From Eubacterium sp. (GTDB lineage Bacteria; Bacillota; Clostridia; Lachnospirales; Lachnospiraceae): DNA of 64,000 bases. Positions within the stretch are counted from its first letter, which is position 1. Every line of letters begins with the position of its first letter. This document shows positions 1-64,000 of this stretch, in pieces. The notes beneath the pieces are model-generated. The model ran no database searches. It was not told where the DNA came from and saw only the letters and a program-made list of their open reading frames with translations. Where the stretch lies: assembly GCA_017475235.1 (NCBI GenBank), contig JAFVGA010000006.1:271091-335090 (forward strand). The letters are read 5' to 3'. Made by a program: the position numbers and the translations under genes.

Positions 1-576
1 AATCAAGGTTACCTAAATGTTTTACGATATTGCAAAGAAATCAAAGCTTTTGATTGTCTTTGCACACCTGGAGCAGACTCCGGCATGATTAATTATTATT
101 ATCTTTCATGTTTTGATTTGAATGGAAATAATATATTTGAAAACGACTTGGGTGTAAAAGTATATGCATATATCGGTGACGGATATTACTTCTATGAGCA
201 AAATGGCAAAAAGGGTATTGCTCTACTACCAGGTTTTAAAGAAAAAACAGTTGTTAAAACACTAAAAAAACCATCAAGTACTAAAATCAAAAAAATATGG
301 AAAAAGAAAAAGTCATCTAAAAAACTTAAAGTATGCATTGGTAAGGTAAAAGAGGTTAGTTATTATCAAATAAAAGTATATTCTTCTAAAAAGAATGCCA
401 AGAAAAACAAAAAAACTTTAGTTTCTAAAAAAACAAAGAAAACTACCGTTACACTTAAATCTAAAAAATTAGCAAACAAAAAACCATTATACGTTAGGGT
501 TCGTGCAATCAACCAAATAAGTTATTCATACAAATGTAGCAAATGGTCAACTATTAAAAAAGTTAAAATCAAATAA
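1..576 (+). CDS. 3' part of a secreted/surface protein with Lys-rich Fn3-like C-terminus (5' end outside window)
   Basis: The reading frame is open from the first base, so the ATG at 85 is probably internal and the gene starts left of the window. The first part (Tyr/Gly-rich, around a 'NGKKGIALLPG' stretch) loosely resembles a WG-type beta repeat; I do not recognise it firmly. The last ~95 residues are very rich in Lys and alternate strands like a fibronectin-III fold, ending in 'YVRVRAIN...WSTIKKVKIK'. The same kind of ending closes six proteins at the right of the window. Inference: an exported protein whose basic C-terminus holds it to the cell wall. A bidirectional terminator follows directly. 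Catalytic function, if any, lies upstream and cannot be seen. Confidence 0.75.
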   Translation, partial: NQGYLNVLRYCKEIKAFDCLCTPGADSGMINYYYLSCFDLNGNNIFENDLGVKVYAYIGDGYYFYEQNGKKGIALLPGFKEKTVVKTLKKPSSTKIKKIWKKKKSSKKLKVCIGKVKEVSYYQIKVYSSKKNAKKNKKTLVSKKTKKTTVTLKSKKLANKKPLYVRVRAINQISYSYKCSKWSTIKKVKIK

Positions 577-582
577 GAAAAT

Positions 583-613
583 AAAAAACGGTGGTTAATA
601 ACCACCGTTTTTT
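583..613. terminator. Bidirectional rho-independent terminator between convergent genes
   Basis: Arms CGGTGGTT (589-596) and AACCACCG (600-607) enclose a 3-base loop and are flanked by six A's on the left and T's on the right, so the hairpin has a U-tract on both strands. It serves the plus-strand gene ending at 576 and the minus-strand gene ending at 613. Confidence 0.93.
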
Positions 614-1092
614 TAATCTACTTTTACAAAGTTGTAATACTTGCCTTTTGTAGTACCAAAAAACCCAGTAATATCACAACTAATTCCATGCTTACCTGTA
701 GAACGCACCACATAAGTCGTTATACCAGTATTTACTTTAATTGTGAATTCTGCATCAGGTTTTTTATCAATATCAGTCTTTCCATTATTTTTCTTTTCTA
801 CTACCAAACCACTTGTTGTTTTAAATGATGTGGAATGATGCGCTTTTATAGAACCATTATGAAATTCTTCATATGCTTCCTCTGGGCTACTAATTGAACT
901 GTCGCTCAAAGTAGCTGCTTGACCTTCTTCATAAAAACAAACATACGAACATTCTCCATCAGCATCTTTAAGCGTTGACTGATATACTCCATCGCATCTA
1001 AGTTTTGTTCCTTCAATATACTCTTCACCACATCCAGATAGTATTAATGTGGACATTATTACGAGTATCATTAATATGCTAATCTTTTTCAT
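613..1092 (-). CDS. Small putative lipoprotein, function unknown (159 aa)
   Basis: The protein begins MKKISILMILVIMSTLILSG and then CGEE: a signal peptide with a lipobox (LSGC), so it should be lipid-anchored on the outer face of the membrane. The start at 1092 is chosen because AAGGAG stands just upstream. A longer frame to 1152 is open but runs through the GC-rich repeat element and has no ribosome site. The mature part (~140 aa) has no domain I recognise; it contains several Cys besides the lipobox Cys and is predicted mostly beta. It stands alone between a terminator and the structured element at 1116-1220. Confidence 0.8.
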   Translation of the reverse strand: MKKISILMILVIMSTLILSGCGEEYIEGTKLRCDGVYQSTLKDADGECSYVCFYEEGQAATLSDSSISSPEEAYEEFHNGSIKAHHSTSFKTTSGLVVEKKNNGKTDIDKKPDAEFTIKVNTGITTYVVRSTGKHGISCDITGFFGTTKGKYYNFVKVD

Positions 1093-1115
1093 AAAATAAC
1101 TCCTTAAATAAAAAA

Positions 1116-1220
1116 AGTGCAGGAGATGGGGCGCGGTGCCCCAGTGGGGCACTCTGCGAAGCAGAAGCGCCGACCGAGCCGGAGGCGAGACCTTGAACCG
1201 GGTTCAAGGATCGCTCCGGC
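1116..1220 (-). repeat. GC-rich structured element flanked by a copy of the tRNA-Leu 3' end
   Basis: A GC-rich island in AT-rich surroundings. Its left end (1116-1130) repeats 15 bases of the tRNA-Leu 3' end exactly (1268-1282, motif AGTGCAGGAGATGGG). It then folds as an outer stem GGCGC/GCGCC (1130-1134 with 1167-1171) holding two hairpins: GTGCCCCA/TGGGGCAC (1136-1152) and TCTGC-GAA-GCAGA (1153-1165). A long imperfect inverted repeat follows (1178-1220, arms starting GCCGGAG and ending CTCCGGC, centre CCTTGAACC/GGTTCAAGG). No reading frame with a ribosome site lies in it. It may be a mobile repeat that used the tRNA end, or a structured RNA read through from the tRNA gene. Confidence 0.55.
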
Positions 1221-1224
1221 TTGT

Positions 1225-1262
1225 AAAAAGAAAGTGAGTACCAAAGGTACTCGTTTTCTTTT
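1225..1262 (-). terminator. Terminator downstream of tRNA-Leu
   Basis: GAGTACC (1236-1242) pairs with GGTACTC (1246-1252) around an AAA loop, with A/G-rich and T/C-rich flanks that extend the stem and give a U-rich run. It lies just downstream of the tRNA gene on the minus strand. Confidence 0.8.
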
Positions 1263-1269
1263 TAACTAG

Positions 1270-1354
1270 TGCAGGAGATGGGACTTGAACCCACACGAGC
1301 ATAGCGCTCACAAGATCCTTAATCTTGCTCGTCTGCCAATTCCCACACTCCTGC
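1270..1354 (-). tRNA. tRNA-Leu (anticodon AAG)
   Basis: The acceptor stem is GCAGGAG at the 5' end (1354-1348), pairing with CTCCTGC and discriminator A at 1270. The anticodon stem CAAGA/TCTTG encloses TTAAGGA, giving anticodon AAG (plus-strand 1318-1320), which reads CUN Leu codons, probably as inosine. A long variable arm (GAGCG...CGCTC type) and a GGTTCAAGTCC T-arm confirm a class II Leu tRNA. CCA is not encoded. Confidence 0.93.
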
Positions 1355-1373
1355 TTGCTTAAACGCATGAAAA

Positions 1374-1402
1374 ATATTATCACAATAAAAAAGAAAAGTC
1401 AA
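1374..1402 (-). promoter_or_regulatory. Promoter for tRNA-Leu
   Basis: TTGACT (-35, 1397-1402), 17-base spacer, TAATAT (-10, 1374-1379), about 20 bases ahead of the tRNA 5' end. The -35 sits inside the stem of the terminator that closes the upstream ABC operon, so the two signals overlap. Confidence 0.8.
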
Positions 1403-1426
1403 AGCGCTTAAACTTTGACTTTTCTT
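1391..1426 (-). terminator. Terminator of the Gld-type ABC operon
   Basis: A 14-bp stem of AAGAAAAGTCAAAG (1391-1404) with CTTTGACTTTTCTT (1413-1426), just after the stop codon of the DUF4340 gene at 1434. Confidence 0.85.
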
Positions 1427-1433
1427 GTTATTT

Positions 1434-2015
1434 TTATTGTTGAGCAGCTGCTGTTGTGCTCTCTTGTTCTAGTTCGTTCAATGTCTTGTGAAACTCGGAA
1501 CAAACTCCTCCATCCACTAGATAAACATTGTTATCACCTTTGAACATTACGTAGTATGCTGATTGATTATATGGATTTGATGCACCAACAAAAATATCTT
1601 CTTCCTTATTTCCAAGGTTAACAAATATCTCTTGTGTTTCTGGTTTTACGCCACTCTTAATCTTTGTGAATCCATACTGAGCAATGTCTTTTGGATTCTT
1701 AATGATTGTGTCTGCTTTGATATCTTTCAAAGATGCAATCATTGTTCCAACATCTGTCTGTTTAAGTTTCATCTTTGGGTCATCGACATTTGTCCATACA
1801 TCGCCAGTCTTACCAATCATATATGTCTTACCATTATATGTATAAGCCACACCAGTAACTTTACTAGTATCAATCTTTTTAACAGTTGTGGTCTTTGCCG
1901 CTTCCTCTTTTTTCTCTTTATCTGCAAAGTATTGTTTGCCGACAAAGTAACCAGCGACGCAAAGTCCAAGAACTACCACTAGAACTATTAATGTAATAAC
2001 TTGACTCTTCTTCAT
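1434..2015 (-). CDS. DUF4340-type membrane-anchored protein of a Gld-like ABC system (193 aa)
   Basis: The start at 2015 gives MKKSQVITLIVLVVVLGL..., a single N-terminal membrane anchor followed by a ~165-residue outside domain. A longer frame to 2099 runs into the upstream gene and lacks a ribosome site. AAGGAG precedes 2015, and the start overlaps the upstream stop as TAATG, so translation is coupled. The outer part, with 'TYNGKTYMIGKTGDVWTN' and 'YYVMFKGDNNVYLVD' stretches, fits the DUF4340 family that usually accompanies GldG-like proteins. It is likely an accessory subunit of the exporter encoded upstream; the substrate is unknown. DUF4340 assignment is by context and motif, moderately sure. 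Confidence 0.8.
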   Translation of the reverse strand: MKKSQVITLIVLVVVLGLCVAGYFVGKQYFADKEKKEEAAKTTTVKKIDTSKVTGVAYTYNGKTYMIGKTGDVWTNVDDPKMKLKQTDVGTMIASLKDIKADTIIKNPKDIAQYGFTKIKSGVKPETQEIFVNLGNKEEDIFVGASNPYNQSAYYVMFKGDNNVYLVDGGVCSEFHKTLNELEQESTTAAAQQ

Positions 2016-4252
2016 TATTTCTTTCTCCTTATAGCCCATCTGATAATACCAAATGCAAGGAAGCCAACTGGAAGTACAATCACGAAGATGATTAAGCAAA
2101 TTCTCATCGCCTTAACTGAAACTGTTAATGGAGAAACTTGTAAACTCTTCTTAGCTACTGTTACTGTTTCAACGTCTGTATCAATGTACTCATCTAATGC
2201 ATTACTTAATACTTCTGTATTTGCATTTGAAGCGATTGAATCAATACTGTCTGATAATGAGTATACTGATGAATAAACTAGCATCTCAGCTTGCTTGCTA
2301 TCAGCCTTATCAGTGCCTACAGATGAAGCCTCTGTAGCTGCTACATTTTTCTCAACAGAAAGAACAAGATCAAATGGTCCTGCTACATCTCCCTTTTCCT
2401 TAGTACTCTTCTTAGCATGGTTAGGGTCTGTCTTCAGAACTGATTTACTAGATGATTTTGCAAGTTCTGTTATTGTGATTTCTTCGTTGTTCTTGTCTTT
2501 CTTTGTCAAACCAATACTGTATGGTGAAAGCATTTCTCCTGAAAGGTCCGTGGCAAAGCCTTCTGTTCCCTTTGCAATTGCGAACAATGGTCCACCTGAG
2601 CCATCCATCTGCATTGGCATATAACAATTCTCATCATTCTCAGCAATAATTCCACTTTGAACTTTAATGTTGTATGCCTCTAGAATTGAATAGAAGTTTG
2701 GCTTCTTAACTTGGAAAGAATTAGCTGCTTCTAATCCAATCACAACTTTTCCGCCTTCTTCCAAATACTTTTTAACCATATTGGCCTCAGTCTTTGTGTA
2801 ATCTTTCTGAGGTCCCAAAATCAAGAGAACTGCACACTTATCTGTGTTTAATTCTTCTTGAGCTTTCTTTGTGTTTAGGTTGATAGTTTTGATTTCACCA
2901 TTGTGCTTTTTGATGACATCTGTCATGTTTTCAATTGTACCAAGTGATTTTTCATCAGCTGTCTCTTTGTGTCCTTCTACTTGGTAAACAGTGTATAGCT
3001 CATCAGACTGAACATATGTAATTGCTCCATCAAGCTGTCCCTCAGCATCGAAAGCTGTAGGTTGAGACTGTTGTCCATACATAGCTGCCGTCTGATCCAT
3101 CTCAAACATATCATTATAGTCAATAACTTTTGACTTTTTATTGTTCTTGTTAACAACAATCAAACTTCCCTCTGTTGGGCTTTGATCTGTATATTCTTTA
3201 TAGAAATTAGGATTTTGTTTAGTATCCTTGTACTCAACTTTGATATGACTTGAATTTGTTTCAAATCTATCAAGTGTTTTCAAGATGTAGTCTTTATAAA
3301 CATCTTTCTTCATCGCGCCCTTCGAAGACATAACATAAACATCTATGTCTTTGTCGAGCTTTTTAAGCATCTTAACAGTTTTATCTGAGATTGAGTAAAC
3401 CTTTTCAGATGTTGTATCAACTGTAGCTGCTGGTACATTTTTTGTAACTACAGTAGCAAGCAAGTTAACAAATACAACTAAAACTAATACTACTGCGATT
3501 GTAACTGTACTAAATACACTTGTTCCGATAGTAGCCTTTGACGCAGACCATCTACGCTTCTGAACTGACTGACATGTTAGGAACAAGAATAAAACGATAA
3601 TCGATACATAATAAACAATGTTAGCCAATGTAATCTGTCCTGCCATGATGTCGTTTAGAGGTCCCATTGTGTAGAACGCGTTCAATATATCTGTAAGTAG
3701 ATTTCCGTCTTGAGAAATCATTCCTGTGATTGTTCCCATAAAGAATCCAAGGAACATAATTACAATACCTATAATTGCTGCAATGATTTGCATTTCTGTG
3801 ATTGATGAAATAAATACACCAATTGCAATCAATGCTGCACCGTATAGGAAGAATCCTAGTATTGTCACATATGCAAGTTTAAATGAAACTGTACCAAACA
3901 TTGAAAGAATCAATGGGTAAGAACATATGATTAATACTGGAATCGCAAATATTGTTAGTAATGCTAGGTATTTGCCCATCACTACTTTGAACAATGAAAC
4001 AGGTGAAGTCAAAATCAACTGATCTGTCTTTTGACGTCTCTCATCAGCCATAACTTTCATTGTTAGCACTGGAACTAAAAGTGCAAGTCCCATTGCGCCG
4101 TAGAAAATTGGTGGCTCCATGTTTGGATATCCTTGCATTAAGTTATATAGTACAAAGAATATTCCGGAAATGAGTAATGTTGCTGCAATAAAGATGCAAC
4201 CAATTACTGATGAAAAATATGATTTTAATTCTCTCTTATAAATCGCTTTCAT
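2015..4252 (-). CDS. ABC transporter permease fused to GldG-like auxiliary domain (745 aa)
   Basis: Residues 1-240 carry about six membrane helices of an ABC-2 permease (GldF-like). Another helix near 245-275 leads into a large outside region (about 275-700) of the GldG/ABC-auxiliary type, and a last helix lies near 715-738 before the basic end RRKK. GldF and GldG are often separate proteins; here they are one chain. ATG at 4252 is preferred over GTG at 4258 because AGGAGG (4262-4267) stands nine bases from the ATG but only three from the GTG. It overlaps the ATPase gene by 17 bases. In Bacteroidetes such proteins serve gliding; in Firmicutes the role is unproven, probably export or envelope work. 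Confidence 0.88.
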   Translation of the reverse strand: MKAIYKRELKSYFSSVIGCIFIAATLLISGIFFVLYNLMQGYPNMEPPIFYGAMGLALLVPVLTMKVMADERRQKTDQLILTSPVSLFKVVMGKYLALLTIFAIPVLIICSYPLILSMFGTVSFKLAYVTILGFFLYGAALIAIGVFISSITEMQIIAAIIGIVIMFLGFFMGTITGMISQDGNLLTDILNAFYTMGPLNDIMAGQITLANIVYYVSIIVLFLFLTCQSVQKRRWSASKATIGTSVFSTVTIAVVLVLVVFVNLLATVVTKNVPAATVDTTSEKVYSISDKTVKMLKKLDKDIDVYVMSSKGAMKKDVYKDYILKTLDRFETNSSHIKVEYKDTKQNPNFYKEYTDQSPTEGSLIVVNKNNKKSKVIDYNDMFEMDQTAAMYGQQSQPTAFDAEGQLDGAITYVQSDELYTVYQVEGHKETADEKSLGTIENMTDVIKKHNGEIKTINLNTKKAQEELNTDKCAVLLILGPQKDYTKTEANMVKKYLEEGGKVVIGLEAANSFQVKKPNFYSILEAYNIKVQSGIIAENDENCYMPMQMDGSGGPLFAIAKGTEGFATDLSGEMLSPYSIGLTKKDKNNEEITITELAKSSSKSVLKTDPNHAKKSTKEKGDVAGPFDLVLSVEKNVAATEASSVGTDKADSKQAEMLVYSSVYSLSDSIDSIASNANTEVLSNALDEYIDTDVETVTVAKKSLQVSPLTVSVKAMRICLIIFVIVLPVGFLAFGIIRWAIRRKK

Positions 4253-5303
4253 CTTCACTCACCTCCTCGTCAAAGTCATCTGTCTCTTCTACTGTCTCTT
4301 CAACTTCTGTCACTACGACAGCATCTATATCATCTTTGTCTTTTTTCTTTGTTTTTTTCTCAGGGGCTTTGTAGTCCTCTGTAATCTCAAGGAATACATC
4401 CTCTAGTGAACTTTGCTGATAATTCATACCAACAATTGGAAGTCCCTTTGAAGCACAAATAGCAAATAGACCTGAACGGATATCTGTATCTTCTTCAGTT
4501 CTAACTGTAAGGACCACTCCTTCGGCGGTCTCTTTCACGCTGAAGTCTTTTACAGAAACCATATCATCAACTAGTGTCTCTACCACTGCCTTGTCGCCCT
4601 GGATAGTAACTTCTAGGATGTTTTCTTTTGCTATGTCTTTTGAAAGTTCTGACTCAGTTCCTTCAGCCACAAGTTTACCCTGTGAAATCACATAAATGTA
4701 ATCACACACTTCACTAACTTCTGGTAAAAGGTGTGAACTCAAAATTACTGTATGGTCTTCACCTAATGATTTGATTAGGTCTCTAATCTCAACGATCTGT
4801 TTTGGATCAAGTCCAACTGTAGGCTCATCTAAAATGATTATCTCTGGCATACCAATGATAGCCTGAGCAATACCTACTCTTTGCTTATAACCTTTTGAAA
4901 GGTTTCTAATTAGTCTTTCAAATACTTCTTTAATGCCAGTTTTTTCAACTGCAGCATTAATAGCATCCTCTCTGTCCTTTTTAGGGATGCCTTTTAGCTC
5001 AGCTACAAACTTCAAATATTCCTTAACAGTCATCTCGTTGTATAGAGGTGGTTGCTCTGGCAAATATCCAACTGAAGCTTTAGCTTTCTTGCTGTCTTTT
5101 AAGATATCGAAACCATTTACTTTAACAGTTCCGCTTGTAGCGCCAATGTAACCTGTAATTACATTCATAGTAGTTGATTTACCTGCACCGTTTGGTCCAA
5201 GAAAACCATAAACTTTTCCACCCTCAATCTCGAGGTTAAGTCCATCTACTGCTAAATTAGCGCCATACTTTTTAACTAGATTTTCAATTTGTATTACGCT
5301 CAT
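4236..5303 (-). CDS. ABC transporter ATPase, GldA-like (355 aa)
   Basis: Walker A GPNGAGKS (residues 36-43), signature LSKGY (136-140) and Walker B IIILDE (156-161) followed by PTVGLDP mark a DrrA/GldA-type ATPase that powers ABC-2 exporters. After the usual ~305 residues comes an unusual tail: a Lys-rich piece, then about 40 mostly acidic residues (EVEETVEETDDFDEE). The tail encodes the region where the permease start lies. It is the first gene of a three-gene operon with the permease-GldG fusion and the DUF4340 protein. GGAGG stands well placed before the ATG. Confidence 0.95.
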   Translation of the reverse strand: MSVIQIENLVKKYGANLAVDGLNLEIEGGKVYGFLGPNGAGKSTTMNVITGYIGATSGTVKVNGFDILKDSKKAKASVGYLPEQPPLYNEMTVKEYLKFVAELKGIPKKDREDAINAAVEKTGIKEVFERLIRNLSKGYKQRVGIAQAIIGMPEIIILDEPTVGLDPKQIVEIRDLIKSLGEDHTVILSSHLLPEVSEVCDYIYVISQGKLVAEGTESELSKDIAKENILEVTIQGDKAVVETLVDDMVSVKDFSVKETAEGVVLTVRTEEDTDIRSGLFAICASKGLPIVGMNYQQSSLEDVFLEITEDYKAPEKKTKKKDKDDIDAVVVTEVEETVEETDDFDEEVSEDESDL

Positions 5304-5381
5304 TTTCTTTCCTCCGTCTCATTTTTATATTTCACACTATATACTATTTTATTCAAAAATATGTTCATTTTGTGAAATAAA

Positions 5382-5411
5382 AAGGACACAAAAATACATT
5401 TTTGTGTCCTT
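5382..5411 (-). terminator. Terminator of infC-rpmI-rplT operon
   Basis: AAGGACACAAAAA (5382-5394) pairs with TTTTTGTGTCCTT (5399-5411) around a four-base loop, a few bases after the rplT stop. Confidence 0.9.
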
Positions 5412-5416
5412 AAAAA

Positions 5417-5773
5417 TTACTGAATGTTTTCCTTTGCAACTTCTACAAGTTTTGCAAATCCATCAGCATCATTTACAGCCATATCTGCTAGCATCTTTCT
5501 GTTGATATCAATATCAGCCTGCTTTAGTCCATACATGAACTTGCTGTATGATAATCCGTTGATTCTTGATGCAGCATTGATTCTTGCAATCCATAACTGT
5601 CTGAACTGACGTTTTCTTTCTTTTCTTCCTGCATATGATGTAGCCAAAGCTCTCATTACTGACTGCTTAGCAACTCTATACTGTTTACTTCTGGCTCCTC
5701 TATAACCCTTAGCCAGTTTCAATACTCTTTTATGTTTTTTCTTAGCGTTTAATCCGCCTTCAACTCTTGCCAT
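5417..5773 (-). CDS. rplT: 50S ribosomal protein L20
   Basis: A 118-residue basic protein of exact family length. It begins [23 protein letters not shown] and contains [14 protein letters not shown] and the [14 protein letters not shown] core that binds 23S rRNA. In Bacillus L20 also represses its own operon through the infC leader; the leader at 6567-6713 could be the target here. It is last in infC-rpmI-rplT, 23 bases after rpmI, with AGGAGG before the ATG. Confidence 0.98.
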
Positions 5774-5796
5774 TTTGATTTCCTCCTAACCTTAGA

Positions 5797-5994
5797 TTAT
5801 AGATATGGTAATATCTTCTTCATATTTTTCTCGTTTGTCTTATCAGCTGTTGTAGCCTTTCTTAGGTTACGTTTTCTCTTAGCTGACTTCTTAGTCAAAA
5901 TATGTGACTTGTAAGCTTTGTTTCTCTTTAATTTACCAGTGCCTGTCTTTTTAAATCTCTTGGCAGCTGCTCTGTTTGTTTTTACCTTTGGCAT
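5797..5994 (-). CDS. rpmI: 50S ribosomal protein L35
   Basis: A 65-residue, Lys/Arg-rich protein starting [20 protein letters not shown], the family hallmark, and ending NMKKILPYL. It is the middle gene of the translation operon between infC and rplT, preceded by GGAGGAG. Confidence 0.98.
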
Positions 5995-6021
5995 AATTCT
6001 CTCCTCCTAATATTCCGCGTC

Positions 6022-6528
6022 TTAACGCTTCTTCTCTAAAAACATTGTCATGTTTCTACCTTCAAGTTTTGGTTTCTTAGTGATTTCTGCAACATCTTCT
6101 AACAACTCTGCGAAATCATCAAGAACAGTCGCATTACTACTAATATGAGCCATCTCACGACCTCTAAATCTAAGAGTAACCTTTACTTTGTCACCCTTCT
6201 CTAAAAACTTTCTAGCATTGTTAGCCTTAGTTTTCATATCGTGAATCTCAACGTTTGGTGAAAGTCTAATCTCTTTAGTCTCAACAACGTGTTGTTTCTT
6301 CTTGGCTTCTTTTTCTTTCTTCTGCTGTTCATATTTAAACTTTCCGTAATCCATGATTTTACAAACTGGTGGGTTTGCTTTTGGTGAAATCTTAATCAAA
6401 TCAAGATCTTCATCGTAAGCCATCTGCTGTGCTTCTCTAGCTGACATAACGCCAACTTGCTCACCGTCTGATCCAATCACGCGAACTTCGTCATCTCTGA
6501 TTTGCTCGTTAATCTGTACTTTGTTAAT
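6022..6528 (-). CDS. infC: Translation initiation factor IF-3, probably starting at an ATT codon
   Basis: The body (IGSDGEQVGVM..., LISPKANPPVCKIMDYGKFKYE, the linker and the C-terminal KVTLRFRGREMAH domain) is IF-3, which guards start-codon choice on the 30S subunit. A start at GTG 6480 would remove the family's conserved N-terminal stretch. The frame reads on upstream through NKVQINEQIRDDEVRV, which matches IF-3 N-termini, and no ATG/GTG/TTG is found there. GGAGG (6538-6542) stands nine bases before ATT at 6528-6526 and only three bases before another ATT at 6534. ATT/AUU starts are known for infC in other bacteria and underlie autoregulation. From 6528 the protein has 168 residues, normal for IF-3. 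Confidence 0.93.
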   Translation of the reverse strand: MNKVQINEQIRDDEVRVIGSDGEQVGVMSAREAQQMAYDEDLDLIKISPKANPPVCKIMDYGKFKYEQQKKEKEAKKKQHVVETKEIRLSPNVEIHDMKTKANNARKFLEKGDKVKVTLRFRGREMAHISSNATVLDDFAELLEDVAEITKKPKLEGRNMTMFLEKKR

Positions 6529-6566
6529 TGTAATGCACCTCCAAATTAATTTCCTTTTTTACAAAT

Positions 6567-6707
6567 AAAAAAGTGGATAATCACAGAGATTATCCACATA
6601 AATACAAATTCAAAACACCAATAAAGTGTTTAAAAAGTATGAACCTCGAATCACTCCTCGTGTCTGGGTGAGAGTGGATACTCTGCTTTCTTTTTACAAC
6701 GTGTAGT
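6567..6707 (-). promoter_or_regulatory. infC operon leader with intrinsic terminator (probable L20-type attenuator)
   Basis: About 170 transcribed bases precede infC. They include complementary CACTC/GAGTG and AAACAC/GTGTTT pairs and end in a clear terminator: GTGGATAATC/GATTATCCAC (6573-6582 with 6588-6597) plus a U-run (6567-6572). A terminator placed before the first gene of its own operon implies conditional read-through. L20-controlled attenuation is known for this operon in Bacillus. That L20 is the ligand here is inference, as I cannot fold the alternative structure reliably. Confidence 0.7.
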
Positions 6708-6736
6708 AATATACCATTATTATGGTACTTTGTCAA
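6708..6736 (-). promoter_or_regulatory. Strong promoter of infC-rpmI-rplT
   Basis: Perfect TTGACA (6731-6736), 17-base spacer, TATATT (6708-6713). It lies right after the thrS stop at 6749, so the translation operon has its own start. Confidence 0.92.
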
Positions 6737-6748
6737 ATAAAATTGGGA

Positions 6749-8728
6749 CTATTTTTGCCCTTGATTTCTCTCCTCTTCAGGCAATTCTTCTCTTATCTCC
6801 TTAGACTCGATTTCCTTAGTAATTTGAGAAATAAACTCAACTAATGGCTTAACTCCTTCGTCGCCGGCGAATCTGCTTCTAACTGAAACTGTGCCGTCAG
6901 TCTGCTCTTGCTCACCAACCACTAGCATATAAGGAAGTCTCTCTAATCTAGCTTCTCTTATCTTATAACCAATCTTTTCAGATCTGTTATCAACTGTAAC
7001 GTCCACGCCAGCCTTCTTTAGTTTATCTACAACATCGTTTGCATAGTCTTCGTACTTGTCTGAAATAGGAAGTACTCTAACTTGCTCTGGGCAAAGCCAT
7101 GTTGGGAACTTGCCAGCATAGTGCTCAATCAACCACGCCAAAGTTCTCTCATAACATCCCATTGATGTTCTGTGGATGATGTATGGTCTTTGCTTATCAC
7201 CATTCTCATCTATATAGTACATATCCATCTTTTCTGCAATCGCATTATCAAGCTGGATAGTTACCATCGTATCTTCTTTTCCATATACATTGTCTGCCTG
7301 GATATCAATCTTAGGACCGTAGAATGCTGCCTCTCCGTCTTCCTCTGTGAACTCAACATCGTTGTCGATTAGCAACTGACGAAGAACGCTCTGCGACTCA
7401 TCCCAGTAATCCTCATCGCCCAAATACTTCTCTTTATTATTTGGATCCCATTTAGATAATCTAAATCTTATATCGTCTTCTACTCCCAATACTTTAAATA
7501 TGTACATTGCAAGTTCAAGACATCTTGTTAACTCCTGTTTAACCTGGTCAGGTCTAATCATCAAGTGAGCCTCAGTAATTGTAAACTGACGAACACGTGT
7601 TAAACCGTGCATCTCACCTGACTCTTCATTTCTGAAAAGTGTAGATGTCTCTGAATATCTAATAGGAAGATCTCTGTATGATCTCTGTTCATTCTTATAA
7701 ATATAGTACTGGAATGGACATGTCATCGGACGGAGTGTTAATACTTCGTCGTCCTTTTCCTCGTCGCCCAAAACAAACATTGACTCTTTGTAGTGATCCC
7801 AGTGACCTGAAATCTTGAACAAGTCATTCTTTGCCATTAGAGGTGTACGTGTACGCTCATAGCCCCACTCATTGTCCTCTAAGTCTTCAATCCAGCGTTG
7901 AAGTTTCATAATCATCTTTGTGCCCTTAGGAGTGAACAATGGAAGTCCCTGACCAATAACATCAACTGTTGTAAATAGACCCATCTCACGACCAAGTCTA
8001 TTATGGTCTCTCTTCTTTGCTTCTTCTAGTGACTCAAGATAAGCTGCCAAGTCTTTTTTATCATCAAAAGCTGTACCATAAATTCTTTGTAGTCTAGCTT
8101 TGTTCTCGTCGCCTCTCCAGTAAGCCATAGATGATGAGATTAGTTTAAATGCTTTAACTTGCTTTGTGCTCATAAGATGAGGTCCAGCACAAAGGTCCAC
8201 AAACTTCTCTCCCTGACTATAGAATGAAATAGTTGAATCTTCAGGCAAGTCTTGGATTAGTTCTACTTTGTAATCCTCTTTTCTGTCTGCCATATATTTG
8301 ATGGCATCTTCGCGAGGCAAAGTAAATCTCTTAATCTCTGCTCCCTCTTTAATAATCTTCTTCATCTCTGCTTCTATAGCATCTAAATCTTCACGAGTAA
8401 ATGGCTCGTGTTCAAAATCATAATAAAATCCGGTATCAGTAGCTGGTCCAATCGCCAACTTTGTTTCAGGCCAAAGACGCTTAACAGCCTCTGCTAAGAT
8501 GTGACTTGCGGTATGTCTGTAAGCTTTTTTGCCTTCGTCGTCGGCAAAGGTCAAGATATTTAATTTACAATCCTTATCTATAGTAGTTCTTAGGTCTACC
8601 ACTTCGCCGTCCACTTCACCAGCGCAGGCAGCTCTGCCCAAACCTGGCGCAATATCAAAAGCTATATCTTTAACCGACATAGCCTCTGCATATTCTTTTG
8701 CTAATCCATCTTTTAATGTGATTTTCAT
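6749..8728 (-). CDS. thrS: Threonine--tRNA ligase
   Basis: A 659-residue protein with the usual domain order: N-terminal TGS domain (1-62), the editing domain with HTASHILAEAVKRLWP and 'GPATDTGFYYDFE', the class II catalytic core with TCPFQYYIY (Zn Cys), RYSETSTLFRNE and the motif-3 region SMGCYERTLAWLIEHYAG, and the C-terminal anticodon-binding domain. It charges tRNA-Thr. It is the last gene of the seven-gene yloU-to-thrS unit, nine bases after the CAP-domain gene. With so short a gap there is no room for a T-box leader, which often precedes thrS in Firmicutes. AAGGAG precedes the ATG. Confidence 0.98.
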   Translation of the reverse strand: MKITLKDGLAKEYAEAMSVKDIAFDIAPGLGRAACAGEVDGEVVDLRTTIDKDCKLNILTFADDEGKKAYRHTASHILAEAVKRLWPETKLAIGPATDTGFYYDFEHEPFTREDLDAIEAEMKKIIKEGAEIKRFTLPREDAIKYMADRKEDYKVELIQDLPEDSTISFYSQGEKFVDLCAGPHLMSTKQVKAFKLISSSMAYWRGDENKARLQRIYGTAFDDKKDLAAYLESLEEAKKRDHNRLGREMGLFTTVDVIGQGLPLFTPKGTKMIMKLQRWIEDLEDNEWGYERTRTPLMAKNDLFKISGHWDHYKESMFVLGDEEKDDEVLTLRPMTCPFQYYIYKNEQRSYRDLPIRYSETSTLFRNEESGEMHGLTRVRQFTITEAHLMIRPDQVKQELTRCLELAMYIFKVLGVEDDIRFRLSKWDPNNKEKYLGDEDYWDESQSVLRQLLIDNDVEFTEEDGEAAFYGPKIDIQADNVYGKEDTMVTIQLDNAIAEKMDMYYIDENGDKQRPYIIHRTSMGCYERTLAWLIEHYAGKFPTWLCPEQVRVLPISDKYEDYANDVVDKLKKAGVDVTVDNRSEKIGYKIREARLERLPYMLVVGEQEQTDGTVSVRSRFAGDEGVKPLVEFISQITKEIESKEIREELPEEERNQGQK

Positions 8729-8737
8729 AATGTCTCC

Positions 8738-9844
8738 TTAATATTTAGAGTAAAATAGCTGATCCCAGAAAACTGCAATACATGGATGAGTATGGTAGTT
8801 GATGAAATGAATACTATCATCGTGACCAATTCCAATGTAGTTGTAATCATTGTTCAACATATTCTCTTTATGTTCTTTTGAATCGAGGAAAGCTTTGAAA
8901 CATGTGTTCATAAACTCTTCTCTCTGTGTAACAGTATCTGTTACGAAACTGATATTCTCGCCAACTCGACTAGCTGCTGGCAAATTGAATTCCGGAATTA
9001 CCGTACTGAACGATCTGCCATCTGGTCTCATATGCGAGAAGTTCTTATCAAGTTTGATTCCTAGTCCATCCACTTCTATCTTGGCCGGTTTAAGTTCCTT
9101 AGCTCTCTGTGTGGATGCTCTCATTAAACGATTTAAAATCTTTAATGGTTTTACTTTATGTTTGATTCGTAGATCATTGATTCGTCTTAACATTTCATAA
9201 GCATCTTTTTGATTCTCAATCTTGTTAGGATTTTTCAAATCAGTGACTACTACTTTACATTTGTATTTCTTTTTGCCGACTTTTGCATAAACGTATGTCT
9301 CGCCTTTAGATACGGCTGAGACAACGCCTTTCTTAGAAATAGTCGCAATCTTTTTATTTTTAGTTTTCCATTTCGCTTTTTTCTTCGTGTTCTTCAAAGA
9401 CAAAGGAAATGTACTTTTCTTCTTTATAATATGACTTACGCCGTACTCGTCATATTGAATGTTGTTCACATCAAGTTTTACGCTCAAAACATCTAGAGAA
9501 GTCTTTTTAAACTTCTTGTTCTTAACGTAAATATTTCTTGTGACAGTTATTTTACACTTGCCAACTCGACCGCCCTTAGTCGCAATAATATAACACTTGC
9601 CCTTTTTCTTTCCGGTAACTTTACCGTTCTTAGAAACTGTGGCAACTTTTTTATTAGTGCTTTTCCATTTTGCTTTGACACCGGAGCGTGTTTTGAGTCT
9701 GACAGTGTGTCCACCTGTCATTTTGTAATATGAATAGTTTAGCTTCAGTCTAGAAGCGTGAACATCCACATTACCACATACCGGAAGCATAAGAATAATC
9801 AGAATAAAACTAACTACCACACACATTGACCTCTTCTTAATCAT
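8738..9844 (-). CDS. Secreted CAP/SCP-domain protein with two Ig-like (BIG2) repeats (368 aa)
   Basis: A signal peptide (about 1-30) leads into two bacterial Ig-like repeats (about 35-105 and 110-205), each with KWKS/KTxNKKxATxSKxGxVxxxxKG. The C-terminal ~150 residues form a CAP (SCP/PR-1) domain: NDLRIKHKVKPL, 'FSHMRPDGRSF', 'VGENISF' and 'HKENMLNNDYNYIGIG'. CAP proteins in Firmicutes are extracellular with mostly unknown roles. AGGAGG precedes the ATG. It is a surface protein sitting between two cytoplasmic genes (a lipoprotein-type foldase upstream, thrS downstream). Confidence 0.9.
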   Translation of the reverse strand: MIKKRSMCVVVSFILIILMLPVCGNVDVHASRLKLNYSYYKMTGGHTVRLKTRSGVKAKWKSTNKKVATVSKNGKVTGKKKGKCYIIATKGGRVGKCKITVTRNIYVKNKKFKKTSLDVLSVKLDVNNIQYDEYGVSHIIKKKSTFPLSLKNTKKKAKWKTKNKKIATISKKGVVSAVSKGETYVYAKVGKKKYKCKVVVTDLKNPNKIENQKDAYEMLRRINDLRIKHKVKPLKILNRLMRASTQRAKELKPAKIEVDGLGIKLDKNFSHMRPDGRSFSTVIPEFNLPAASRVGENISFVTDTVTQREEFMNTCFKAFLDSKEHKENMLNNDYNYIGIGHDDSIHFINYHTHPCIAVFWDQLFYSKY

Positions 9845-9878
9845 TCTTCAAATACCTCCTTTTCTTTAATATAAGGAA

Positions 9879-10931
9879 TTACTTGTTGTTATGTACTTTA
9901 TATGTTTTCTTTACGTTTGAATTGTCGTAAACGAATATCTGAGCTTTGTTTAAATAAACAGCTTCTTTAATTTCACTTTCAGGATAGTCTTTCTTAACAT
10001 CAGCTATAGTTTTATATTTATCATCCTCTGCTAAGTCATCTTCTAGCAATTCTTTATATCTAGCTTCAATCTCTTTTTTAGTAACTTTAATGTTTTCTTC
10101 TTTAACTATTGCCCACATTACTAAAGTAGATTTTACTTGATTTAAATAGTCTTTTTCTAAAGATTCTTTAGTATCACCATTCATTTTGTAATACTCATCT
10201 AGTGACATATTCCACTCATCAGCTTGGTATGCAGCATCTTCCTCAGCCTCTTCCTTTACTTTGTCGTAAAGCTTTGGTGGCCAACTTGTCATTTTTGCAT
10301 TATCAATTGCCTTTTGCCAAAGATCTGCTACTGCTGTGGTTTCTAATTCTTCTTCAATGGCATTGAAGAATTCTTTTGTATTTTTGTAATCAGTCTCATC
10401 TTTTACCCATTGATCTGTAACCTTTGGATAACGAACTTCACTCACTTCATCTATCTTTACTTTAAATACAACATCTTGAGTATATTTCTTCTTTTTCTCA
10501 GATAGATTACTTGCGTCTTTTCCTGACGCTTTAACAGTGGCTGTATCGCCTTCCTTTTTTCCATACAATGCTTCTGATATCTTTGTAAATAAAGCATTGT
10601 TCTTTTTGCTAGTTGAAACTTCTACGTTCTTTCTTGATAAATCATCAACTTTCTTACCTGCAATGTATCCAACAGTAGAAAATACTATTTCGTCGCCTTT
10701 CTTAGCGGCTCTTTTAACGCCATGACCATCATAAGTATTAAAAGCTAACTCTTCATCGAACTTTTTCTGATCTATATTGTAATCAAAGCCTTTATACTTA
10801 CCTAGTGTGATATACTTATCAACTTTGTAACCAGCTTCCTTATCAATTTCATCGTCTCTTCCACAGCTACATCCAGCAAACAGTGAAACTGCTAGTGCTA
10901 CTGTTAAACATAATGATATTACTTTCTTCAT
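9879..10931 (-). CDS. Trigger-factor-like FKBP-type lipoprotein foldase (350 aa)
   Basis: The start MKKVISLCLTVALAVSLFAG then CSCG gives a lipoprotein signal. The middle (about 70-165: KKGDEIVFSTVGYIAGKKVDD... LYGKKEGDTATV) looks like an FKBP-type prolyl isomerase, and the rest (about 175-345, with a TDQWVKDETDYKNTKEFF segment and long charged helices) looks like the trigger factor C-terminal chaperone domain. The ribosome-binding N-terminal domain is replaced by the lipid anchor. I infer an extracytoplasmic foldase, analogous in place to PrsA. It lies 11 bases after guaB. Confidence 0.85.
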   Translation of the reverse strand: MKKVISLCLTVALAVSLFAGCSCGRDDEIDKEAGYKVDKYITLGKYKGFDYNIDQKKFDEELAFNTYDGHGVKRAAKKGDEIVFSTVGYIAGKKVDDLSRKNVEVSTSKKNNALFTKISEALYGKKEGDTATVKASGKDASNLSEKKKKYTQDVVFKVKIDEVSEVRYPKVTDQWVKDETDYKNTKEFFNAIEEELETTAVADLWQKAIDNAKMTSWPPKLYDKVKEEAEEDAAYQADEWNMSLDEYYKMNGDTKESLEKDYLNQVKSTLVMWAIVKEENIKVTKKEIEARYKELLEDDLAEDDKYKTIADVKKDYPESEIKEAVYLNKAQIFVYDNSNVKKTYKVHNNK

Positions 10932-10942
10932 CTTTTTACCTC

Positions 10943-12920
<1,978 letters not shown>

Positions 12921-12929
12921 TAAGTACTC

Positions 12930-14603
12930 CTATTCAACAGATGTGATGTAATAGTATACAGGCTGTCCACCCATATAGCACTCAACTTCAACATCTGGGA
13001 ATTTCTCTTGTAATTTTTCTGCTAGTTTATTTGCATCTTCTTCAGAAATCTCGTCGCCGTAGTAAACGCTAATCATTCCTGAATCTTCATCCACCATAGC
13101 AGCGATTGAGTCGATAGTTGTAGCCTCTAGATCTTCACCTACAGCTAGAATACCGTCATCGCCAATACCCATGATATTTCCTTCTTTAATCTCATTATCA
13201 TCTATAACTGTATCTCTAACTGCGTATGTAATCTCACCAGTCTTAACGCCCTTCATAGCTTCAATCATAGATGCTGTATTGTCTTCTGCACTCTCACCAG
13301 GAATGAATCCAAGCATAGCAGCAATTCCCTGAGGAATTGTCTTTGAAGGAACAACGATAAGTTGTTTGTCCTCCACTAGAATCTTTGTCTGCTCTGCGGC
13401 AAGAATAATGTTTGTATTGTTTGGAAGGATAAAGATATTATCCGCATTCACTTCATCAACTGCTCTCAAGATATCATCTGTACTTGGGTTCATAGTCTGT
13501 CCACCAGAAATGATAGTATCAATTCCTAGACTCTTGAATACTTCGTCTAAGCCCTCGCCCACAGATACAGCGATAAAGCCATTCTCTTTTCTAGGCTCTT
13601 CTTTCTTCTTTTGAGCTTCAGCCTGCTCTTTAGCCTTCTTCTCTGCATTCTGAATTAGACGCTCATGATGCTCTTCGCGCATGTTGTCCACTTTCATCCT
13701 CGACAAAGAACCAAAAGTCAAAGCTTTAGTGAAAGCCTCACCTGGTTGATTTGTGTGAACGTGAACCTTTACGATTTCATCATCAGCAACCATAACAATT
13801 GAATCACCAATCGAATGCAAGAACTCCTTGAAACCTTCTTCTTCAGATGCTTTCAATGGTTTCTTTAAATTTATAATAAATTCAGTACAGTAACCGAACT
13901 TAATATCTGCTTCTTCAATCTCAATGTCATCTAAGTTTGCGCCAGCACCAGTCTTTGACACGCCCTCAAGTGTGTAGTCAACTTCTTTACCTTGAAGTAC
14001 ATCATACGCACCCTTCATAACAGTCATAAGACCTTCTCCACCAGAGTCTACCACTCCAGCTTCCTTAAGCACTGGTAGCATTTCTGGAGTCTGACTTAGA
14101 ACATAATCACCGTGCTTGATAATTTCGCCCACGACGAAGACCAAGTCTTCACTCTCAGCTACAAGCTCTTCAGCCTTCTCAGCCATGCCCTTTGCAACAG
14201 TAAGGATTGTACCTTCCTTAGGCTTCATAACTGCCTTGTAAGCAGTCTCTACTGCCTTGTTGCATGCTCTAGATAATATTTCAACAGTTATCTCATCTTC
14301 TTTCTTAATCTCTCTAGTAAAACCTCTGAACAACTGTGATAAGATAACACCTGAGTTACCTCTAGCACCACGAAGTGAGCCAGAAGAAATAGCCTTTGAC
14401 ACGTTCTCCATATTAGGATCTGCAATAGCACCAACTTCGTTAGCTGCAGACATAATAGTAAGAGTCATGTTAGTACCTGTATCTCCATCTGGAACTGGAA
14501 ATACATTTAACTCATTAATATATTCTTTATTTGCTTCAAGATTTTTTGCGCCAGCAATAAATGCATTCTGTAACATCTCGGCGCTAATACTCAATAATTC
14601 CAC
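12930..14603 (-). CDS. DAK2/DegV-type kinase, YloV/FakA-like (557 aa)
   Basis: The N-terminus (about 1-200) is a DhaL/DAK2 ATP-binding domain with NVFPVPDGDTGTNM and SGSLRGARGNSGVILSQ; the C-terminal half matches the YloV family. Homologs (FakA) phosphorylate fatty acids delivered by FakB/DegV proteins; no FakB gene is in the window. A charged, Glu/Lys-rich linker lies near residues 310-335. The start is GTG at 14603 with AGGAGG seven bases upstream. Its partner yloU (Asp23) lies directly upstream, the conserved Firmicutes order. Confidence 0.92.
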   Translation of the reverse strand: MELLSISAEMLQNAFIAGAKNLEANKEYINELNVFPVPDGDTGTNMTLTIMSAANEVGAIADPNMENVSKAISSGSLRGARGNSGVILSQLFRGFTREIKKEDEITVEILSRACNKAVETAYKAVMKPKEGTILTVAKGMAEKAEELVAESEDLVFVVGEIIKHGDYVLSQTPEMLPVLKEAGVVDSGGEGLMTVMKGAYDVLQGKEVDYTLEGVSKTGAGANLDDIEIEEADIKFGYCTEFIINLKKPLKASEEEGFKEFLHSIGDSIVMVADDEIVKVHVHTNQPGEAFTKALTFGSLSRMKVDNMREEHHERLIQNAEKKAKEQAEAQKKKEEPRKENGFIAVSVGEGLDEVFKSLGIDTIISGGQTMNPSTDDILRAVDEVNADNIFILPNNTNIILAAEQTKILVEDKQLIVVPSKTIPQGIAAMLGFIPGESAEDNTASMIEAMKGVKTGEITYAVRDTVIDDNEIKEGNIMGIGDDGILAVGEDLEATTIDSIAAMVDEDSGMISVYYGDEISEEDANKLAEKLQEKFPDVEVECYMGGQPVYYYITSVE

Positions 14604-14639
14604 GATAAATCCTCCTAAAGTAATAGTTATTTACTTTAA

Positions 14640-14999
14640 TTAGTCTATTACTCTAACACCCTCTACAATAACGTTAACTTTCTTTACAGTCATTCCTGTA
14701 AACTCTTCAACTTTATATTTTACGCTCGAAATAATATTGTCTGCGATTGTGACAATATTAACGCCGTATGAAACAATAATATGGAAATCAATACTGATTT
14801 CATTGTCTTCATCAATTTCTACGTTTATACCCTTTGTAGAGCTGGTTCTCTTAAGTAACTTTACAAGTCCATCCTTCATGCTAACCATAGCCATTCCCAC
14901 GATTCCAAAGCACTCATATGCTGTTTCACTCGCATATTGTGCAATAACATCAGGGCTTATTAGAACCTTGCCTAAGTCTGTATCCATCTTACCTTTCAT
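14640..14999 (-). CDS. Asp23/Gls24 family protein, YloU-like (119 aa)
   Basis: A full-length Asp23 domain: GKVLISPDVIAQYASETAYECFG, then 'MKDGLVKLLKR', 'IDFHIIVSYGVNIVTIADNI' and 'VNVIVEGVRV'. These small proteins associate with envelope or cytosolic scaffolds in Firmicutes, with no known enzyme activity. It is the first gene of the seven-gene unit; AGGAGG stands seven bases from the ATG. A TATAAT box is visible upstream (near 15025) with a poor -35. Confidence 0.93.
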   Translation of the reverse strand: MKGKMDTDLGKVLISPDVIAQYASETAYECFGIVGMAMVSMKDGLVKLLKRTSSTKGINVEIDEDNEISIDFHIIVSYGVNIVTIADNIISSVKYKVEEFTGMTVKKVNVIVEGVRVID

Positions 15000-15081
15000 G
15001 ACTTATCCTCCTATAAACCATAGTCAATATATTATACTATTTTTTGGCTAAAAATTAAAGTATAAAATCACATAATATAAT

Positions 15082-15112
15082 AAAGCCGCCAATATCTAAA
15101 ATTGGCGGCTTT
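15082..15112 (-). terminator. Terminator of the GH16 gene
   Basis: AAAGCCGCCAAT (15082-15093) pairs with ATTGGCGGCTTT (15101-15112), 12 bp, 20 bases after the GH16 stop. The following U-tract is imperfect. Confidence 0.8.
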
Positions 15113-15131
15113 ATCTAATATTTAGCCTATT

Positions 15132-18100
15132 TTACTTGGTAAATTCACTTGTTTTTCCATATACTTTTGTACCATCTCCTGTCACATAGTATGGAGTTAC
15201 TGTCCAAGAGGATGTAGTATTTGGATCCATATTTCTAATCGTAAAGGTAAAGAAGTATGTTGATTCATCTGCAAAGAAGTTATTTGGTGATATATTATCG
15301 TTTCCAGCTTTTATTGTTTTATATACTTTTGAAACTTCTTTTTCCTGTTTTTTGATTGCTCTCTCACCATACTGACCTTCAAATGCAAATCCTGCAGATT
15401 GATAATCTAATACATCAATCGAACTTACAAATCTGATTGCTCTACCGTCTGTCTTCCATTGACGTTTCGCTGTAAGCATTTTTTCATCGACAAACTTAGG
15501 ATACGCTTCGCCACTGTCTTTGGCGTGGACTTCGTCAAATGACTGATCATCATACCATCCAGCAAATAGTTTTCCATCCTCTTTTGGATAAGTATTTGTC
15601 TGCTTGTATGGTTCCACATCGTAGTCGCCACTACCGTTCTTCTCAACAAATTCAATATACTTAATACTTAGACAAGTATTTTTGTTTAGCATATCAAGTT
15701 TGAATATTACATGCTGGCTGGCTCCTGCATTATAGGTGAACGTTCCTACATTCACTCTATTTGTATCGCTTAAGTCTTCACACTCAACCAAAGGAAGATT
15801 AAATGACTTGTCATTTGCCATCACTATCGCACGATGTGAGTTTGTGTTATTTGTCATCGACGAATAATATGTAACCACTAAGTCGTACTGTTTACCATGC
15901 TCTAGTGTTCTCTCACTCATGTAATCACTTAGTTGTGCAAATGTATCCCAAGTATCCCATCCTGATGTTGAGCGAACCTTAATTAGTGTATCTCCTAGTT
16001 TTCCTGTGTCGTTAACATCTGAGATATCTTTATATGACATTGCACCCCAACGAGTGTCTTCTGCACTGAAGGTTGCCTTCAACATCCAAGGATCAACTTC
16101 TGTTTCCTCGTCGTTTATTACCGGTGTCCACTCATATGGCTGTTCTTCAAACTCAACCTCACTTATTTCGATTTCAGTATTCTTAGGCAACATTCCTAAG
16201 TAGAAATACACATCTGTCGGATCGTGACTAGATGTTGTTGTATATGAAAGTGTTTCATCGTGGAAGAATTCATCTGTATATATAACATTATCTCCCTCAT
16301 TTATTTCTAGCCTATATTCCTCACCTTCCACGTTTGTAATTAGCGTGCCTGCCTTTGTCGAGTTAAGAGTAATCTTAGCTTTATATGGCCTGTATCCGTT
16401 CATTTTTCCAACTGTATAGCCACTTAGCCTAGCTCCTAGACCATATTCTTTATCCTGTTCATCATCATTAGGGCTATCTTTTAAGATTATCTTTGTATCT
16501 TCAAGGTCTGTGCCTTCGTCTTGGTCGTAAGTGATTGCTGCGTAGTCACACCAATCATCTTTGCCGTTGTATAAATCCCAAGTACCAATGTTAGTCCAAA
16601 TATCTGGTTGAATTCTATTCTGTCCAAAGCTTTCGTAGTATCTTACATAATCAACTTGCATTGACTTTGGCAAATCTTCTGGCAACTGATTTCCTGTGAA
16701 ATGACCACCCACAGCTAAGTTTAATAACAAGTAATAATCGTTATTCATAGATGATGGGTATCTAGATGGTGCAACTCTTCTATCGTTTTCAATCGTGTAC
16801 TCATATACCTTTTGTCTGTCGAGATAGAAAGCAACCGTGTCGCCATTTCTGTTAACTCCATATGTATGATACTGGCTAAAATCTATATTGCTCATCTTCG
16901 CATGGGCTGTTGCATCATTTTTACTTGTGAAGTATTCGTCGTTACTGCTCATCGAAGAATTATAAAAGTGAACTGTACTCTGGAAGTAATCATTTGCGTT
17001 AGCCTGCTCCAAGATATCAATCTCACCATTTCTAGGCCAAGTCATTTTCTTCTCGCCAAGCATCCAAAATGCTGGCCATAAACCCTTCGCTGTGGACAAT
17101 TTTATTCTTGCCTCCACATAGCCTAAGCCTGCTGAGAATTTACCTCTTGTACAAATTCTTCCAGATGTGTAATCATAGTCGAAACTGTTATTATTCTCAT
17201 CGACTATAGTTGTGTGCTCATTCTTTGCTTCAATATTTAGAGCACCACCGCTAACGGATACGTTCTCTTCTTTGTAGTTTTGTTTTTCGTTATTACCCCA
17301 GTTGATTGGAGAATTCACTCCAGCTTTATTTCCAGTTTGAATCTGCCACTTACTGTCGTCAAGTTCATCGCCGTTGAATTCATCACTCCATGTAGCTCCA
17401 CTCTCGTCCACATTCATTGTGTCAGGTGAAAGTACTGGAACTTTTGTCTCTTGCTCTTCTTCAGTTGGTTCTACAGCATTCAATAAATCTATGCTTTCAA
17501 TGTTCAATTCAGTACCAACTTCAAGCATATCTAGTTCGAAGGAAATATCCATACTGTATTGGTCATTGTATTTGAAATCGGCAGTTTCGAGTATATTTTC
17601 GCCCTCCTGGAGTGTGAATAATTCGGAGTGGTCACCAATACCGACTTTCAAGTACGAGATATTGTCTTCGCCGGTGTCGTCATTGTGAATGACAGATGTA
17701 GCCTTTGAAGAATTAATAACAATAGTCGCTTTTGTTTTGGTTCCTGGCTCTAGTCTATTTGATGCGTAGTCCTTAAGTCTAGCCCACGATGCCTCAGCAT
17801 CTAGCCAACCAGATCTTGAACGAACTAGGATTGTTGTGTCTGAATAGTTTGCACCTGTTCCAATTGTCTTGTAACTTAATTTTGCCCAGTGTCCATATGT
17901 AGGATGCTCTGCGTCAAATAATGCATAGAATCCCCAAGGGCCAACACTCTCAGAACTTGTATCATTTTCTACAGGAACCCATCCAGTATCTTGAATTGTA
18001 AATTCTGAAATTACTAATTCGCCTTTGTCGCAGCCGGATGATTCGAAATTATTATCCACGCCCATACTGATTCTAAGGCTACATTCATTTTCCTCTATAG

Positions 18101-19157
18101 GACAAAACTGTCCTGTAAAGGTGTACTCATAAGTGTCTTTGTCAAATACAACTAAATCCTTACTTAGGTTATAGTTACCCAAACCACCTTCTGTGTAACA
18201 GTGAATATTGGAAGGTGGTGGCTCTTTGTCAGTTGCTGTAAAGTTGTATGTTACTTCAACTGAGACATTATAGATTTTATCGTAATCAAGATGACATACC
18301 GACTTCAAATCTTTTGTCTTTAAATGGAAACCATCCCAGCCATATGTTTGATAGTTAAACTGGAATCCCTCAATATTTGAAGCGCCAGAGTACGAACCTC
18401 TCATATTACCCCACTCGTTTTGGATTAGTTTGTACTCCCATATGCCGTCTTTGTCGCCGATTTCTTCCACATCTGTTTTGTCCCATCCGTTGTCGTCCTC
18501 GCCTTGATGACTTGACTTATCGTAAATTGTTGCAGGGAATAACTTCTCCATCACTACGCCAGTGTCTTGGAAAGTAGCTTTAGTAATTGTAAGCGATCCT
18601 TTCTGACAACCAGATGACGCGCCTTTGGCAGTCACTCCCATGTCTATCATAAGAATCAAGTCTGATAAACCGTCGCTAGCGAGTTGTCCTGTAAATGTAA
18701 TCTCTCCAGCGGCACTGTTAATCGTGGCTGATTGTTGTGATATCTCGTAAGAACCAAGTCCCCCATAAGACAAAAAATGGATATTCGTGGCATTCGTACC
18801 CGTATGTGTAACTTTAACAGTCACATCATATACGTGGTAAGGTTCTATTCCACAAATATCCTTAATATCTTTTGTTCTTAGATGGAAACCATCCCAGCCA
18901 TATTGTGTTGTTGTAAATGTGAATCCTTCGATTCCAGACGCACCTGAATAATTACCAGCCATATTCTTCCACTGGTTTTGAATTAGTTTGTACTCCCAAA
19001 TGCCCTGAGCGTCTCCACTAGTCTGCACGTCAGTTTGGCACCAAGAAGAACCCACTGTTGCACTAAATGTTCCGTCTGCATTTACCCTCACACAGCCAAT
19101 ATCTACTGATATTATTAACAATGCAACCGAAAGTAAAATCGATAATGCTTTTCTCAT
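15132..19157 (-). CDS. Large multimodular secreted GH16 endo-beta-1,3-glucanase (laminarinase type), 1341 aa
   Basis: A signal peptide (MRKALSILLSVALLIISV...) is followed by two related modules A1 (about 30-200) and A2 (222-395), each with GIWEYKLIQN and YGWDGFHLxTKD; module B1 (405-560); the GH16 catalytic domain (588-843, SDEFNGDELDDSKW to DYVRYYES) with the nucleophile/acid motif E712-I-D714-I-L-E717; modules B2 (855-1002) and B3 (1020-1170), related to B1; an InlB-like repeat (1186-1215, 'GKLFAGWYDD'); and a terminal domain (1234-1341). EIDILE without the extra residue of kappa-carrageenases, together with WPAFWMLG, favours beta-1,3(4)-glucan. A longer frame to 19217 is rejected; AAGGAG fits the ATG at 19157. 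It stands between rpmB and yloU, genes that are often neighbours. Confidence 0.93.
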   Translation of the reverse strand: MRKALSILLSVALLIISVDIGCVRVNADGTFSATVGSSWCQTDVQTSGDAQGIWEYKLIQNQWKNMAGNYSGASGIEGFTFTTTQYGWDGFHLRTKDIKDICGIEPYHVYDVTVKVTHTGTNATNIHFLSYGGLGSYEISQQSATINSAAGEITFTGQLASDGLSDLILMIDMGVTAKGASSGCQKGSLTITKATFQDTGVVMEKLFPATIYDKSSHQGEDDNGWDKTDVEEIGDKDGIWEYKLIQNEWGNMRGSYSGASNIEGFQFNYQTYGWDGFHLKTKDLKSVCHLDYDKIYNVSVEVTYNFTATDKEPPPSNIHCYTEGGLGNYNLSKDLVVFDKDTYEYTFTGQFCPIEENECSLRISMGVDNNFESSGCDKGELVISEFTIQDTGWVPVENDTSSESVGPWGFYALFDAEHPTYGHWAKLSYKTIGTGANYSDTTILVRSRSGWLDAEASWARLKDYASNRLEPGTKTKATIVINSSKATSVIHNDDTGEDNISYLKVGIGDHSELFTLQEGENILETADFKYNDQYSMDISFELDMLEVGTELNIESIDLLNAVEPTEEEQETKVPVLSPDTMNVDESGATWSDEFNGDELDDSKWQIQTGNKAGVNSPINWGNNEKQNYKEENVSVSGGALNIEAKNEHTTIVDENNNSFDYDYTSGRICTRGKFSAGLGYVEARIKLSTAKGLWPAFWMLGEKKMTWPRNGEIDILEQANANDYFQSTVHFYNSSMSSNDEYFTSKNDATAHAKMSNIDFSQYHTYGVNRNGDTVAFYLDRQKVYEYTIENDRRVAPSRYPSSMNNDYYLLLNLAVGGHFTGNQLPEDLPKSMQVDYVRYYESFGQNRIQPDIWTNIGTWDLYNGKDDWCDYAAITYDQDEGTDLEDTKIILKDSPNDDEQDKEYGLGARLSGYTVGKMNGYRPYKAKITLNSTKAGTLITNVEGEEYRLEINEGDNVIYTDEFFHDETLSYTTTSSHDPTDVYFYLGMLPKNTEIEISEVEFEEQPYEWTPVINDEETEVDPWMLKATFSAEDTRWGAMSYKDISDVNDTGKLGDTLIKVRSTSGWDTWDTFAQLSDYMSERTLEHGKQYDLVVTYYSSMTNNTNSHRAIVMANDKSFNLPLVECEDLSDTNRVNVGTFTYNAGASQHVIFKLDMLNKNTCLSIKYIEFVEKNGSGDYDVEPYKQTNTYPKEDGKLFAGWYDDQSFDEVHAKDSGEAYPKFVDEKMLTAKRQWKTDGRAIRFVSSIDVLDYQSAGFAFEGQYGERAIKKQEKEVSKVYKTIKAGNDNISPNNFFADESTYFFTFTIRNMDPNTTSSWTVTPYYVTGDGTKVYGKTSEFTK

Positions 19158-19249
19158 AATCGGTCTCCTTTCGCCTTGTATGTTTGGCTGTTGCCACACA
19201 AAATATGTCAAAAACAAAGGTTAACTATATTCAATTTTCCCACAGTTAT

Positions 19250-19255
19250 ATTATA
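19250..19255 (-). promoter_or_regulatory. Likely -10 box of the GH16 promoter
   Basis: TATAAT with a weak TTCAAA -35 about 18 bases upstream, downstream of the rpmB terminator. It leaves a 5' leader of about 85 bases before the GH16 start. No riboswitch or operator palindrome was recognised in the leader. Confidence 0.55.
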
Positions 19256-19290
19256 CCAATTTTTCCCTGATTTTTGAAGAAAAAGTGATA

Positions 19291-19324
19291 AAAAAAGACT
19301 GTTCCAAAGGGAACAGTCTTTTTT
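19291..19324 (-). terminator. Terminator of rpmB
   Basis: GACTGTTCC (19297-19305) pairs with GGAACAGTC (19310-19318), extended by A6/T6 flanks, giving a strong U-run on the minus strand. Confidence 0.93.
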
Positions 19325-19340
19325 ATTTATTGACGCGAAA

Positions 19341-19526
19341 TTAAGCGCGCTCAACCTTACCAGATTTCAAACACTGTGTACAAACGTACATTCTCTTTGC
19401 GTTTCCATCTGTTTTAACTCTAACTTTTTTGATATTTGATTTCCACATTCTGCTTGATCTTCTGTGTGAATGAGACACAGCTTTACCAAAATGAGCACCC
19501 TTACCGCAAATTTCACATTTAGCCAT
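19341..19526 (-). CDS. rpmB: 50S ribosomal protein L28
   Basis: A 61-residue protein starting [28 protein letters not shown], with CxxC (4-7) and a second CxxC ([12 protein letters not shown]), so it is the zinc-binding (C+) form of L28. AGGAGG precedes the ATG. It is monocistronic, with its own promoter and terminator. Confidence 0.98.
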
Positions 19527-19586
19527 AATAGCACCTCCTTTAATAGAATTAAGTCGAACTTACCCATCGACTTTGACACGAGTGGT

Positions 19587-19615
19587 ATTTTATCAAAAGC
19601 CCCTATAAAATGCAA
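19587..19615 (-). promoter_or_regulatory. Promoter of rpmB
   Basis: TTGCAT (19610-19615), 17-base spacer, TAAAAT (19587-19592). The -35 lies just after the metH stop at 19623, and no terminator separates metH from it. Confidence 0.8.
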
Positions 19616-19622
19616 GTACTTT

Positions 19623-21971
19623 TTAATCTAATACTTCTTTGGCGATATCTACTGCCATTTTCGCATCTTTTGAGTAGTAATCGGCGCCAATTTGCTTTGA
19701 ATAATCTTCTGTAAGCACTGCACCACCTACCATTACTTTTACATCATCTAAATCATTTAGTAAGTCTATTGTTTCTTGCATTGCTGGTAGTGTTGTGGTC
19801 ATAAGGGCTGATAGTCCAACTAGCTTAACATCTTCACTCTTAGTGACTTCTACAATCTTTTCCGGAGCCACATCTCTACCTAAATCAATAATCTCATAGC
19901 CATAGTTTTCTAGGATAACTTTCACAATATTCTTTCCAATATCATGAATATCCCCCTTAACTGTGGCAACTATCACTTTGCCCTTGCTCTCCGTCTGCTC
20001 GCCTGTGTTTGCTAGATGTGTTTTTATTACATCAAAACAATCCTTTGCAGTATCGGCAGCCATAATAAGCTGTGGCAAGAACAATGTGCCTTTCTCGAAC
20101 TCTTCTCCTATCTTATCTAATGAAGGAATCAAGTATTCATTTATGATTTCCATCGGAGTGATGGTTTCAAGCAACTCTTTTGTGACATTAACAGCCTTTT
20201 CAGACATTCCCTTCTGCATTGCATAGAGAATTGCCTCTTTTGGATCTGCAATTGTCTCTGAAGCCTTATCATCATCTTCTTCGGTCTCGATATTTGCGTA
20301 TTCGAAGAAGTCAAAGTTATCTATATCAATCTCTTCTAGCGAATCATAGTTTTTAACTGTATCAGTCATTGCTGGAATATTTGGATTGATGATTGGCAAA
20401 TCAAGTCCAGAATTTAGAGCCATATGCAAGAATATCTGGTTAACTCTAGGTCTGTTAGGCATACCAAACGAAACGTTTGAGACACCAAGCACTGTCCTTA
20501 GTCCAAACTCATCTTTCACATGTTTGAGAGCTCTTAATGTATCCTTTGCAGCGTTCTGATCTGTGGCAACTGTCATTGTAAGGCAGTCGATAATTATATC
20601 TTCTTTTGGAATGCCATAAGACAATGCCTTATCCATTATCTTTTCAGCAATGTTAATTCTATCTTCCACAGTCTTTGGAATACCGTTTGAATCAAGTGTC
20701 AAACCGATAACCGATGCGCCATACTTTTTAACAATTGGCAAGATGCTATCTAGCACTTCATCATCGCCGTTCACTGAGTTTACAATTGGTTTTCCGTTAT
20801 AGACTCTTAAGCCAGCCTCAATAGCTTCTGGGTCAGATGAATCGATTTGAAGTGGCACATCTACTACCGCCTGTAAAGCCTTGATAGTTTTAATCATCAT
20901 CTCAGGCTCATCAATCTCAGGTAGTCCAACATTCACGTCCAAAATGTCAGCGCCTGCGTCCACCTGCTCAATAGCCTGCGACAAAATATAATTCATATCC
21001 TGTTCGATAAGAGCTTGCTTAAATCTTTTCTTTCCTGTTGGGTTAATCCTCTCACCGATAATCTTTGGTGCATCAACCTTAACAGTTTTTGTTGGCGAGC
21101 AAACATTTAAAGTCTTTTCGCTCTCTTCTTTTTCAACTTGCACATCGTCCAATATGCTTGCAATCTCTTTTATATAATCAGGTGTAGTTCCACAGCATCC
21201 GCCAAAGACCTTAACACCCATCTTTCTCATTTCTTTGTAGTGTTTAGCAAAATCTTCTGGTTTAAGACTATATTCATTTGTGACGGGATCAGGTAGTCCA
21301 GCGTTAGCCTTGACTATAACTGGAACGCTTACTTCACCCACTATCTCTTCAACTATAGGAAGTAGCTCTTTTGGTCCAAGTGAACAGTTAACACCCAAGG
21401 CATCCACTCCCAAACCTTCAAGCGTGTGACACATTGATGCAATGCTTACGCCAGTGAATGTTCTTCTGTTTTCCTCAAATGTCATTGTGACAAATACTGG
21501 TTTATCACTGTTTTCTTTTGCTGCCAAAACCGCAGCCTTAGTCTCGAGAAGATCCGTCATTGTTTCAACTACAATCAAGTCAGCATCTTTTCCAGCTAAC
21601 ACTTCTTCTTTGAAGATGTCGTATGCTTCCTCAAAACTTAAATCACCAAGTGGCTCAAGTAGTTTTCCAATTGGTCCAATATCAAGTGCTACCTTGGCAC
21701 CAGATTGTTTTGCATTATTAACAGCAGCACCAATCAGTTCATCTACACTGTATCCAGCATCTTTCATCTTATATCTGTTGGCACCAAAAGTATTCGCATA
21801 CACGACCTGCGCACCAGCGTCCACGTATGCTTTATGAATACTAGAAATAAGCTCTGGCTTTTCAATGTTCAAAACTTCTGGCAAAGTGTCTCCCATCTCG
21901 CCACTTTTTTGAAGCATCGTTCCCATCGCTCCATCTAGCAATATGTAGTTTTGATTTAATAAATCAATCAT
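19623..21971 (-). CDS. metH: Cobalamin-dependent methionine synthase lacking the activation domain (782 aa)
   Basis: Three MetH modules are present in order: the homocysteine/Zn domain (about 1-300; NCSLGP and FGGCCGTTP supply the Zn Cys), the methyltetrahydrofolate/pterin domain (about 310-580; GERINPTGKKRF), and the B12-binding domain (about 590-782; GDIHDIGKNI with His676 as lower cobalt ligand). The fourth, AdoMet-dependent reactivation domain is missing here and is encoded by the next gene upstream. A start at TTG 21983 is possible, but ATG 21971 overlaps the preceding stop and fits coupled translation. It makes methionine from homocysteine with methyl-THF from MetF. Confidence 0.96.
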   Translation of the reverse strand: MIDLLNQNYILLDGAMGTMLQKSGEMGDTLPEVLNIEKPELISSIHKAYVDAGAQVVYANTFGANRYKMKDAGYSVDELIGAAVNNAKQSGAKVALDIGPIGKLLEPLGDLSFEEAYDIFKEEVLAGKDADLIVVETMTDLLETKAAVLAAKENSDKPVFVTMTFEENRRTFTGVSIASMCHTLEGLGVDALGVNCSLGPKELLPIVEEIVGEVSVPVIVKANAGLPDPVTNEYSLKPEDFAKHYKEMRKMGVKVFGGCCGTTPDYIKEIASILDDVQVEKEESEKTLNVCSPTKTVKVDAPKIIGERINPTGKKRFKQALIEQDMNYILSQAIEQVDAGADILDVNVGLPEIDEPEMMIKTIKALQAVVDVPLQIDSSDPEAIEAGLRVYNGKPIVNSVNGDDEVLDSILPIVKKYGASVIGLTLDSNGIPKTVEDRINIAEKIMDKALSYGIPKEDIIIDCLTMTVATDQNAAKDTLRALKHVKDEFGLRTVLGVSNVSFGMPNRPRVNQIFLHMALNSGLDLPIINPNIPAMTDTVKNYDSLEEIDIDNFDFFEYANIETEEDDDKASETIADPKEAILYAMQKGMSEKAVNVTKELLETITPMEIINEYLIPSLDKIGEEFEKGTLFLPQLIMAADTAKDCFDVIKTHLANTGEQTESKGKVIVATVKGDIHDIGKNIVKVILENYGYEIIDLGRDVAPEKIVEVTKSEDVKLVGLSALMTTTLPAMQETIDLLNDLDDVKVMVGGAVLTEDYSKQIGADYYSKDAKMAVDIAKEVLD

Positions 21972-22548
21972 CTTTAATTCCAATCAGACATGTAACTGAT
22001 TTTGTAGGCATAAGCATCGAAGCCTCATTCACATGCACTCCCACTTGCCTACTTGCATCCAACATATCTAAAAATTCTTTTTGTTTTGTAATAGGAAAGT
22101 CTCCATAACCTAGTCCGTATCTAAAAGTCTTGTCCGCGTCGAAGTCCTTCATAATGATTTCTTCGGCGTGGTCGCAAGCTTTCTCAACAAGGTATGAAGC
22201 CATATTGTCAATCATCATAGCCTCAGCCATTGAAGTGATTTGTTTCTTTCGAATCAAGTTATCAACTTCGCCGCCAAGTGTTGTGCAAAAGCAAACGCAT
22301 TTGCAACATCCATCTAAATGCTCTTTTATAGTCACGCCCTCAAGTTCGAAGCCCGAGTCTTTCATTTCTTCGTGGCAATAATCAAATACTCTGTAGACGA
22401 AACAAGCATTGATGGCGTTCTTTAATTCTTTTTCACATACTAAAAGAAGTTCTTTTACACTTTCGTCTAAAGATTCATTTTCATATCCTAGAGTTTTAAG
22501 AACTTCTTTGTAATCATTTTCAGTTATTTCAATAGTATGTTTATTCAT
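21964..22548 (-). CDS. MetH reactivation-domain protein encoded separately (194 aa)
   Basis: The C-terminal part (RYGLGYGDFPITKQ... 'VHVNEASMLMPTKSVTCLIGI') matches the AdoMet-binding activation domain that forms the last quarter of E. coli MetH, including the Rx-x-GYG and 'MxPxKSV' elements. It should re-methylate oxidised cob(II)alamin on MetH. It lies one base after metF and overlaps metH by eight bases, which supports a split methionine synthase. Upstream ribosome site is weak (GAAG), in line with translational coupling. Confidence 0.88.
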   Translation of the reverse strand: MNKHTIEITENDYKEVLKTLGYENESLDESVKELLLVCEKELKNAINACFVYRVFDYCHEEMKDSGFELEGVTIKEHLDGCCKCVCFCTTLGGEVDNLIRKKQITSMAEAMMIDNMASYLVEKACDHAEEIIMKDFDADKTFRYGLGYGDFPITKQKEFLDMLDASRQVGVHVNEASMLMPTKSVTCLIGIKDD

Positions 22549-22549
22549 T

Positions 22550-23422
22550 TTATTTAAACTTCATTATATTGTTAACGGCCTCAGTGATTTTTCTAGCAAC
22601 GTAAGCGTCGTTCATCGTGTAAATATGAACTCCATCCACTCCGTTTGCTACCAAGTCCATTATTTGATCTATCGCATATGAAATACCTGCATCTCTCATC
22701 GCCATCTTATCATCGCCGAATCTCTGCAATAACTTAGATAATTTGGCAGGAATACTTGCACCACACATTGAAACCATTCTCTCGATTTGACTCTTGTTTG
22801 TGACAGGCATAATTCCAGCTTCAACCGGAACATCAATACCTGCACCTCTAGCCTCATCCATAAACTCATAGAAAGAATTGTTATCAAAGAATAACTGTGA
22901 AATAAGATGACTTGCACCCGCATCCACTTTCTTCTTTAGATTTGAAACGTCAGTCTGTAGGTCTTCTGCTTCCTGATGAACCTCAGGATAGCATGCACCT
23001 GTTATTTCAAATCCCATATCTTTACTCATAATGTATTCAGTAAGTTCTGATGCATATTTGAAATCGTGCTCTATCTCACGGTTTGGATCAACATCTCCGC
23101 GTAGAGCAAGGATGTTTTTAACACCGTTTGCATTTAACTCATCCAATATTTTATCAACAGATTCTTTTGTGTTGTAAAGACATGACAAATGAGCAATGGT
23201 CTCTATTCCATATTCGTTTTTAATAAGAGAACATAAATCAGCTGTACTTACGCCGTTTATTCCGCTCCCACCTGCACCATAAGTCACACTGATAAAATCA
23301 GGGTTTAACTCCTTAAGATCTTTGAGAGTATCATAGATTGTTTCAACTCCACTCTCTTTCTTTGGTGGAAACACTTCAAACGAGAAGACAGTCTTGTCCT
23401 CAAACAGTTCCACTATGCTCAT
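22550..23422 (-). CDS. metF: Methylenetetrahydrofolate reductase
   Basis: A 290-residue TIM barrel with the MetF signature FSFEVFPPKKE near the N-terminus, 'DFISVTYGAGGSG', 'ILALRGDVDPN' and 'ISQLFFDNNSFYEF'. It reduces 5,10-methylene-THF to 5-methyl-THF for MetH encoded two genes on. Its start overlaps the ytfJ stop as TAATG, so it is translationally coupled. Confidence 0.97.
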   Translation of the reverse strand: MSIVELFEDKTVFSFEVFPPKKESGVETIYDTLKDLKELNPDFISVTYGAGGSGINGVSTADLCSLIKNEYGIETIAHLSCLYNTKESVDKILDELNANGVKNILALRGDVDPNREIEHDFKYASELTEYIMSKDMGFEITGACYPEVHQEAEDLQTDVSNLKKKVDAGASHLISQLFFDNNSFYEFMDEARGAGIDVPVEAGIMPVTNKSQIERMVSMCGASIPAKLSKLLQRFGDDKMAMRDAGISYAIDQIMDLVANGVDGVHIYTMNDAYVARKITEAVNNIMKFK

Positions 23423-23805
23423 TAATCTTCTTCTACCGTTTCCTCTTCTTTTTTGTCCTTTTTGGTAAACTTATCACCAAACTTGTCAACAACGTCCGGT
23501 ACAATATCAAGAATCTTTGACATTCCATCTGCATCTTTGACGCTGATGATTTTTGAAGAACCTTTTTTAAGAACTAAAACAGCATTAGGTGTAATCTTTC
23601 CACCTACACCACCAGTTCCATTTTCACCTTTTGAGAACATTCCAATTCCCATTCCAAATGAAACATCAGCTAATGGCAAAAGAATGGTGTCGCCAATTTT
23701 AATAGGCTCACCAACAACTGATTTAGTTGTTATAAAATGTTCCATAGCTTCCACTAATTCTTCTGTGGTTTTCTTAGTGGCTTTCTTTGTATTTTTGTCT
23801 GCCAT
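23422..23805 (-). CDS. GerW/YtfJ family sporulation-type protein (127 aa)
   Basis: The core 'GEPIKIGDTILLPLADVSFGMG' followed by GTGGVGGKITPNAVLV is the Spore_YtfJ (GerW) pattern; the C-terminus is a run of Lys/Glu. In Bacillus it is a spore protein needed for germination in some conditions, and it is paired with ytfI (DUF2953), as here. Its presence suggests, but does not prove, a spore-forming ancestry. AGGAGG precedes the ATG. Confidence 0.92.
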   Translation of the reverse strand: MADKNTKKATKKTTEELVEAMEHFITTKSVVGEPIKIGDTILLPLADVSFGMGIGMFSKGENGTGGVGGKITPNAVLVLKKGSSKIISVKDADGMSKILDIVPDVVDKFGDKFTKKDKKEEETVEED

Positions 23806-23831
23806 AATGAGACCTCCTATTTATTAAAAAC

Positions 23832-24875
23832 TTAATCGTTTTTCTTGCTATTAATAAACTTCATTGTTTTTCTTATATCTGGATCAAGCATAAACTTGAT
23901 GAAGTAGTAAACCAAAACTACTACTTTTATATGTCCTTTGTATTCTAGTCTAGCATCTATCGTTTCTTTGTCAAAGTAAGGAATCACTTCAACATCCTCT
24001 GGATCTATGCCAAGCATATCGTAGGCAAATGCTATACCGCCTAATGCCTGTCCCGTCAAATGTGGTTCCTCAAAACCAAACTCTATCTTGCCAGTAATCT
24101 TATTTGGAAAGACATGTTTGACTACCTCCTTAACAATGTCCATCATCTTACTAAATGCTTTTCTAGTAGACTTTCTATTAATAAAATCAATGTACTCTTT
24201 AAACTTCTCTAGAATCACCTGGATTTTTTTCATTGCAGTTTCAACTGCTTTAACACTTCTAGCAAGTGCATCTAAGGTTCTAGATTTTGTTTTGATAGCC
24301 TTAATCTTAATCTTCCTCGACAAAGGCTTCTTAACTTTAGGCTTTTCTAGCTTTTTCTTTCTTCTGAATTTCTTTTTGAGTTTTACTCTCCAGTTATCTT
24401 TGATACCAGTATCAATATCCTCCATATCTGGAACATCTATTTCTGGATAATCAACTGAAGAAAACTTAGGATCTAATAACTCCCTATCACTAAAGCCTGT
24501 ATCATCATCCACCAAGTTAACCAGGTATTCGTCTGATTCTTTGCCGTAGATGGCTTCTAGTACTAATTCATTTTCATATGATATTTCTGCTTTAGGTGGC
24601 TTATATTCTTCTCTTGGCTTTTTCTCTTTTTCTTTTAAGATGTTTATTCCAAAAATCTTAAGCGACTTAGTTAGTTTGTCGTTTTCATAATCAACATTGA
24701 ATCTGACTGGAAATCCTAACCAATGTGCACCCAGGTGAGTTTTGAATTCTTCGTCGCTGTAGTGAAGATTACCCTTATAGAAAATTGGCACGAACAAAAC
24801 AAGCAGTACTATTCCTAGTATCACTAGCAATATTATTCCTATTATTTTTAGTATTAATAGTAAAACGCTTAACAT
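23832..24875 (-). CDS. DUF2953 (YtfI-like) membrane protein (347 aa)
   Basis: An N-terminal membrane helix (about 4-30), a DUF2953-type N-lobe (SDEEFKTHLGAHWLGFPVRF), a long Lys/Arg-rich middle (about 105-200), and a C-terminal part with 'GKIEFGFEEPHLTGQALGGIAFAY' typical of the family. Function unknown. It lies 26 bases before ytfJ, the same pair as Bacillus ytfI-ytfJ. Confidence 0.85.
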   Translation of the reverse strand: MLSVLLLILKIIGIILLVILGIVLLVLFVPIFYKGNLHYSDEEFKTHLGAHWLGFPVRFNVDYENDKLTKSLKIFGINILKEKEKKPREEYKPPKAEISYENELVLEAIYGKESDEYLVNLVDDDTGFSDRELLDPKFSSVDYPEIDVPDMEDIDTGIKDNWRVKLKKKFRRKKKLEKPKVKKPLSRKIKIKAIKTKSRTLDALARSVKAVETAMKKIQVILEKFKEYIDFINRKSTRKAFSKMMDIVKEVVKHVFPNKITGKIEFGFEEPHLTGQALGGIAFAYDMLGIDPEDVEVIPYFDKETIDARLEYKGHIKVVVLVYYFIKFMLDPDIRKTMKFINSKKND

Positions 24876-24883
24876 TTGTCCTC

Positions 24884-25234
24884 TTATCTATATTTGATAA
24901 TTTTTATATCGTTTTTCTTCGCTTCTCTATCCAAAATAAAATCTCTTACATTAACAGTGTCTGTCTGTCGGAAGCAATCAACAATAATTCTGCACATAAG
25001 TTCATTTGCCTCTTCACGTCCTTTGGCGAGGCCGACTATAAAGAAGTCTTGTCTCTTGTAGTACTTTTGTTTTAGTACTTCAAACGGGAATGTTTCTAGA
25101 ATGTCTCGATTATTGCGCGGCAAAACAATAACAAATGTTGTTGGTGATAATTTGCCTTCATTAATCTTATATATGAGTTTGTTTTTCTTCTTGGCTATCT
25201 TCTCGCCAAGATACAAATCATAATACCATTCCAT
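24884..25234 (-). CDS. Conserved-looking hypothetical protein (116 aa)
   Basis: I do not recognise a named family. The protein starts MEWYYDLYLGEKIAKKKNKL, has no signal peptide or membrane helix, and contains a mixed alpha/beta core (TTFVIVLPRNNRD..., DFFIVGLAKGREEANELM). It lies nine bases after lysA and eight before the DUF2953 gene, so it is a genuine operon member. Base composition is like its neighbours. Confidence 0.75.
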   Translation of the reverse strand: MEWYYDLYLGEKIAKKKNKLIYKINEGKLSPTTFVIVLPRNNRDILETFPFEVLKQKYYKRQDFFIVGLAKGREEANELMCRIIVDCFRQTDTVNVRDFILDREAKKNDIKIIKYR

Positions 25235-25243
25235 AATTAATTC

Positions 25244-26500
25244 CTATTTCATAATATCTGAAAAGTCGAATGTTGCAAAGTAATCTTCTGGAGTCTCTGC
25301 TCTTCTAATTAATTCAACCGAACCGTCCTCTTTCAAAAGTAGTTCTGCTGATTTAAGTCTACCATTATAATTATAACCCATTGCGAAGCCGTGAGCACCT
25401 GTATCGTGAATATAAATTAGATCACCTTTTTCAATCCTTGGTAGATGTCTGTCCACTGCAAACTTATCATTGTTCTCGCAAAGCGAACCAACAATGTCAT
25501 ACATATGATTGCAAGGTGCATCTTCTTTGCCCATAACTGTCACATGGTGATATGCGTTATACATAGCTGGACGCATCAAGTTAACTGCACAAGCATCCAC
25601 GCCAATATACTCTTTGTAAATATGTTTCTCGTGAACTGCTTTTGTTACAAGCGCACCGTATGGTCCCATCATAAAACGACCCATCTCTGTGTAGATAGCT
25701 ACATCATCCATTCCTTCTGGAACAAGGATTTCTTCGTAGACTTGTCTTACGCCTTCGCCGATGGCCATGATGTCGTTTGGCTCCTGATCTGGTGTATATG
25801 GAATTCCAACACCACCCGATAGATTCACAAATGCGATATGAACGTCGCACTCGTTCTTCAAATCAACTGCTAGTTTGAAAATATCTCTAGCAAGCATTGG
25901 ATAGTACTCGTTTGTAACTGTGTTACTTGCAAGGAACGCGTGCACGCCAAAGTGCTTAACGCCCTTCTCTTTTAGAATCTTGAATGCTTCAACAATCTGG
26001 TTTGGAGTCATTCCGTATTTTGCATCGCCTGGGTTATCCATGATTCCGTTGCAGACTTCGTACACTCCGCCTGGATTGTATCTACAGCATACAGTTTCAG
26101 GAATACCACACTCTGCTTCCATATCTTCTATTAAAGTAATGTCGTCTAGGTTAATGATTCCACCTAGTGCATTACAATATCTAAACTCGCCCTCTGGAGT
26201 CTCATTAGATGAGTACATGATTTCGTCACCGTGGAAGCCAAGCTTTTCTGCAATCATGAGCTCAGTTTCTGATGAACAGTCAACGCCACAACCTGCTTCT
26301 TTAAGTTTCTGAATAATAAATGGATTTGGTGTTGCCTTCACTGCGAAGTACTCTCTAAATCCTTTATTCCAAGCGAACGCCTCGTTTACTTTTCTGGCAT
26401 TCTCCATAAACCCTTTCTCATCGTAGATGTGAAATGGTGTTGGATATTCTTTAACAATTTCTTGTAACTGTTCTAAAGTTACAAAAGGTTTCTTTTCCAT
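25244..26500 (-). CDS. lysA: Diaminopimelate decarboxylase
   Basis: A 418-residue fold-III PLP enzyme. YFAVKATPNP carries the PLP Lys (K55); 'HAFLASNT', 'VNLSGGVGIPY' and 'VGSLCENNDKF' (active-site Cys) follow. It decarboxylates meso-DAP to lysine. dapA and dapB are elsewhere in the window (53.2-54.9 kb), and only dapA is seen to have the lysine riboswitch. GAGG precedes the ATG; malQ ends 17 bases upstream. Confidence 0.95.
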   Translation of the reverse strand: MEKKPFVTLEQLQEIVKEYPTPFHIYDEKGFMENARKVNEAFAWNKGFREYFAVKATPNPFIIQKLKEAGCGVDCSSETELMIAEKLGFHGDEIMYSSNETPEGEFRYCNALGGIINLDDITLIEDMEAECGIPETVCCRYNPGGVYEVCNGIMDNPGDAKYGMTPNQIVEAFKILKEKGVKHFGVHAFLASNTVTNEYYPMLARDIFKLAVDLKNECDVHIAFVNLSGGVGIPYTPDQEPNDIMAIGEGVRQVYEEILVPEGMDDVAIYTEMGRFMMGPYGALVTKAVHEKHIYKEYIGVDACAVNLMRPAMYNAYHHVTVMGKEDAPCNHMYDIVGSLCENNDKFAVDRHLPRIEKGDLIYIHDTGAHGFAMGYNYNGRLKSAELLLKEDGSVELIRRAETPEDYFATFDFSDIMK

Positions 26501-26517
26501 TTAACTTTCCTCTCTAT

Positions 26518-28014
26518 CTATAATCTTCCATAGATATCTGACATATATCTTAGATATCTCATGTGTTCTGGTGTGAACTCACCATCTTTCATTCTCCATC
26601 TCCAGTTCGTTCCCAAAGTCGATGGCACATTCATTCTGCCCTTCGAGTCAATCTTAAGAACATCCTGCATCTGGAAAACGACTAAGTTCGCCACACTCTT
26701 GTAAGCCTCTCTAAAAATGTTATCCACAATCTGCTCAACAGACATGTGCGAATCACCCATATACTCTCTAACATAATCAAGTTGCCACCACTGAAGATCA
26801 TTAAAGTAACCAACCAATGTGTCATTGTCATGAGTGCCGCCGTATACAACCATGTTCTCATTAAAGTTGTATGGCAAATGTGGATTCTTTCTGTCACCGT
26901 CAAAGGCAAATTCCAAAACCTTCATCGATGGATAACCAGACTTTGCAATAACCTTTTTAGCTTCTGGCATTTCTACGCCCAAGTCCTCGGCAATAATTTT
27001 CTTATCGCCAACAGCCTCGTTAATAGCCTTTATTAGTTTCATGCCAGGACCTTTTAGATATTTACCGTTTACGGCATTTCCATCTTCAGCAGGGATTGCG
27101 TAATACTTTACAAGTCCCAAGAAGTGATCGATACGAATAACATCGTACATCTTAGCCATAAAGTTCATTCTGTTTTTCCACCACTTGAAACCATCCTTCT
27201 CCATCTTAGCCCAATCGTAAAGTGGATTGCCCCACTTCTGACCAAACTCTGAAAAGATATCTGGTGGAACTCCTGAAACTACTTCTGCCACTAAATCTTT
27301 GTTTAGCTTAAACTGTTTTGGACTCTTCCAAACTTCAGCAGAATCCATAGCAACGTAAACTGGTATATCTCCAATGATTTCGATGCCCTTTTCGTTCGCA
27401 TATTCTTTTAATGCAAACCACTGCTCAAAGAATTTGAACTGAAGGAATTTATAGAAATCAATGTCCTTCTTTAACTTTTTCTTATACTTGGCAAGCGCCT
27501 CTTTCTTTCTAAACTTGATATCCTTTGGCCACTCTTCCCAAGACAAATGCTCAAAGTGAGTTTTGCACGCACGGTATAGCGCATAGTCTTCAAGCCAATC
27601 GTTTTCTTTTACAAATGTTTTGTACTCTTCACTTTTTGCATGATCACTATTAGCAAATGCTTCGCGAAGAACCTGATATCGATTTTCAAATAATAAACCG
27701 TAATCTACGTAGCCATCTTCTAGGCTCCACTTGAAGTCTTCGACGAAGTCTCTTGTGATCAGTCCTTCTTCTATTAGGAAATCAAAATCTATAAAGTATG
27801 GATTTCCTGCAAACGCAGAGAATGATTGATATGGGCTGTCACCAAAACTAGTAGGCCCTAGAGGTAATACTTGCCAGAACTTTTGTCCCGACGCCTCAAG
27901 ATGGTCTACGAATTCGTATGCCTTGCTTCCAAAAGTACCTATACCATATGGTGATGGCAAGCTACTGATTGGCATCAATATTCCTGCTGATCTTTTAAAT
28001 TCCTTTTGTGCCAT
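26518..28014 (-). CDS. malQ: 4-alpha-glucanotransferase (amylomaltase)
   Basis: A 498-residue GH77 enzyme of normal length: GILMPISSLPSPYGIGTFG at the start, 'GDIPVYVAMDSAEVW', 'IRIDHFLGL' (nucleophile Asp), 'IAEDLGVE' (acid/base Glu region) and 'GTHDNDT'. It rearranges maltodextrins, probably in glycogen or starch use. It is the second gene of the nine-gene unit and the only carbohydrate gene in it. Confidence 0.97.
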   Translation of the reverse strand: MAQKEFKRSAGILMPISSLPSPYGIGTFGSKAYEFVDHLEASGQKFWQVLPLGPTSFGDSPYQSFSAFAGNPYFIDFDFLIEEGLITRDFVEDFKWSLEDGYVDYGLLFENRYQVLREAFANSDHAKSEEYKTFVKENDWLEDYALYRACKTHFEHLSWEEWPKDIKFRKKEALAKYKKKLKKDIDFYKFLQFKFFEQWFALKEYANEKGIEIIGDIPVYVAMDSAEVWKSPKQFKLNKDLVAEVVSGVPPDIFSEFGQKWGNPLYDWAKMEKDGFKWWKNRMNFMAKMYDVIRIDHFLGLVKYYAIPAEDGNAVNGKYLKGPGMKLIKAINEAVGDKKIIAEDLGVEMPEAKKVIAKSGYPSMKVLEFAFDGDRKNPHLPYNFNENMVVYGGTHDNDTLVGYFNDLQWWQLDYVREYMGDSHMSVEQIVDNIFREAYKSVANLVVFQMQDVLKIDSKGRMNVPSTLGTNWRWRMKDGEFTPEHMRYLRYMSDIYGRL

Positions 28015-28026
28015 ATTGGTCCCTTC

Positions 28027-28950
28027 TTAGTTGTGTTCGTGTGTGAAGAGGTGATCTTCACAGTACTCTTTATTTCCGCTACATTTTGAGCAGAATCTAA
28101 ATGATAACTCTGGGTTATCTAAATCAGTACGTCCGCAAATTGCACATTTATGTCTAGCGCCGTTAGCATATGTGTTATGAGCTTGTGCCTGACTTACTTT
28201 TTGCTTGTACTGAACTTTTCTCTTTCTCTGTTTAAATGTTACTCCACTAATGCCCATCTTCTTTCTTGTGAAGAAGAAATATATTAGGAAGTTCATTAGC
28301 GAGAATAAGATCATTGCTAGAACTAGAATACCTGAGATGATTCCCTGGTTTCTAAATGTGCTGACAACATCTATTCCCATAAATACTACATATACCAATC
28401 CTAGCCATTTAATCTTGATAGGAATGATAAAGTATAGTAGCAATTCCTGGTTTGGATATGTGGCTGCAAACGCCAAGAAAATTGAAACGTTTATATAGTA
28501 AGTAGTTGTGTACATTGAGATTATTTGTCCCATAGCCACAGCTCTCTGTGCGCCTGTTACCGCTACACCTTGACTCATAATAGGAATGCCTGAGTAAAGC
28601 AAAATGAAATACAGTATAAAAGCACCTACTATTGTGAATAAGAAGCCTGAGAACAAATATACGTTATATCTGTATGAACCCCATGTCTTATCTAGCGTTC
28701 TTCCCAGTGAATAATATAGGAATAACATAATAATTGTGAATATTCCCAAAGATTCAGGCATAGTAATAACCCATGTTATTATTCTCCAAACCTGACCATG
28801 CATAATCTGGTATGGATTAAATGTTAACATTGCGTACAAATCTTTATTCAAAAAGTAAATCAAATAACCTAAAACATACCCACCAATAAGGTAAATTGTT
28901 AGGTTCTTGATAGCATATTTTCCAAATTTTTGCTCGAATTTTGAAGCCAT
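28027..28950 (-). CDS. Rhomboid-superfamily-like membrane protein with C-terminal zinc ribbon, probably not a protease (307 aa)
   Basis: About six membrane helices (18-225). 'GQVWRIITWVIT' and 'YSLGRTLDKTWGSYRYN' recall the L1 region of rhomboid/Derlin proteins. The GxSG serine motif is not seen; the corresponding stretch reads TGAQRAVAMG, and no partner His is evident. After a basic linker, CAICG..CSKC..C..H (about 265-307) should bind zinc. I infer a pseudo-rhomboid, perhaps handling membrane proteins. It is the first gene of the nine-gene unit, behind a strong promoter. Confidence 0.75.
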   Translation of the reverse strand: MASKFEQKFGKYAIKNLTIYLIGGYVLGYLIYFLNKDLYAMLTFNPYQIMHGQVWRIITWVITMPESLGIFTIIMLFLYYSLGRTLDKTWGSYRYNVYLFSGFLFTIVGAFILYFILLYSGIPIMSQGVAVTGAQRAVAMGQIISMYTTTYYINVSIFLAFAATYPNQELLLYFIIPIKIKWLGLVYVVFMGIDVVSTFRNQGIISGILVLAMILFSLMNFLIYFFFTRKKMGISGVTFKQRKRKVQYKQKVSQAQAHNTYANGARHKCAICGRTDLDNPELSFRFCSKCSGNKEYCEDHLFTHEHN

Positions 28951-28982
28951 TTATGTCCTCCTTATATAATAAGCCAATATAA

Positions 28983-29011
28983 AGTATATAGACTTAAAAA
29001 TGGTTTGTCAA
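28983..29011 (-). promoter_or_regulatory. Promoter of the nine-gene unit (pseudo-rhomboid to metH)
   Basis: Perfect TTGACA (29006-29011), 17-base spacer, TATACT (28983-28988), about 32 bases ahead of the ATG at 28950. No terminator is seen until metH, so it may drive about 9.3 kb. Confidence 0.88.
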
Positions 29012-29037
29012 ACGAACTTTTTACTATATTAATGTAG

Positions 29038-29066
29038 TTGAATTTTAGGGGGTTTTGTACTATAAT
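29038..29066 (+). promoter_or_regulatory. Promoter of the activase gene
   Basis: TTGAAT (29038-29043), 17-base spacer, TATAAT (29061-29066), 47 bases before the ATG at 29114. It is divergent from the promoter at 28983-29011, and the two -35 boxes are 26 bases apart. Confidence 0.88.
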
Positions 29067-29113
29067 TTTATCGTTTTAGACACAAAAAGAATTAGGTTTT
29101 AAGAGGGAAAAAT

Positions 29114-32100
29114 ATGAGCAATCAAAGCACTTACAGTTTAGGAATTGATATCGGTTCTACTACTGTAAAAATTGCAATTCTAGACGAACAAAACAATATA
29201 CTATTCTCTGACTATAAGAGACACTTTGCTAACATCCAGGAGACTTTGGCTGAGCTTTTGAAAGAGGCTAAAGATGAGTTGGGTGAAGTTAATCTTTCAC
29301 CAATGATCACTGGATCAGGTGGACTTGCTTTGTCAGAGCATTTGGACGTACCTTTTGTGCAAGAGGTTGTAGCTGTTTCTACTGCCCTAGAGGATTACGC
29401 ACCTCAAACTGACGTAGCTATCGAGCTAGGTGGTGAGGATGCTAAGATAATCTACTTCACAAACGGTGTTGAACAGAGAATGAATGGTATCTGTGCCGGT
29501 GGTACAGGTTCTTTTATTGACCAGATGGCATCTTTGCTTCAGACGGATGCATCAGGTCTTAACGATTATGCAAAAGATTACAAATCAATATATGCTATCG
29601 CAGCTAGATGTGGAGTGTTTGCCAAAACTGACATTCAGCCACTAATCAACGAGGGAGCTACTAAGGAAGACTTGGCCGCTTCTATTTTCCAAGCTGTGGT
29701 TAATCAGACTATTTCAGGTTTGGCTTGTGGAAAGCCTATTAGAGGAACTGTTGCGTTCCTTGGCGGTCCACTTCACTTCCTACCTGAACTTAAGAATGCG
29801 TTTATTAGAACGCTTAACTTAGACGATGAACATATTGTGGCTCCGGAGCACTCACACTTGTTTGCTGCTACTGGTGCTGCTATGAATCATAAAGAAGATG
29901 TTTCAGTAGGAATCGGAGAATTGTATAAACAATTGTCTGAAGGAATCCAGATGTCTATGGAAATCAAGCGTATGGATCCTTTATTTGACTCTAAAGAACA
30001 GTATGAAGAGTTCAAGGCTCGTCACGACAAAGCAAATGTTAAGAAGGGCGACTTAGCTTCATACAAAGGCAAATGCTTCTTAGGAATTGACTCTGGTTCT
30101 ACCACTACAAAAGCCGCTGTCGTGGCAGAGGATGGTACACTTCTCTACTCATTCTATTCAAGTAATGAAGGTAACCCTCTTCAAACTATTATTAACGCAA
30201 TAAAAGATATTTACAAACAGTTGCCAGAAGGTGCTGAAATTGTTCGCAGTTGCTCAACAGGTTACGGTGAAGCTTTGATTAAGGCTGCTCTTCTTCTTGA
30301 TGAGGGAGAAGTTGAAACTGTAGCTCATTACTATGCAGCTGCATTCTTTGAGCCGGACGTTGACTGTATCTTAGATATTGGTGGACAGGATATGAAGTGC
30401 ATCAAGATCAAGAATAAGACAATCGACTCAGTTCAGCTTAATGAGGCTTGTTCTTCTGGTTGTGGTTCATTTATTGAGACTTTTGCGAACTCTCTAAGTT
30501 ATTCCGTAGAAGACTTCGCCAAAGAAGCATTGTTTGCTCCAAACCCAACCGACCTTGGAACAAGATGTACAGTATTTATGAACTCAAATGTTAAGCAGGC
30601 ACAGAAAGAAGGTGCTACTGTCGCTGATATTTCTTCTGGTCTTGCTTACTCAGTTATAAAGAATGCTTTGTATAAGGTTATTAAGATTGCAGATGCATCA
30701 GACCTTGGAGAAAAAATTGTTGTTCAAGGTGGTACATTCTACAACGATGCTGTTCTTAGAAGTTTTGAAAAAATTTCTGAAACAGAGGCAATCAGACCTG
30801 ACATTGCCGGTATAATGGGTGCCTTTGGCGCAGCCTTGATTGCTAGAGAAAGATATGACGGTCAGGAAACTACTATGCTTTCTATTGATCAGATTAATGA
30901 ATTCTCTTACAAGACTTCGATGACTAGATGTAAAGGTTGTACAAACTCATGTCTTTTGACAATTAACATGTTCTCTGACGGACGTAAGTTTATCAGTGGT
31001 AACCGTTGCGAGAAAGGTGTGGGCGGTGTCAAAAATAAGGAACAGATTCCAAACTTATTTGAGTATAAGTTCCACAGAATGTTTGACTACGAACCTCTAG
31101 ATGAGAACGAAGCCCCACGTGGTGTAGTTGGAATTCCTAGAGTTTTGAATATGTATGAGAACTTCCCATTCTGGGCAGTCTTCTTCAAAGAACTCGGATT
31201 TAGCGTTAAGCTTTCTCCTGAGTCTTCACACAAGATTTACGAGTTGGGTATTGAATCAATCCCTAGTGAATCTGAGTGTTATCCAGCAAAACTTACTCAC
31301 GGACATATTAAGTGGTTACTTGATGAGGGTTGTAAGTTCATCTTCTACCCTTGTATTCCATACGAGCGTGATGAGACACCAGATGCTAACAACCACTACA
31401 ACTGTCCAATGGTTACATCTTATGCTGAGAACATTAAGAATAACGTAGAGGAATTAGAAGATCCTGAAATCAACTTCCTAAACGCATTTATGGCTTTCTC
31501 TAATCAGGAAGTTTTATCAGAGCGTTTGGTTGATATCTTCACAACAGACTTTGGTATTGATGCTGATGAAATCAAAAAAGCTTGTGAAAAAGGTTGGGCT
31601 GAACTAATTGACTCTAGACAAGATATGATGCGTAAAGGTGAGGAAACTTTACGTTATATCGAGAAGAATAATCTTCACGGTATTGTTTTGGCTGGTCGTC
31701 CATATCACGTGGACCCAGAAATTAACCATGGTATTCCAGAGATGATTAATTCATATGGTCTTGCGGTATTAACTGAGGACTCAGTTGCTCACTTAGGCGA
31801 AGTTGAGAGGCCTCTTATCGTATCAGACCAGTGGATGTATCACTCAAGATTATATAAAGCTGCGGACGTAGTTAAGAAGCGCGAAGATTTAGATTTGATT
31901 CAGCTCTTCTCATTCGGCTGCGGTTTGGATGCGGTTACTACTGACTGTGTAAGTGATATTCTTACAGGTTCAGATAAAGTTTATACAGTACTTAAGATTG
32001 ACGAGGTAAACAACCTTGGAGCAGCAAGAATTCGTGTTAGATCACTTCTTGCAGCAATTCGTGAACGTAGTGAACTCAACTACCAGAGATTTATCAAGTC

Positions 32101-33352
32101 TTCTGCTATCGAGAAGGTTGAGTTTACTAAGGAAATGTTTGACGACAAATACACTATCCTTTGTCCTCAGATGAGTCCTATCCACTTCGGTATGCTAGAG
32201 GCTGCCATCAACTCTTGTGGTTTTAACTTGGAAGTTTTGGACAGCGGACGTTCATGTATTGACGTAGGACTTAAGTATGTAAACAACGATGCATGTTATC
32301 CATCACTTATCGTCGTTGGACAGATGATGGAAGCTTTGCAATCAGGTAAATATGATTTAGATAAAACTGCTCTTATCATCACTCAGACTGGTGGTGGATG
32401 TAGAGCTACAAACTACATTGGATTTATAAGACGTGCCCTAGAAAAGGCAGGTATGGAACAAGTTCCTGTTATTTCACTTAACCTTCAAGGTATTGAGAAA
32501 AACAGCGGTTTCAAACTAACTCCTAAGTTTGGTGTTAAATGTCTTCAAGCTTGTCTATACGGTGACTTATTTATGCGTGTAGTTTATAGAACTAGACCTT
32601 ACGAGGTAAATGAAGGCGAGACAAATGCTCTTCATAAGAAGTGGGAAGAAAAAATAATCAAAGAACTATCAGACAACAAGTTTGGTATTCGTCGCTTTAA
32701 GAAGAATATGAAGAAGATTGTTGAAGAGTTCGACGCCATTCCAACAAAGGACATCAAGAAACCTAGAGTTGGTATCGTTGGTGAAATTTTGGTTAAGTTC
32801 TCTCCTACTGCTAACAACGACTTAGTTAATCTGCTTGAGGAAGAAGGCGCCGAAGCTGTTATGCCAGACTTGATCGACTTCTTCTTGTATGGATTTAGAA
32901 ACGCTAAATATAAATTCGAAAAACTTGGATTTAACAAGAAAGGCGTACTTATCAACAACTTAGCTATTAAGGCAGTTGAGTGGATGCGTGGTTCTGCCAA
33001 GAAAGCTCTTATCAAGAGTAAGCACTTCACTCCTACTTCTGATATTTGGGAGATGAGTAAGATGGCTCAAGAGATTGTATCCGTTGGTAACCAGACCGGC
33101 GAAGGTTGGTTCCTAACCGGTGAGATGCTTCACTTGATTCACGACGGGGTTCCAAACATTGTTTGTACACAGCCATTCGCATGTCTACCTAACCACGTAG
33201 TTGGTAAGGGTGTTATCAAGAGACTACGTGCATTAAATCCAGATGCAAATATCGTGGCAGTCGATTACGACCCAGGTGCATCGGAGGTTAACCAATTGAA
33301 TCGAATTAAGCTAATGTTGGCTACTGCTAACAAAAGATTAAATGATAAATAA
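29114..33352 (+). CDS. Giant acyl-CoA dehydratase activase-type protein (1412 aa)
   Basis: Two ASKHA (BadF/HgdC-type) ATPase domains lie in tandem: [11 protein letters not shown] at residues 9-19 and [11 protein letters not shown] near 323-333. Both keep the Cys-containing loops ([25 protein letters not shown] near 443) that hold a [4Fe-4S] cluster in HgdC. A CxxCx3C motif (RCKGCTNSC, near 603) follows, then a DUF2229 domain (about 670-870) and an HgdB-like C-terminal half. HgdC injects electrons into 2-hydroxyacyl-CoA dehydratases by ATP-driven reduction; these large fused forms are common in anaerobes with unknown substrate. GAGGG precedes the ATG. It is monocistronic and strictly anaerobic in outlook. 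Confidence 0.9.
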
Positions 33353-33353
33353 T

Positions 33354-33382
33354 AAAAAGACCTTGCATTGCAAGGTCTTTTT
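33354..33382. terminator. Bidirectional terminator between activase gene and ung
   Basis: AAAAAGACCTTGC (33354-33366) pairs with GCAAGGTCTTTTT (33370-33382) around a three-base loop. It gives U-runs on both strands and reaches the ung stop codon. Confidence 0.93.
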
Positions 33383-34056
33383 TATATGTTCTCTATCTGC
33401 CAGTCAATAGGCTCAATTCCGTTTGCTTCTAAGAACTCGTTACACTTACTAAAATGTTTACATCCAAAGAATCCTCTATATGCTGATAATGGGCTTGGAT
33501 GTGGAGCTTCTAGTACTAAGTGTTTTGGATTATCTAGCATAGCTTTTTTCTTTCTAGCTGGCGCTCCCCAAAGAAAGATTACAATTGGTCTATCTTGTTT
33601 ATTTATTTCTCTAATAACTGCGTCTGTAAATTGCTCCCAACCTTTACCTTGGTGTGAGTTTGCTTGATGAGCACGAACTGTTAATACTGCATTTAAAAGC
33701 ATTACTCCCTGATCTGCCCACTTCTTTAAATATCCATTGTTTGGAATATAGCATCCCAAATCGTCATTCAGTTCTTTGTATATGTTTTGAAGTGATGGCG
33801 GTATATCATTTCCTGGCAAAACCGAGAATGATAGCCCATGTGCCTGATGTTCGTTGTGATATGGATCTTGTCCAATCAATAGCACTTTCACTTCGCTTAG
33901 TGGCGTACAATGGAAAGCATTAAAAATATCATCTGCCGGAGGATAAATAGTTTGTGAACTATATTCATCTTTAACAAACTTAAATAAATCTCTATAATAT
34001 TCTTTTCCAAATTCAGGCTTTAGGGCTTGCTCCCAATCGCCAGTTAATGCTGCCAT
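33382..34056 (-). CDS. ung: Uracil-DNA glycosylase, family 1
   Basis: A 224-residue protein of normal length with GQDPYH (catalytic Asp64), 'GLSFSV', 'LLNAVLTVRAH' and the leucine-loop motif HPSPLSAYRG (His186). It removes uracil from DNA. It is the last gene of the RR-HK-hisH-hisF-dagK-ung unit; AGGAG precedes the ATG. Confidence 0.98.
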   Translation of the reverse strand: MAALTGDWEQALKPEFGKEYYRDLFKFVKDEYSSQTIYPPADDIFNAFHCTPLSEVKVLLIGQDPYHNEHQAHGLSFSVLPGNDIPPSLQNIYKELNDDLGCYIPNNGYLKKWADQGVMLLNAVLTVRAHQANSHQGKGWEQFTDAVIREINKQDRPIVIFLWGAPARKKKAMLDNPKHLVLEAPHPSPLSAYRGFFGCKHFSKCNEFLEANGIEPIDWQIENI

Positions 34057-34064
34057 GTCTTCTC

Positions 34065-34937
34065 CTATTTCAAAATGTCATATATAAACTTTTTATCATT
34101 GAATATTCTAATCGCTGCCTTGTGAATCTTTAAATCAAAACTAGTTCCACGCATCAATTCACCATCCACATTGAACGATAACTTTTCATCTGACTCTACG
34201 TGAATTTCACTTTCTTGATATCTTTTTATTGCAGAAAATTTCTCATGCTTTCCTCTCGCCAATGATGCAAGCATTGGAAGGATTTTAATCTTTGGCATTT
34301 TCTTTACCAAGTAAATATCAAATAATCCATCGTCCAAAAGCGCGTGTGGTGCAATTTTATATCCACTTCCATAGTACTGAGCATTACAAATAGCTAGAAT
34401 AGTTATCTCACCTTCTGCCTCATTCTCACCCATACGGATTTTCACTTTCTTTGGCAAGTACTTAAAGTATGTGTAAACAAAACTCGCATTAAACCTTTGA
34501 CTTGTTGGAATCCACTTCTTTTCCCTTGTTATAGAAACGTTGTCAGCCACGTCCGCGTCCAATCCCACACAAGCGACATTTAAAAAATATCTGTTATTGA
34601 TTGAACCAATATCAATTGAATGGATGCCATCGTCGAAGTTCTTGAGAGTTCGAGCAAAGTCATTTCCGCTACCAGCAGGAATCACTCCGAGAATCTTATT
34701 TTCACTTCCAACAATTCCATTTAGTGTGTCGTTTAGATTGCCATCTCCACCAACAGAAAAGATTACACTCTCTTCGTCTGGGAATTCAGCTGCAATTCTT
34801 TTTGCATCGCTTGGTCTCTTTGTATATGTAATGTCATAGTTAATTTTACGCTTAAAACAAGCCTCTCTTATTTTTGCTTCCAAGAGAGACTTGTTATCTT
34901 TTCCACTTTTTCCGTTAATAATAAAATGATACTTCAT
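34065..34937 (-). CDS. Diacylglycerol/lipid kinase family protein (290 aa)
   Basis: The DAGK catalytic motif VGGDGNLNDTLNG (about 62-74) and PAGSGNDFAR (about 87-96) are intact; residues 130-290 form the C-terminal beta domain of the DgkB/YegS/BmrU family. It likely phosphorylates diacylglycerol or a similar lipid at the inner membrane face. It overlaps hisF by one base (TAATG). Confidence 0.92.
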   Translation of the reverse strand: MKYHFIINGKSGKDNKSLLEAKIREACFKRKINYDITYTKRPSDAKRIAAEFPDEESVIFSVGGDGNLNDTLNGIVGSENKILGVIPAGSGNDFARTLKNFDDGIHSIDIGSINNRYFLNVACVGLDADVADNVSITREKKWIPTSQRFNASFVYTYFKYLPKKVKIRMGENEAEGEITILAICNAQYYGSGYKIAPHALLDDGLFDIYLVKKMPKIKILPMLASLARGKHEKFSAIKRYQESEIHVESDEKLSFNVDGELMRGTSFDLKIHKAAIRIFNDKKFIYDILK

Positions 34938-35743
34938 TATTCTTCCATGGTAGATCTCAAATAATCTTGAACGTTGCTATCAACAATACGTACTGGAACA
35001 CCTTTGCTATTCAAATATTCCTTAACGTCTGAAATCTCTAATTCTTTAAAGTGGAATAGTGACGCTGCAAGTGCTGCATCCGCTCCACCTGTAGTTAATG
35101 CATCGTAGAAGTGTTCTTTTGATCCTGCACCACCTGATGCAATAACTGGAATGCTTACTGCTTCTGAGATAGCGCGAGTAAGTTCAATATCATATCCGTC
35201 TTTAACACCGTCGCAGTCCATACTTGTTAGAAGAATTTCGCCTGCGCCTAAGTCTTCGGCACGGACAGCCCATTCAACTGCATCAATTCCAGTATCTACT
35301 CTTCCACCGTATTTATAAATATTCCAGCTTTCGCCGTCCTCGTTTTTCTTTGCATCAATTGCAACAACAACGCATTGGCTTCCAAACTTTTTAGCTGCTT
35401 CACTAATCAAATCTGGGTTTTCAATTGCAGCTGAATTGATTGAAACTTTATCAGCACCGTTTCGAAGGATTTCCCTAAAGTCATCCACGGTTCTAATTCC
35501 ACCACCAACAGTGAACGGAATGAAAACCTGCTCCGCAACACGGCGAACCAAATCAACGACAGTGTTTCGCTGATCTGATGATGCTGTGATATCTAGAAAC
35601 ACCAACTCATCTGCGCCGGCAGCATTGTAAACCTTTGCCACCTCCACTGGATCACCAGCGTCTCTGAGGTCGACAAAGTTTGTGCCTTTTACCACTCTGT
35701 TATTGTCGATATCCAAACATGGGATAATTCTTTTTGTAAACAT
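34937..35743 (-). CDS. hisF: Imidazole glycerol phosphate synthase cyclase subunit HisF
   Basis: A 268-residue half-barrel-duplicated TIM barrel starting [11 protein letters not shown], with catalytic Asp11 and Asp130 (VVVAIDAKK), '[12 protein letters not shown]' and '[13 protein letters not shown]'. With HisH it forms IGP and AICAR from PRFAR and glutamine. No other his gene lies in the window; hisH is nine bases upstream. Confidence 0.97.
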
Positions 35744-35751
35744 TGTTTCTC

Positions 35752-36357
35752 CTAATCTATTTCAACAAAGTTCTTTAGTATCTGAATTCCTACATCGCCA
35801 CTCTTCTCTGGGTGGAACTGACAAGCAAATATGTTGTCCTGTTCAATAGATGTATGCATCTGTGTAATGTAATCTGTAGATGCTGTCACCACCGCATCGT
35901 CTTTAGCGTGAGCATAATATGAGTGAACGAAATAAACATAAGGGTTTTCCATTCCCTTAAATAATCTTCCATCATTTGATAACTCTAGCGAGTTCCAACC
36001 AATATGTGGAATCTTAAAACCAACTTGATCTGGGATGTGCAAAACTTCGCCTTGCACGATACCAAGACCTGTCTTTCCTGGTGACTCCTCACTCTCCTCG
36101 AAAAGAAGCTGAAGTCCAAGACAAATCGCAAGCATTGGTTTCTTGCTCTCCACTACATCATAAATAGTGTTCACTAGTTTATATTCTTTTAACTTATCCA
36201 TAGCATCACCAAAAGCTCCCACGCCTGGAAGCACAACTTTATCAGCGGCCAAGATTTCATTAGGATCTCTTGTAACCACTATATCCTGCCCAATAAACTT
36301 AAAGGCATTCTCAACACTATGAATGTTTCCTGCATCATAATCAATTATTGCTATCAT
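35752..36357 (-). CDS. hisH: Imidazole glycerol phosphate synthase glutaminase subunit HisH
   Basis: A class I glutamine amidotransferase of 201 residues with the intact triad: Cys79 (AICLGLQLL), His182 and Glu184 (CQFHPEKSG). '[13 protein letters not shown]' at the N-terminus is typical of HisH. It supplies ammonia to HisF. It lies ten bases after the histidine kinase gene, an unusual neighbour for a his gene pair. Confidence 0.97.
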
Positions 36358-36366
36358 AATTTTCCT

Positions 36367-37932
36367 CTAGTTTTTAGCATCTAGCTCGAACCAGAATTCG
36401 ACGCCATCTTCGTGGTTAATTACGCCACATTCTTTGTCGTGGTTGTCCATAATCGCTTTAACAATTGAAAGACCAATTCCACTTCCGCCATATTCTCTAG
36501 TTCTTGCTTTATCGATTTTATAGAACTTAACCCAAATGTTTTCTAGTTCATCCTCCGAAATAGGCTTTCCAGAGTTGAAAACCGACACTCTTACTATACC
36601 ATTATTCTCTGCCACTTGCACCTTAATGATGCGCTTGTCATCCACATGGTTAATAGCATTATTTAGGTAGTTCGTAATAACTTCTTCTATGTAGAATTCG
36701 TCGCCCCAGACGAATTGTTTATCTGGCGCATCTACTTTAATATCGACATTGTTCTTCTCCGTCAAAATCTGTCTACGATTAATCAATGACTTGATAACTT
36801 CAACAATATCGAATCTTTCAAGGTTAACTTTGACACTTCCAAACTCAATCTGATTTAGAGTTAAGAGTTGTCCGACCATCTTGTTTAGTTTGTTTGATTC
36901 ATCCACAATCACATCACTGTAATATTTGATGTCTTCTGGATTATCATTTATTCCTTCGCTTAAGCCTTCGGCGTAGCCTTGGATTAATGCGGTAGGAGTT
37001 TTTAACTCGTGAGAAACGTTCGAGATAAACTCTTTACGTAGTTCATCTACTTCTTCTTTTTGCTTGATGTCTTTCTCAAGTTCAAGGTTAGCGGTCTTTA
37101 GCTCAGTGATGGTTGTCTCTAGTTTTTCTGACATCTCATTCATACTATCACCCAAAACTCCCAACTCATCGTTATGCTGGCCTTCATATTTGACGTCAAA
37201 ATCTAACTCTGACATCTGCTTCGAAATAGCCGCAAGCTGGAGCATTGGAATTGTGTATCTTCTTGTCACAACAATCAAAATGATTGTAATAACAATAATA
37301 AGCGCAATTGCAAGTCCAATATAGAACTTGTTTGTGATACTCAAGCTCTCTTTGAAGTTCTCCACCGAAACTCTGACAACTAAGTCACTGTCGTTGGAAA
37401 GTTCTGATACTAACTCGTAGTAATAGTTTTTGCTTGATGGATCAACTGTGTACAAAAGATTGTAGTCATCATTTTTCTCAACTACTTGTGATTTGAACAT
37501 TTTGTCATCACCATGACCGAAAACTAAGTCTTGCCATCTTTGACGAAGAGGCACTTCAGAGCCGTATGTGTATAGAACAGTTCCGCCGTTATCAATTACT
37601 ATTGCACTGGCTCCAGTCTTCTCGAGAATTGCATTCAACTCTTGCAAATCGTCGGATTCAGAAAAGCCTGCATCTTTTTTTACAACTTTATCAAATGTCT
37701 TATAAACGTCCTTGACCGCGGACTGCTTCTGTTTTGTGTAGTATTTCTCTAAAAATAGCGACCCAAAAACGCCTGCGAAAATCACAGACAAGAGCATTAC
37801 TGCCACAATAAGAAATGTCAATTTGTAAGAAATTGAATGTGTTATTGGGACAGTTCTTTCTTTTTTGTTCTCACTATTTGACTTCAAACTTATACCCCAT
37901 TCCCCAAATAGTCTGGATATAATCTCCAGCAT
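36367..37932 (-). CDS. Sensor histidine kinase (521 aa) of two-component system 1
   Basis: Two membrane helices (about 33-57 and 203-225) frame an outside sensor of about 145 residues. A HAMP segment (about 226-280), a DHp domain with the phospho-acceptor His308 (SNVSHELKTP) and a HATPase domain (about 410-518) follow, with 'YGGSGIGLSIVKAIM'. The start is uncertain: ATG 37932 overlaps the regulator gene by 59 bases with no good ribosome site. TTG 37887 with GGGG upstream gives a more natural N-terminus. The signal is unknown. Confidence 0.93.
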   Translation of the reverse strand: MLEIISRLFGEWGISLKSNSENKKERTVPITHSISYKLTFLIVAVMLLSVIFAGVFGSLFLEKYYTKQKQSAVKDVYKTFDKVVKKDAGFSESDDLQELNAILEKTGASAIVIDNGGTVLYTYGSEVPLRQRWQDLVFGHGDDKMFKSQVVEKNDDYNLLYTVDPSSKNYYYELVSELSNDSDLVVRVSVENFKESLSITNKFYIGLAIALIIVITIILIVVTRRYTIPMLQLAAISKQMSELDFDVKYEGQHNDELGVLGDSMNEMSEKLETTITELKTANLELEKDIKQKEEVDELRKEFISNVSHELKTPTALIQGYAEGLSEGINDNPEDIKYYSDVIVDESNKLNKMVGQLLTLNQIEFGSVKVNLERFDIVEVIKSLINRRQILTEKNNVDIKVDAPDKQFVWGDEFYIEEVITNYLNNAINHVDDKRIIKVQVAENNGIVRVSVFNSGKPISEDELENIWVKFYKIDKARTREYGGSGIGLSIVKAIMDNHDKECGVINHEDGVEFWFELDAKN

Positions 37933-38551
37933 CGCCTAACTTTGCGCGGAGTTTCTTAACGTGTGTATCAATAGTTCTAGCATCGCCAAAGTAATCGTAA
38001 TTCCAAACGTTGTTTAGAATGTTTTCACGTGACAACGCGATACCTTTGTTCTTTATGAAATATTCAAGCAACTCAAATTCCTTAAAACTAAGTTCAATTG
38101 GTTCACCCTTAACTGTAACCGTATGAGCAGCCTGGTTTACTTCTATGTCACCGGCTGTCATAGTTTCACTTTCATCTAGGTTATTAGTTCTTCTTAGAAT
38201 TGCATTAACTCTAGCAACCAAAATCTTTGGACTGAATGGTTTTGAAATGTATTCGTCTACTCCTAGGTCAAAGCCAAGTAGTTCGTCGCTCTCTTCGCCT
38301 TTGGCGGTGAGCATAATAATAGGAACCTTAGAGAACTGTCTAATCTCTTTGCATACTTCCCAACCGTCCATTTTTGGCATCATAACATCGAGGATAACTA
38401 GATCAATGTCATTGTCCTCGAAGAATATATCAATAGCCTCTTCTCCATCGGCTGCTTCTTTCACTATGTAATTTTCACGTGTGAGAAAGTCTTTGACGAG
38501 CTTTCTCATTCTAGCTTCATCATCTACTACTAAAATTTTCAAATCCGCCAT
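37874..38551 (-). CDS. OmpR/PhoB-family response regulator 1 (225 aa)
   Basis: Receiver domain (1-118) with phospho-Asp55 (LVILDVMMP) and the conserved Lys in 'ISKPFSP'; winged-helix DNA-binding domain (about 128-224) ending 'IWGMGYKFEV'. It is first in the unit that continues with its kinase, hisH, hisF, dagK and ung. GGAGG precedes the ATG; an extended -10 (TGTTATAAT) at 38625-38633 follows the ssrA terminator. Confidence 0.96.
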   Translation of the reverse strand: MADLKILVVDDEARMRKLVKDFLTRENYIVKEAADGEEAIDIFFEDNDIDLVILDVMMPKMDGWEVCKEIRQFSKVPIIMLTAKGEESDELLGFDLGVDEYISKPFSPKILVARVNAILRRTNNLDESETMTAGDIEVNQAAHTVTVKGEPIELSFKEFELLEYFIKNKGIALSRENILNNVWNYDYFGDARTIDTHVKKLRAKLGDAGDYIQTIWGMGYKFEVK

Positions 38552-38634
38552 AATGCACCTCCGTGTTCAACTTAATACTATTATCAAAAAAATATGTGTA
38601 TTATTTATGAACACTCACTGTTAAATTATAACAC

Positions 38635-38669
38635 AAAAAAGCACTCCTAATAAAAGAAGTGCTTTTTTA
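38635..38669 (-). terminator. Terminator of ssrA
   Basis: AAAAAAGCACT (38635-38645) pairs with AGTGCTTTTTT (38659-38669), directly after the tmRNA 3' end. Confidence 0.9.
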
Positions 38670-38670
38670 G

Positions 38671-39012
38671 TGGACTAGGTGGGAGTCGAACCCACGTCCA
38701 AAAATCCTTCCGCCGTGCTTCTACGAGTGTAGTCTATCGTTAAAATTCCCCATCTCAAACGGAGATAGACACCCAAGTGAAATGAGTAGCTTCTAAATAC
38801 GCCCAAATACTTTGAAGCGAAAGTATTTGTCGTTTCCTACAGAACATAAGATCTGAATAAAATGTGTAGGTGCATTAAACTCAGAACGCTACGTTAAATT
38901 ACGCAGCAAATGCTAATTTTTTATCAGCGTTTAATTTAAAATTGGTATTTAACGCATCCCATACGACTCGCTTCCCCAGTTTCCGAATCCCTGTCGAAAC
39001 CAGTACTAGCCC
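38671..39012 (-). ncRNA. ssrA: tmRNA (ssrA), tag peptide ADKKLAFAA
   Basis: The 5' end GGGCTAG (39012-39006) pairs with CTAGTCC and discriminator A at 38671 to make the tRNA-like acceptor stem. 'TGGTTTCGACAGGG' near the 5' end and GGTTCGACTCCCACC near the 3' end are tmRNA hallmarks. The resume codon is read as GCT (38926-38928) after TTAAAC; the tag is A-D-K-K-L-A-F-A-A with stop TAA at 38899-38901. The L-A-F-A-A end is a proper degradation signal. CCA is not encoded. It rescues stalled ribosomes. Confidence 0.95.
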
Positions 39013-39042
39013 TTACTGGTATATTTAATTGTCAAAATGCAA

Positions 39043-39074
39043 GACCTATACTAACGCGTTAGTTAGTATAGGTC
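39043..39074 (-). repeat. 13-bp inverted repeat between HK2 and ssrA, overlapping a promoter
   Basis: GACCTATACTAAC (39043-39055) and GTTAGTATAGGTC (39062-39074) are perfect inverted arms with a six-base loop. It could end HK2 transcription, but the U-tract is weak. The arms contain the -35 and -10 of the ssrA promoter candidate, so it could also be an operator. Confidence 0.7.
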
Positions 39075-39076
39075 AA
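39048..39076 (-). promoter_or_regulatory. Candidate promoter of ssrA
   Basis: TTGACC (39071-39076), 17-base spacer, TAGTAT (39048-39053), giving a start about 25-30 bases before the mature 5' end, which RNase P would then cut. Confidence 0.55.
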
Positions 39077-39107
39077 GATGTTTTTCATTGTTTCTTCATT
39101 ATTCAAT

Positions 39108-40544
39108 CTATTTGTTTGTGTATTCGTTCATATTCTTTGGAATTTCCATCCAGAACACGACACCACCGTCAATATTATCAAAACCATAATCTCCTTTATG
39201 AACTTCCATAACACTCTTAACGATTGATAAACCAATTCCACTACTCTTTAACTTGTGTGCTCTAGGTTTAATATCCTTCGAGTAGAACATATCCCAAATC
39301 TTATCTTTAACATCATCAGGTACATGTTCACCGTCATTTCCAATTTCAATGCGAATTGTATCTATGCCATTTTTAACTTTTGCAGTTATAACGCCGGGCT
39401 CTTTACAATGCTTAATAGCATTCGAAACATAATTGCTAACTGCCTGCGATAGGTATCTAGTGTTAGCCATTGCTTCGCAGTCTTCGTCGTACTCTTGTTT
39501 GAGTTCGATATTTCTTTCTTCGAAGAGTTCTTCGTAATTTCCAAGTGTATTGCAAACCAACTCTGCCACATCACATTTTTCAATGGCAAATTCATTTTCA
39601 TTACTCTTTGTAGCATACATCACAATCATGTCGTTAATCATGTCGATCATCTTGTCAGTCTCTTCAGTGATCGATTTGATGTACTCTTTTCTCTTCTCCT
39701 CATCGTCAATCATATTTATCATTTCAATCTGACTAGAAATGACCGCCAAAGGAGTCTTTAGTTCGTGAGAAATGTTATTTATAAATACTCGTCTCTCTTC
39801 TTCTGCTTTAGTCTGAGTGCTCAACTCATCTTGCAAGTCGGTCATCTGAGTTCGAATCTGGTCGAGCATCTGGTTGATTGAGTTCGCCAAAGAATCCACC
39901 TCCACGAACTCTTGCTTGGTTTCGACATTGAGTGAGTAACCACTACTTACAGCTTTGCTGGCCGCCTCCTCAATCTTTACAATAGGACGCGTGATTCTTC
40001 TAGAAACATAAAGCGAAATAAGAATTCCTGCAACTAGAACAAATATTCCGACTACAAAGAAGAACCATCTATAGTAAGTAAAGAATATCTTTGTAGCCTC
40101 TTTATTCTCGTAAATATAGATATAGTAATCTTCATCGTCCTGTAGTTTCATCCCATACCCAATAATTCTATTCTTTGTTTCTTTACTTTTATATTTGTAT
40201 GAGAAAGATCTTAAGTTTGCAACAATATCATTTGCAATTCGAGTCTGGGCATCGATAGGCTTTTTCTCCATCTTCGTAACATATACACGCTCAAAACTTG
40301 AATTACAAATAATGAAGGTGAGTCGCTCATCTTCATACCTGGAAATTGTTTTGTTGTCGTTTGTGAGGGTCAGTACATCTGTCTTCTGCAATTTATTGTA
40401 TGCTTCATTTATTAGACTCTTTTTTCTTGAGTAATAATAGTCATCAGCAAACAATGCGAAAACAGAAAAAATGGCCACAGTTAACACTAGTATAGTTAGT
40501 GTCATCAATATGACCATTCGACCTCTGATAGTTTTAATCATCAT
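39108..40544 (-). CDS. Sensor histidine kinase (478 aa) of two-component system 2
   Basis: Two membrane helices (about 8-33 and 150-172) with an outside part of about 115 residues, a HAMP domain (about 172-228), DHp with His260 (NNISHELKTP) and a HATPase domain ending 'SSGIGLSIVKSVMEVH'. GAGG stands three bases before the first ATG and six before the second (40541), so the second may be used. It overlaps its regulator gene. Architecture parallels kinase 1 on the other side of ssrA, but the sensor parts differ. Confidence 0.94.
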   Translation of the reverse strand: MMIKTIRGRMVILMTLTILVLTVAIFSVFALFADDYYYSRKKSLINEAYNKLQKTDVLTLTNDNKTISRYEDERLTFIICNSSFERVYVTKMEKKPIDAQTRIANDIVANLRSFSYKYKSKETKNRIIGYGMKLQDDEDYYIYIYENKEATKIFFTYYRWFFFVVGIFVLVAGILISLYVSRRITRPIVKIEEAASKAVSSGYSLNVETKQEFVEVDSLANSINQMLDQIRTQMTDLQDELSTQTKAEEERRVFINNISHELKTPLAVISSQIEMINMIDDEEKRKEYIKSITEETDKMIDMINDMIVMYATKSNENEFAIEKCDVAELVCNTLGNYEELFEERNIELKQEYDEDCEAMANTRYLSQAVSNYVSNAIKHCKEPGVITAKVKNGIDTIRIEIGNDGEHVPDDVKDKIWDMFYSKDIKPRAHKLKSSGIGLSIVKSVMEVHKGDYGFDNIDGGVVFWMEIPKNMNEYTNK

Positions 40545-41235
40545 TTACCTCAAATATATAACCTACGCCGTAAATTGATCTGATGTATGGGCACTTCTTA
40601 CCCATCTTATTCCTGATTTGTTTGATTACTGTATCAACAGTTCTGAAAGTTCCGTCGTAATCTTGTCCCCAAACAGCATCCAATATCTGTTCACGCTTTA
40701 GAGCTACACTTTCGTTCTCTGCTAAGTAAACTAGAATATCGAATTCTTTTGGAGTGGTTGGCATTAGTTTGTCATCTATGTAAGCCTTTCTAGAAGTCAC
40801 ATCAAGTTTAAGTTTACCAACTTCGATAGGCTCCAACTTCTCTTCAATGTGTCCTGAAGGAACACGAGATGCTCTCTTAAAGATTGCGTCAATTCTAGCC
40901 TTTAGAACCATAAGCTGGAATGGTTTCTTGATATAGTCATCCACGCCATTACTAAAGCTCTTGATTTGCTCCACGTCTCCTGATTTAGCAGTCATCATAA
41001 TAACTGGAACAGATGACTCTTCACGAATCTTCTTTAGAACGTCCTGTCCGTCAATTCCAGGAAGCATTATATCAAGGAGAACTAGATCGATATCTTCAAT
41101 ACACTCTTCAAATTGAGCGACACCTTCTTCTCCGTCCACTGCTTCCAAAACAAGATAATCATTAAACTCCAAAAATTCCTTTACGGTTTTTCTAAGTTTG
41201 TCATTATCCTCTACTATAAGTATAGTTTTGTTCAT
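40534..41235 (-). CDS. OmpR/PhoB-family response regulator 2 (233 aa)
   Basis: Receiver (1-120) with phospho-Asp55 (LVLLDIMLP) and 'YIKKPFQ'; winged helix (about 135-232) ending 'IYGVGYIFEV'. It has a good promoter of its own at 41275-41303 despite sitting after addB-addA-S66. Target genes unknown. Confidence 0.96.
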   Translation of the reverse strand: MNKTILIVEDNDKLRKTVKEFLEFNDYLVLEAVDGEEGVAQFEECIEDIDLVLLDIMLPGIDGQDVLKKIREESSVPVIMMTAKSGDVEQIKSFSNGVDDYIKKPFQLMVLKARIDAIFKRASRVPSGHIEEKLEPIEVGKLKLDVTSRKAYIDDKLMPTTPKEFDILVYLAENESVALKREQILDAVWGQDYDGTFRTVDTVIKQIRNKMGKKCPYIRSIYGVGYIFEVNDD

Positions 41236-41274
41236 AATACCCTCCGTATTTTATCCGTACACTCTAACAGTATT

Positions 41275-41303
41275 ATTTTACTCTAAATTTTTAATCTATT
41301 CAA
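41275..41303 (-). promoter_or_regulatory. Promoter of two-component system 2
   Basis: TTGAAT (41298-41303), 17-base spacer, TAAAAT (41275-41280). The -35 lies inside the last codons of the S66 peptidase gene. Confidence 0.78.
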
Positions 41304-42309
41304 TGTATTCTAGGGTGCCTTTGCCGGCCTCGGATGTAACTTTTGCTTTCGCACCCATAATCCAAGGGAACTGTGGACCCATATGACCCAAGTCCGCGTC
41401 AAAGACCACTGGTACATCCAAATCACCTAGCACTGACATGACGGCATCTTTATACTCGTCATAAGTCCAATGCTCATACATGCAAGGTCTTCCAAAAACA
41501 AAGCCTTTTGCGTTTTCAAAGTAACCAAGTTCTTTCATCTGCCATAGATGTGTAACCAGGTTAACATCTGCCATAGCAAAACTCTCAAGAGCCCAAATGA
41601 TTCCGTCATCTGCATACTTCTCAATGAAATCTTTTGTTCCATCATACTTAGTGCCAATAAGGAATATCAAAACATCAAGACAACCACCGAGAAGTCTTCC
41701 TGACATTTCTATCTTGTCTTCATCTTTTCCATTTACCCATATCGTTTCTTGATCATTAAAATATCCCTCAAGTCCAGTCTCATATTCATGTCTCTCTGTC
41801 TCGTGGAAATCATATGATTCTAATTTCTTAACACTTCCGTCCAAAACACCAAGCGCATCTTTAACACATTTTTCCCAAGGTTGCATTCCAAACTCTCTAA
41901 TACCACAACCATAAACAGCTGCTATATCACACTTTGTAACTATTGGATAAAGTAATGTCATGTTATCTGAGTAACCTTGGAACCATTTTGGATTCTGCTT
42001 CAAAGATTCCCAATCTACATACTCTAGCATCTCAAACAAGAAGTCTCCACCGCCAGCAGAAACAATCTCGCTCACTTTATCGTTCTTTAAGAACGCATTA
42101 AACTCATCAGCACGTTGCTTACCACTAGCACTGACTCCTCTTTCATCAGCCTTAAACACACTCTCAGAAAATGCTACCTCATATCCAGCATTTCTTAAAT
42201 TTAGTGCAGCATTCTTTGTGCGCTTAATCTTAATATCTTCAGTAACACCACCTGATGGAGCACAAACTCCTATGATGTCACCTTTTTCTATATGTTTTGG
42301 AAATATCAT
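41296..42309 (-). CDS. S66 family peptidase (LD-carboxypeptidase / MccF-like), 337 aa
   Basis: 'GDIIGVCAPSGGVTED' at the N-terminus and FQGYSDNMTLLYPI with the nucleophile Ser of the GYSD motif mark peptidase family S66; the Glu/His of the triad lie in 'ALESFAMADVN' and the 'ADLGHMGPQ' segment. Members trim murein tetrapeptides (LdcA) or cleave acyl-sulfamoyl adenylates (MccF). No signal peptide, so it is cytoplasmic. It overlaps addA by four bases (ATGA). Confidence 0.9.
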   Translation of the reverse strand: MIFPKHIEKGDIIGVCAPSGGVTEDIKIKRTKNAALNLRNAGYEVAFSESVFKADERGVSASGKQRADEFNAFLKNDKVSEIVSAGGGDFLFEMLEYVDWESLKQNPKWFQGYSDNMTLLYPIVTKCDIAAVYGCGIREFGMQPWEKCVKDALGVLDGSVKKLESYDFHETERHEYETGLEGYFNDQETIWVNGKDEDKIEMSGRLLGGCLDVLIFLIGTKYDGTKDFIEKYADDGIIWALESFAMADVNLVTHLWQMKELGYFENAKGFVFGRPCMYEHWTYDEYKDAVMSVLGDLDVPVVFDADLGHMGPQFPWIMGAKAKVTSEAGKGTLEYIE

Positions 42310-45300
42310 ACTTTTACTTCCTCTCCTAGTTTTACAGAATAGATAATCTTCTCTGCTACTTCTTTTCCTGAAATTTGTTTCACTGCTTGTTCGTATTGGT
42401 TCAACTGCTCTGAGTATTCTTCTTTCAGTTTTTCAACATCATCGACATCGTCAGTTTTATAGTCGACAATAATGTATTTTCCGTCTTCGATAAAACAAGC
42501 ATCAATAATACCTTGAACTATAGTTGTCTCTTCAGTATCAACTTCAAGTTTTTGGATTTTCTTTGTCTGCTCACCATCCACTTGCAACAAGAACTTGCGC
42601 TCACGATATAGCTCACCTTGTTCAAACGCAGCTTTCATTCGAGTGGCAATTGGACTCTTTGTGAATTTCATCACTTGCTCCATTGCAACTTGTTCAATCT
42701 CTTCTTGAGTGAATTTTCCATCTTCAACCAATTGTTTCAAGAATTCTTCCACTACTTTTTGATCTGTTATTTCTAACGAGTAATCAAGCAACTCAAAAAT
42801 CTTATGGTAGATGTTTCCGATATCTGCAGCAGTAAACTCGCTCTCTTTTTTCTCTATAAAGTTTGGTTTAGCTTCTGTCGTTCTATCTGGAATGAAGATT
42901 TCTGCATCTTCATCTACAAATTCCTTACTTAAATTACGCTTTATTTCAGTTACACTCATCTTAGCGCGTAATTTAGCTTCCTCTTTATAGTCATACTTGT
43001 GTTTAAAGTTCTCAGCAATCTTCTTTGTTATATCTTTATCCGATTCCAAGTTGCGATCATCAATTGAGCCTTCAAAATCTTTAAGCGAACAATAGTAGTG
43101 TTCAAATGATGGATACATCTCGAGTCTAAATGTATCTTTGTTTATTATTTCTTCTTCACTTTCGATATTGAATTCATCTGGCACTTCATCTTTCACTTCT
43201 TCACCTATAATAGGTGCAATCATCTGATAGAAGTTGCCAGTCTTTAGGATAGCATCCTTCTTAAACTTTTTATCGATAGTGTTAAAGTCTTTTTTCTCAA
43301 TCTTTTTACCTTGCTTAGTTGCAATAATTATCAACTTCTCCTTTGCACGAGTCATTGCAACATAAAGCAATCTAAGCTCTTCTGCTTTTTCTTCTTCCTT
43401 CTCCGTTGACTCAATATATCTTTCAAGCAAAGTATCAGTTTTAGTTTTGTTTTCTGTGTCCAAGACATCTAGGCCAACATCACCGTTACTGTTTATCAAG
43501 TAGTCGTTGGCATTGCCGCCACCTCGTTTACCACCTGCAGCATTTGAAAGAATAACGACTGGAAATTCCAAACCTTTACTCTGATGGATACTTGTAATTC
43601 TCACTACGTTGTCATCTTCATGAACGTTTGATGCTTCTCCAATCTCCTTATTGTTATCTATATTCTTATTTACAAATCGTACAAAATTGAAAAGTGATCT
43701 ATAAGATGAATTCTCATATTTATATGCAATCTCTTTTAACATATCAATGTTTAGGGAACGCCTTGAGCCTGCTGGTAAACTTCTAACATAGTGATTGAAA
43801 TGACTGCAGTCTAGAAAATAGTTTATAAACTCAAACACTGACATATACTTTACTTTTTCTCTGTAATCCTCAAAAGATTTTAAGAACTCATTAACCTTTT
43901 CTTTTATCTCATCATCCTTGCCATCTTTTGCATAATCTAAAACAGCTTTATATAAAGTATTTTTCTTATCAACCAATCTAATCTGAGTCAACTCGCTCTC
44001 ATCAAAATTATAGAACGCACTTGTCATCACACCTGCTAAAGGTATGTCTTGCATTGGGTTATCTATAATTGCTAAAAAGTCTAAAATAATCTTAATTTCT
44101 GTAGACTCATAGAATCCATCTCGTTTTTGTCCAAACACAGGAATTCCATAGCCCTCTAAAATCTCAATATAAGTGTCTACAACTGTTTTAGGTGCTTTCG
44201 TAAGAATAACTATGTCTCTATACTCCAACGATCTTTGATTAGCCTTCTCATCTGAAATCTTAAGACCAGTATTCTCATCCATCATATTTATGATTCTCTT
44301 GGCAATAAGATTAGCCTCAGCCACATGTCTATTTACATCATGGCTTGGCATACAAATAATCTCTGTCTTATTATCTTGCTTTCCACTGTTAAGTGTTAGA
44401 TTATAGTTCGTTGCACCCAAAGATAATTCCTGGCCATCTTTATAATCAATACCGCCCACATCGTCAACCATGAGTTCGTCGAAGACATAGTTAGTAAAGT
44501 CTATTATTTCTGGTCGACTTCTGAAGTTTTTGCCAAGAATTATTCTTGTATGGTTGTCGCTTTCTTTTTTATATGTATTAAACTTCTCCAAGAAGATTTT
44601 AGGCTCAGCAGATCTGAAACGATAAATACTCTGTTTAATATCGCCCACCATAAATACATTGTTAATTCCACGTCCTTTTGATAAAGCAAAAAGCATGTAC
44701 TCTTGAATGTAGTTACTATCTTGATACTCATCAATTAAAATCTCGTGAAAGCTTTCTGCCATTCTCTTTGCAGTATCGCTTGCTGTAGGCCCATCCTCTC
44801 CAGGCACGCAAAGAATATCAATAGCAAAATGTGCCACATCACTAAAATCATAAGCACTTATACGCTTCTTCTCTTTCATACATTTACTGAAAGCCTTAAT
44901 AGCAATCTCAAGTAAAACGTTTGCAGTCAACTGACTTCTATTAACATCTTCCATTGCCTCTTCAGGTGATGGGAAATACTTAGGTTTAGTATTTTCTCCT
45001 AAATATAAATTCAAGTAATTAATCAACTTATCGTGATGAATCTTAAATTCGTCAAAGAATCCACCTCCTTGACGTATTCTTGCTCTATTACCATAAGACA
45101 AAATAGCTTCTCTATACTCTTTATAAGTAGATGCCGCATCAAGTTGAACAAGCGCTCCCTCTACCTTCTCAAGTATTTCTTCTGTAAGGGCTGTAGGAGT
45201 TTCATTTTCTTTTACATTATTGGTGGCTGTCCACAAGTCATCATAAAAATCTTTATATTTTTCAAAACCTTTAACAAACCATTTTGTAAAAGATTTCTCT

Positions 45301-45926
45301 TCAAAGTCAGCTTCTGTTTCACAATAATTCTTATTAATTGACTCTTCCATCCATTTCACTGGATACTCTTGGTTTTTTGCTTTCTTAACAATTTCAGATA
45401 CCTTATCAACCACATCAGTAAACACATCACCTTTGGCTAGCTGTTGCATAGCATCCAAGAATTCTTCATTGTCCTCTTCAAACAACTCGTCTATCGTTTC
45501 TGCAGTATAATCTTCCAACATCAACTCAGACTCTTCTGTCTCCATCAATCTGAAACTTGGGTCAATTTCGAGTTGTTCAAAGTTTGCTGAAACTACTTTT
45601 TTAGCAAAACTATCTATTGTCGAAATGTTTGCAGTATGAACTAGAGACAACTGTCTCTTGAGATTGTCATCATCTGGATTCTCAAATGATAGTCTATAAA
45701 GCTCGTCTCTTATCTTCTCTCGCATTTGTGCAGCTGCAGCTTTTGTAAATGTAACTATCAAGAATTGATCGATATCAACTGGATTCTCAGGATTAGTCAC
45801 TTTTTTAATTATGCGCTCAACTAATACAGCGGTCTTACCAGAGCCAGCTCCAGCAGCCACTAGAATATTTTTTCCACTAGTATTTATTACGCTTTTTTGT
45901 TCTTTAGTCCATGGAATCTGCGACAT
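42306..45926 (-). CDS. addA: ATP-dependent helicase/nuclease subunit A (AddA)
   Basis: A 1206-residue UvrD-type helicase with Walker A AAGAGSGKTAVLVERI, 'LLIDEYQDSNYIQEYML' (motif II), the late motif LYVAMTRAKEKL, and a C-terminal RecB-type nuclease with YIIVDYKTDDV. With AddB it resects double-strand breaks for recombination. ATG 45926 is chosen because GGAG stands six bases ahead; ATG 45938 has none. It overlaps addB by 23 bases. Confidence 0.96.
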   Translation of the reverse strand: MSQIPWTKEQKSVINTSGKNILVAAGAGSGKTAVLVERIIKKVTNPENPVDIDQFLIVTFTKAAAAQMREKIRDELYRLSFENPDDDNLKRQLSLVHTANISTIDSFAKKVVSANFEQLEIDPSFRLMETEESELMLEDYTAETIDELFEEDNEEFLDAMQQLAKGDVFTDVVDKVSEIVKKAKNQEYPVKWMEESINKNYCETEADFEEKSFTKWFVKGFEKYKDFYDDLWTATNNVKENETPTALTEEILEKVEGALVQLDAASTYKEYREAILSYGNRARIRQGGGFFDEFKIHHDKLINYLNLYLGENTKPKYFPSPEEAMEDVNRSQLTANVLLEIAIKAFSKCMKEKKRISAYDFSDVAHFAIDILCVPGEDGPTASDTAKRMAESFHEILIDEYQDSNYIQEYMLFALSKGRGINNVFMVGDIKQSIYRFRSAEPKIFLEKFNTYKKESDNHTRIILGKNFRSRPEIIDFTNYVFDELMVDDVGGIDYKDGQELSLGATNYNLTLNSGKQDNKTEIICMPSHDVNRHVAEANLIAKRIINMMDENTGLKISDEKANQRSLEYRDIVILTKAPKTVVDTYIEILEGYGIPVFGQKRDGFYESTEIKIILDFLAIIDNPMQDIPLAGVMTSAFYNFDESELTQIRLVDKKNTLYKAVLDYAKDGKDDEIKEKVNEFLKSFEDYREKVKYMSVFEFINYFLDCSHFNHYVRSLPAGSRRSLNIDMLKEIAYKYENSSYRSLFNFVRFVNKNIDNNKEIGEASNVHEDDNVVRITSIHQSKGLEFPVVILSNAAGGKRGGGNANDYLINSNGDVGLDVLDTENKTKTDTLLERYIESTEKEEEKAEELRLLYVAMTRAKEKLIIIATKQGKKIEKKDFNTIDKKFKKDAILKTGNFYQMIAPIIGEEVKDEVPDEFNIESEEEIINKDTFRLEMYPSFEHYYCSLKDFEGSIDDRNLESDKDITKKIAENFKHKYDYKEEAKLRAKMSVTEIKRNLSKEFVDEDAEIFIPDRTTEAKPNFIEKKESEFTAADIGNIYHKIFELLDYSLEITDQKVVEEFLKQLVEDGKFTQEEIEQVAMEQVMKFTKSPIATRMKAAFEQGELYRERKFLLQVDGEQTKKIQKLEVDTEETTIVQGIIDACFIEDGKYIIVDYKTDDVDDVEKLKEEYSEQLNQYEQAVKQISGKEVAEKIIYSVKLGEEVKV

Positions 45927-48900
45927 CTTCTTCTCCATTCAATATTGCTATAGCATCTTTTGTTGATATTTTCTCCACAGCTTTATCCTCGATGCTTCCC
46001 ATCTCTCTTCTACATATACCTTTATAAGAACAGTAATCACAGGCATCAGCATATGGTTCAACTCTAATATATCCAGTTCTTATATCACCACGAATCTCAT
46101 TTAGTTTGCCATCTACATAATCCAAAAGTTTATTGTAATTGTCTGTATCAAACATAGCTGATTCAGGTTTTTTAGCTGGCAAACTAATTATATCTTCTGG
46201 TTTTGCATTCTCGTCTATATAATTAACTGCTTCTCTGTTTAGAAGCCCTTTCATTTTGTATTCGTCGAAAACGTTTTGCTCAGCAATCTGTTCAGTAGAA
46301 ACTTCATCATTACCGTTAATTTTGCCGACATAGTTTTCTTTGGCTCTGAAGTAAAACGCGCCTGCTGGAATAATATTCATACTAGGATTATTTTTGGCTT
46401 CACGTTCAATTGCATCCTTAAGATATACAAACACTTGCATATTTTTACCGCACATCAATTCACCAAAACTGAAACTAATACTACTGCTAGTTTTGTAGTC
46501 AATCACTTTCACATAAATATCATTTCCATCAACATACTTATCTACGCGGTCTGCTTTACCACCAGCAATACGCTCTTCTAAATATGTGACTTCAAATTGT
46601 CCTCTTTGAAGATGTTTAACTAATGCACTTACACTCTCTTTGGCAATATTACTTAACTGCCTCTTTAAGAACTTGTTAGATGAGTCAGTTTTGATAAACT
46701 CACCAGCTCTATCGCTTTCAAAAGCATCTTTGATTGCGACCTCTAGTAGTTCATCTATTTTACTCTGATCAGTGTTCTTTAAATCTATCTTTTCATCATT
46801 AACCGACTTAAAGAACCTCTCTAAAATATCATGCTCTATATTACCTCTTTGTAATCTATCAAACTGATATACTTCACGTTCTTTAAGATTTAAACCATAG
46901 CCCAAGAAATGATTATAAGGACAGTTCACAAAGTTCTGAGCCTCGGTTACTTTTATACTATCTTCAGAATTGAAAATCTCTTCAGCAAAAGATCTCTCAA
47001 TACCTTTTTGTTTATACTCAAAGTTTTTGCCTTCGTTTATTAGATTGATAGCATCAGTTTCAAGGTTGTTATCTTGCATATACTTCTTCAACGAAGAATA
47101 TAGTTTCTTTTCATCTTCATCCTTTGAATACTTAATGCTTCTAGCATTTTCAGCCAAGAAATCTAATGCAACATTAGTGTTAATAATGTCTTCCACTTCA
47201 TTATTTGTCTCACTATCCAAGATGATCTTTGTTTCTGTTAGAATTCCTTTCAACATATCAACAAAGTAGGATTGCTTGATAGCGTTGAAGTCTTTGTCTT
47301 GGTTGCTAAATGACACAATAAACTTTTCTGTAGGTTTAGTAAGCAACATATACAAATAGAACATCTGCTTAAAGACATTATCTTTTGTAGTAGGTGCTAA
47401 CTCGTAACCTTTTTCCTTTAATTTTTCTCTGTCAGCATCGTTAACTATCGTGGCCGGACTTGATGACTTTGGAATAACTCCATCATTTGCTCCAATCAAG
47501 AAAATCATCTTCTTAATATCTTTAAGACGCGTTCTCTCAATATCACCAACCATTACTTCGTCGATTCCTGGTGGAATAATACCAATCTTTAACGACTCTA
47601 TAGCGCTGACAATTAGTTTTTCAAAATCATTTAGAGTGATCTTTTCACTGCCAAGAGTGTTTTCTATTGTTTCGAGAAGTTTAACTATTGCAGAGTAAAT
47701 CTGACTATACTCTTCTTCTAAAGCATAGTTCCCTTCTTCTTTAAATCGTGCAACATACTCTTCTACTTTCTTTTCAATTTCAAAAGTTTCAAGTATATCA
47801 AAAACGCTCTTACAGTAATCACTGACCGATGATTTAGAACTTCTCATTGTCGTCATATATGGTTTGAATAAATCATATATGTTCTTTCTAATATTGTTTA
47901 CTCTATCCAGATCAAGTCTATCAAGCGGACGTTTCCATTCTTGAGCAAAGCTGTTAAATGATGTTCTCTTAAAAGTAAGAATGTAGTTTTCAATATAATC
48001 TACATCACCTTCTTCAATAGGAGTTAGCCCAGTTCTCAATACATGGAATAATGAGTCATATGAGAAATTCCAATGTGCAACTCTAGCGAGCGCAACAAGC
48101 AAATCGGCAAACGCATTCATACGCGTCTGACGCTTATAATCGATAAATACAGGCATTTTGTATTTACGTGTAATCTTGTCTAAATATTGGTAATAATTCT
48201 CTAAATCGGCCGTTATTATGGCAAAATCCCTATATCTGTAGCCTTCAGTTCTAACAAGGCGCTCAATACGCTTAACAACCGTCAAAACCTCATTTTCTAG
48301 CGAATCTGCCTCATGTATTTCTATAGAATCCTGCTCTTTCTTATACTTTTTATTCTTTTGTCCAAAAATAGTTTTTGAAACAAATGAAAGTGCTTCGTTA
48401 TCCGCAATTCGTTTAGGATTTCCATTCTCATTCTTTATCTTTTCAATATAACCTTCTAGTCCGTTTTCAGCCGCAAACCTTCTTAAATGTCTAACTGTAT
48501 TCTTTCCTAGATAAAACAATTCATCACTAGTTGTGTCTGAAGTTTCATTTAGATCCTCAACTGGCATAGTGGCAGTTACTGTTACATCCACTGCGGTTCT
48601 ACTTAATGCTTCTATTACTCTTTCTTGAATAGGTGTAAAGCCTGTAAACCCATCAAGATAGATATGCATATTTTTGATTATATTCGATGTTGGAATAAGC
48701 TTAATGAATCTATCAAGCAACTCTTCACTTGTTAGATTATTCTCTGTGACATAACTATTAAAACGTTCTCTCACTTTGAAAACATCTTCTAGTTTTGCAC
48801 TTAAAATATCATCGCTTACGCCGATAATTTCTTTTAGTTTATCTTGACTAATGTTGTACTGACCAAACTCACTTATAACAGATTTCATCTTGTCTGTGAA

Positions 48901-49248
48901 ACCTGGCATATCAACTTTGCCCTTGTATATATCCAAGTCATCCCTACAGTCAATCAAACATTTTCTCGTCAAAATAGTCTTAGACAAATCATCCATCATC
49001 CTAGCGTCACTAGGCCCCTGCTCTTCAAGTACTTCGTAAGCTAAACGATTAAAGCCAGAAACCTCAATATTAAACGCACCATGGTTTGGATGCTTATCCA
49101 AAATCTCTTTTTGTGCCTCAAGGGAATACTGATCAGGCACCAAAAGAACGAATCTACTGTCTGGATTATCCATAGATTCTTTTATTAACTTTTGTTGTAA
49201 TTTGTAAGATTTTCCGCTACCAGCGGTTCCTATAATAAAATTAAGCAT
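45904..49248 (-). CDS. addB: ATP-dependent helicase/nuclease subunit B (AddB)
   Basis: A 1114-residue protein starting MLNFIIGTAGSGKSYKL (Walker A), with AddB-type 'LLVPDQYSLEAQKEIL'. The C-terminal nuclease has the iron-sulfur Cys set (NCPYNHF near 790 and CDYCSYKGIC near 1075) and 'VKVIDYKTSSS'. It is the nuclease partner of AddA. An extended -10 box (TGGTATAAT, -10 at 49270-49275) lies 22 bases before the ATG. Confidence 0.96.
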   Translation of the reverse strand: MLNFIIGTAGSGKSYKLQQKLIKESMDNPDSRFVLLVPDQYSLEAQKEILDKHPNHGAFNIEVSGFNRLAYEVLEEQGPSDARMMDDLSKTILTRKCLIDCRDDLDIYKGKVDMPGFTDKMKSVISEFGQYNISQDKLKEIIGVSDDILSAKLEDVFKVRERFNSYVTENNLTSEELLDRFIKLIPTSNIIKNMHIYLDGFTGFTPIQERVIEALSRTAVDVTVTATMPVEDLNETSDTTSDELFYLGKNTVRHLRRFAAENGLEGYIEKIKNENGNPKRIADNEALSFVSKTIFGQKNKKYKKEQDSIEIHEADSLENEVLTVVKRIERLVRTEGYRYRDFAIITADLENYYQYLDKITRKYKMPVFIDYKRQTRMNAFADLLVALARVAHWNFSYDSLFHVLRTGLTPIEEGDVDYIENYILTFKRTSFNSFAQEWKRPLDRLDLDRVNNIRKNIYDLFKPYMTTMRSSKSSVSDYCKSVFDILETFEIEKKVEEYVARFKEEGNYALEEEYSQIYSAIVKLLETIENTLGSEKITLNDFEKLIVSAIESLKIGIIPPGIDEVMVGDIERTRLKDIKKMIFLIGANDGVIPKSSSPATIVNDADREKLKEKGYELAPTTKDNVFKQMFYLYMLLTKPTEKFIVSFSNQDKDFNAIKQSYFVDMLKGILTETKIILDSETNNEVEDIINTNVALDFLAENARSIKYSKDEDEKKLYSSLKKYMQDNNLETDAINLINEGKNFEYKQKGIERSFAEEIFNSEDSIKVTEAQNFVNCPYNHFLGYGLNLKEREVYQFDRLQRGNIEHDILERFFKSVNDEKIDLKNTDQSKIDELLEVAIKDAFESDRAGEFIKTDSSNKFLKRQLSNIAKESVSALVKHLQRGQFEVTYLEERIAGGKADRVDKYVDGNDIYVKVIDYKTSSSISFSFGELMCGKNMQVFVYLKDAIEREAKNNPSMNIIPAGAFYFRAKENYVGKINGNDEVSTEQIAEQNVFDEYKMKGLLNREAVNYIDENAKPEDIISLPAKKPESAMFDTDNYNKLLDYVDGKLNEIRGDIRTGYIRVEPYADACDYCSYKGICRREMGSIEDKAVEKISTKDAIAILNGEEDVADSMD

Positions 49249-49364
49249 TCCGTACCCTCACTGTCTAGTATTATACCATAAATCAGAGTCCAATAAATGG
49301 TACTTTTGAATTGTTTAATGGGCAAAAATGTATTATTATATTCTTTGCGTAAAGGATTAATAAT

Positions 49365-50081
49365 ATGGAGAATTCAAACAAAAAAGCGTACATAAAAGGT
49401 TTGGAGACAGGAATTCCAATTGGACTAGGATATTTGGCGGTGGCGTTCACTCTAGGTATCCAGGCTAAGAAGATTGGGATTACTGCTGTTCAATCTGCCA
49501 TTATGAGTTTTGGACTTCACGCATCTGCTGGAGAGTATATTTTCATTTCTCTCTTTGGCGCTGCAACTGGAATTCTTGTTATGGTTTTGATGGAAATGGT
49601 TGCTAATGCTAGGTACCTTTTGATGTCATGTTCGCTAAGCCAGAAGATTCCTGAGGACACTCCACTTTGGAAACGTCTTATTATGGGATACTTCATCACC
49701 GACGAAATCTTTGGCGCAGCCATCGCTGTAAAAGGCAAACTTAATCCATACTACATTTTTGGAATGGCTACTGTGGCTAGTCCTGGATGGGTTATTGGTA
49801 CTGCTCTCGGTGTGGTTTTAGGTAATGCACTTCCAAGTAATGTTATTAGTGCGTTGAGTGTCGGTTTGTTTGGAATGTTTATCGCTTGTATTATTCCTGA
49901 GGGCAAGAAAAACAAGATTGTTGCGATTGTTATAATTATCAGTTTTGTGGCTAGTTATCTTGCTTCAATTATTCCTGTGGTTAAAAATATAGATAGCGGA
50001 ATTAAGATTATAGTTCTCACTGTTGTGATTGCGGGAATCTTTGCAGTGGTCAAGCCAGTAAAGGAGGGTCAGAATGAATAA
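49365..50081 (+). CDS. azlC: AzlC-family branched-chain amino acid exporter subunit
   Basis: A 238-residue protein with about six helices; 'GIPIGLGYLAVAFTLGIQAKK' and 'ANARYLLMSCSLSQK' are AzlC hallmarks. With AzlD it exports branched-chain amino acids or analogues. AAAGGA precedes the ATG, and a TTGTTT-17-TATTAT promoter candidate lies in the 116-base gap to addB. Confidence 0.93.
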   Translation: MENSNKKAYIKGLETGIPIGLGYLAVAFTLGIQAKKIGITAVQSAIMSFGLHASAGEYIFISLFGAATGILVMVLMEMVANARYLLMSCSLSQKIPEDTPLWKRLIMGYFITDEIFGAAIAVKGKLNPYYIFGMATVASPGWVIGTALGVVLGNALPSNVISALSVGLFGMFIACIIPEGKKNKIVAIVIIISFVASYLASIIPVVKNIDSGIKIIVLTVVIAGIFAVVKPVKEGQNE

Positions 50082-50376
50082 GTTTTATTTGACACTTCTA
50101 TTGATGGCAATTGCCACATACTTGATAAGAGTTTTGCCGATTACATTAATTAGAAAAGAAATTAAGAATAAATATATAAGATCATTTTTATACTACGTGC
50201 CATATGTCACACTTTCAGTTATGACATTCCCTGCTATTATTACAGCCACTCAGTCTTGGATATCCGGTGCGCTGGCACTAGTAACAGCGATTATCGTGGC
50301 GTGGAAAAAGTCGAATCTATTTATTACTGCAGCAGCAAGTTGTTTTGTAGTATTTATTGTAGAATTGTTCATATAA
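50074..50376 (+). CDS. azlD: AzlD-family branched-chain amino acid transport protein
   Basis: A 100-residue protein with about four helices, including 'YLIRVLPITLIRKEIKN' and 'SFLYYVPYVTLSVMTFPAI', the AzlD pattern. It overlaps azlC by eight bases, with AAGGAGG before its ATG. Confidence 0.93.
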   Translation: MNKFYLTLLLMAIATYLIRVLPITLIRKEIKNKYIRSFLYYVPYVTLSVMTFPAIITATQSWISGALALVTAIIVAWKKSNLFITAAASCFVVFIVELFI

Positions 50377-50410
50377 AAAACACCAGTTGAATTAACAACT
50401 GGTGTTTTAT
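50376..50410. terminator. Bidirectional terminator between azlD and the anchored protein
   Basis: CACCAGTTG (50381-50389) pairs with CAACTGGTG (50396-50404), extended by A/T flanks on both sides. Confidence 0.92.
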
Positions 50411-50413
50411 TAT

Positions 50414-51160
50414 TTAATCATCGTCTTCTGCATCTGGTTTTTCTTGGTCTTGTGAGTAGTATACTTTTACTTTATCGAACTGTTCTCTTGTGTCAAACGA
50501 TTGTTTAACTGAAGCGCCCTTTGTAAAGACTTCTGAATCGTTCTCAATCATATCTTCGCTTTCAATGTCTACTAGCTCACCTTTCTGGTAGAACAATACA
50601 TGTGTTTCTACTCCTTTTAAGTCGAAGTCGCCTTCATTCTTTGATGTAACATTAACAATATTTCCAACCACTTTTTTCTTATACATTATGTTCTTAAGTC
50701 CAGGCTTTACACTAGTAGCTGGTGCAGCCGAAATCTTATATTCATCATTCTTTACCTTAACACCCTCTGTGTCAAAGTCTAGACTAACTACAGACTGAGA
50801 ACCTGGATCCATAAAGATAGATTCTCTTTCAGTTCCTACATTTGTGTTAGCTCCGTCAAAGATTTTTCCAGTTACTGCTACTGCAGCATCAGATGATCCA
50901 GTATTTTGAAGAACTAAAACCATACTGTAATCGTCGTCTTCAATAGTTGTATACTTCTTTACAACTTTGATGTCCGTTGAGTCAACATTTGCTTTTGCTG
51001 TCTGAGCAGCTGTCTGTGTAGCTTGAGTAGATGCAATTGTTGGTGCACTTGTAACTTCGTCTTTTTTACTAGTGTTTCTTCCAAGAACAAATGCTAATAC
51101 TACAATCAAAGCTACCACTACCACACAAAGTGCGATAATAATTCCATTTTTCTTTTTCAT
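50414..51160 (-). CDS. Membrane-anchored extracytoplasmic protein, function unknown (248 aa)
   Basis: An N-terminal anchor (about 5-27) is followed by a Thr/Ala/Gln-rich linker (about 38-60) and a beta-rich domain. A segment 'MVLVLQNTGSSDAAVAVTGKIFD' resembles the FxLYD/DUF4352 type of outside domain; the end is acidic (DAEDDD). I cannot name a function. It lies 45 bases after nadE and is probably co-transcribed with it; AGGAGG precedes the ATG. Confidence 0.78.
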   Translation of the reverse strand: MKKKNGIIIALCVVVVALIVVLAFVLGRNTSKKDEVTSAPTIASTQATQTAAQTAKANVDSTDIKVVKKYTTIEDDDYSMVLVLQNTGSSDAAVAVTGKIFDGANTNVGTERESIFMDPGSQSVVSLDFDTEGVKVKNDEYKISAAPATSVKPGLKNIMYKKKVVGNIVNVTSKNEGDFDLKGVETHVLFYQKGELVDIESEDMIENDSEVFTKGASVKQSFDTREQFDKVKVYYSQDQEKPDAEDDD

Positions 51161-51205
51161 AATATCCTCCTAAATATTATTTATATAAAGTTCAATAATT
51201 AAGTA

Positions 51206-53170
51206 CTACTTTAAATAATCTAGCCAAACTTTGGCTGAGGCGTCTGACGGCATCAAGAATCCACCTCTTGGTGAAAATCCAAATGAGTAAACCCCTGGTC
51301 CATCTGGACTACAATTTCTCTTAAACTGTTGTGAGAAGAATCTCTTTATAAACACTTTTAACCAGTGCTTAACTACATCTGGCTTGTACTGCTCCATAAA
51401 GTTAACTATAGCATCTGACTCCACTTCACTTGGAGTTTTGCCTAAATACACTATCTCATACAAGAAGAAATCGTGCAACTCATATGGTCCTACTATATCC
51501 TCAGTCTTCTGTGCAATCTTATCTTTCTTGCTTGGAAGAAGTTCTGGACTAACTGGTGTATCTACTATATCTTTGAGAATCTTGCTTAGACGCTCATTCT
51601 TAATTCTATCTGCCTCGTAGTTTACCACTTCTCTAATCACTGTCTTTGGAATGTTGGCATTTACACTATACATCGACATATGATCTCCGTTGTAAGTGCA
51701 CCATCCAAGAGCGAGTTCGGAGAAGTCTCCAGTTCCTACCACCAATGCATTATTATCATTTGCCACATCCATCAAAATCATTGTTCGCATTCTAGCCTGC
51801 GCATTTTCAAATGTAGCATTCTTATTTCTAATACCATGTTTGATGTCTGAGAAATGTTGTTTTACAGATTCTGTTATATCTATCTCTTTCTTAGTGACAC
51901 CATAAAATCTCATCATCTTACTAGCGTTATCGTGTGTTCTACTAGTTGTTCCAAAACCTGGCATTGTGATTGCGATAATATTCTTGTGATTAATCTTTAG
52001 TTCATCACAGGCATTCACACATGCAATGAGAGCCAAAGTAGAATCAAGTCCACCCGATATGCCAACTACCAATTTGTCAACGCCGATAGTCTTCATTCTC
52101 TTCACCAAAGCCTTCGACTGAATCTTCAAAATGTTTTTACACATCTTTACTTTGTCGCGCTCATCATCAGGGATGAATGGATTATAGCCCAACATATCTG
52201 AAGGCATCGACCAATAATCACCGTCTAGCATTACAATATCAGGACGTTTGTGTTTAGAAGGGCCCTCTTCAGACTTAGCAATTGTTTGTCCGTACTGATT
52301 GCGAACTAACGCATCCTTCTTTTCATCTATATCCACTTCTGCTATTATTGCTTGATTTTTAAATGGAATAGACTTCTTATACACAGTGTACTCACTTGCA
52401 ATAGCGCTTTCTCCAGCAAAGACAAAGTCAGTACTAGATTCACCATCACCCGCTTCAGCATAAACCACCTGAGCATTAGAATCATAAGCAACGTTTTGAA
52501 CAAAGTACTCTGTATCTTCGTCCACTACTTTCCTTCTAGCTCCTAAATGCGCTACTATATCTACTTCATCGCCTCTGTATGAGCACTCGTAGTATTTGCC
52601 TACACCGTCATTTCCAATTCCGACACCTAGCGTAAAACCAAGTTGTCTTTTGAAATCAATTCTTAGGTTTTCACTTATATCTAAATCGTAACCTTTCGAA
52701 AAATCTTCAATTATCTTTCCTGATTTATTTTTAAGAGATTCTGGGAAGAATTCGATATTCTTAATTTTTCCTCTTAGTCTATATCTAAACCATCTAAACT
52801 CATCTCCGTATGCATCCCAAAAAGTTTTGTTCTTAATATCAAAACCGCAAAGTTTTCCTTTAAACAAAACTGCAGCCACGTTGTAAAGATCGTGGTCCAT
52901 CATAATAGGCAAACCAAAAACAATAGCAGCCTTGATATCTTTAGTCTTCTCTGCTATCACTTCAAGATTTTCCATAGCACTCTCTAGCAAAGCGTCTTGG
53001 AAGAATAAATCTCCGCAAGTACAACCCGTTAGCGATAGTTCTGGAAATACGATTAGTTTTGCACCTTTCTTTCCAGCATTCTTGGAAATTCTTATAATCT
53101 CTTTTGCATTCGCTTTTGGATCGGCCACTGTAATGTTGGGTGTAGCCGCACATACTTTAATCTTTTTCAT
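51206..53170 (-). CDS. nadE: NAD(+) synthase, large form with a probably inactive glutaminase domain (654 aa)
   Basis: The C-terminal half is a normal NAD+ synthetase with the PP-loop SGGLDSTLA and 'VVGTGDFSELALGWCTYNGDHM'. The N-terminal half is a nitrilase-type glutaminase with Glu (FPELSLTG) and a Lys (NKTFWD) of the triad. Where the family has the nucleophile (consensus around EICEDLW) this protein reads GVGIGND, with Gly186 in place of Cys. It may therefore need free ammonia or a partner amidotransferase. Length matches the glutamine-dependent form. GGAGG precedes the ATG. Confidence 0.93.
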   Translation of the reverse strand: MKKIKVCAATPNITVADPKANAKEIIRISKNAGKKGAKLIVFPELSLTGCTCGDLFFQDALLESAMENLEVIAEKTKDIKAAIVFGLPIMMDHDLYNVAAVLFKGKLCGFDIKNKTFWDAYGDEFRWFRYRLRGKIKNIEFFPESLKNKSGKIIEDFSKGYDLDISENLRIDFKRQLGFTLGVGIGNDGVGKYYECSYRGDEVDIVAHLGARRKVVDEDTEYFVQNVAYDSNAQVVYAEAGDGESSTDFVFAGESAIASEYTVYKKSIPFKNQAIIAEVDIDEKKDALVRNQYGQTIAKSEEGPSKHKRPDIVMLDGDYWSMPSDMLGYNPFIPDDERDKVKMCKNILKIQSKALVKRMKTIGVDKLVVGISGGLDSTLALIACVNACDELKINHKNIIAITMPGFGTTSRTHDNASKMMRFYGVTKKEIDITESVKQHFSDIKHGIRNKNATFENAQARMRTMILMDVANDNNALVVGTGDFSELALGWCTYNGDHMSMYSVNANIPKTVIREVVNYEADRIKNERLSKILKDIVDTPVSPELLPSKKDKIAQKTEDIVGPYELHDFFLYEIVYLGKTPSEVESDAIVNFMEQYKPDVVKHWLKVFIKRFFSQQFKRNCSPDGPGVYSFGFSPRGGFLMPSDASAKVWLDYLK

Positions 53171-53206
53171 AAAACCCTCCGTTTTGCCTCCCCTCTATTA
53201 TAAAAC

Positions 53207-53238
53207 AAACCCAAATGCTTTAACAAGCATCTGGGTTT
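53207..53238 (-). terminator. Terminator of dapA-dapB
   Basis: AAACCCAAATGCTT (53207-53220) pairs with AAGCATCTGGGTTT (53225-53238) with one mismatch, followed on the minus strand by a T-rich run. That run also holds a TATAAT that may be the nadE -10. Confidence 0.88.
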
Positions 53239-53243
53239 AATTT

Positions 53244-53999
53244 TTAGTCTATAACATCACTCATATCGTACATACCTGGTCCTTTGCCCGCCAAGAACTT
53301 GGCCGCATCTATTGCGCCTTTGGCGAAGACCGCTTTCGAGTATGCTGTATGCTGAATCTCGATAACCTCGTCTGTTCCAGCATAGATTACGTCGTGCTGT
53401 CCAACGATTGTTCCACCTCGAACCGCTGAGATTCCAATCTCATTGTCAGATCTCTTCTCGCGCTTCTGACTTCTATCGAAAACATATTCATATCTGTTAT
53501 CCTTTGTCTCGTTGATTACATCTGCTAGAGCAAGTGCTGTTCCACTTGGTGCATCAAGCTTCTGGTTATGATGTTTCTCAACAATCTCAATGTCATATCC
53601 TCTATCTGCCAATACTTCCGTTGCCATCTTTAGAAGTTTCATCAATGTGTTAATTCCAAGTGACATATTTGCGGACTTTAAGACAGCAACATCCTTTGAT
53701 ACTTCTTCAACTTTTGCTAACTGCTCTTCTGACAAGCCTGTTGTACAAAGAACTACTGGAGTGTTCTTTTCTTTGGCGTAGTCGAGAAGTGCGTCCACAG
53801 CCACTGCCACTGAAAAATCAATGATAGCATCCGCTTCCACATCACAGTCCATGATGTTTGCAAAAACTGGATATCCAAAGTTTTCTTCTGTATCTAAGTC
53901 TATACCTGCAACAATCTCGATAGCGTCATCATTTGCTACGAGTTCAGATATAACTTTACCCATATGGCCATTACAGCCATGCATTATTACTTTTGTCAT
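53244..53999 (-). CDS. dapB: 4-hydroxy-tetrahydrodipicolinate reductase
   Basis: A 251-residue protein with the N-terminal NAD(P) motif (HGCNGHMGKVI), 'SANMSLGIN' and the catalytic loop EKHHNQKLDAPSGTAL. It reduces the DapA product with NAD(P)H on the way to DAP and lysine. It lies nine bases after dapA. Confidence 0.97.
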   Translation of the reverse strand: MTKVIMHGCNGHMGKVISELVANDDAIEIVAGIDLDTEENFGYPVFANIMDCDVEADAIIDFSVAVAVDALLDYAKEKNTPVVLCTTGLSEEQLAKVEEVSKDVAVLKSANMSLGINTLMKLLKMATEVLADRGYDIEIVEKHHNQKLDAPSGTALALADVINETKDNRYEYVFDRSQKREKRSDNEIGISAVRGGTIVGQHDVIYAGTDEVIEIQHTAYSKAVFAKGAIDAAKFLAGKGPGMYDMSDVID

Positions 54000-54008
54000 T
54001 ATAGCCTT

Positions 54009-54893
54009 CTATAGAATACCGTAGTCTTCCATTGCTTTTCTTAGGCGCTCCTTGCCAGCGTCTGTCATCTCTGTTAGAGGTGCACGAAGTGAACCAGCGT
54101 TGTAGCCAAGCATATTTACACCAGCCTTAACTGGGATAGGGTTTACTTCGCAGAACAATGCTCCAATCAAATCGATTGCATCAAGCTGAAGTTTCTTAGC
54201 AGTTTCAAAATCGCCGTTTAGATAAGCTGTTGTCATATCGTGAACCTGCTTTGGAGCTACGTTACTCCAAACTGAAATAACACCGATTCCACCAAGTGAC
54301 ATTAGAGGCAATACCTGATCATCATTTCCTGAATAGATATCAAGACATCCATCAGCTAGCGCTGCCAATTTAGCAACCTGTCCAATGTTTCCTGATGCTT
54401 CTTTGATAGCAACTACGTTTTCTACTTCTTTCGCAATTCTTACTGCTGTCTCAGGCTGAATATTTGTACTTGTACGTCCTGGAACGTTGTACATAATGAT
54501 CGGAATATCAACTGCATCTGAGATAGCCTTGTAATACTGATATAAACCTTCCTGTGTAGCCTTGTTGTAGTAAGGTGTTACGCACAAAAGTCCATCTGCT
54601 CCCAAGTCAGCCGCCTTCTTCGAAAGATTAATAGCCTCAGCTGTTGAGTTTGAACCTGTACCTGCAACAACAGGAATTCTTCCAGCCACTTTATCAATAC
54701 AATACTTGATTGTAGCTAGATGCTCATCATCGTTCATAGTTGATGCCTCACCAGTAGTTCCGCATACGATAATCGCATCCGTCCCACCTTCAATCTGCAT
54801 CTCGATTAACTTTCCGAATTCGTCAAAGTTAACACTTCCGTCCTCGTTGAATGGTGTAATAATCGCTACACCTGCTCCTTTAAAAATAGACAT
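54009..54893 (-). CDS. dapA: 4-hydroxy-tetrahydrodipicolinate synthase
   Basis: A 294-residue TIM barrel with GTTGEAST, catalytic Tyr135 (MYNVPGRT) and Schiff-base Lys164 (VAIKEASGN). It condenses pyruvate with aspartate semialdehyde, the first step of the DAP/lysine branch. Expression should fall when lysine is plentiful, through the riboswitch upstream. AGGAGG stands eight bases before the ATG. Confidence 0.98.
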   Translation of the reverse strand: MSIFKGAGVAIITPFNEDGSVNFDEFGKLIEMQIEGGTDAIIVCGTTGEASTMNDDEHLATIKYCIDKVAGRIPVVAGTGSNSTAEAINLSKKAADLGADGLLCVTPYYNKATQEGLYQYYKAISDAVDIPIIMYNVPGRTSTNIQPETAVRIAKEVENVVAIKEASGNIGQVAKLAALADGCLDIYSGNDDQVLPLMSLGGIGVISVWSNVAPKQVHDMTTAYLNGDFETAKKLQLDAIDLIGALFCEVNPIPVKAGVNMLGYNAGSLRAPLTEMTDAGKERLRKAMEDYGIL

Positions 54894-54942
54894 TTCTATG
54901 TCCTCCTAAAATATATTTTAAACAATAGTGTACTTATCTTGT

Positions 54943-54972
54943 AAAAAAGGAAGCTCAACGTTTCGAGCTTCC
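54943..54972 (-). terminator. Riboswitch-controlled terminator before dapA
   Basis: GGAAGCTC (54949-54956) pairs with GAGCTTCC (54965-54972), followed on the minus strand by six U's (54943-54948). It is the expression platform of the lysine riboswitch. Confidence 0.92.
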
Positions 54973-54984
54973 TTTTTCAAAAAT

Positions 54985-55150
54985 TAATAAGTAGCTCTCC
55001 ATCTTTTGATGACAGTCACAAGACTCTTAATCCTATGCCCAGGAAAACCTTTCCTAGCAGTTATCCTTCGGCGCTGTCTCCTTTCAGTTATACTCAACTG
55101 CTTAGGTGCATCCTATAACTTACTCATATCTAGCGCAGCCTCTACTATGT
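54985..55150 (-). promoter_or_regulatory. Lysine riboswitch (L-box) aptamer
   Basis: Conserved blocks occur in order: AGTAGAGGCTGCGC at the 5' end, GGATGCACC, GAAAGGAGACAGCGCCGAAGG, CTGGGCATAGG and GTCTTGTGACTGTCATC, then GAGCTACT which closes P1. These match the lysine aptamer. Position directly before a terminator and dapA supports OFF control by lysine. Confidence 0.93.
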
Positions 55151-55163
55151 TTAATTCTCTATA

Positions 55164-55192
55164 ATCTTAACATTATGCTATATGTCTGTCAA
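55164..55192 (-). promoter_or_regulatory. Promoter of the lysine riboswitch-dapA-dapB transcript
   Basis: Perfect TTGACA (55187-55192), 17-base spacer, TAAGAT (55164-55169), about 20 bases before the aptamer. Confidence 0.9.
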
Positions 55193-55220
55193 CCAAGCAG
55201 ACATCACATTCGAGCAATAA

Positions 55221-55248
55221 AAAAGGAGCCTATCGCCAGGCTCCTTTT
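55221..55248 (-). terminator. Terminator of the GH128 gene pair
   Basis: AAAAGGAGCCT (55221-55231) pairs with AGGCTCCTTTT (55238-55248), just after the stop at 55253. Confidence 0.93.
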
Positions 55249-55252
55249 TATA

Positions 55253-56794
55253 TTATTTCTTTACCTTTACTTTCTTTTTCTTACTCCACTTACCATAAAG
55301 TTTAGATCCATTTACTAACTTGTATGCTCTTACCTTTATGTAGTATTTAGTATTCTTATCTAGCTTCTTTAGAGTAACCTTTGTCTTCTTAGTATTCTTC
55401 TGCCAGTAACCGTCGAAATTCTTTTCATCTGAGTATCTAATCTGATATCCTTTTGCACCAGATACTTTTTTAAGCTTAATATAAATCTTTCTTTTCTTCT
55501 TATATTTTGCTTTCTTAATCTTAACCTTACCTGGCTTTTTAGCCTTTGTCGTAGGCTTAGCTGTTGGTGAAGGTGTTGGCTTAGCTGTTGGTGCAGGTGT
55601 AGGTTTAACTGTTGTTGTCTCTTCTGTGAATGGCTCTTCTGTTGGATCTTCTGAATCTCTAGGATTTACCTCATCACCACTCTTATAATATTTCTCTGGA
55701 TTTCCATATTTAGCATATGCCTTTCCTGACTCAGATAGTTCACCTGTATTATAATTATATAATCCTCCGCCAAATGTAGCTGAGTTAAATGAGAAGAATG
55801 AATGTCTCTCTACGTATTCTCTTTCATCTATACCAGGTAGTAAATACTTTATAAATGATGATGTTCCGGCCTGAGTAATTCCATTTCCTGCAGTTGAATA
55901 CTCAGTAAGCCAGATTGGTTTATGATATCTATTCCATGTATAATCAATTATATCCGATAAGAACCAGTCTGCCATCCCCTTTCCGCCATTCCAGTCTCCT
56001 GGATAACAGTGTAAACATATAACATCCACATTATTGTTTACTCCATCCATAAATGCTGGAAAAGTACTATCAGAAAGTTTTGGCCAAAGTGCATATGCCG
56101 GTGATGCAACTTTAATTCTATCACTGAAAGCCATAAAATGAGGCCAAAGAGCAATAACAGTCTCATTAGGTATTCCACTTCCTCCACTATGGCTTATATC
56201 AGGCTCATTAAATCCTAACATATATTTATAATTATTAGCGATAGCAGAATTCATTTTATTTCTAATAATTCCTACATTTCTATCCTCTTGTGTTCCCCAT
56301 ACCATTGGGACATACTCTATGTCTTTGTACATATCAGTATACATTGCTCCTCTGCCCCAGTTATAGTACCAGCCTATTCTCATTTCTTTAGTATTAATGT
56401 TATAGCATCCCATATTTGGTTCTGTTGCCAATCCCTTTTTAGTTACAGCAAAATTAATAGTTTTAGTGTAATGATCAGTTCCATCCGTGAAATTAGCTCT
56501 AACCCATACTCTATGGAAATTCACCTTTGTAGTATAGAACTCATACTTCGTGTCAGTAGTCGTTCCAACTTGACTGCCGTCGACGAAGACATCATAGTCT
56601 TTAACCGTATTGATTACCGATGCATCTTCCCACGTAATGTCCATATAGCCTGCCGCTTTAAGCTGACCATTAGTTGGCGCTGTAACAGCAAAGTCAGCAT
56701 CTGCATTAGTATTTTTTGGCGCTGCAAAAGCTAGTCCAGCAATCACTAATGCAAACGATAAAACAACTATAGTAATTCTTTTTGCAATTTTCAT
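55253..56794 (-). CDS. Secreted GH128-like beta-1,3-glucanase with Pro/Thr linker and Lys-rich Fn3-like module (513 aa)
   Basis: A signal peptide (about 1-31), a short Fn3/Ig-like domain (about 35-118), and a GH128 (Asl1-like) catalytic domain (about 125-370): NIN...RIGWYYNWG, VPMVWG, LGFNEPDIS with Glu197 and WLTEYST with Glu298, the expected acid/base and nucleophile. A linker of three PTPAPT-like units (about 393-415) leads to a Lys-rich Fn3-like module ending KKKVKVKK. Known GH128 enzymes cleave beta-1,3-glucan. It lies 58 bases after the second GH128 gene, likely in one transcript. Confidence 0.88.
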   Translation of the reverse strand: MKIAKRITIVVLSFALVIAGLAFAAPKNTNADADFAVTAPTNGQLKAAGYMDITWEDASVINTVKDYDVFVDGSQVGTTTDTKYEFYTTKVNFHRVWVRANFTDGTDHYTKTINFAVTKKGLATEPNMGCYNINTKEMRIGWYYNWGRGAMYTDMYKDIEYVPMVWGTQEDRNVGIIRNKMNSAIANNYKYMLGFNEPDISHSGGSGIPNETVIALWPHFMAFSDRIKVASPAYALWPKLSDSTFPAFMDGVNNNVDVICLHCYPGDWNGGKGMADWFLSDIIDYTWNRYHKPIWLTEYSTAGNGITQAGTSSFIKYLLPGIDEREYVERHSFFSFNSATFGGGLYNYNTGELSESGKAYAKYGNPEKYYKSGDEVNPRDSEDPTEEPFTEETTTVKPTPAPTAKPTPSPTAKPTTKAKKPGKVKIKKAKYKKKRKIYIKLKKVSGAKGYQIRYSDEKNFDGYWQKNTKKTKVTLKKLDKNTKYYIKVRAYKLVNGSKLYGKWSKKKKVKVKK

Positions 56795-56852
56795 TTTTTC
56801 GCCCTTTAATCCTTTATCAAATATTATTCCTCACAACAATAATCTAGAACGA

Positions 56853-58373
56853 TTATTTGGTCTTAACTTTTTGTACTCTACTCCATCCGCAATAATAATT
56901 CTTGCCTAAAAATGGTTTAATAGCTCTCACGCGAACATAGTATTTTTTCTTTTTCTTGAGTTTCTTGACTGTGCCAGTTATCTCATCAGTCTTTTTGGCA
57001 CCGATTGTCTTGATCTTAGTCTTATATTTTTTCTTTTTGCCAAACTTCTTATTTAGCGAATACTGAATCTGATACTTAACAGCATCATCCATCGACATAA
57101 TAGAATACTTAAATGCTTTCTTCTTTCTTTTCAATCCTATTAAGCCTGTCTTCTGTGAAGCAATACATGTAGCTACAGACGTGTTCTGCGAAGTACTAGA
57201 TGCAACACCGTAAGTCTTTGCTGGATATCCTGCTGGATTTCCGATCTGAGCATAAATCTTACCTAATGTTGTTAAAGCACCTGTTGAATAATCAAACAAA
57301 CTTGATGAACTAGCATCTTTCTTGCTAAGGTCTGGCGAGAACCATGAGTATCTCTCTACATAACTTCTCTCGTTTAAACCTTTAAGGACTATCTTCATAA
57401 ACTCTTGAGTTTTAGCACAGCCTGCCTTATCATTCTTGTCAAACTTCCAAATAGCAAACTCTGTAATCCAAATAGGTTTTCTATATTTGTTATAACACTC
57501 ATCAATCTTCTCTAAATATTCAAGTGCTGTTTCTTTACCGTTATAGTACTTGTTGTAGTTATGTACTGCTATGAAATTAGTTGCAGACTTACCATTGCTT
57601 GGTAGAATGTTCCAATATGTTTTCCACCAGTTTGACCATTGTGGAAATGCTGAAACTGCTGGTGAACCAAGTAATATGTTTCCTTTGTTAGGAACAAAGT
57701 CTTTCATCCATCTTCTCATAGCTACGTCTGTCTTGAAATTAGATTCCCAAACCAAATCTGGCTCGTTAAAACCTAGTACATATTTGTAGCCTTGAGTTTT
57801 AAATCTAGCAAATAAGTCTTCGTATGAAATTGCATCTGGATCTCCCCAAATTTGTGGTACATAATCTAAATCAAAAAATTTAGTATTTGAAAAACCACTT
57901 TCTTTAAATGACTTTGTGCCCCAGTTGTAATACCAACCAATATTCATAGATGCTGGATCAACTGCTACACCCATGTCTTTATCATTCACGCAGATACCTT
58001 TTTTAGTTACATAGAACTTAACTGTAGGTGTCTGAGTTTTTGTTCCATTATTCTGCTCTGCAATAATATATGTTGTATGAGCACTCACTTTAACTGTGTA
58101 GAAATCAACAGCCATTGTTTCTGCCTCAGTAGCAGTAACTGTTTTAATAAGCTTTGAGTCTACATATACGCTATACTGCTTAGCATCTTCCAAATCATTG
58201 TTCCATTTAACATCAATATGGCCTGCACCAATTAAGCTATCAGCTTTTGGAGCAACTATAGCACTACTTTTCCAGGTGTCAGGATCTTGCTTCACATCTG
58301 CTTTTACAGGTACAACCATCAATCCCGATACAACTAATGCAATTGATAAAACTATTGTAATAATTCTTTTCAT
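56853..58373 (-). CDS. Secreted GH128-like beta-1,3-glucanase (506 aa)
   Basis: Same plan as its neighbour: signal peptide (about 1-26), Fn3/Ig-like domain (about 33-126), GH128 domain (about 130-390) with NIGWYYNWG, YVPQIWG, GFNEPDLVW (Glu204) and WITEFAIW (Glu305). The spacing of the two Glu (101) equals that of the downstream paralog. A Ser/Thr-rich stretch replaces the Pro/Thr linker before the Lys-rich Fn3-like end (GWSRVQKVKTK). No clear promoter of its own; a terminator for the next gene lies right upstream of it. Confidence 0.88.
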   Translation of the reverse strand: MKRIITIVLSIALVVSGLMVVPVKADVKQDPDTWKSSAIVAPKADSLIGAGHIDVKWNNDLEDAKQYSVYVDSKLIKTVTATEAETMAVDFYTVKVSAHTTYIIAEQNNGTKTQTPTVKFYVTKKGICVNDKDMGVAVDPASMNIGWYYNWGTKSFKESGFSNTKFFDLDYVPQIWGDPDAISYEDLFARFKTQGYKYVLGFNEPDLVWESNFKTDVAMRRWMKDFVPNKGNILLGSPAVSAFPQWSNWWKTYWNILPSNGKSATNFIAVHNYNKYYNGKETALEYLEKIDECYNKYRKPIWITEFAIWKFDKNDKAGCAKTQEFMKIVLKGLNERSYVERYSWFSPDLSKKDASSSSLFDYSTGALTTLGKIYAQIGNPAGYPAKTYGVASSTSQNTSVATCIASQKTGLIGLKRKKKAFKYSIMSMDDAVKYQIQYSLNKKFGKKKKYKTKIKTIGAKKTDEITGTVKKLKKKKKYYVRVRAIKPFLGKNYYCGWSRVQKVKTK

Positions 58374-58403
58374 TTCTTAAAAATCCTTTGTTTTTTTATT
58401 TAA

Positions 58404-58442
58404 AAAAAGCGTGGGAAAACAACTATGTTTCCCCACACTTTT
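58404..58442 (-). terminator. Terminator downstream of the first binding-module gene
   Basis: AGTGTGGGGAAACA and its partner (arms about 58404-58420 and 58425-58442, slightly imperfect) form a strong hairpin with a T-run on the minus strand. Confidence 0.85.
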
Positions 58443-58449
58443 ATTAAAT

Positions 58450-59868
58450 TTATCTAACGTATGCAGCTTTTTTCGAGCTCCATGCACCGTAAACTTTATT
58501 ACCTTTCGAATCAAGATTATAAGCTCTTGCTTTCACATATACTACCGCACCTGACTTAAGTGATTTGATAGTGTATGTAGCGGTATTCGATGAATACTTT
58601 GTCTTTGTTTTGAATTTTGATTTCTTTTTAAACTTGCTACTGTAAGAATACATCACTTGATATCCTTTTACATTTTTACATGTTCCAAATGTAACTGTTT
58701 CTCTTTTCTTCTTTTTACTCTTAACAGTAAATGATGCTTTTCCAGCAGCTGGTGTCTTTGACCAAATTGCTCTCAATTTCATATCTTTTGTTAAGACGGT
58801 TGAGAAATTAAATTTCTTTCCAGTAGCCATATCTGTATATCCAGCTAACGAATAACCTGATTTTGATAGTTTAACTGTGTTAGCTGATTCTTCATCATTA
58901 ACGAATCTTACAGCTTTTTGTGCATTACCATCGAAATATCTTACTGAATACTGTTTTCCAGCAAGTATCTTCATATTTTTAATATGAATGTTACCTCTCA
59001 TTGATCCTTCATCAGGATATGAAATCAAGTTTGCACCAAGCGCGAACTTAATACCCATTTGAGTGAAACTTCCTTTATGTTTTCCACCACCCCAGTCATC
59101 TGGTGATTCAGGGATTTTGAACTTAGCAACTATGTGAGAGTATTTTGGTTCTCCGCTTTCTTGGTCCTTCTCTGGTATCTTAACGGCAATAAAACCGTCT
59201 TTCGAAATTTCCTCATCATCCTGCTTAACATTTTCAAATGCAGCTGATGGCTCGCCGTTTGAATTATAGTCATATGCTTTAAGTAAGATGTGCTTTTCAG
59301 CTGGCTCATAAGTAGTCTTTCCTGTAATACCATCATATTGAGCTTCATAAAGCTCACCTAGCATATCGAATTCCATAGTATAGTAACGACCAAACTCAAC
59401 TGGAATATTAGTCATAGTTAACGTCATACCCCATGGGTTATCCGCAACAAGAAATGATGGACCGTCTTTTGTCATCTGTCCATATTCACCATCCCATCCT
59501 GTGGCTTTACAGTAGAAAGTAACTTCACTAGAATTATTATTTAATCCTTCCGCTCCGTTAATCCAACCTTCTGTGGCATAGTCGACACCTTTTACAAAGG
59601 TAACTTTCTCACCATTCTCATTCAAGAAATAAGTACCATCAGAATTTGTTCTGTATACTTTCTTTAGCGCATCTTCCCATTCTCCACCATCTTCTCTAGT
59701 ACAGATTGAAAAGCTCGACCACTTAGCATTAGATGGTATAACATTAGATCCGTTTGCTGCGTGTGACGCACCAAAAACGGTACCTGAAATACCAAATACC
59801 ATAGATAGAGAAAGTACACTTACTACTAGTCTCCTTAATGCTTTTTTGTTCAAAATACTCTTCTTCAC
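58450..59868 (-). CDS. Secreted non-catalytic protein with putative glucan-binding module (472 aa)
   Basis: Start GTG 59868, with AAGGAG seven bases upstream. Signal peptide (about 1-33, with VFGASHA), then a beta-sandwich-like module (about 36-310) with ATGWDGEYG, 'LVADNPWGMTLTMTNIPVEFGRYYTMEFD' in pieces, and 'GSFTQMGIKFALGANL'. An InlB-like repeat follows (about 330-372, 'GYTDMATGKKFNFS...LRAIW'), then a Lys-rich Fn3-like end. No catalytic motif of a known glycosidase is seen. It is a close paralog of the next gene (60046-61554). Confidence 0.8.
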   Translation of the reverse strand: MKKSILNKKALRRLVVSVLSLSMVFGISGTVFGASHAANGSNVIPSNAKWSSFSICTREDGGEWEDALKKVYRTNSDGTYFLNENGEKVTFVKGVDYATEGWINGAEGLNNNSSEVTFYCKATGWDGEYGQMTKDGPSFLVADNPWGMTLTMTNIPVEFGRYYTMEFDMLGELYEAQYDGITGKTTYEPAEKHILLKAYDYNSNGEPSAAFENVKQDDEEISKDGFIAVKIPEKDQESGEPKYSHIVAKFKIPESPDDWGGGKHKGSFTQMGIKFALGANLISYPDEGSMRGNIHIKNMKILAGKQYSVRYFDGNAQKAVRFVNDEESANTVKLSKSGYSLAGYTDMATGKKFNFSTVLTKDMKLRAIWSKTPAAGKASFTVKSKKKKRETVTFGTCKNVKGYQVMYSYSSKFKKKSKFKTKTKYSSNTATYTIKSLKSGAVVYVKARAYNLDSKGNKVYGAWSSKKAAYVR

Positions 59869-59888
59869 AACAATACTCCTTTTTAAGT

Positions 59889-59943
59889 TTAGGTGAACAA
59901 AACACCTAAATCTCTCAAGTCATACTTCCTTACAATTATAACA
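59889..59943 (-). promoter_or_regulatory. Extended -10 promoter and leader hairpin of the 58450 gene
   Basis: TGTTATAAT (-10 at 59935-59940, extended to 59943) has no good -35. In the leader, TTAGGTG/CACCTAA (59889-59909) can form a 7-bp hairpin before the ribosome site. Confidence 0.55.
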
Positions 59944-59996
59944 AAATGTAGGGATATTTACTATATTTTTCTAAATATATAGTACCAAAAAAAATA

Positions 59997-60029
59997 CACA
60001 GAAAGGTGATGATTAGTCACCTTTCTGTG
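59997..60029 (-). terminator. Terminator of the 60046 gene
   Basis: CACAGAAAGGTGA (59997-60009) pairs with TCACCTTTCTGTG (60017-60029), 13 bp, then a run of T's on the minus strand. Confidence 0.93.
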
Positions 60030-60045
60030 CAATTATAATGAAAAC

Positions 60046-61554
60046 TTATTTAACGTAAACGCTCTTTCTCTTACTCCATTTTCCGTAAATCTTGTTTCCA
60101 CAAGAATCCTTATTGAAAGCTCTTGCTTTAACATAAGCTACCTTAGATGACTTAAGTCCTTTGATTGTATACTTACTTGTGCTGTTAGTAGTCTTTGTCT
60201 TAGTCTTATATTTAGCTTTCTTCTTGAATTTCTTGCTGTGTGAATATTTAATCTCGTAACCTCTAGCATTTTTATTCTTCTTAAATGTTACAGTTACTTT
60301 CTTTTTCTTCTTACTCTTTAATTTGAAAGATGCCTTACTTGGCTTAGGAGTCTTAGTCCATGTAACCCTTAAGTTAGTATCTTTTTCAATAAGAGTTCCG
60401 AAACTAAACTTTTTACCTGTTGCCATATCAACATAGCCAGTCTGTGTATAACCCTTCTTCTTTAGGGCAATATTCTTAGCCTGTTCATATTCGTTTACAT
60501 ATCTTAAAGCTTTAACAGCTGATCCATCATAGTACTTAACTGCGTACTGTGTACCAGCGATAATTTTCATATTTCTTACTTTAATAGTTCCTTTATAGTT
60601 AACTTCTTCTGGTCTAGTTTTAAGGAATGCGCCACATGCAAACATAATTCCCATATGAGTAAATGAGCCTTTATCATGTCCACCACTCCATTCATCCTTT
60701 GTTTCAGGAATCTTGAATGTTGCTGATACATGTGTTACCACATCTGGATCTCCAGATGGAGTCTTAGGAATAACAAACTTACCATCTTTTGCTTCGCTCT
60801 TTCCATTAATCTTAACCTCTTCAAAAGCAGCTGCTGGATCACCATTTGACTGATAATCATATGCCTTCAACCAAACTTGCTTATCCATTCTCTCATGAGT
60901 ATCTGGATCTTCCAATTCGCTTGAAATATCAAATTCCATTGTATAATAACGATTATACTCAACTGGAATCTTTGTCATATTGAATTTTAATCCCCAAGGA
61001 TTATCTGCCACTAGTGTTTTCTTACCACCATGAGTTTGAGCAGCATATTCGCCGTCCCAACCAGTACTAGCACACCAAAGATCTGCATTGTGAGCAGTAT
61101 TTTGAAGTGGGTTAACCCATCCGTAAGTTCCACTCTGCCAAGCCATGATACCATTATCTTTATCCCAGCCTGTCTTTAGGTCCATTGCGTCATATTGAGC
61201 CTGTGTGATTTGACCTGCTGCCAAAGCAGCCGCTGCTTTTTCTATAGCATCAGCACGAGCTGCTTCAATAGTTTTTGGTGTATATTTTTTAATATTTGTA
61301 TAGTATTTTCCAAATTCACCCTTTAGAGCTTCATCCATAGCTTTTACTAAATCATTTTCCCAACCAGAACAATCATTATCATCTCCGCTAACTAAATCCT
61401 GTCTTACACTAAAACTGTCCCAAGTAAAACTATCTGGGAGAACATCTGATCCATTAGGTGCATGAGATGCAGCAGAGATTGGTCCTGAGAAGCTAAACAC
61501 TAATGGTAAAGCAAGTACGCTGACTATCATTCTTTTAATAATATTCTTCTTCAC
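60046..61554 (-). CDS. Secreted non-catalytic protein with putative glucan-binding module (502 aa)
   Basis: Start GTG 61554 with AGGAGG eight bases upstream. Signal peptide (about 1-28, AASHAPNGSDVLP matching the paralog's ASHAANGSNVIP), a GWDG-type module (about 40-335) that differs from the paralog by an inserted Ala-rich helical stretch (about 92-120, 'AAAALAAGQITQAQYDAM'), InlB-like repeat and Lys-rich Fn3-like end (KWSKRKSVYVK). 'STGWDGEYAAQTHGG' and 'VADNPWGLKFNM' align with the paralog. Possibly binds the same glycan. Confidence 0.8.
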   Translation of the reverse strand: MKKNIIKRMIVSVLALPLVFSFSGPISAASHAPNGSDVLPDSFTWDSFSVRQDLVSGDDNDCSGWENDLVKAMDEALKGEFGKYYTNIKKYTPKTIEAARADAIEKAAAALAAGQITQAQYDAMDLKTGWDKDNGIMAWQSGTYGWVNPLQNTAHNADLWCASTGWDGEYAAQTHGGKKTLVADNPWGLKFNMTKIPVEYNRYYTMEFDISSELEDPDTHERMDKQVWLKAYDYQSNGDPAAAFEEVKINGKSEAKDGKFVIPKTPSGDPDVVTHVSATFKIPETKDEWSGGHDKGSFTHMGIMFACGAFLKTRPEEVNYKGTIKVRNMKIIAGTQYAVKYYDGSAVKALRYVNEYEQAKNIALKKKGYTQTGYVDMATGKKFSFGTLIEKDTNLRVTWTKTPKPSKASFKLKSKKKKKVTVTFKKNKNARGYEIKYSHSKKFKKKAKYKTKTKTTNSTSKYTIKGLKSSKVAYVKARAFNKDSCGNKIYGKWSKRKSVYVK

Positions 61555-61590
61555 TTCTTTTTCCTCCTAATAAGTATTATTTATTAAAGA

Positions 61591-61620
61591 GCCCGTTGTA
61601 CAATACAGCGGGCCCTTAGA
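61591..61620 (-). terminator. Terminator of the 61630 gene
   Basis: GCCCGTTGTA (61591-61600) pairs with TACAGCGGGC (61604-61613) with one G-U pair; the T-run on the minus strand is short. Confidence 0.75.
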
Positions 61621-61629
61621 TAAACTTAA

Positions 61630-62802
61630 TTATTTAGTAATTTTTTTCTTAACTGTCTTTGACCAAGCACCCTTCTTGCTTCCATCAATGCCTCTTACTT
61701 TAACTTTAACTTTCTTTCCTTTTTTAAACTTCTTGTTCTTAATCTTTCTAGAAGTCTTTGTAGCATTATATGTCTTGTTGTTTGCTTTGATCTGGTACTT
61801 CTTAGCATTCTTTGCTTTCTTCCAAGTAACCTTGATAGTTTTCTTCTTAACACTCTTAACCTTAACGCCAGTAACCTTAGCTATCTTCTTAGGTGCTGGT
61901 GTTGGAGCCTTAGTTGTCTCTGGAGCCTTTGTAGGCTGTGGAGCTGCTGTAGTAGCTCCTGTAGGAGCCTCTGTTGTAGGTGCTGCTGTAGGTCTAGGTG
62001 TAGTAGTTGGCTTAGGTGGATCAGTTGGGATTGTTGGATCTAAACCTAAATCTACAATTTTGAAATTCGAAATATCTAGTTTTCCGCAAGCAGCCTCACT
62101 TTCAGTAGTTGCACCCTGTTTATAACTGTATAAAAATGCACCATATGCAATAGTAATCTTCATAGTTGAACTACTAGCATACATTACAAGATTTGCTGAA
62201 TAGTTATATGTATCACCTGTTGTAACTTTGAATGTTGTTTCAGCACCTGTATCAAATATGGAATTTGTATACTCATCAACTGCGCCCACCATAAAGTTCT
62301 TTTCAGGAACATTTTTAGTATGTTCACCAGCTGTGACATTTGACCATTTTGCTGTAAATGAAATGGTATAACGATGAGCCTGCTGAGCAGCAACGTTCAT
62401 ATATGCTGTCATTAGCCATGGGTTATCACCCACAAGTGTACTACCTTGATATTCTCCGTCCCAACCTGTGTTTGCAATCTCTGCTGTAAATCCGTTAGCT
62501 GGTTGTGTAGAATCCCATGTAATCTGAGGGCCATCTACATATTGCTGATCTGGTGGAACATCCCAGTATGATGTTCCTTGTGTTTCACCTGCTGTAGTTG
62601 AAACTGACTTATAAAGTCTTACTGGCCAACCATCTGGATCTGTACTTCTACCTGATCTTCCACCCTCGAAGAATGACCATGGCTTTAATGCCACCTCAGA
62701 ATCAGCTTTAGCTGACTGTGTTACGTTTACGCCGATAAATAATGCGGCTACCACTGCAATTGCACTAACTACTGCAATCGCTTTTTTCATAATAGTTTTC
62801 AT
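61630..62802 (-). CDS. Secreted single-module putative glucan-binding protein with Pro/Thr linker (390 aa)
   Basis: Signal peptide (about 1-33), one GWDG-type module (about 38-255; NTGWDGEYQGSTLVGDNPWLM), a Pro/Thr linker (about 263-300: PTTTPRPTAAPTTEAPT-like), and a Lys-rich Fn3-like end of about 75 residues. No glycosidase motif. It is the simplest member of the family and shows the module boundary best. GGAGG precedes the ATG; it has a strong promoter with palindromes (62855-62883). Confidence 0.82.
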   Translation of the reverse strand: MKTIMKKAIAVVSAIAVVAALFIGVNVTQSAKADSEVALKPWSFFEGGRSGRSTDPDGWPVRLYKSVSTTAGETQGTSYWDVPPDQQYVDGPQITWDSTQPANGFTAEIANTGWDGEYQGSTLVGDNPWLMTAYMNVAAQQAHRYTISFTAKWSNVTAGEHTKNVPEKNFMVGAVDEYTNSIFDTGAETTFKVTTGDTYNYSANLVMYASSSTMKITIAYGAFLYSYKQGATTESEAACGKLDISNFKIVDLGLDPTIPTDPPKPTTTPRPTAAPTTEAPTGATTAAPQPTKAPETTKAPTPAPKKIAKVTGVKVKSVKKKTIKVTWKKAKNAKKYQIKANNKTYNATKTSRKIKNKKFKKGKKVKVKVRGIDGSKKGAWSKTVKKKITK

Positions 62803-62828
62803 TGTAAATCCTCCTTTTAATTTTTGTA

Positions 62829-62883
62829 GAAAACCGTTTCAATAATATATAAAAATTATAACATTCAAAAATTGAATAATCAA
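62829..62883 (-). promoter_or_regulatory. Promoter with operator-like palindromes upstream of the 61630 gene
   Basis: TTGATT (62878-62883), 17-base spacer, extended -10 TGT-TATAAT (-10 at 62855-62860). The spacer holds ATTCAA-AAA-TTGAAT (plus-strand 62863-62877), and AATTGATTATTCAATT overlaps the -35. Further down, GAAAACCGTTTC (62829-62840) has the A/T-flanked CG look of a LacI-family site. Binding is unproven. Confidence 0.6.
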
Positions 62884-62922
62884 TTTATTAAGTTATATAT
62901 TATTATCAAGTCCGCTCACGAT

Positions 62923-62969
62923 TTCCTATCATTCTATACTTATTGTATAACACTTTTTTATGATAGGAA
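62923..62969. repeat. Inverted repeat downstream of the last GH128 gene
   Basis: TTCCTATCAT (62923-62932) and ATGATAGGAA (62960-62969) are perfect 10-bp arms 27 bases apart; TATAC/GTATA pairs lie inside. It could end the GH128 transcript, but no U-run follows on the minus strand. Confidence 0.55.
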
Positions 62970-62977
62970 TTTGTGTT

Positions 62978-64000
62978 TTATTTCTTAATCTTTACCTTCT
63001 TAACATCAGACCATGCGCCGTATCCTGCACTGTTCTTAGCTCTTGCGGCAAAGTAATATGTTTTCTTTTTCTTTAATTTCGTGATCTTTAGTGATAATGA
63101 TTTGGTATTCTTTGTTTTTGCTTTTTTAGTAAGCTTTTTATTTAAAGCATATTTAATCTGATAGGAAACTGCACCACTAACTTTATTCCATGAAAGCTTC
63201 ACTGATTTCTTTTTAACATTTTTTGGTTTATTCAATGAAACTTTGCCAGGTTTAGTTGCTTTAGCTTTTGTTGTGGCCTTTGTAGGTGCCGCTGTGATTG
63301 GTTCAGCTGTAGTAGTTTCAATGATTCTATCATCCCAGTTGAATCTCTTGCTTTCTGGAATAACATTTGCATTATATCCTGCTGGGTTACCCATCTGTGA
63401 ATATTGATATCCTAAATCTGTATACTTTCCACTAGCATATTCAAACATTGCTGTGGCACCACATCCATCTAATCCGTCAATTTCGTTATAACTTTCAACG
63501 TTATATGGGAACCAACAATATCTTTCAACATATGGTATAGCATCTAATGCTTCAACAACGTCTTTACAGTATTTTTCAACTGCTTTTCTAGCCGGTTCAT
63601 TGTCATAACTGTGATCTGAAAGCAATCCCTTCTTACCAACAATAGATACTTCTGTTACCCAAACTGGTTTATGGTATGTATTCCACATTGCATTAACAGC
63701 ATTAACCAATCTACTTACATCAGTTATTCCACCATAACAATGTAATGCAACTGCATCGCATTTCTTCAATGTTGTCTGATCTAATTGATCCAAGAAAGTT
63801 GATAACCACCCAGATGGTCCACTAGGTGTAGACAATGCTGGGGATACCAAACGTTTACCTGTGTTTGATAGGTAAGACCAATTTTGAATTCCCTCTTCTG
63901 GCGTCATATTCGCTTGATGATCAATATCTGGCTCATTGTATCCTAAGAAGTAATTACAATGACCATCATATGCTGCCATGTCTGCCAAACTATCTTCGCC
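62978..64000 (-). CDS. Third GH128-like beta-1,3-glucanase, 5' end cut by the window edge
   Basis: The frame is open to base 64000, so a TTG at 63988 is not the start; signal peptide and N-terminal domain lie outside. The visible part has LGYNEPDID and, 94 residues on, WVTEVSIVGKK, the two catalytic Glu of GH128, then 'ERYCWFPYN' and the shared 'YSQMGNPAGYN'. A short linker (TTTAEPITAAPT) and a Lys-rich Fn3-like module ending WSDVKKVKIKK follow. Same family plan as the two GH128 genes at 55.2-58.4 kb. Confidence 0.88.
   Translation of the reverse strand, partial: GEDSLADMAAYDGHCNYFLGYNEPDIDHQANMTPEEGIQNWSYLSNTGKRLVSPALSTPSGPSGWLSTFLDQLDQTTLKKCDAVALHCYGGITDVSRLVNAVNAMWNTYHKPVWVTEVSIVGKKGLLSDHSYDNEPARKAVEKYCKDVVEALDAIPYVERYCWFPYNVESYNEIDGLDGCGATAMFEYASGKYTDLGYQYSQMGNPAGYNANVIPESKRFNWDDRIIETTTAEPITAAPTKATTKAKATKPGKVSLNKPKNVKKKSVKLSWNKVSGAVSYQIKYALNKKLTKKAKTKNTKSLSLKITKLKKKKTYYFAARAKNSAGYGAWSDVKKVKIKK

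Follow-up and report, generated by a model that had tools for sequence, protein, structure and literature searches.

The surface glycan-binding proteins of Sus-type systems in Bacteroidota are non-catalytic. To our knowledge, it is poorly known which gut Firmicutes open insoluble beta-1,3-glucan, whose natural sources include yeast walls and plant callose. The closest described enzymes are the GH128 endo-beta-1,3-glucanases 6uaq and CBM6E (PDB 8J3X), the latter characterised as curdlan-specific and joining GH128 to a binding module, CBM6 (PMC10956234). Modules of the CBM4/CBM_4_9 type are found in Lic16A and BpGH16MLG (PMC10318527), and Gram-positive bacteria carry tandem loci in which GH161, acting on beta-1,3-glucooligosaccharides, stands beside GH94 (PMC6484121). 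The locus that we describe here has enzymes with the same Pfam domain and motif as the characterised GH128 proteins. Yet, it holds three paralogues, all ending in a basic Fn3-like tail, and its presumed binders are separate proteins rather than parts of the enzymes. Among the relatives of the GWDG proteins, which make up most of these presumed binders, some match CBM_4_9 and some, like the CBM4 proteins, are fused to GH16, whereas the GWDG proteins of the locus match no family, have a signature of their own and mostly stand alone. A second locus, on contig C5, resembles the GH161-GH94 loci, but the GH128/GWDG set is separate from it and GH128 has no occurrence in the main text of PMC6484121. 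The GWDG proteins may work like the Sus-type surface glycan-binding proteins, holding polysaccharide near the enzymes.

The window, i.e. the whole stretch of 64,000 nucleotides analysed, ends where contig C1 (335090 bases) ends, inside the gene of enzyme C. Six ORFs lie at this end, all on the minus strand. GH128 enzyme A (55253..56794, 513 aa) has a leader, an Ig-like N-terminal part, the GH128 domain at 130-360, a Pro/Thr linker and a basic Fn3-like tail; GH128 enzyme B (56853..58373, 506 aa) has the domain at 128-374 and the same kind of tail. Then come the GWDG proteins P3 (58450..59868, 472 aa; GWDG module, Flg_new-like segment, basic Fn3-like tail), its paralogue P4 (60046..61554, 502 aa) and P5 (61630..62802, 390 aa; GWDG module, Pro/Thr linker, basic Fn3-like tail), and finally the C-terminal 340 aa of GH128 enzyme C (62978..64000), open at the 5' end. 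A hydropathy heuristic finds a basic, hydrophobic leader at the start of all five complete ORFs, which therefore look secreted, in agreement with the sequence-only reading of six secreted proteins on one strand. That reading had the set end at six; it has seven members. The ends of contigs C1 and C13 overlap by 9 nt, in frame, within enzyme C, and its two halves align, leaving no gap between them, to residues 1-194 and 192-523 of one intact orthologue (L028:8131-9723, 530 aa). Hence, enzyme C starts on C13 (L005:1-594, minus strand), where we also find P7 (L005:918-1781), a seventh Fn3-tailed protein and fourth non-catalytic member, with no catalytic domain, and then efp, a gene name assigned by eye. 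Between efp and dapA, the full set comprises three GH128 and four non-catalytic proteins.

On the other side, a lysine riboswitch aptamer (54984..55152, minus strand; RF00168, 99.9 bits, E 2.3e-25) lies 5' of dapA. It bounds the locus and points to separate control of dapA. A near-symmetrical hairpin with a 12-bp stem, immediately 3' of the enzyme A stop (55220..55249; no strand assigned, listed on the plus strand only), is possibly the terminator that closes the locus. Another hairpin, terminator- or attenuator-like, stands between P4 and P3 (59995..60031, minus strand), with a 15-bp stem followed by TTTTTTTT; the block may thus not form a single transcript. The region has 8 terminator-like sites against 4.2 (sd 2.1) in shuffled sequences. 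Promoter-like sites are not above chance (32 versus 35.8 in shuffles), and we therefore claim no operon.

The three GH128 assignments of the sequence-only reading are borne out by matches to PF11790 far above the cut-off of 21 bits: 128 bits for enzyme A (E 5.7e-37), 149.7 for B (E 1.3e-43) and 109.6 for C (E 2.3e-31). All three contain the motif GxNEP..HxY..W[LIV]TE, including both catalytic glutamates and the H.Y pair (GFNEP/HCY/WLTE in A, GFNEP/HNY/WITE in B, GYNEP/HCY/WVTE in C). For the complete enzymes the closest solved relative is 6uaq (E 1e-22 for A, 6e-21 for B), which we take to be AmGH128_I. Enzyme A also shows a sub-threshold Big_7 match at 37-90. With motif residue roles taken from PMC10956234, the three proteins are well supported by homology as predicted beta-1,3-glucan-cutting enzymes. 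The tree of GH128 was built on 46 domains, from ORFs of more than 350 aa with [GAS][FYW]NEP in 13 loci, the three window rows and four giants; this filter dropped at least two GH128-tagged ORFs (L027:15710-16963 and L033:12736-14232), and L037 was left out. Giant GH128 proteins have 1358-1636 aa, and the three that were scanned for substrate clues show no catalytic family outside the GH128 stretch (E up to 0.01); one giant (L069) has a weak GH85_C match (E 0.0067).

The nature of the partners is less straightforward. As the sequence-only reading had it, P3, P4 and P5 have Fn3-like ends and no catalytic domain that we could find, and no Pfam or NCBIfam family scores above cut-off in them. The same holds for the binding modules that this reading proposed to look for: no CBM family, PF02018 (CBM_4_9) included, is matched by any of the three. 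They have in common the motifs TGWDGEY and DNPW. P3 and P4 are close paralogues (45% identity), and the GWDG stretch of P5 resembles that of P3 once the tail is excluded (BLAST E 3e-8). P7 is more distant, matching P5 outside the tail only weakly (BLAST E 0.015), and it is unmatched by the GWDG profile, which has four matches in this genome and none on C13. Still, P7 comes close to CBM_4_9 (E 2.2e-4, 22.1 bits, under the cut-off of 25.9 bits). At E up to 0.1, CBM_4_9 is matched by 7 of the 13 members of the P5 alignment (A5; best E 8.3e-6), 6 of the 13 of the P7 alignment and 2 of the 19 of the P3/P4 alignment (A4), in which 2 members match Flg_new, 7 match fn3 and P3 itself matches none. Most CBM_4_9 matches among GWDG relatives are weak. 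One relative (L059:3094-6162; L059 and L026 are the same record) has CBM_4_9 above cut-off at 104-212 (E 1.1e-7), well within residues 39-245, to which the GWDG profile aligns. In another (L062:5081-7261, G011:C1) a GWDG match is fused to GH16, the best PDB relative of which is the laminarinase LamCAT (E 1e-67), and a third (L061:5886-9395, G008:C72) combines GH16, CBM_4_9 and two GWDG matches in one protein. GWDG occurs as well in large glucanase-free proteins (L060; L059:3094) and in an orphan gene elsewhere in this genome (G000:C1:194989); going by the motif alone, it is also combined with a metallophosphatase domain. Judged by relatives, the GWDG modules are plausibly CBM4/9-like and the proteins putative binders.

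When the PDB was searched with profiles A4, A5 and A6, nothing matched the modules convincingly. The best hit of P5, over the module, is 4oen (E 6e-4), which we discounted as accidental in view of its fold class, that of a transporter binding domain, here for amino acids. It is followed by 3p6b (E 0.004 with P5, 0.003 with P7) and then, weakly, by 3k4z, 4bj0 and 2y64, presumably enzymes bearing CBM4 or similar modules. The hhalign E-values among A4, A5 and A6 are inflated by the common leader and Fn3-like tail. A role of the GWDG proteins in defence was considered and rejected (none of the three matches PADLOC). The absence of SusC and SusD claimed by the sequence-only reading is upheld for the six window proteins, none of which matches either profile at E up to 1; weak SusE matches were seen in enzyme C (E 0.19) and in 1 of the 19 members of A4 (E 0.029).

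All seven proteins end in a strongly basic, Fn3-like tail (pI 10.5 in enzyme A), although among the six window proteins Pfam fn3 exceeds its cut-off only in enzyme C (29.3 versus 25 bits). None of the seven tails has an LPxTG motif, and we infer that the basic tail retains the proteins in the cell wall. The tail is not specific to glucan use, since many other proteins carry it: it has 39 matches in the genome, 7 of them in the GH128/GWDG locus.

Neither transporter nor phosphorylase was found in the block from efp to dapA of this genome, and the eight extra ORFs scanned from the loci of relatives (a 2-hydroxyacid dehydrogenase, SSB, Big_2, three transposase-type, DUF2383 and TspO) include no sugar transporter. 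The claim that no transporter lies beside the enzymes thus stands for the block, but not for the genome, which encodes a solute-binding protein and three ABC permeases away from it, on contig C5. In this separate locus (L092 and L087), where the import genes lie upstream, the contig also carries a CBM_4_9-like protein, two GH16, a GH161 relative (E 1.8e-245) and a relative of GH94 laminaribiose phosphorylase (E 0). GH161, GH94, an ABC importer and GH16 are together here, the content that marks Gram-positive laminarin utilisation loci of the GH161/GH94 type. Ten GH16 are present in this genome; for the one compared, the top hit is 4dfs, a structure titled simply GH16, and the laminarinase 3azx comes next. 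GH3 was considered as the assimilating enzyme and set aside: 19 of the 23 genus genomes have it and it was not found in this one. From the predicted functions, the route from glucan to glucose 1-phosphate looks complete in this genome.

The sequence-only reading called the locus unusual. This is true outside the genus, where the GWDG profile has no match in 37 relatives and a single, weak one in 199 further genera of this family. It is not true within Lachnospira, a gut genus known mainly as a consumer of pectin: GH128 and GWDG matches occur on the same contig in 23/23 genomes, and the pairing is therefore not due to chance. GH16 is equally present in all 23, and GH161 and laminaribiose phosphorylase in 21 each; in G016 (91% complete), which carries the GH128 locus, neither phosphorylase was found. 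L. eligens has been described as a pectin degrader (PMC12163728), in a study whose main text names beta-1,3-glucan nowhere but in a reference (one occurrence of glucan, none of laminarin). Among the matches listed, no title or abstract opening on glucan use by Lachnospira or Eubacterium eligens describes the locus.

We favour, with a probability of roughly three in four, the reading that this locus supplies the secreted proteins that break down the polymer in a system by which Lachnospira feeds on beta-1,3-glucan, with stand-alone binders and retention in the wall, import and phosphorolysis being encoded elsewhere. Three GH128 enzymes of separate lineages would attack beta-1,3-glucan in insoluble or semi-soluble form (callose, curdlan or the yeast type) at points within the chain, while four non-catalytic proteins with CBM4/9-like modules would bind the polymer and hold it close to them, all seven being kept in the wall by their tails. 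GH16 enzymes would trim the released products, the ABC system encoded outside the block would import them, and cytoplasmic GH161 and GH94 laminaribiose phosphorylase would phosphorolyse the imported sugars. The polymer specificity, the binding by GWDG proteins and P7, the wall retention and the cooperation of the two loci are what we infer from sequence.

One might argue that the set acts mainly on cereal mixed-linkage (1,3;1,4) glucan, beta-1,3 cutting being a side activity. In the same family, Blautia producta has a beta-glucan locus directed at mixed-linkage glucan, whose GH16 enzyme bears four CBM4 (PMC10318527), and the GH16 that we checked match beta-1,3(4)-glucanases too. But this is at odds with the GH161 and laminaribiose phosphorylase relatives, which suit beta-1,3 oligosaccharides, and with the laminarinases close to GH16, i.e. 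LamCAT for the GWDG fusion and 3azx, after 4dfs, for the genome's own, and we regard it as improbable. We think it even less probable that the target is the cell's own envelope or exopolysaccharide, which the proteins would turn over or organise, and that they do not serve feeding. Presence in 23/23 genus genomes, housekeeping neighbours, a transporter-free block and basic tails that may adhere to the wall would fit such a role, but a characterised GH128 cuts curdlan (PMC10956234), and the set is accompanied by many GH16 and by relatives of phosphorylases that act on beta-1,3-glucan in the cytoplasm.

The last alternative is partial, as it agrees with our reading of the enzymes: the GWDG proteins might be otherwise employed, e.g. 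as adhesins to plant, fungal or mucus surfaces, and be mere neighbours of GH128. Their lack of a recognised catalytic domain, the Flg_new (Listeria-Bacteroides repeat) matches in 2/19 members of the P3/P4 alignment, the orphan GWDG gene and the large glucanase-free proteins can all be read this way. Yet, GWDG and GH128 share a contig in 23/23 genomes and GWDG-GH16 fusions occur in two relatives, so we consider this unlikely, if less so than the previous two. A bolder extension of the feeding system is that GWDG is a new, Lachnospira-specific carbohydrate-binding family forming a wall-held layer that presents beta-1,3-glucan, in function a Gram-positive counterpart of surface glycan-binding proteins; we hold this tentatively, at somewhat less than even odds.

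The enzymes of this system are known; the arrangement as part of the genus core appears to be new, and GWDG is a candidate new CBM family, deployed mostly as stand-alone proteins. The occurrence of the locus in 23/23 genomes of the genus and the apparent route to glucose 1-phosphate make the question of which gut Firmicutes open insoluble beta-1,3-glucan directly testable in cultured Lachnospira. If the bolder extension is true, beta-1,3-glucan, perhaps the callose of pectin-rich plant tissue, would be an overlooked core nutrient of Lachnospira.

The GH128/GWDG block is a fixed locus throughout the genus Lachnospira. The GH128 profile PF11790 has matches in 23 of 23 genus genomes (our own counted) against 6 of 37 relatives outside, where only G033 is strong; for profile A3 of the GWDG module the figures are 23 of 23 and 0 of 37. 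When the two match tables are read together, both families lie on one contig in all 23 genus genomes. Across 200 family genomes, i.e. our own and those of 199 other genera, we found a single weak outside match to GWDG (E 1.5e-4) and 14 to GH128, of which three were strong, these being in ORFs of 1358-1698 aa. The genes efp and dapA were both seen, one at each end, in 9 of 13 loci (L027, L029, L031-L036, L038); L028, L030 and L037 are truncated where the contig or the fetched stretch ends, and L026 is a different locus. Both ends were also seen in L064 and L070, from two further genomes. The names efp, dapA and dapB were given by eye.

As the sequence-only reading had proposed, six minus-strand ORFs stand at the window end. 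Enzymes A (55253..56794), B (56853..58373) and C (62978..64000) are indeed GH128 proteins (PF11790, E 5.7e-37, 1.3e-43 and 2.3e-31), and the motifs GxNEP, HxY and W[LIV]TE are kept in all three, with residue roles as described for CBM6E (PMC10956234). Searching the PDB with the two complete enzymes, A and B, gave 6uaq as the closest solved protein to both. The non-catalytic P3 (58450..59868), P4 (60046..61554) and P5 (61630..62802) have no family match above the cut-off in Pfam or NCBIfam. The set of three enzymes and three partners thus stands for all six proteins and falls short in number, since a seventh Fn3-tailed member, P7 (L005:918-1781), follows enzyme C on contig C13, before efp. The window ends where contig C1 ends, which cuts the locus. 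The N-terminal part of enzyme C that the window lacks is encoded at the start of C13, which has 9 nt in frame in common with the end of C1; both parts of the enzyme align without interruption to one intact orthologue. The GWDG profile does not detect P7, whose CBM_4_9 match (E 2.2e-4) is under the cut-off. On the other flank, enzyme A is followed by a hairpin and then by dapA, immediately preceded by a lysine riboswitch (RF00168, 54984-55152, minus strand). Another hairpin, of terminator-like form, separates P4 from P3, and the block may therefore form two transcripts. The window also holds a tmRNA gene (38668-39012, minus strand).

In a tree of 46 GH128 domains, from which some GH128 ORFs were dropped and in which long branches are flagged for giant proteins and group C, the enzymes A, B and C each fall in a group of their own (support 99/98, 100/100 and 100/97). 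Groups B and C contain several members from both subgroups of loci and group A has one (L031) from the second, the subgroup with the additional GH128 described below. Because of this mixture the paralogues appear to predate the divergence of the species sampled, a conclusion that is firm for B and C. Gene content varies around this frame. The loci of one subgroup (L027, L030-L033, L064, L070) have two non-catalytic genes where the window has P3-P5, and an additional GH128 of 401-432 aa, by eye lacking the Fn3-like tail; no enzyme C was seen in L027. Some loci have additional genes for SSB, a dehydrogenase or transposases, the latter (IS200-like, ISL3, PDDEXK_2) being inserted in the block of some relatives (L027:6723-8635, L034:6460-7371). 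Giant GH128 proteins of 1358-1636 aa occur in L067, L069, L071 and L072; the long N-terminal part of the three scanned (L067, L069, L072) shows no catalytic family, and some neighbouring ORFs resemble AraC-type regulators, by eye only.

What, then, are the GWDG proteins? Profile comparisons make a divergent CBM4/9-like candidate binding module the best reading. In a large relative, a CBM_4_9 match above the cut-off (104-212, E 1.1e-7) falls within residues 39-245, which the GWDG profile covers. With a limit of E 0.1, CBM_4_9 matches occur in 7 of the 13 P5-alignment members (best 8.3e-6), 6 of 13 for P7 (8.4e-7) and 2 of 19 for P3/P4 (0.0019); Pfam gives no such match in the window's own P3, P4 and P5. 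PDB profile searches with the GWDG-protein and P7 alignments returned weak or unrelated matches. Five large GWDG ORFs were scanned, four found by profile and one by motif only. Two are fusions to GH16: L062:5081-7261 in G011, where the GH16 part most resembles the laminarinase LamCAT, and L061:5886-9395 in G008, which has CBM_4_9 too. Two lack a catalytic family (L059:3094-6162, L060:3586-6288), and the motif-only ORF (L059:508-2859) has a metallophosphatase domain; hence the module is not exclusively a partner of glucanases. A fourth gene detected by the GWDG profile in our genome, an orphan with an Fn3-like tail, lies among unrelated neighbours (L063:8702-9958; G000:C1:194989), and other genus genomes repeatedly show GWDG matches outside the main locus, in ORFs of about 390-420 aa. 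One Lachnospira MAG contig (L026/L059) holds six large secreted-looking ORFs in a row (447-1022 aa; the sixth is truncated where the fetched stretch ends). The other five have similar ends, and a GWDG motif is present in each of the first three, one of these having a metallophosphatase domain and another CBM_4_9.

Further candidate beta-glucan genes lie elsewhere in the genome, which has 10 GH16 matches. The one within the window, outside the block, encodes a 1361-aa protein (15132-19217, minus strand; PF00722, E 8.5e-14) that is likely, by this match, another beta-glucanase. A locus on contig C5 encodes, in order, a CBM_4_9-like protein of 263 aa (L092:3779-4570; sub-threshold, E 7.7e-5), a solute-binding domain in an unusually long 1033-aa protein (L092:6557-9658; SBP_bac_1, E 2.2e-27) and two ABC permeases. 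These are followed by two ORF readings of Yip1/TPR type, overlapping between two fetched stretches, by a DUF5696 protein, one more permease (BPD_transp_1, E 1.5e-12) and an ORF of 357 aa that matches permeases weakly. Then come two GH16 proteins, a GH161 relative (PDB GH161A, E 1.8e-245), an ABC pair of drug or peptide type and a relative of GH94 laminaribiose phosphorylase (6ggy, E 0). The best PDB matches of one of these GH16 proteins are 4dfs, named GH16 (E 2e-38), and the laminarinase 3azx (E 3e-38). Kuhaudomlarp et al. (PMC6484121) studied the action of a GH161 on beta-1,3-glucooligosaccharides and reported that loci of this type hold GH161 and GH94 in tandem, along with ABC transporters. 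GH16 is present in 23 of 23 genus genomes against 3 of 37 others, GH161 in 21 of 23 (absent from G016 and G018) against 3 of 37, and laminaribiose phosphorylase in 21 of 23 (absent from G001 and G016) against 1 of 37. GH3 occurs in 19 of 23 genus genomes and was not found in a search of our own. Neither phosphorylase was found in G016 (assembly 91% complete), although this genome has the GH128 locus; the link between locus and phosphorylases is therefore not absolute.

These elements suggest a pathway in which wall-held putative binders and GH128 enzymes would open up extracellular beta-1,3-glucan, GH16 enzymes would trim it, and the oligosaccharides would be imported and then phosphorolysed. 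Wall retention might involve the Fn3-like C-terminal tail common to the six ORFs and P7, which is strongly basic (pI 10.3-11.2, charge +23 to +35 over 95 residues); the Fn3-tailed locus proteins show no LPxTG. The tail has 39 matches in the genome, 32 of them outside the GH128/GWDG locus, and these include the C-terminal side of four GH16 ORFs (twice on C7, and on C19 and C25), as comparison of match coordinates indicates. Given this recurrence, a general wall-retention module suits the sequences better than a glucan-specific one. Candidate natural polymers that would fit are callose from plant tissue rich in pectin, the glucan of yeast or fungal walls, and a curdlan-like glucan. According to PMC12163728, cultured L. 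eligens is a pectin degrader and, among the sugars tested, two strains grew on glucose and one on galacturonic acid too; laminarin is not named in the paper's main text. The enzyme families and the pathway are of already known kinds. What is new is that the non-catalytic partners are proteins of their own and hardly occur beyond one genus, and that the locus runs through that whole genus.
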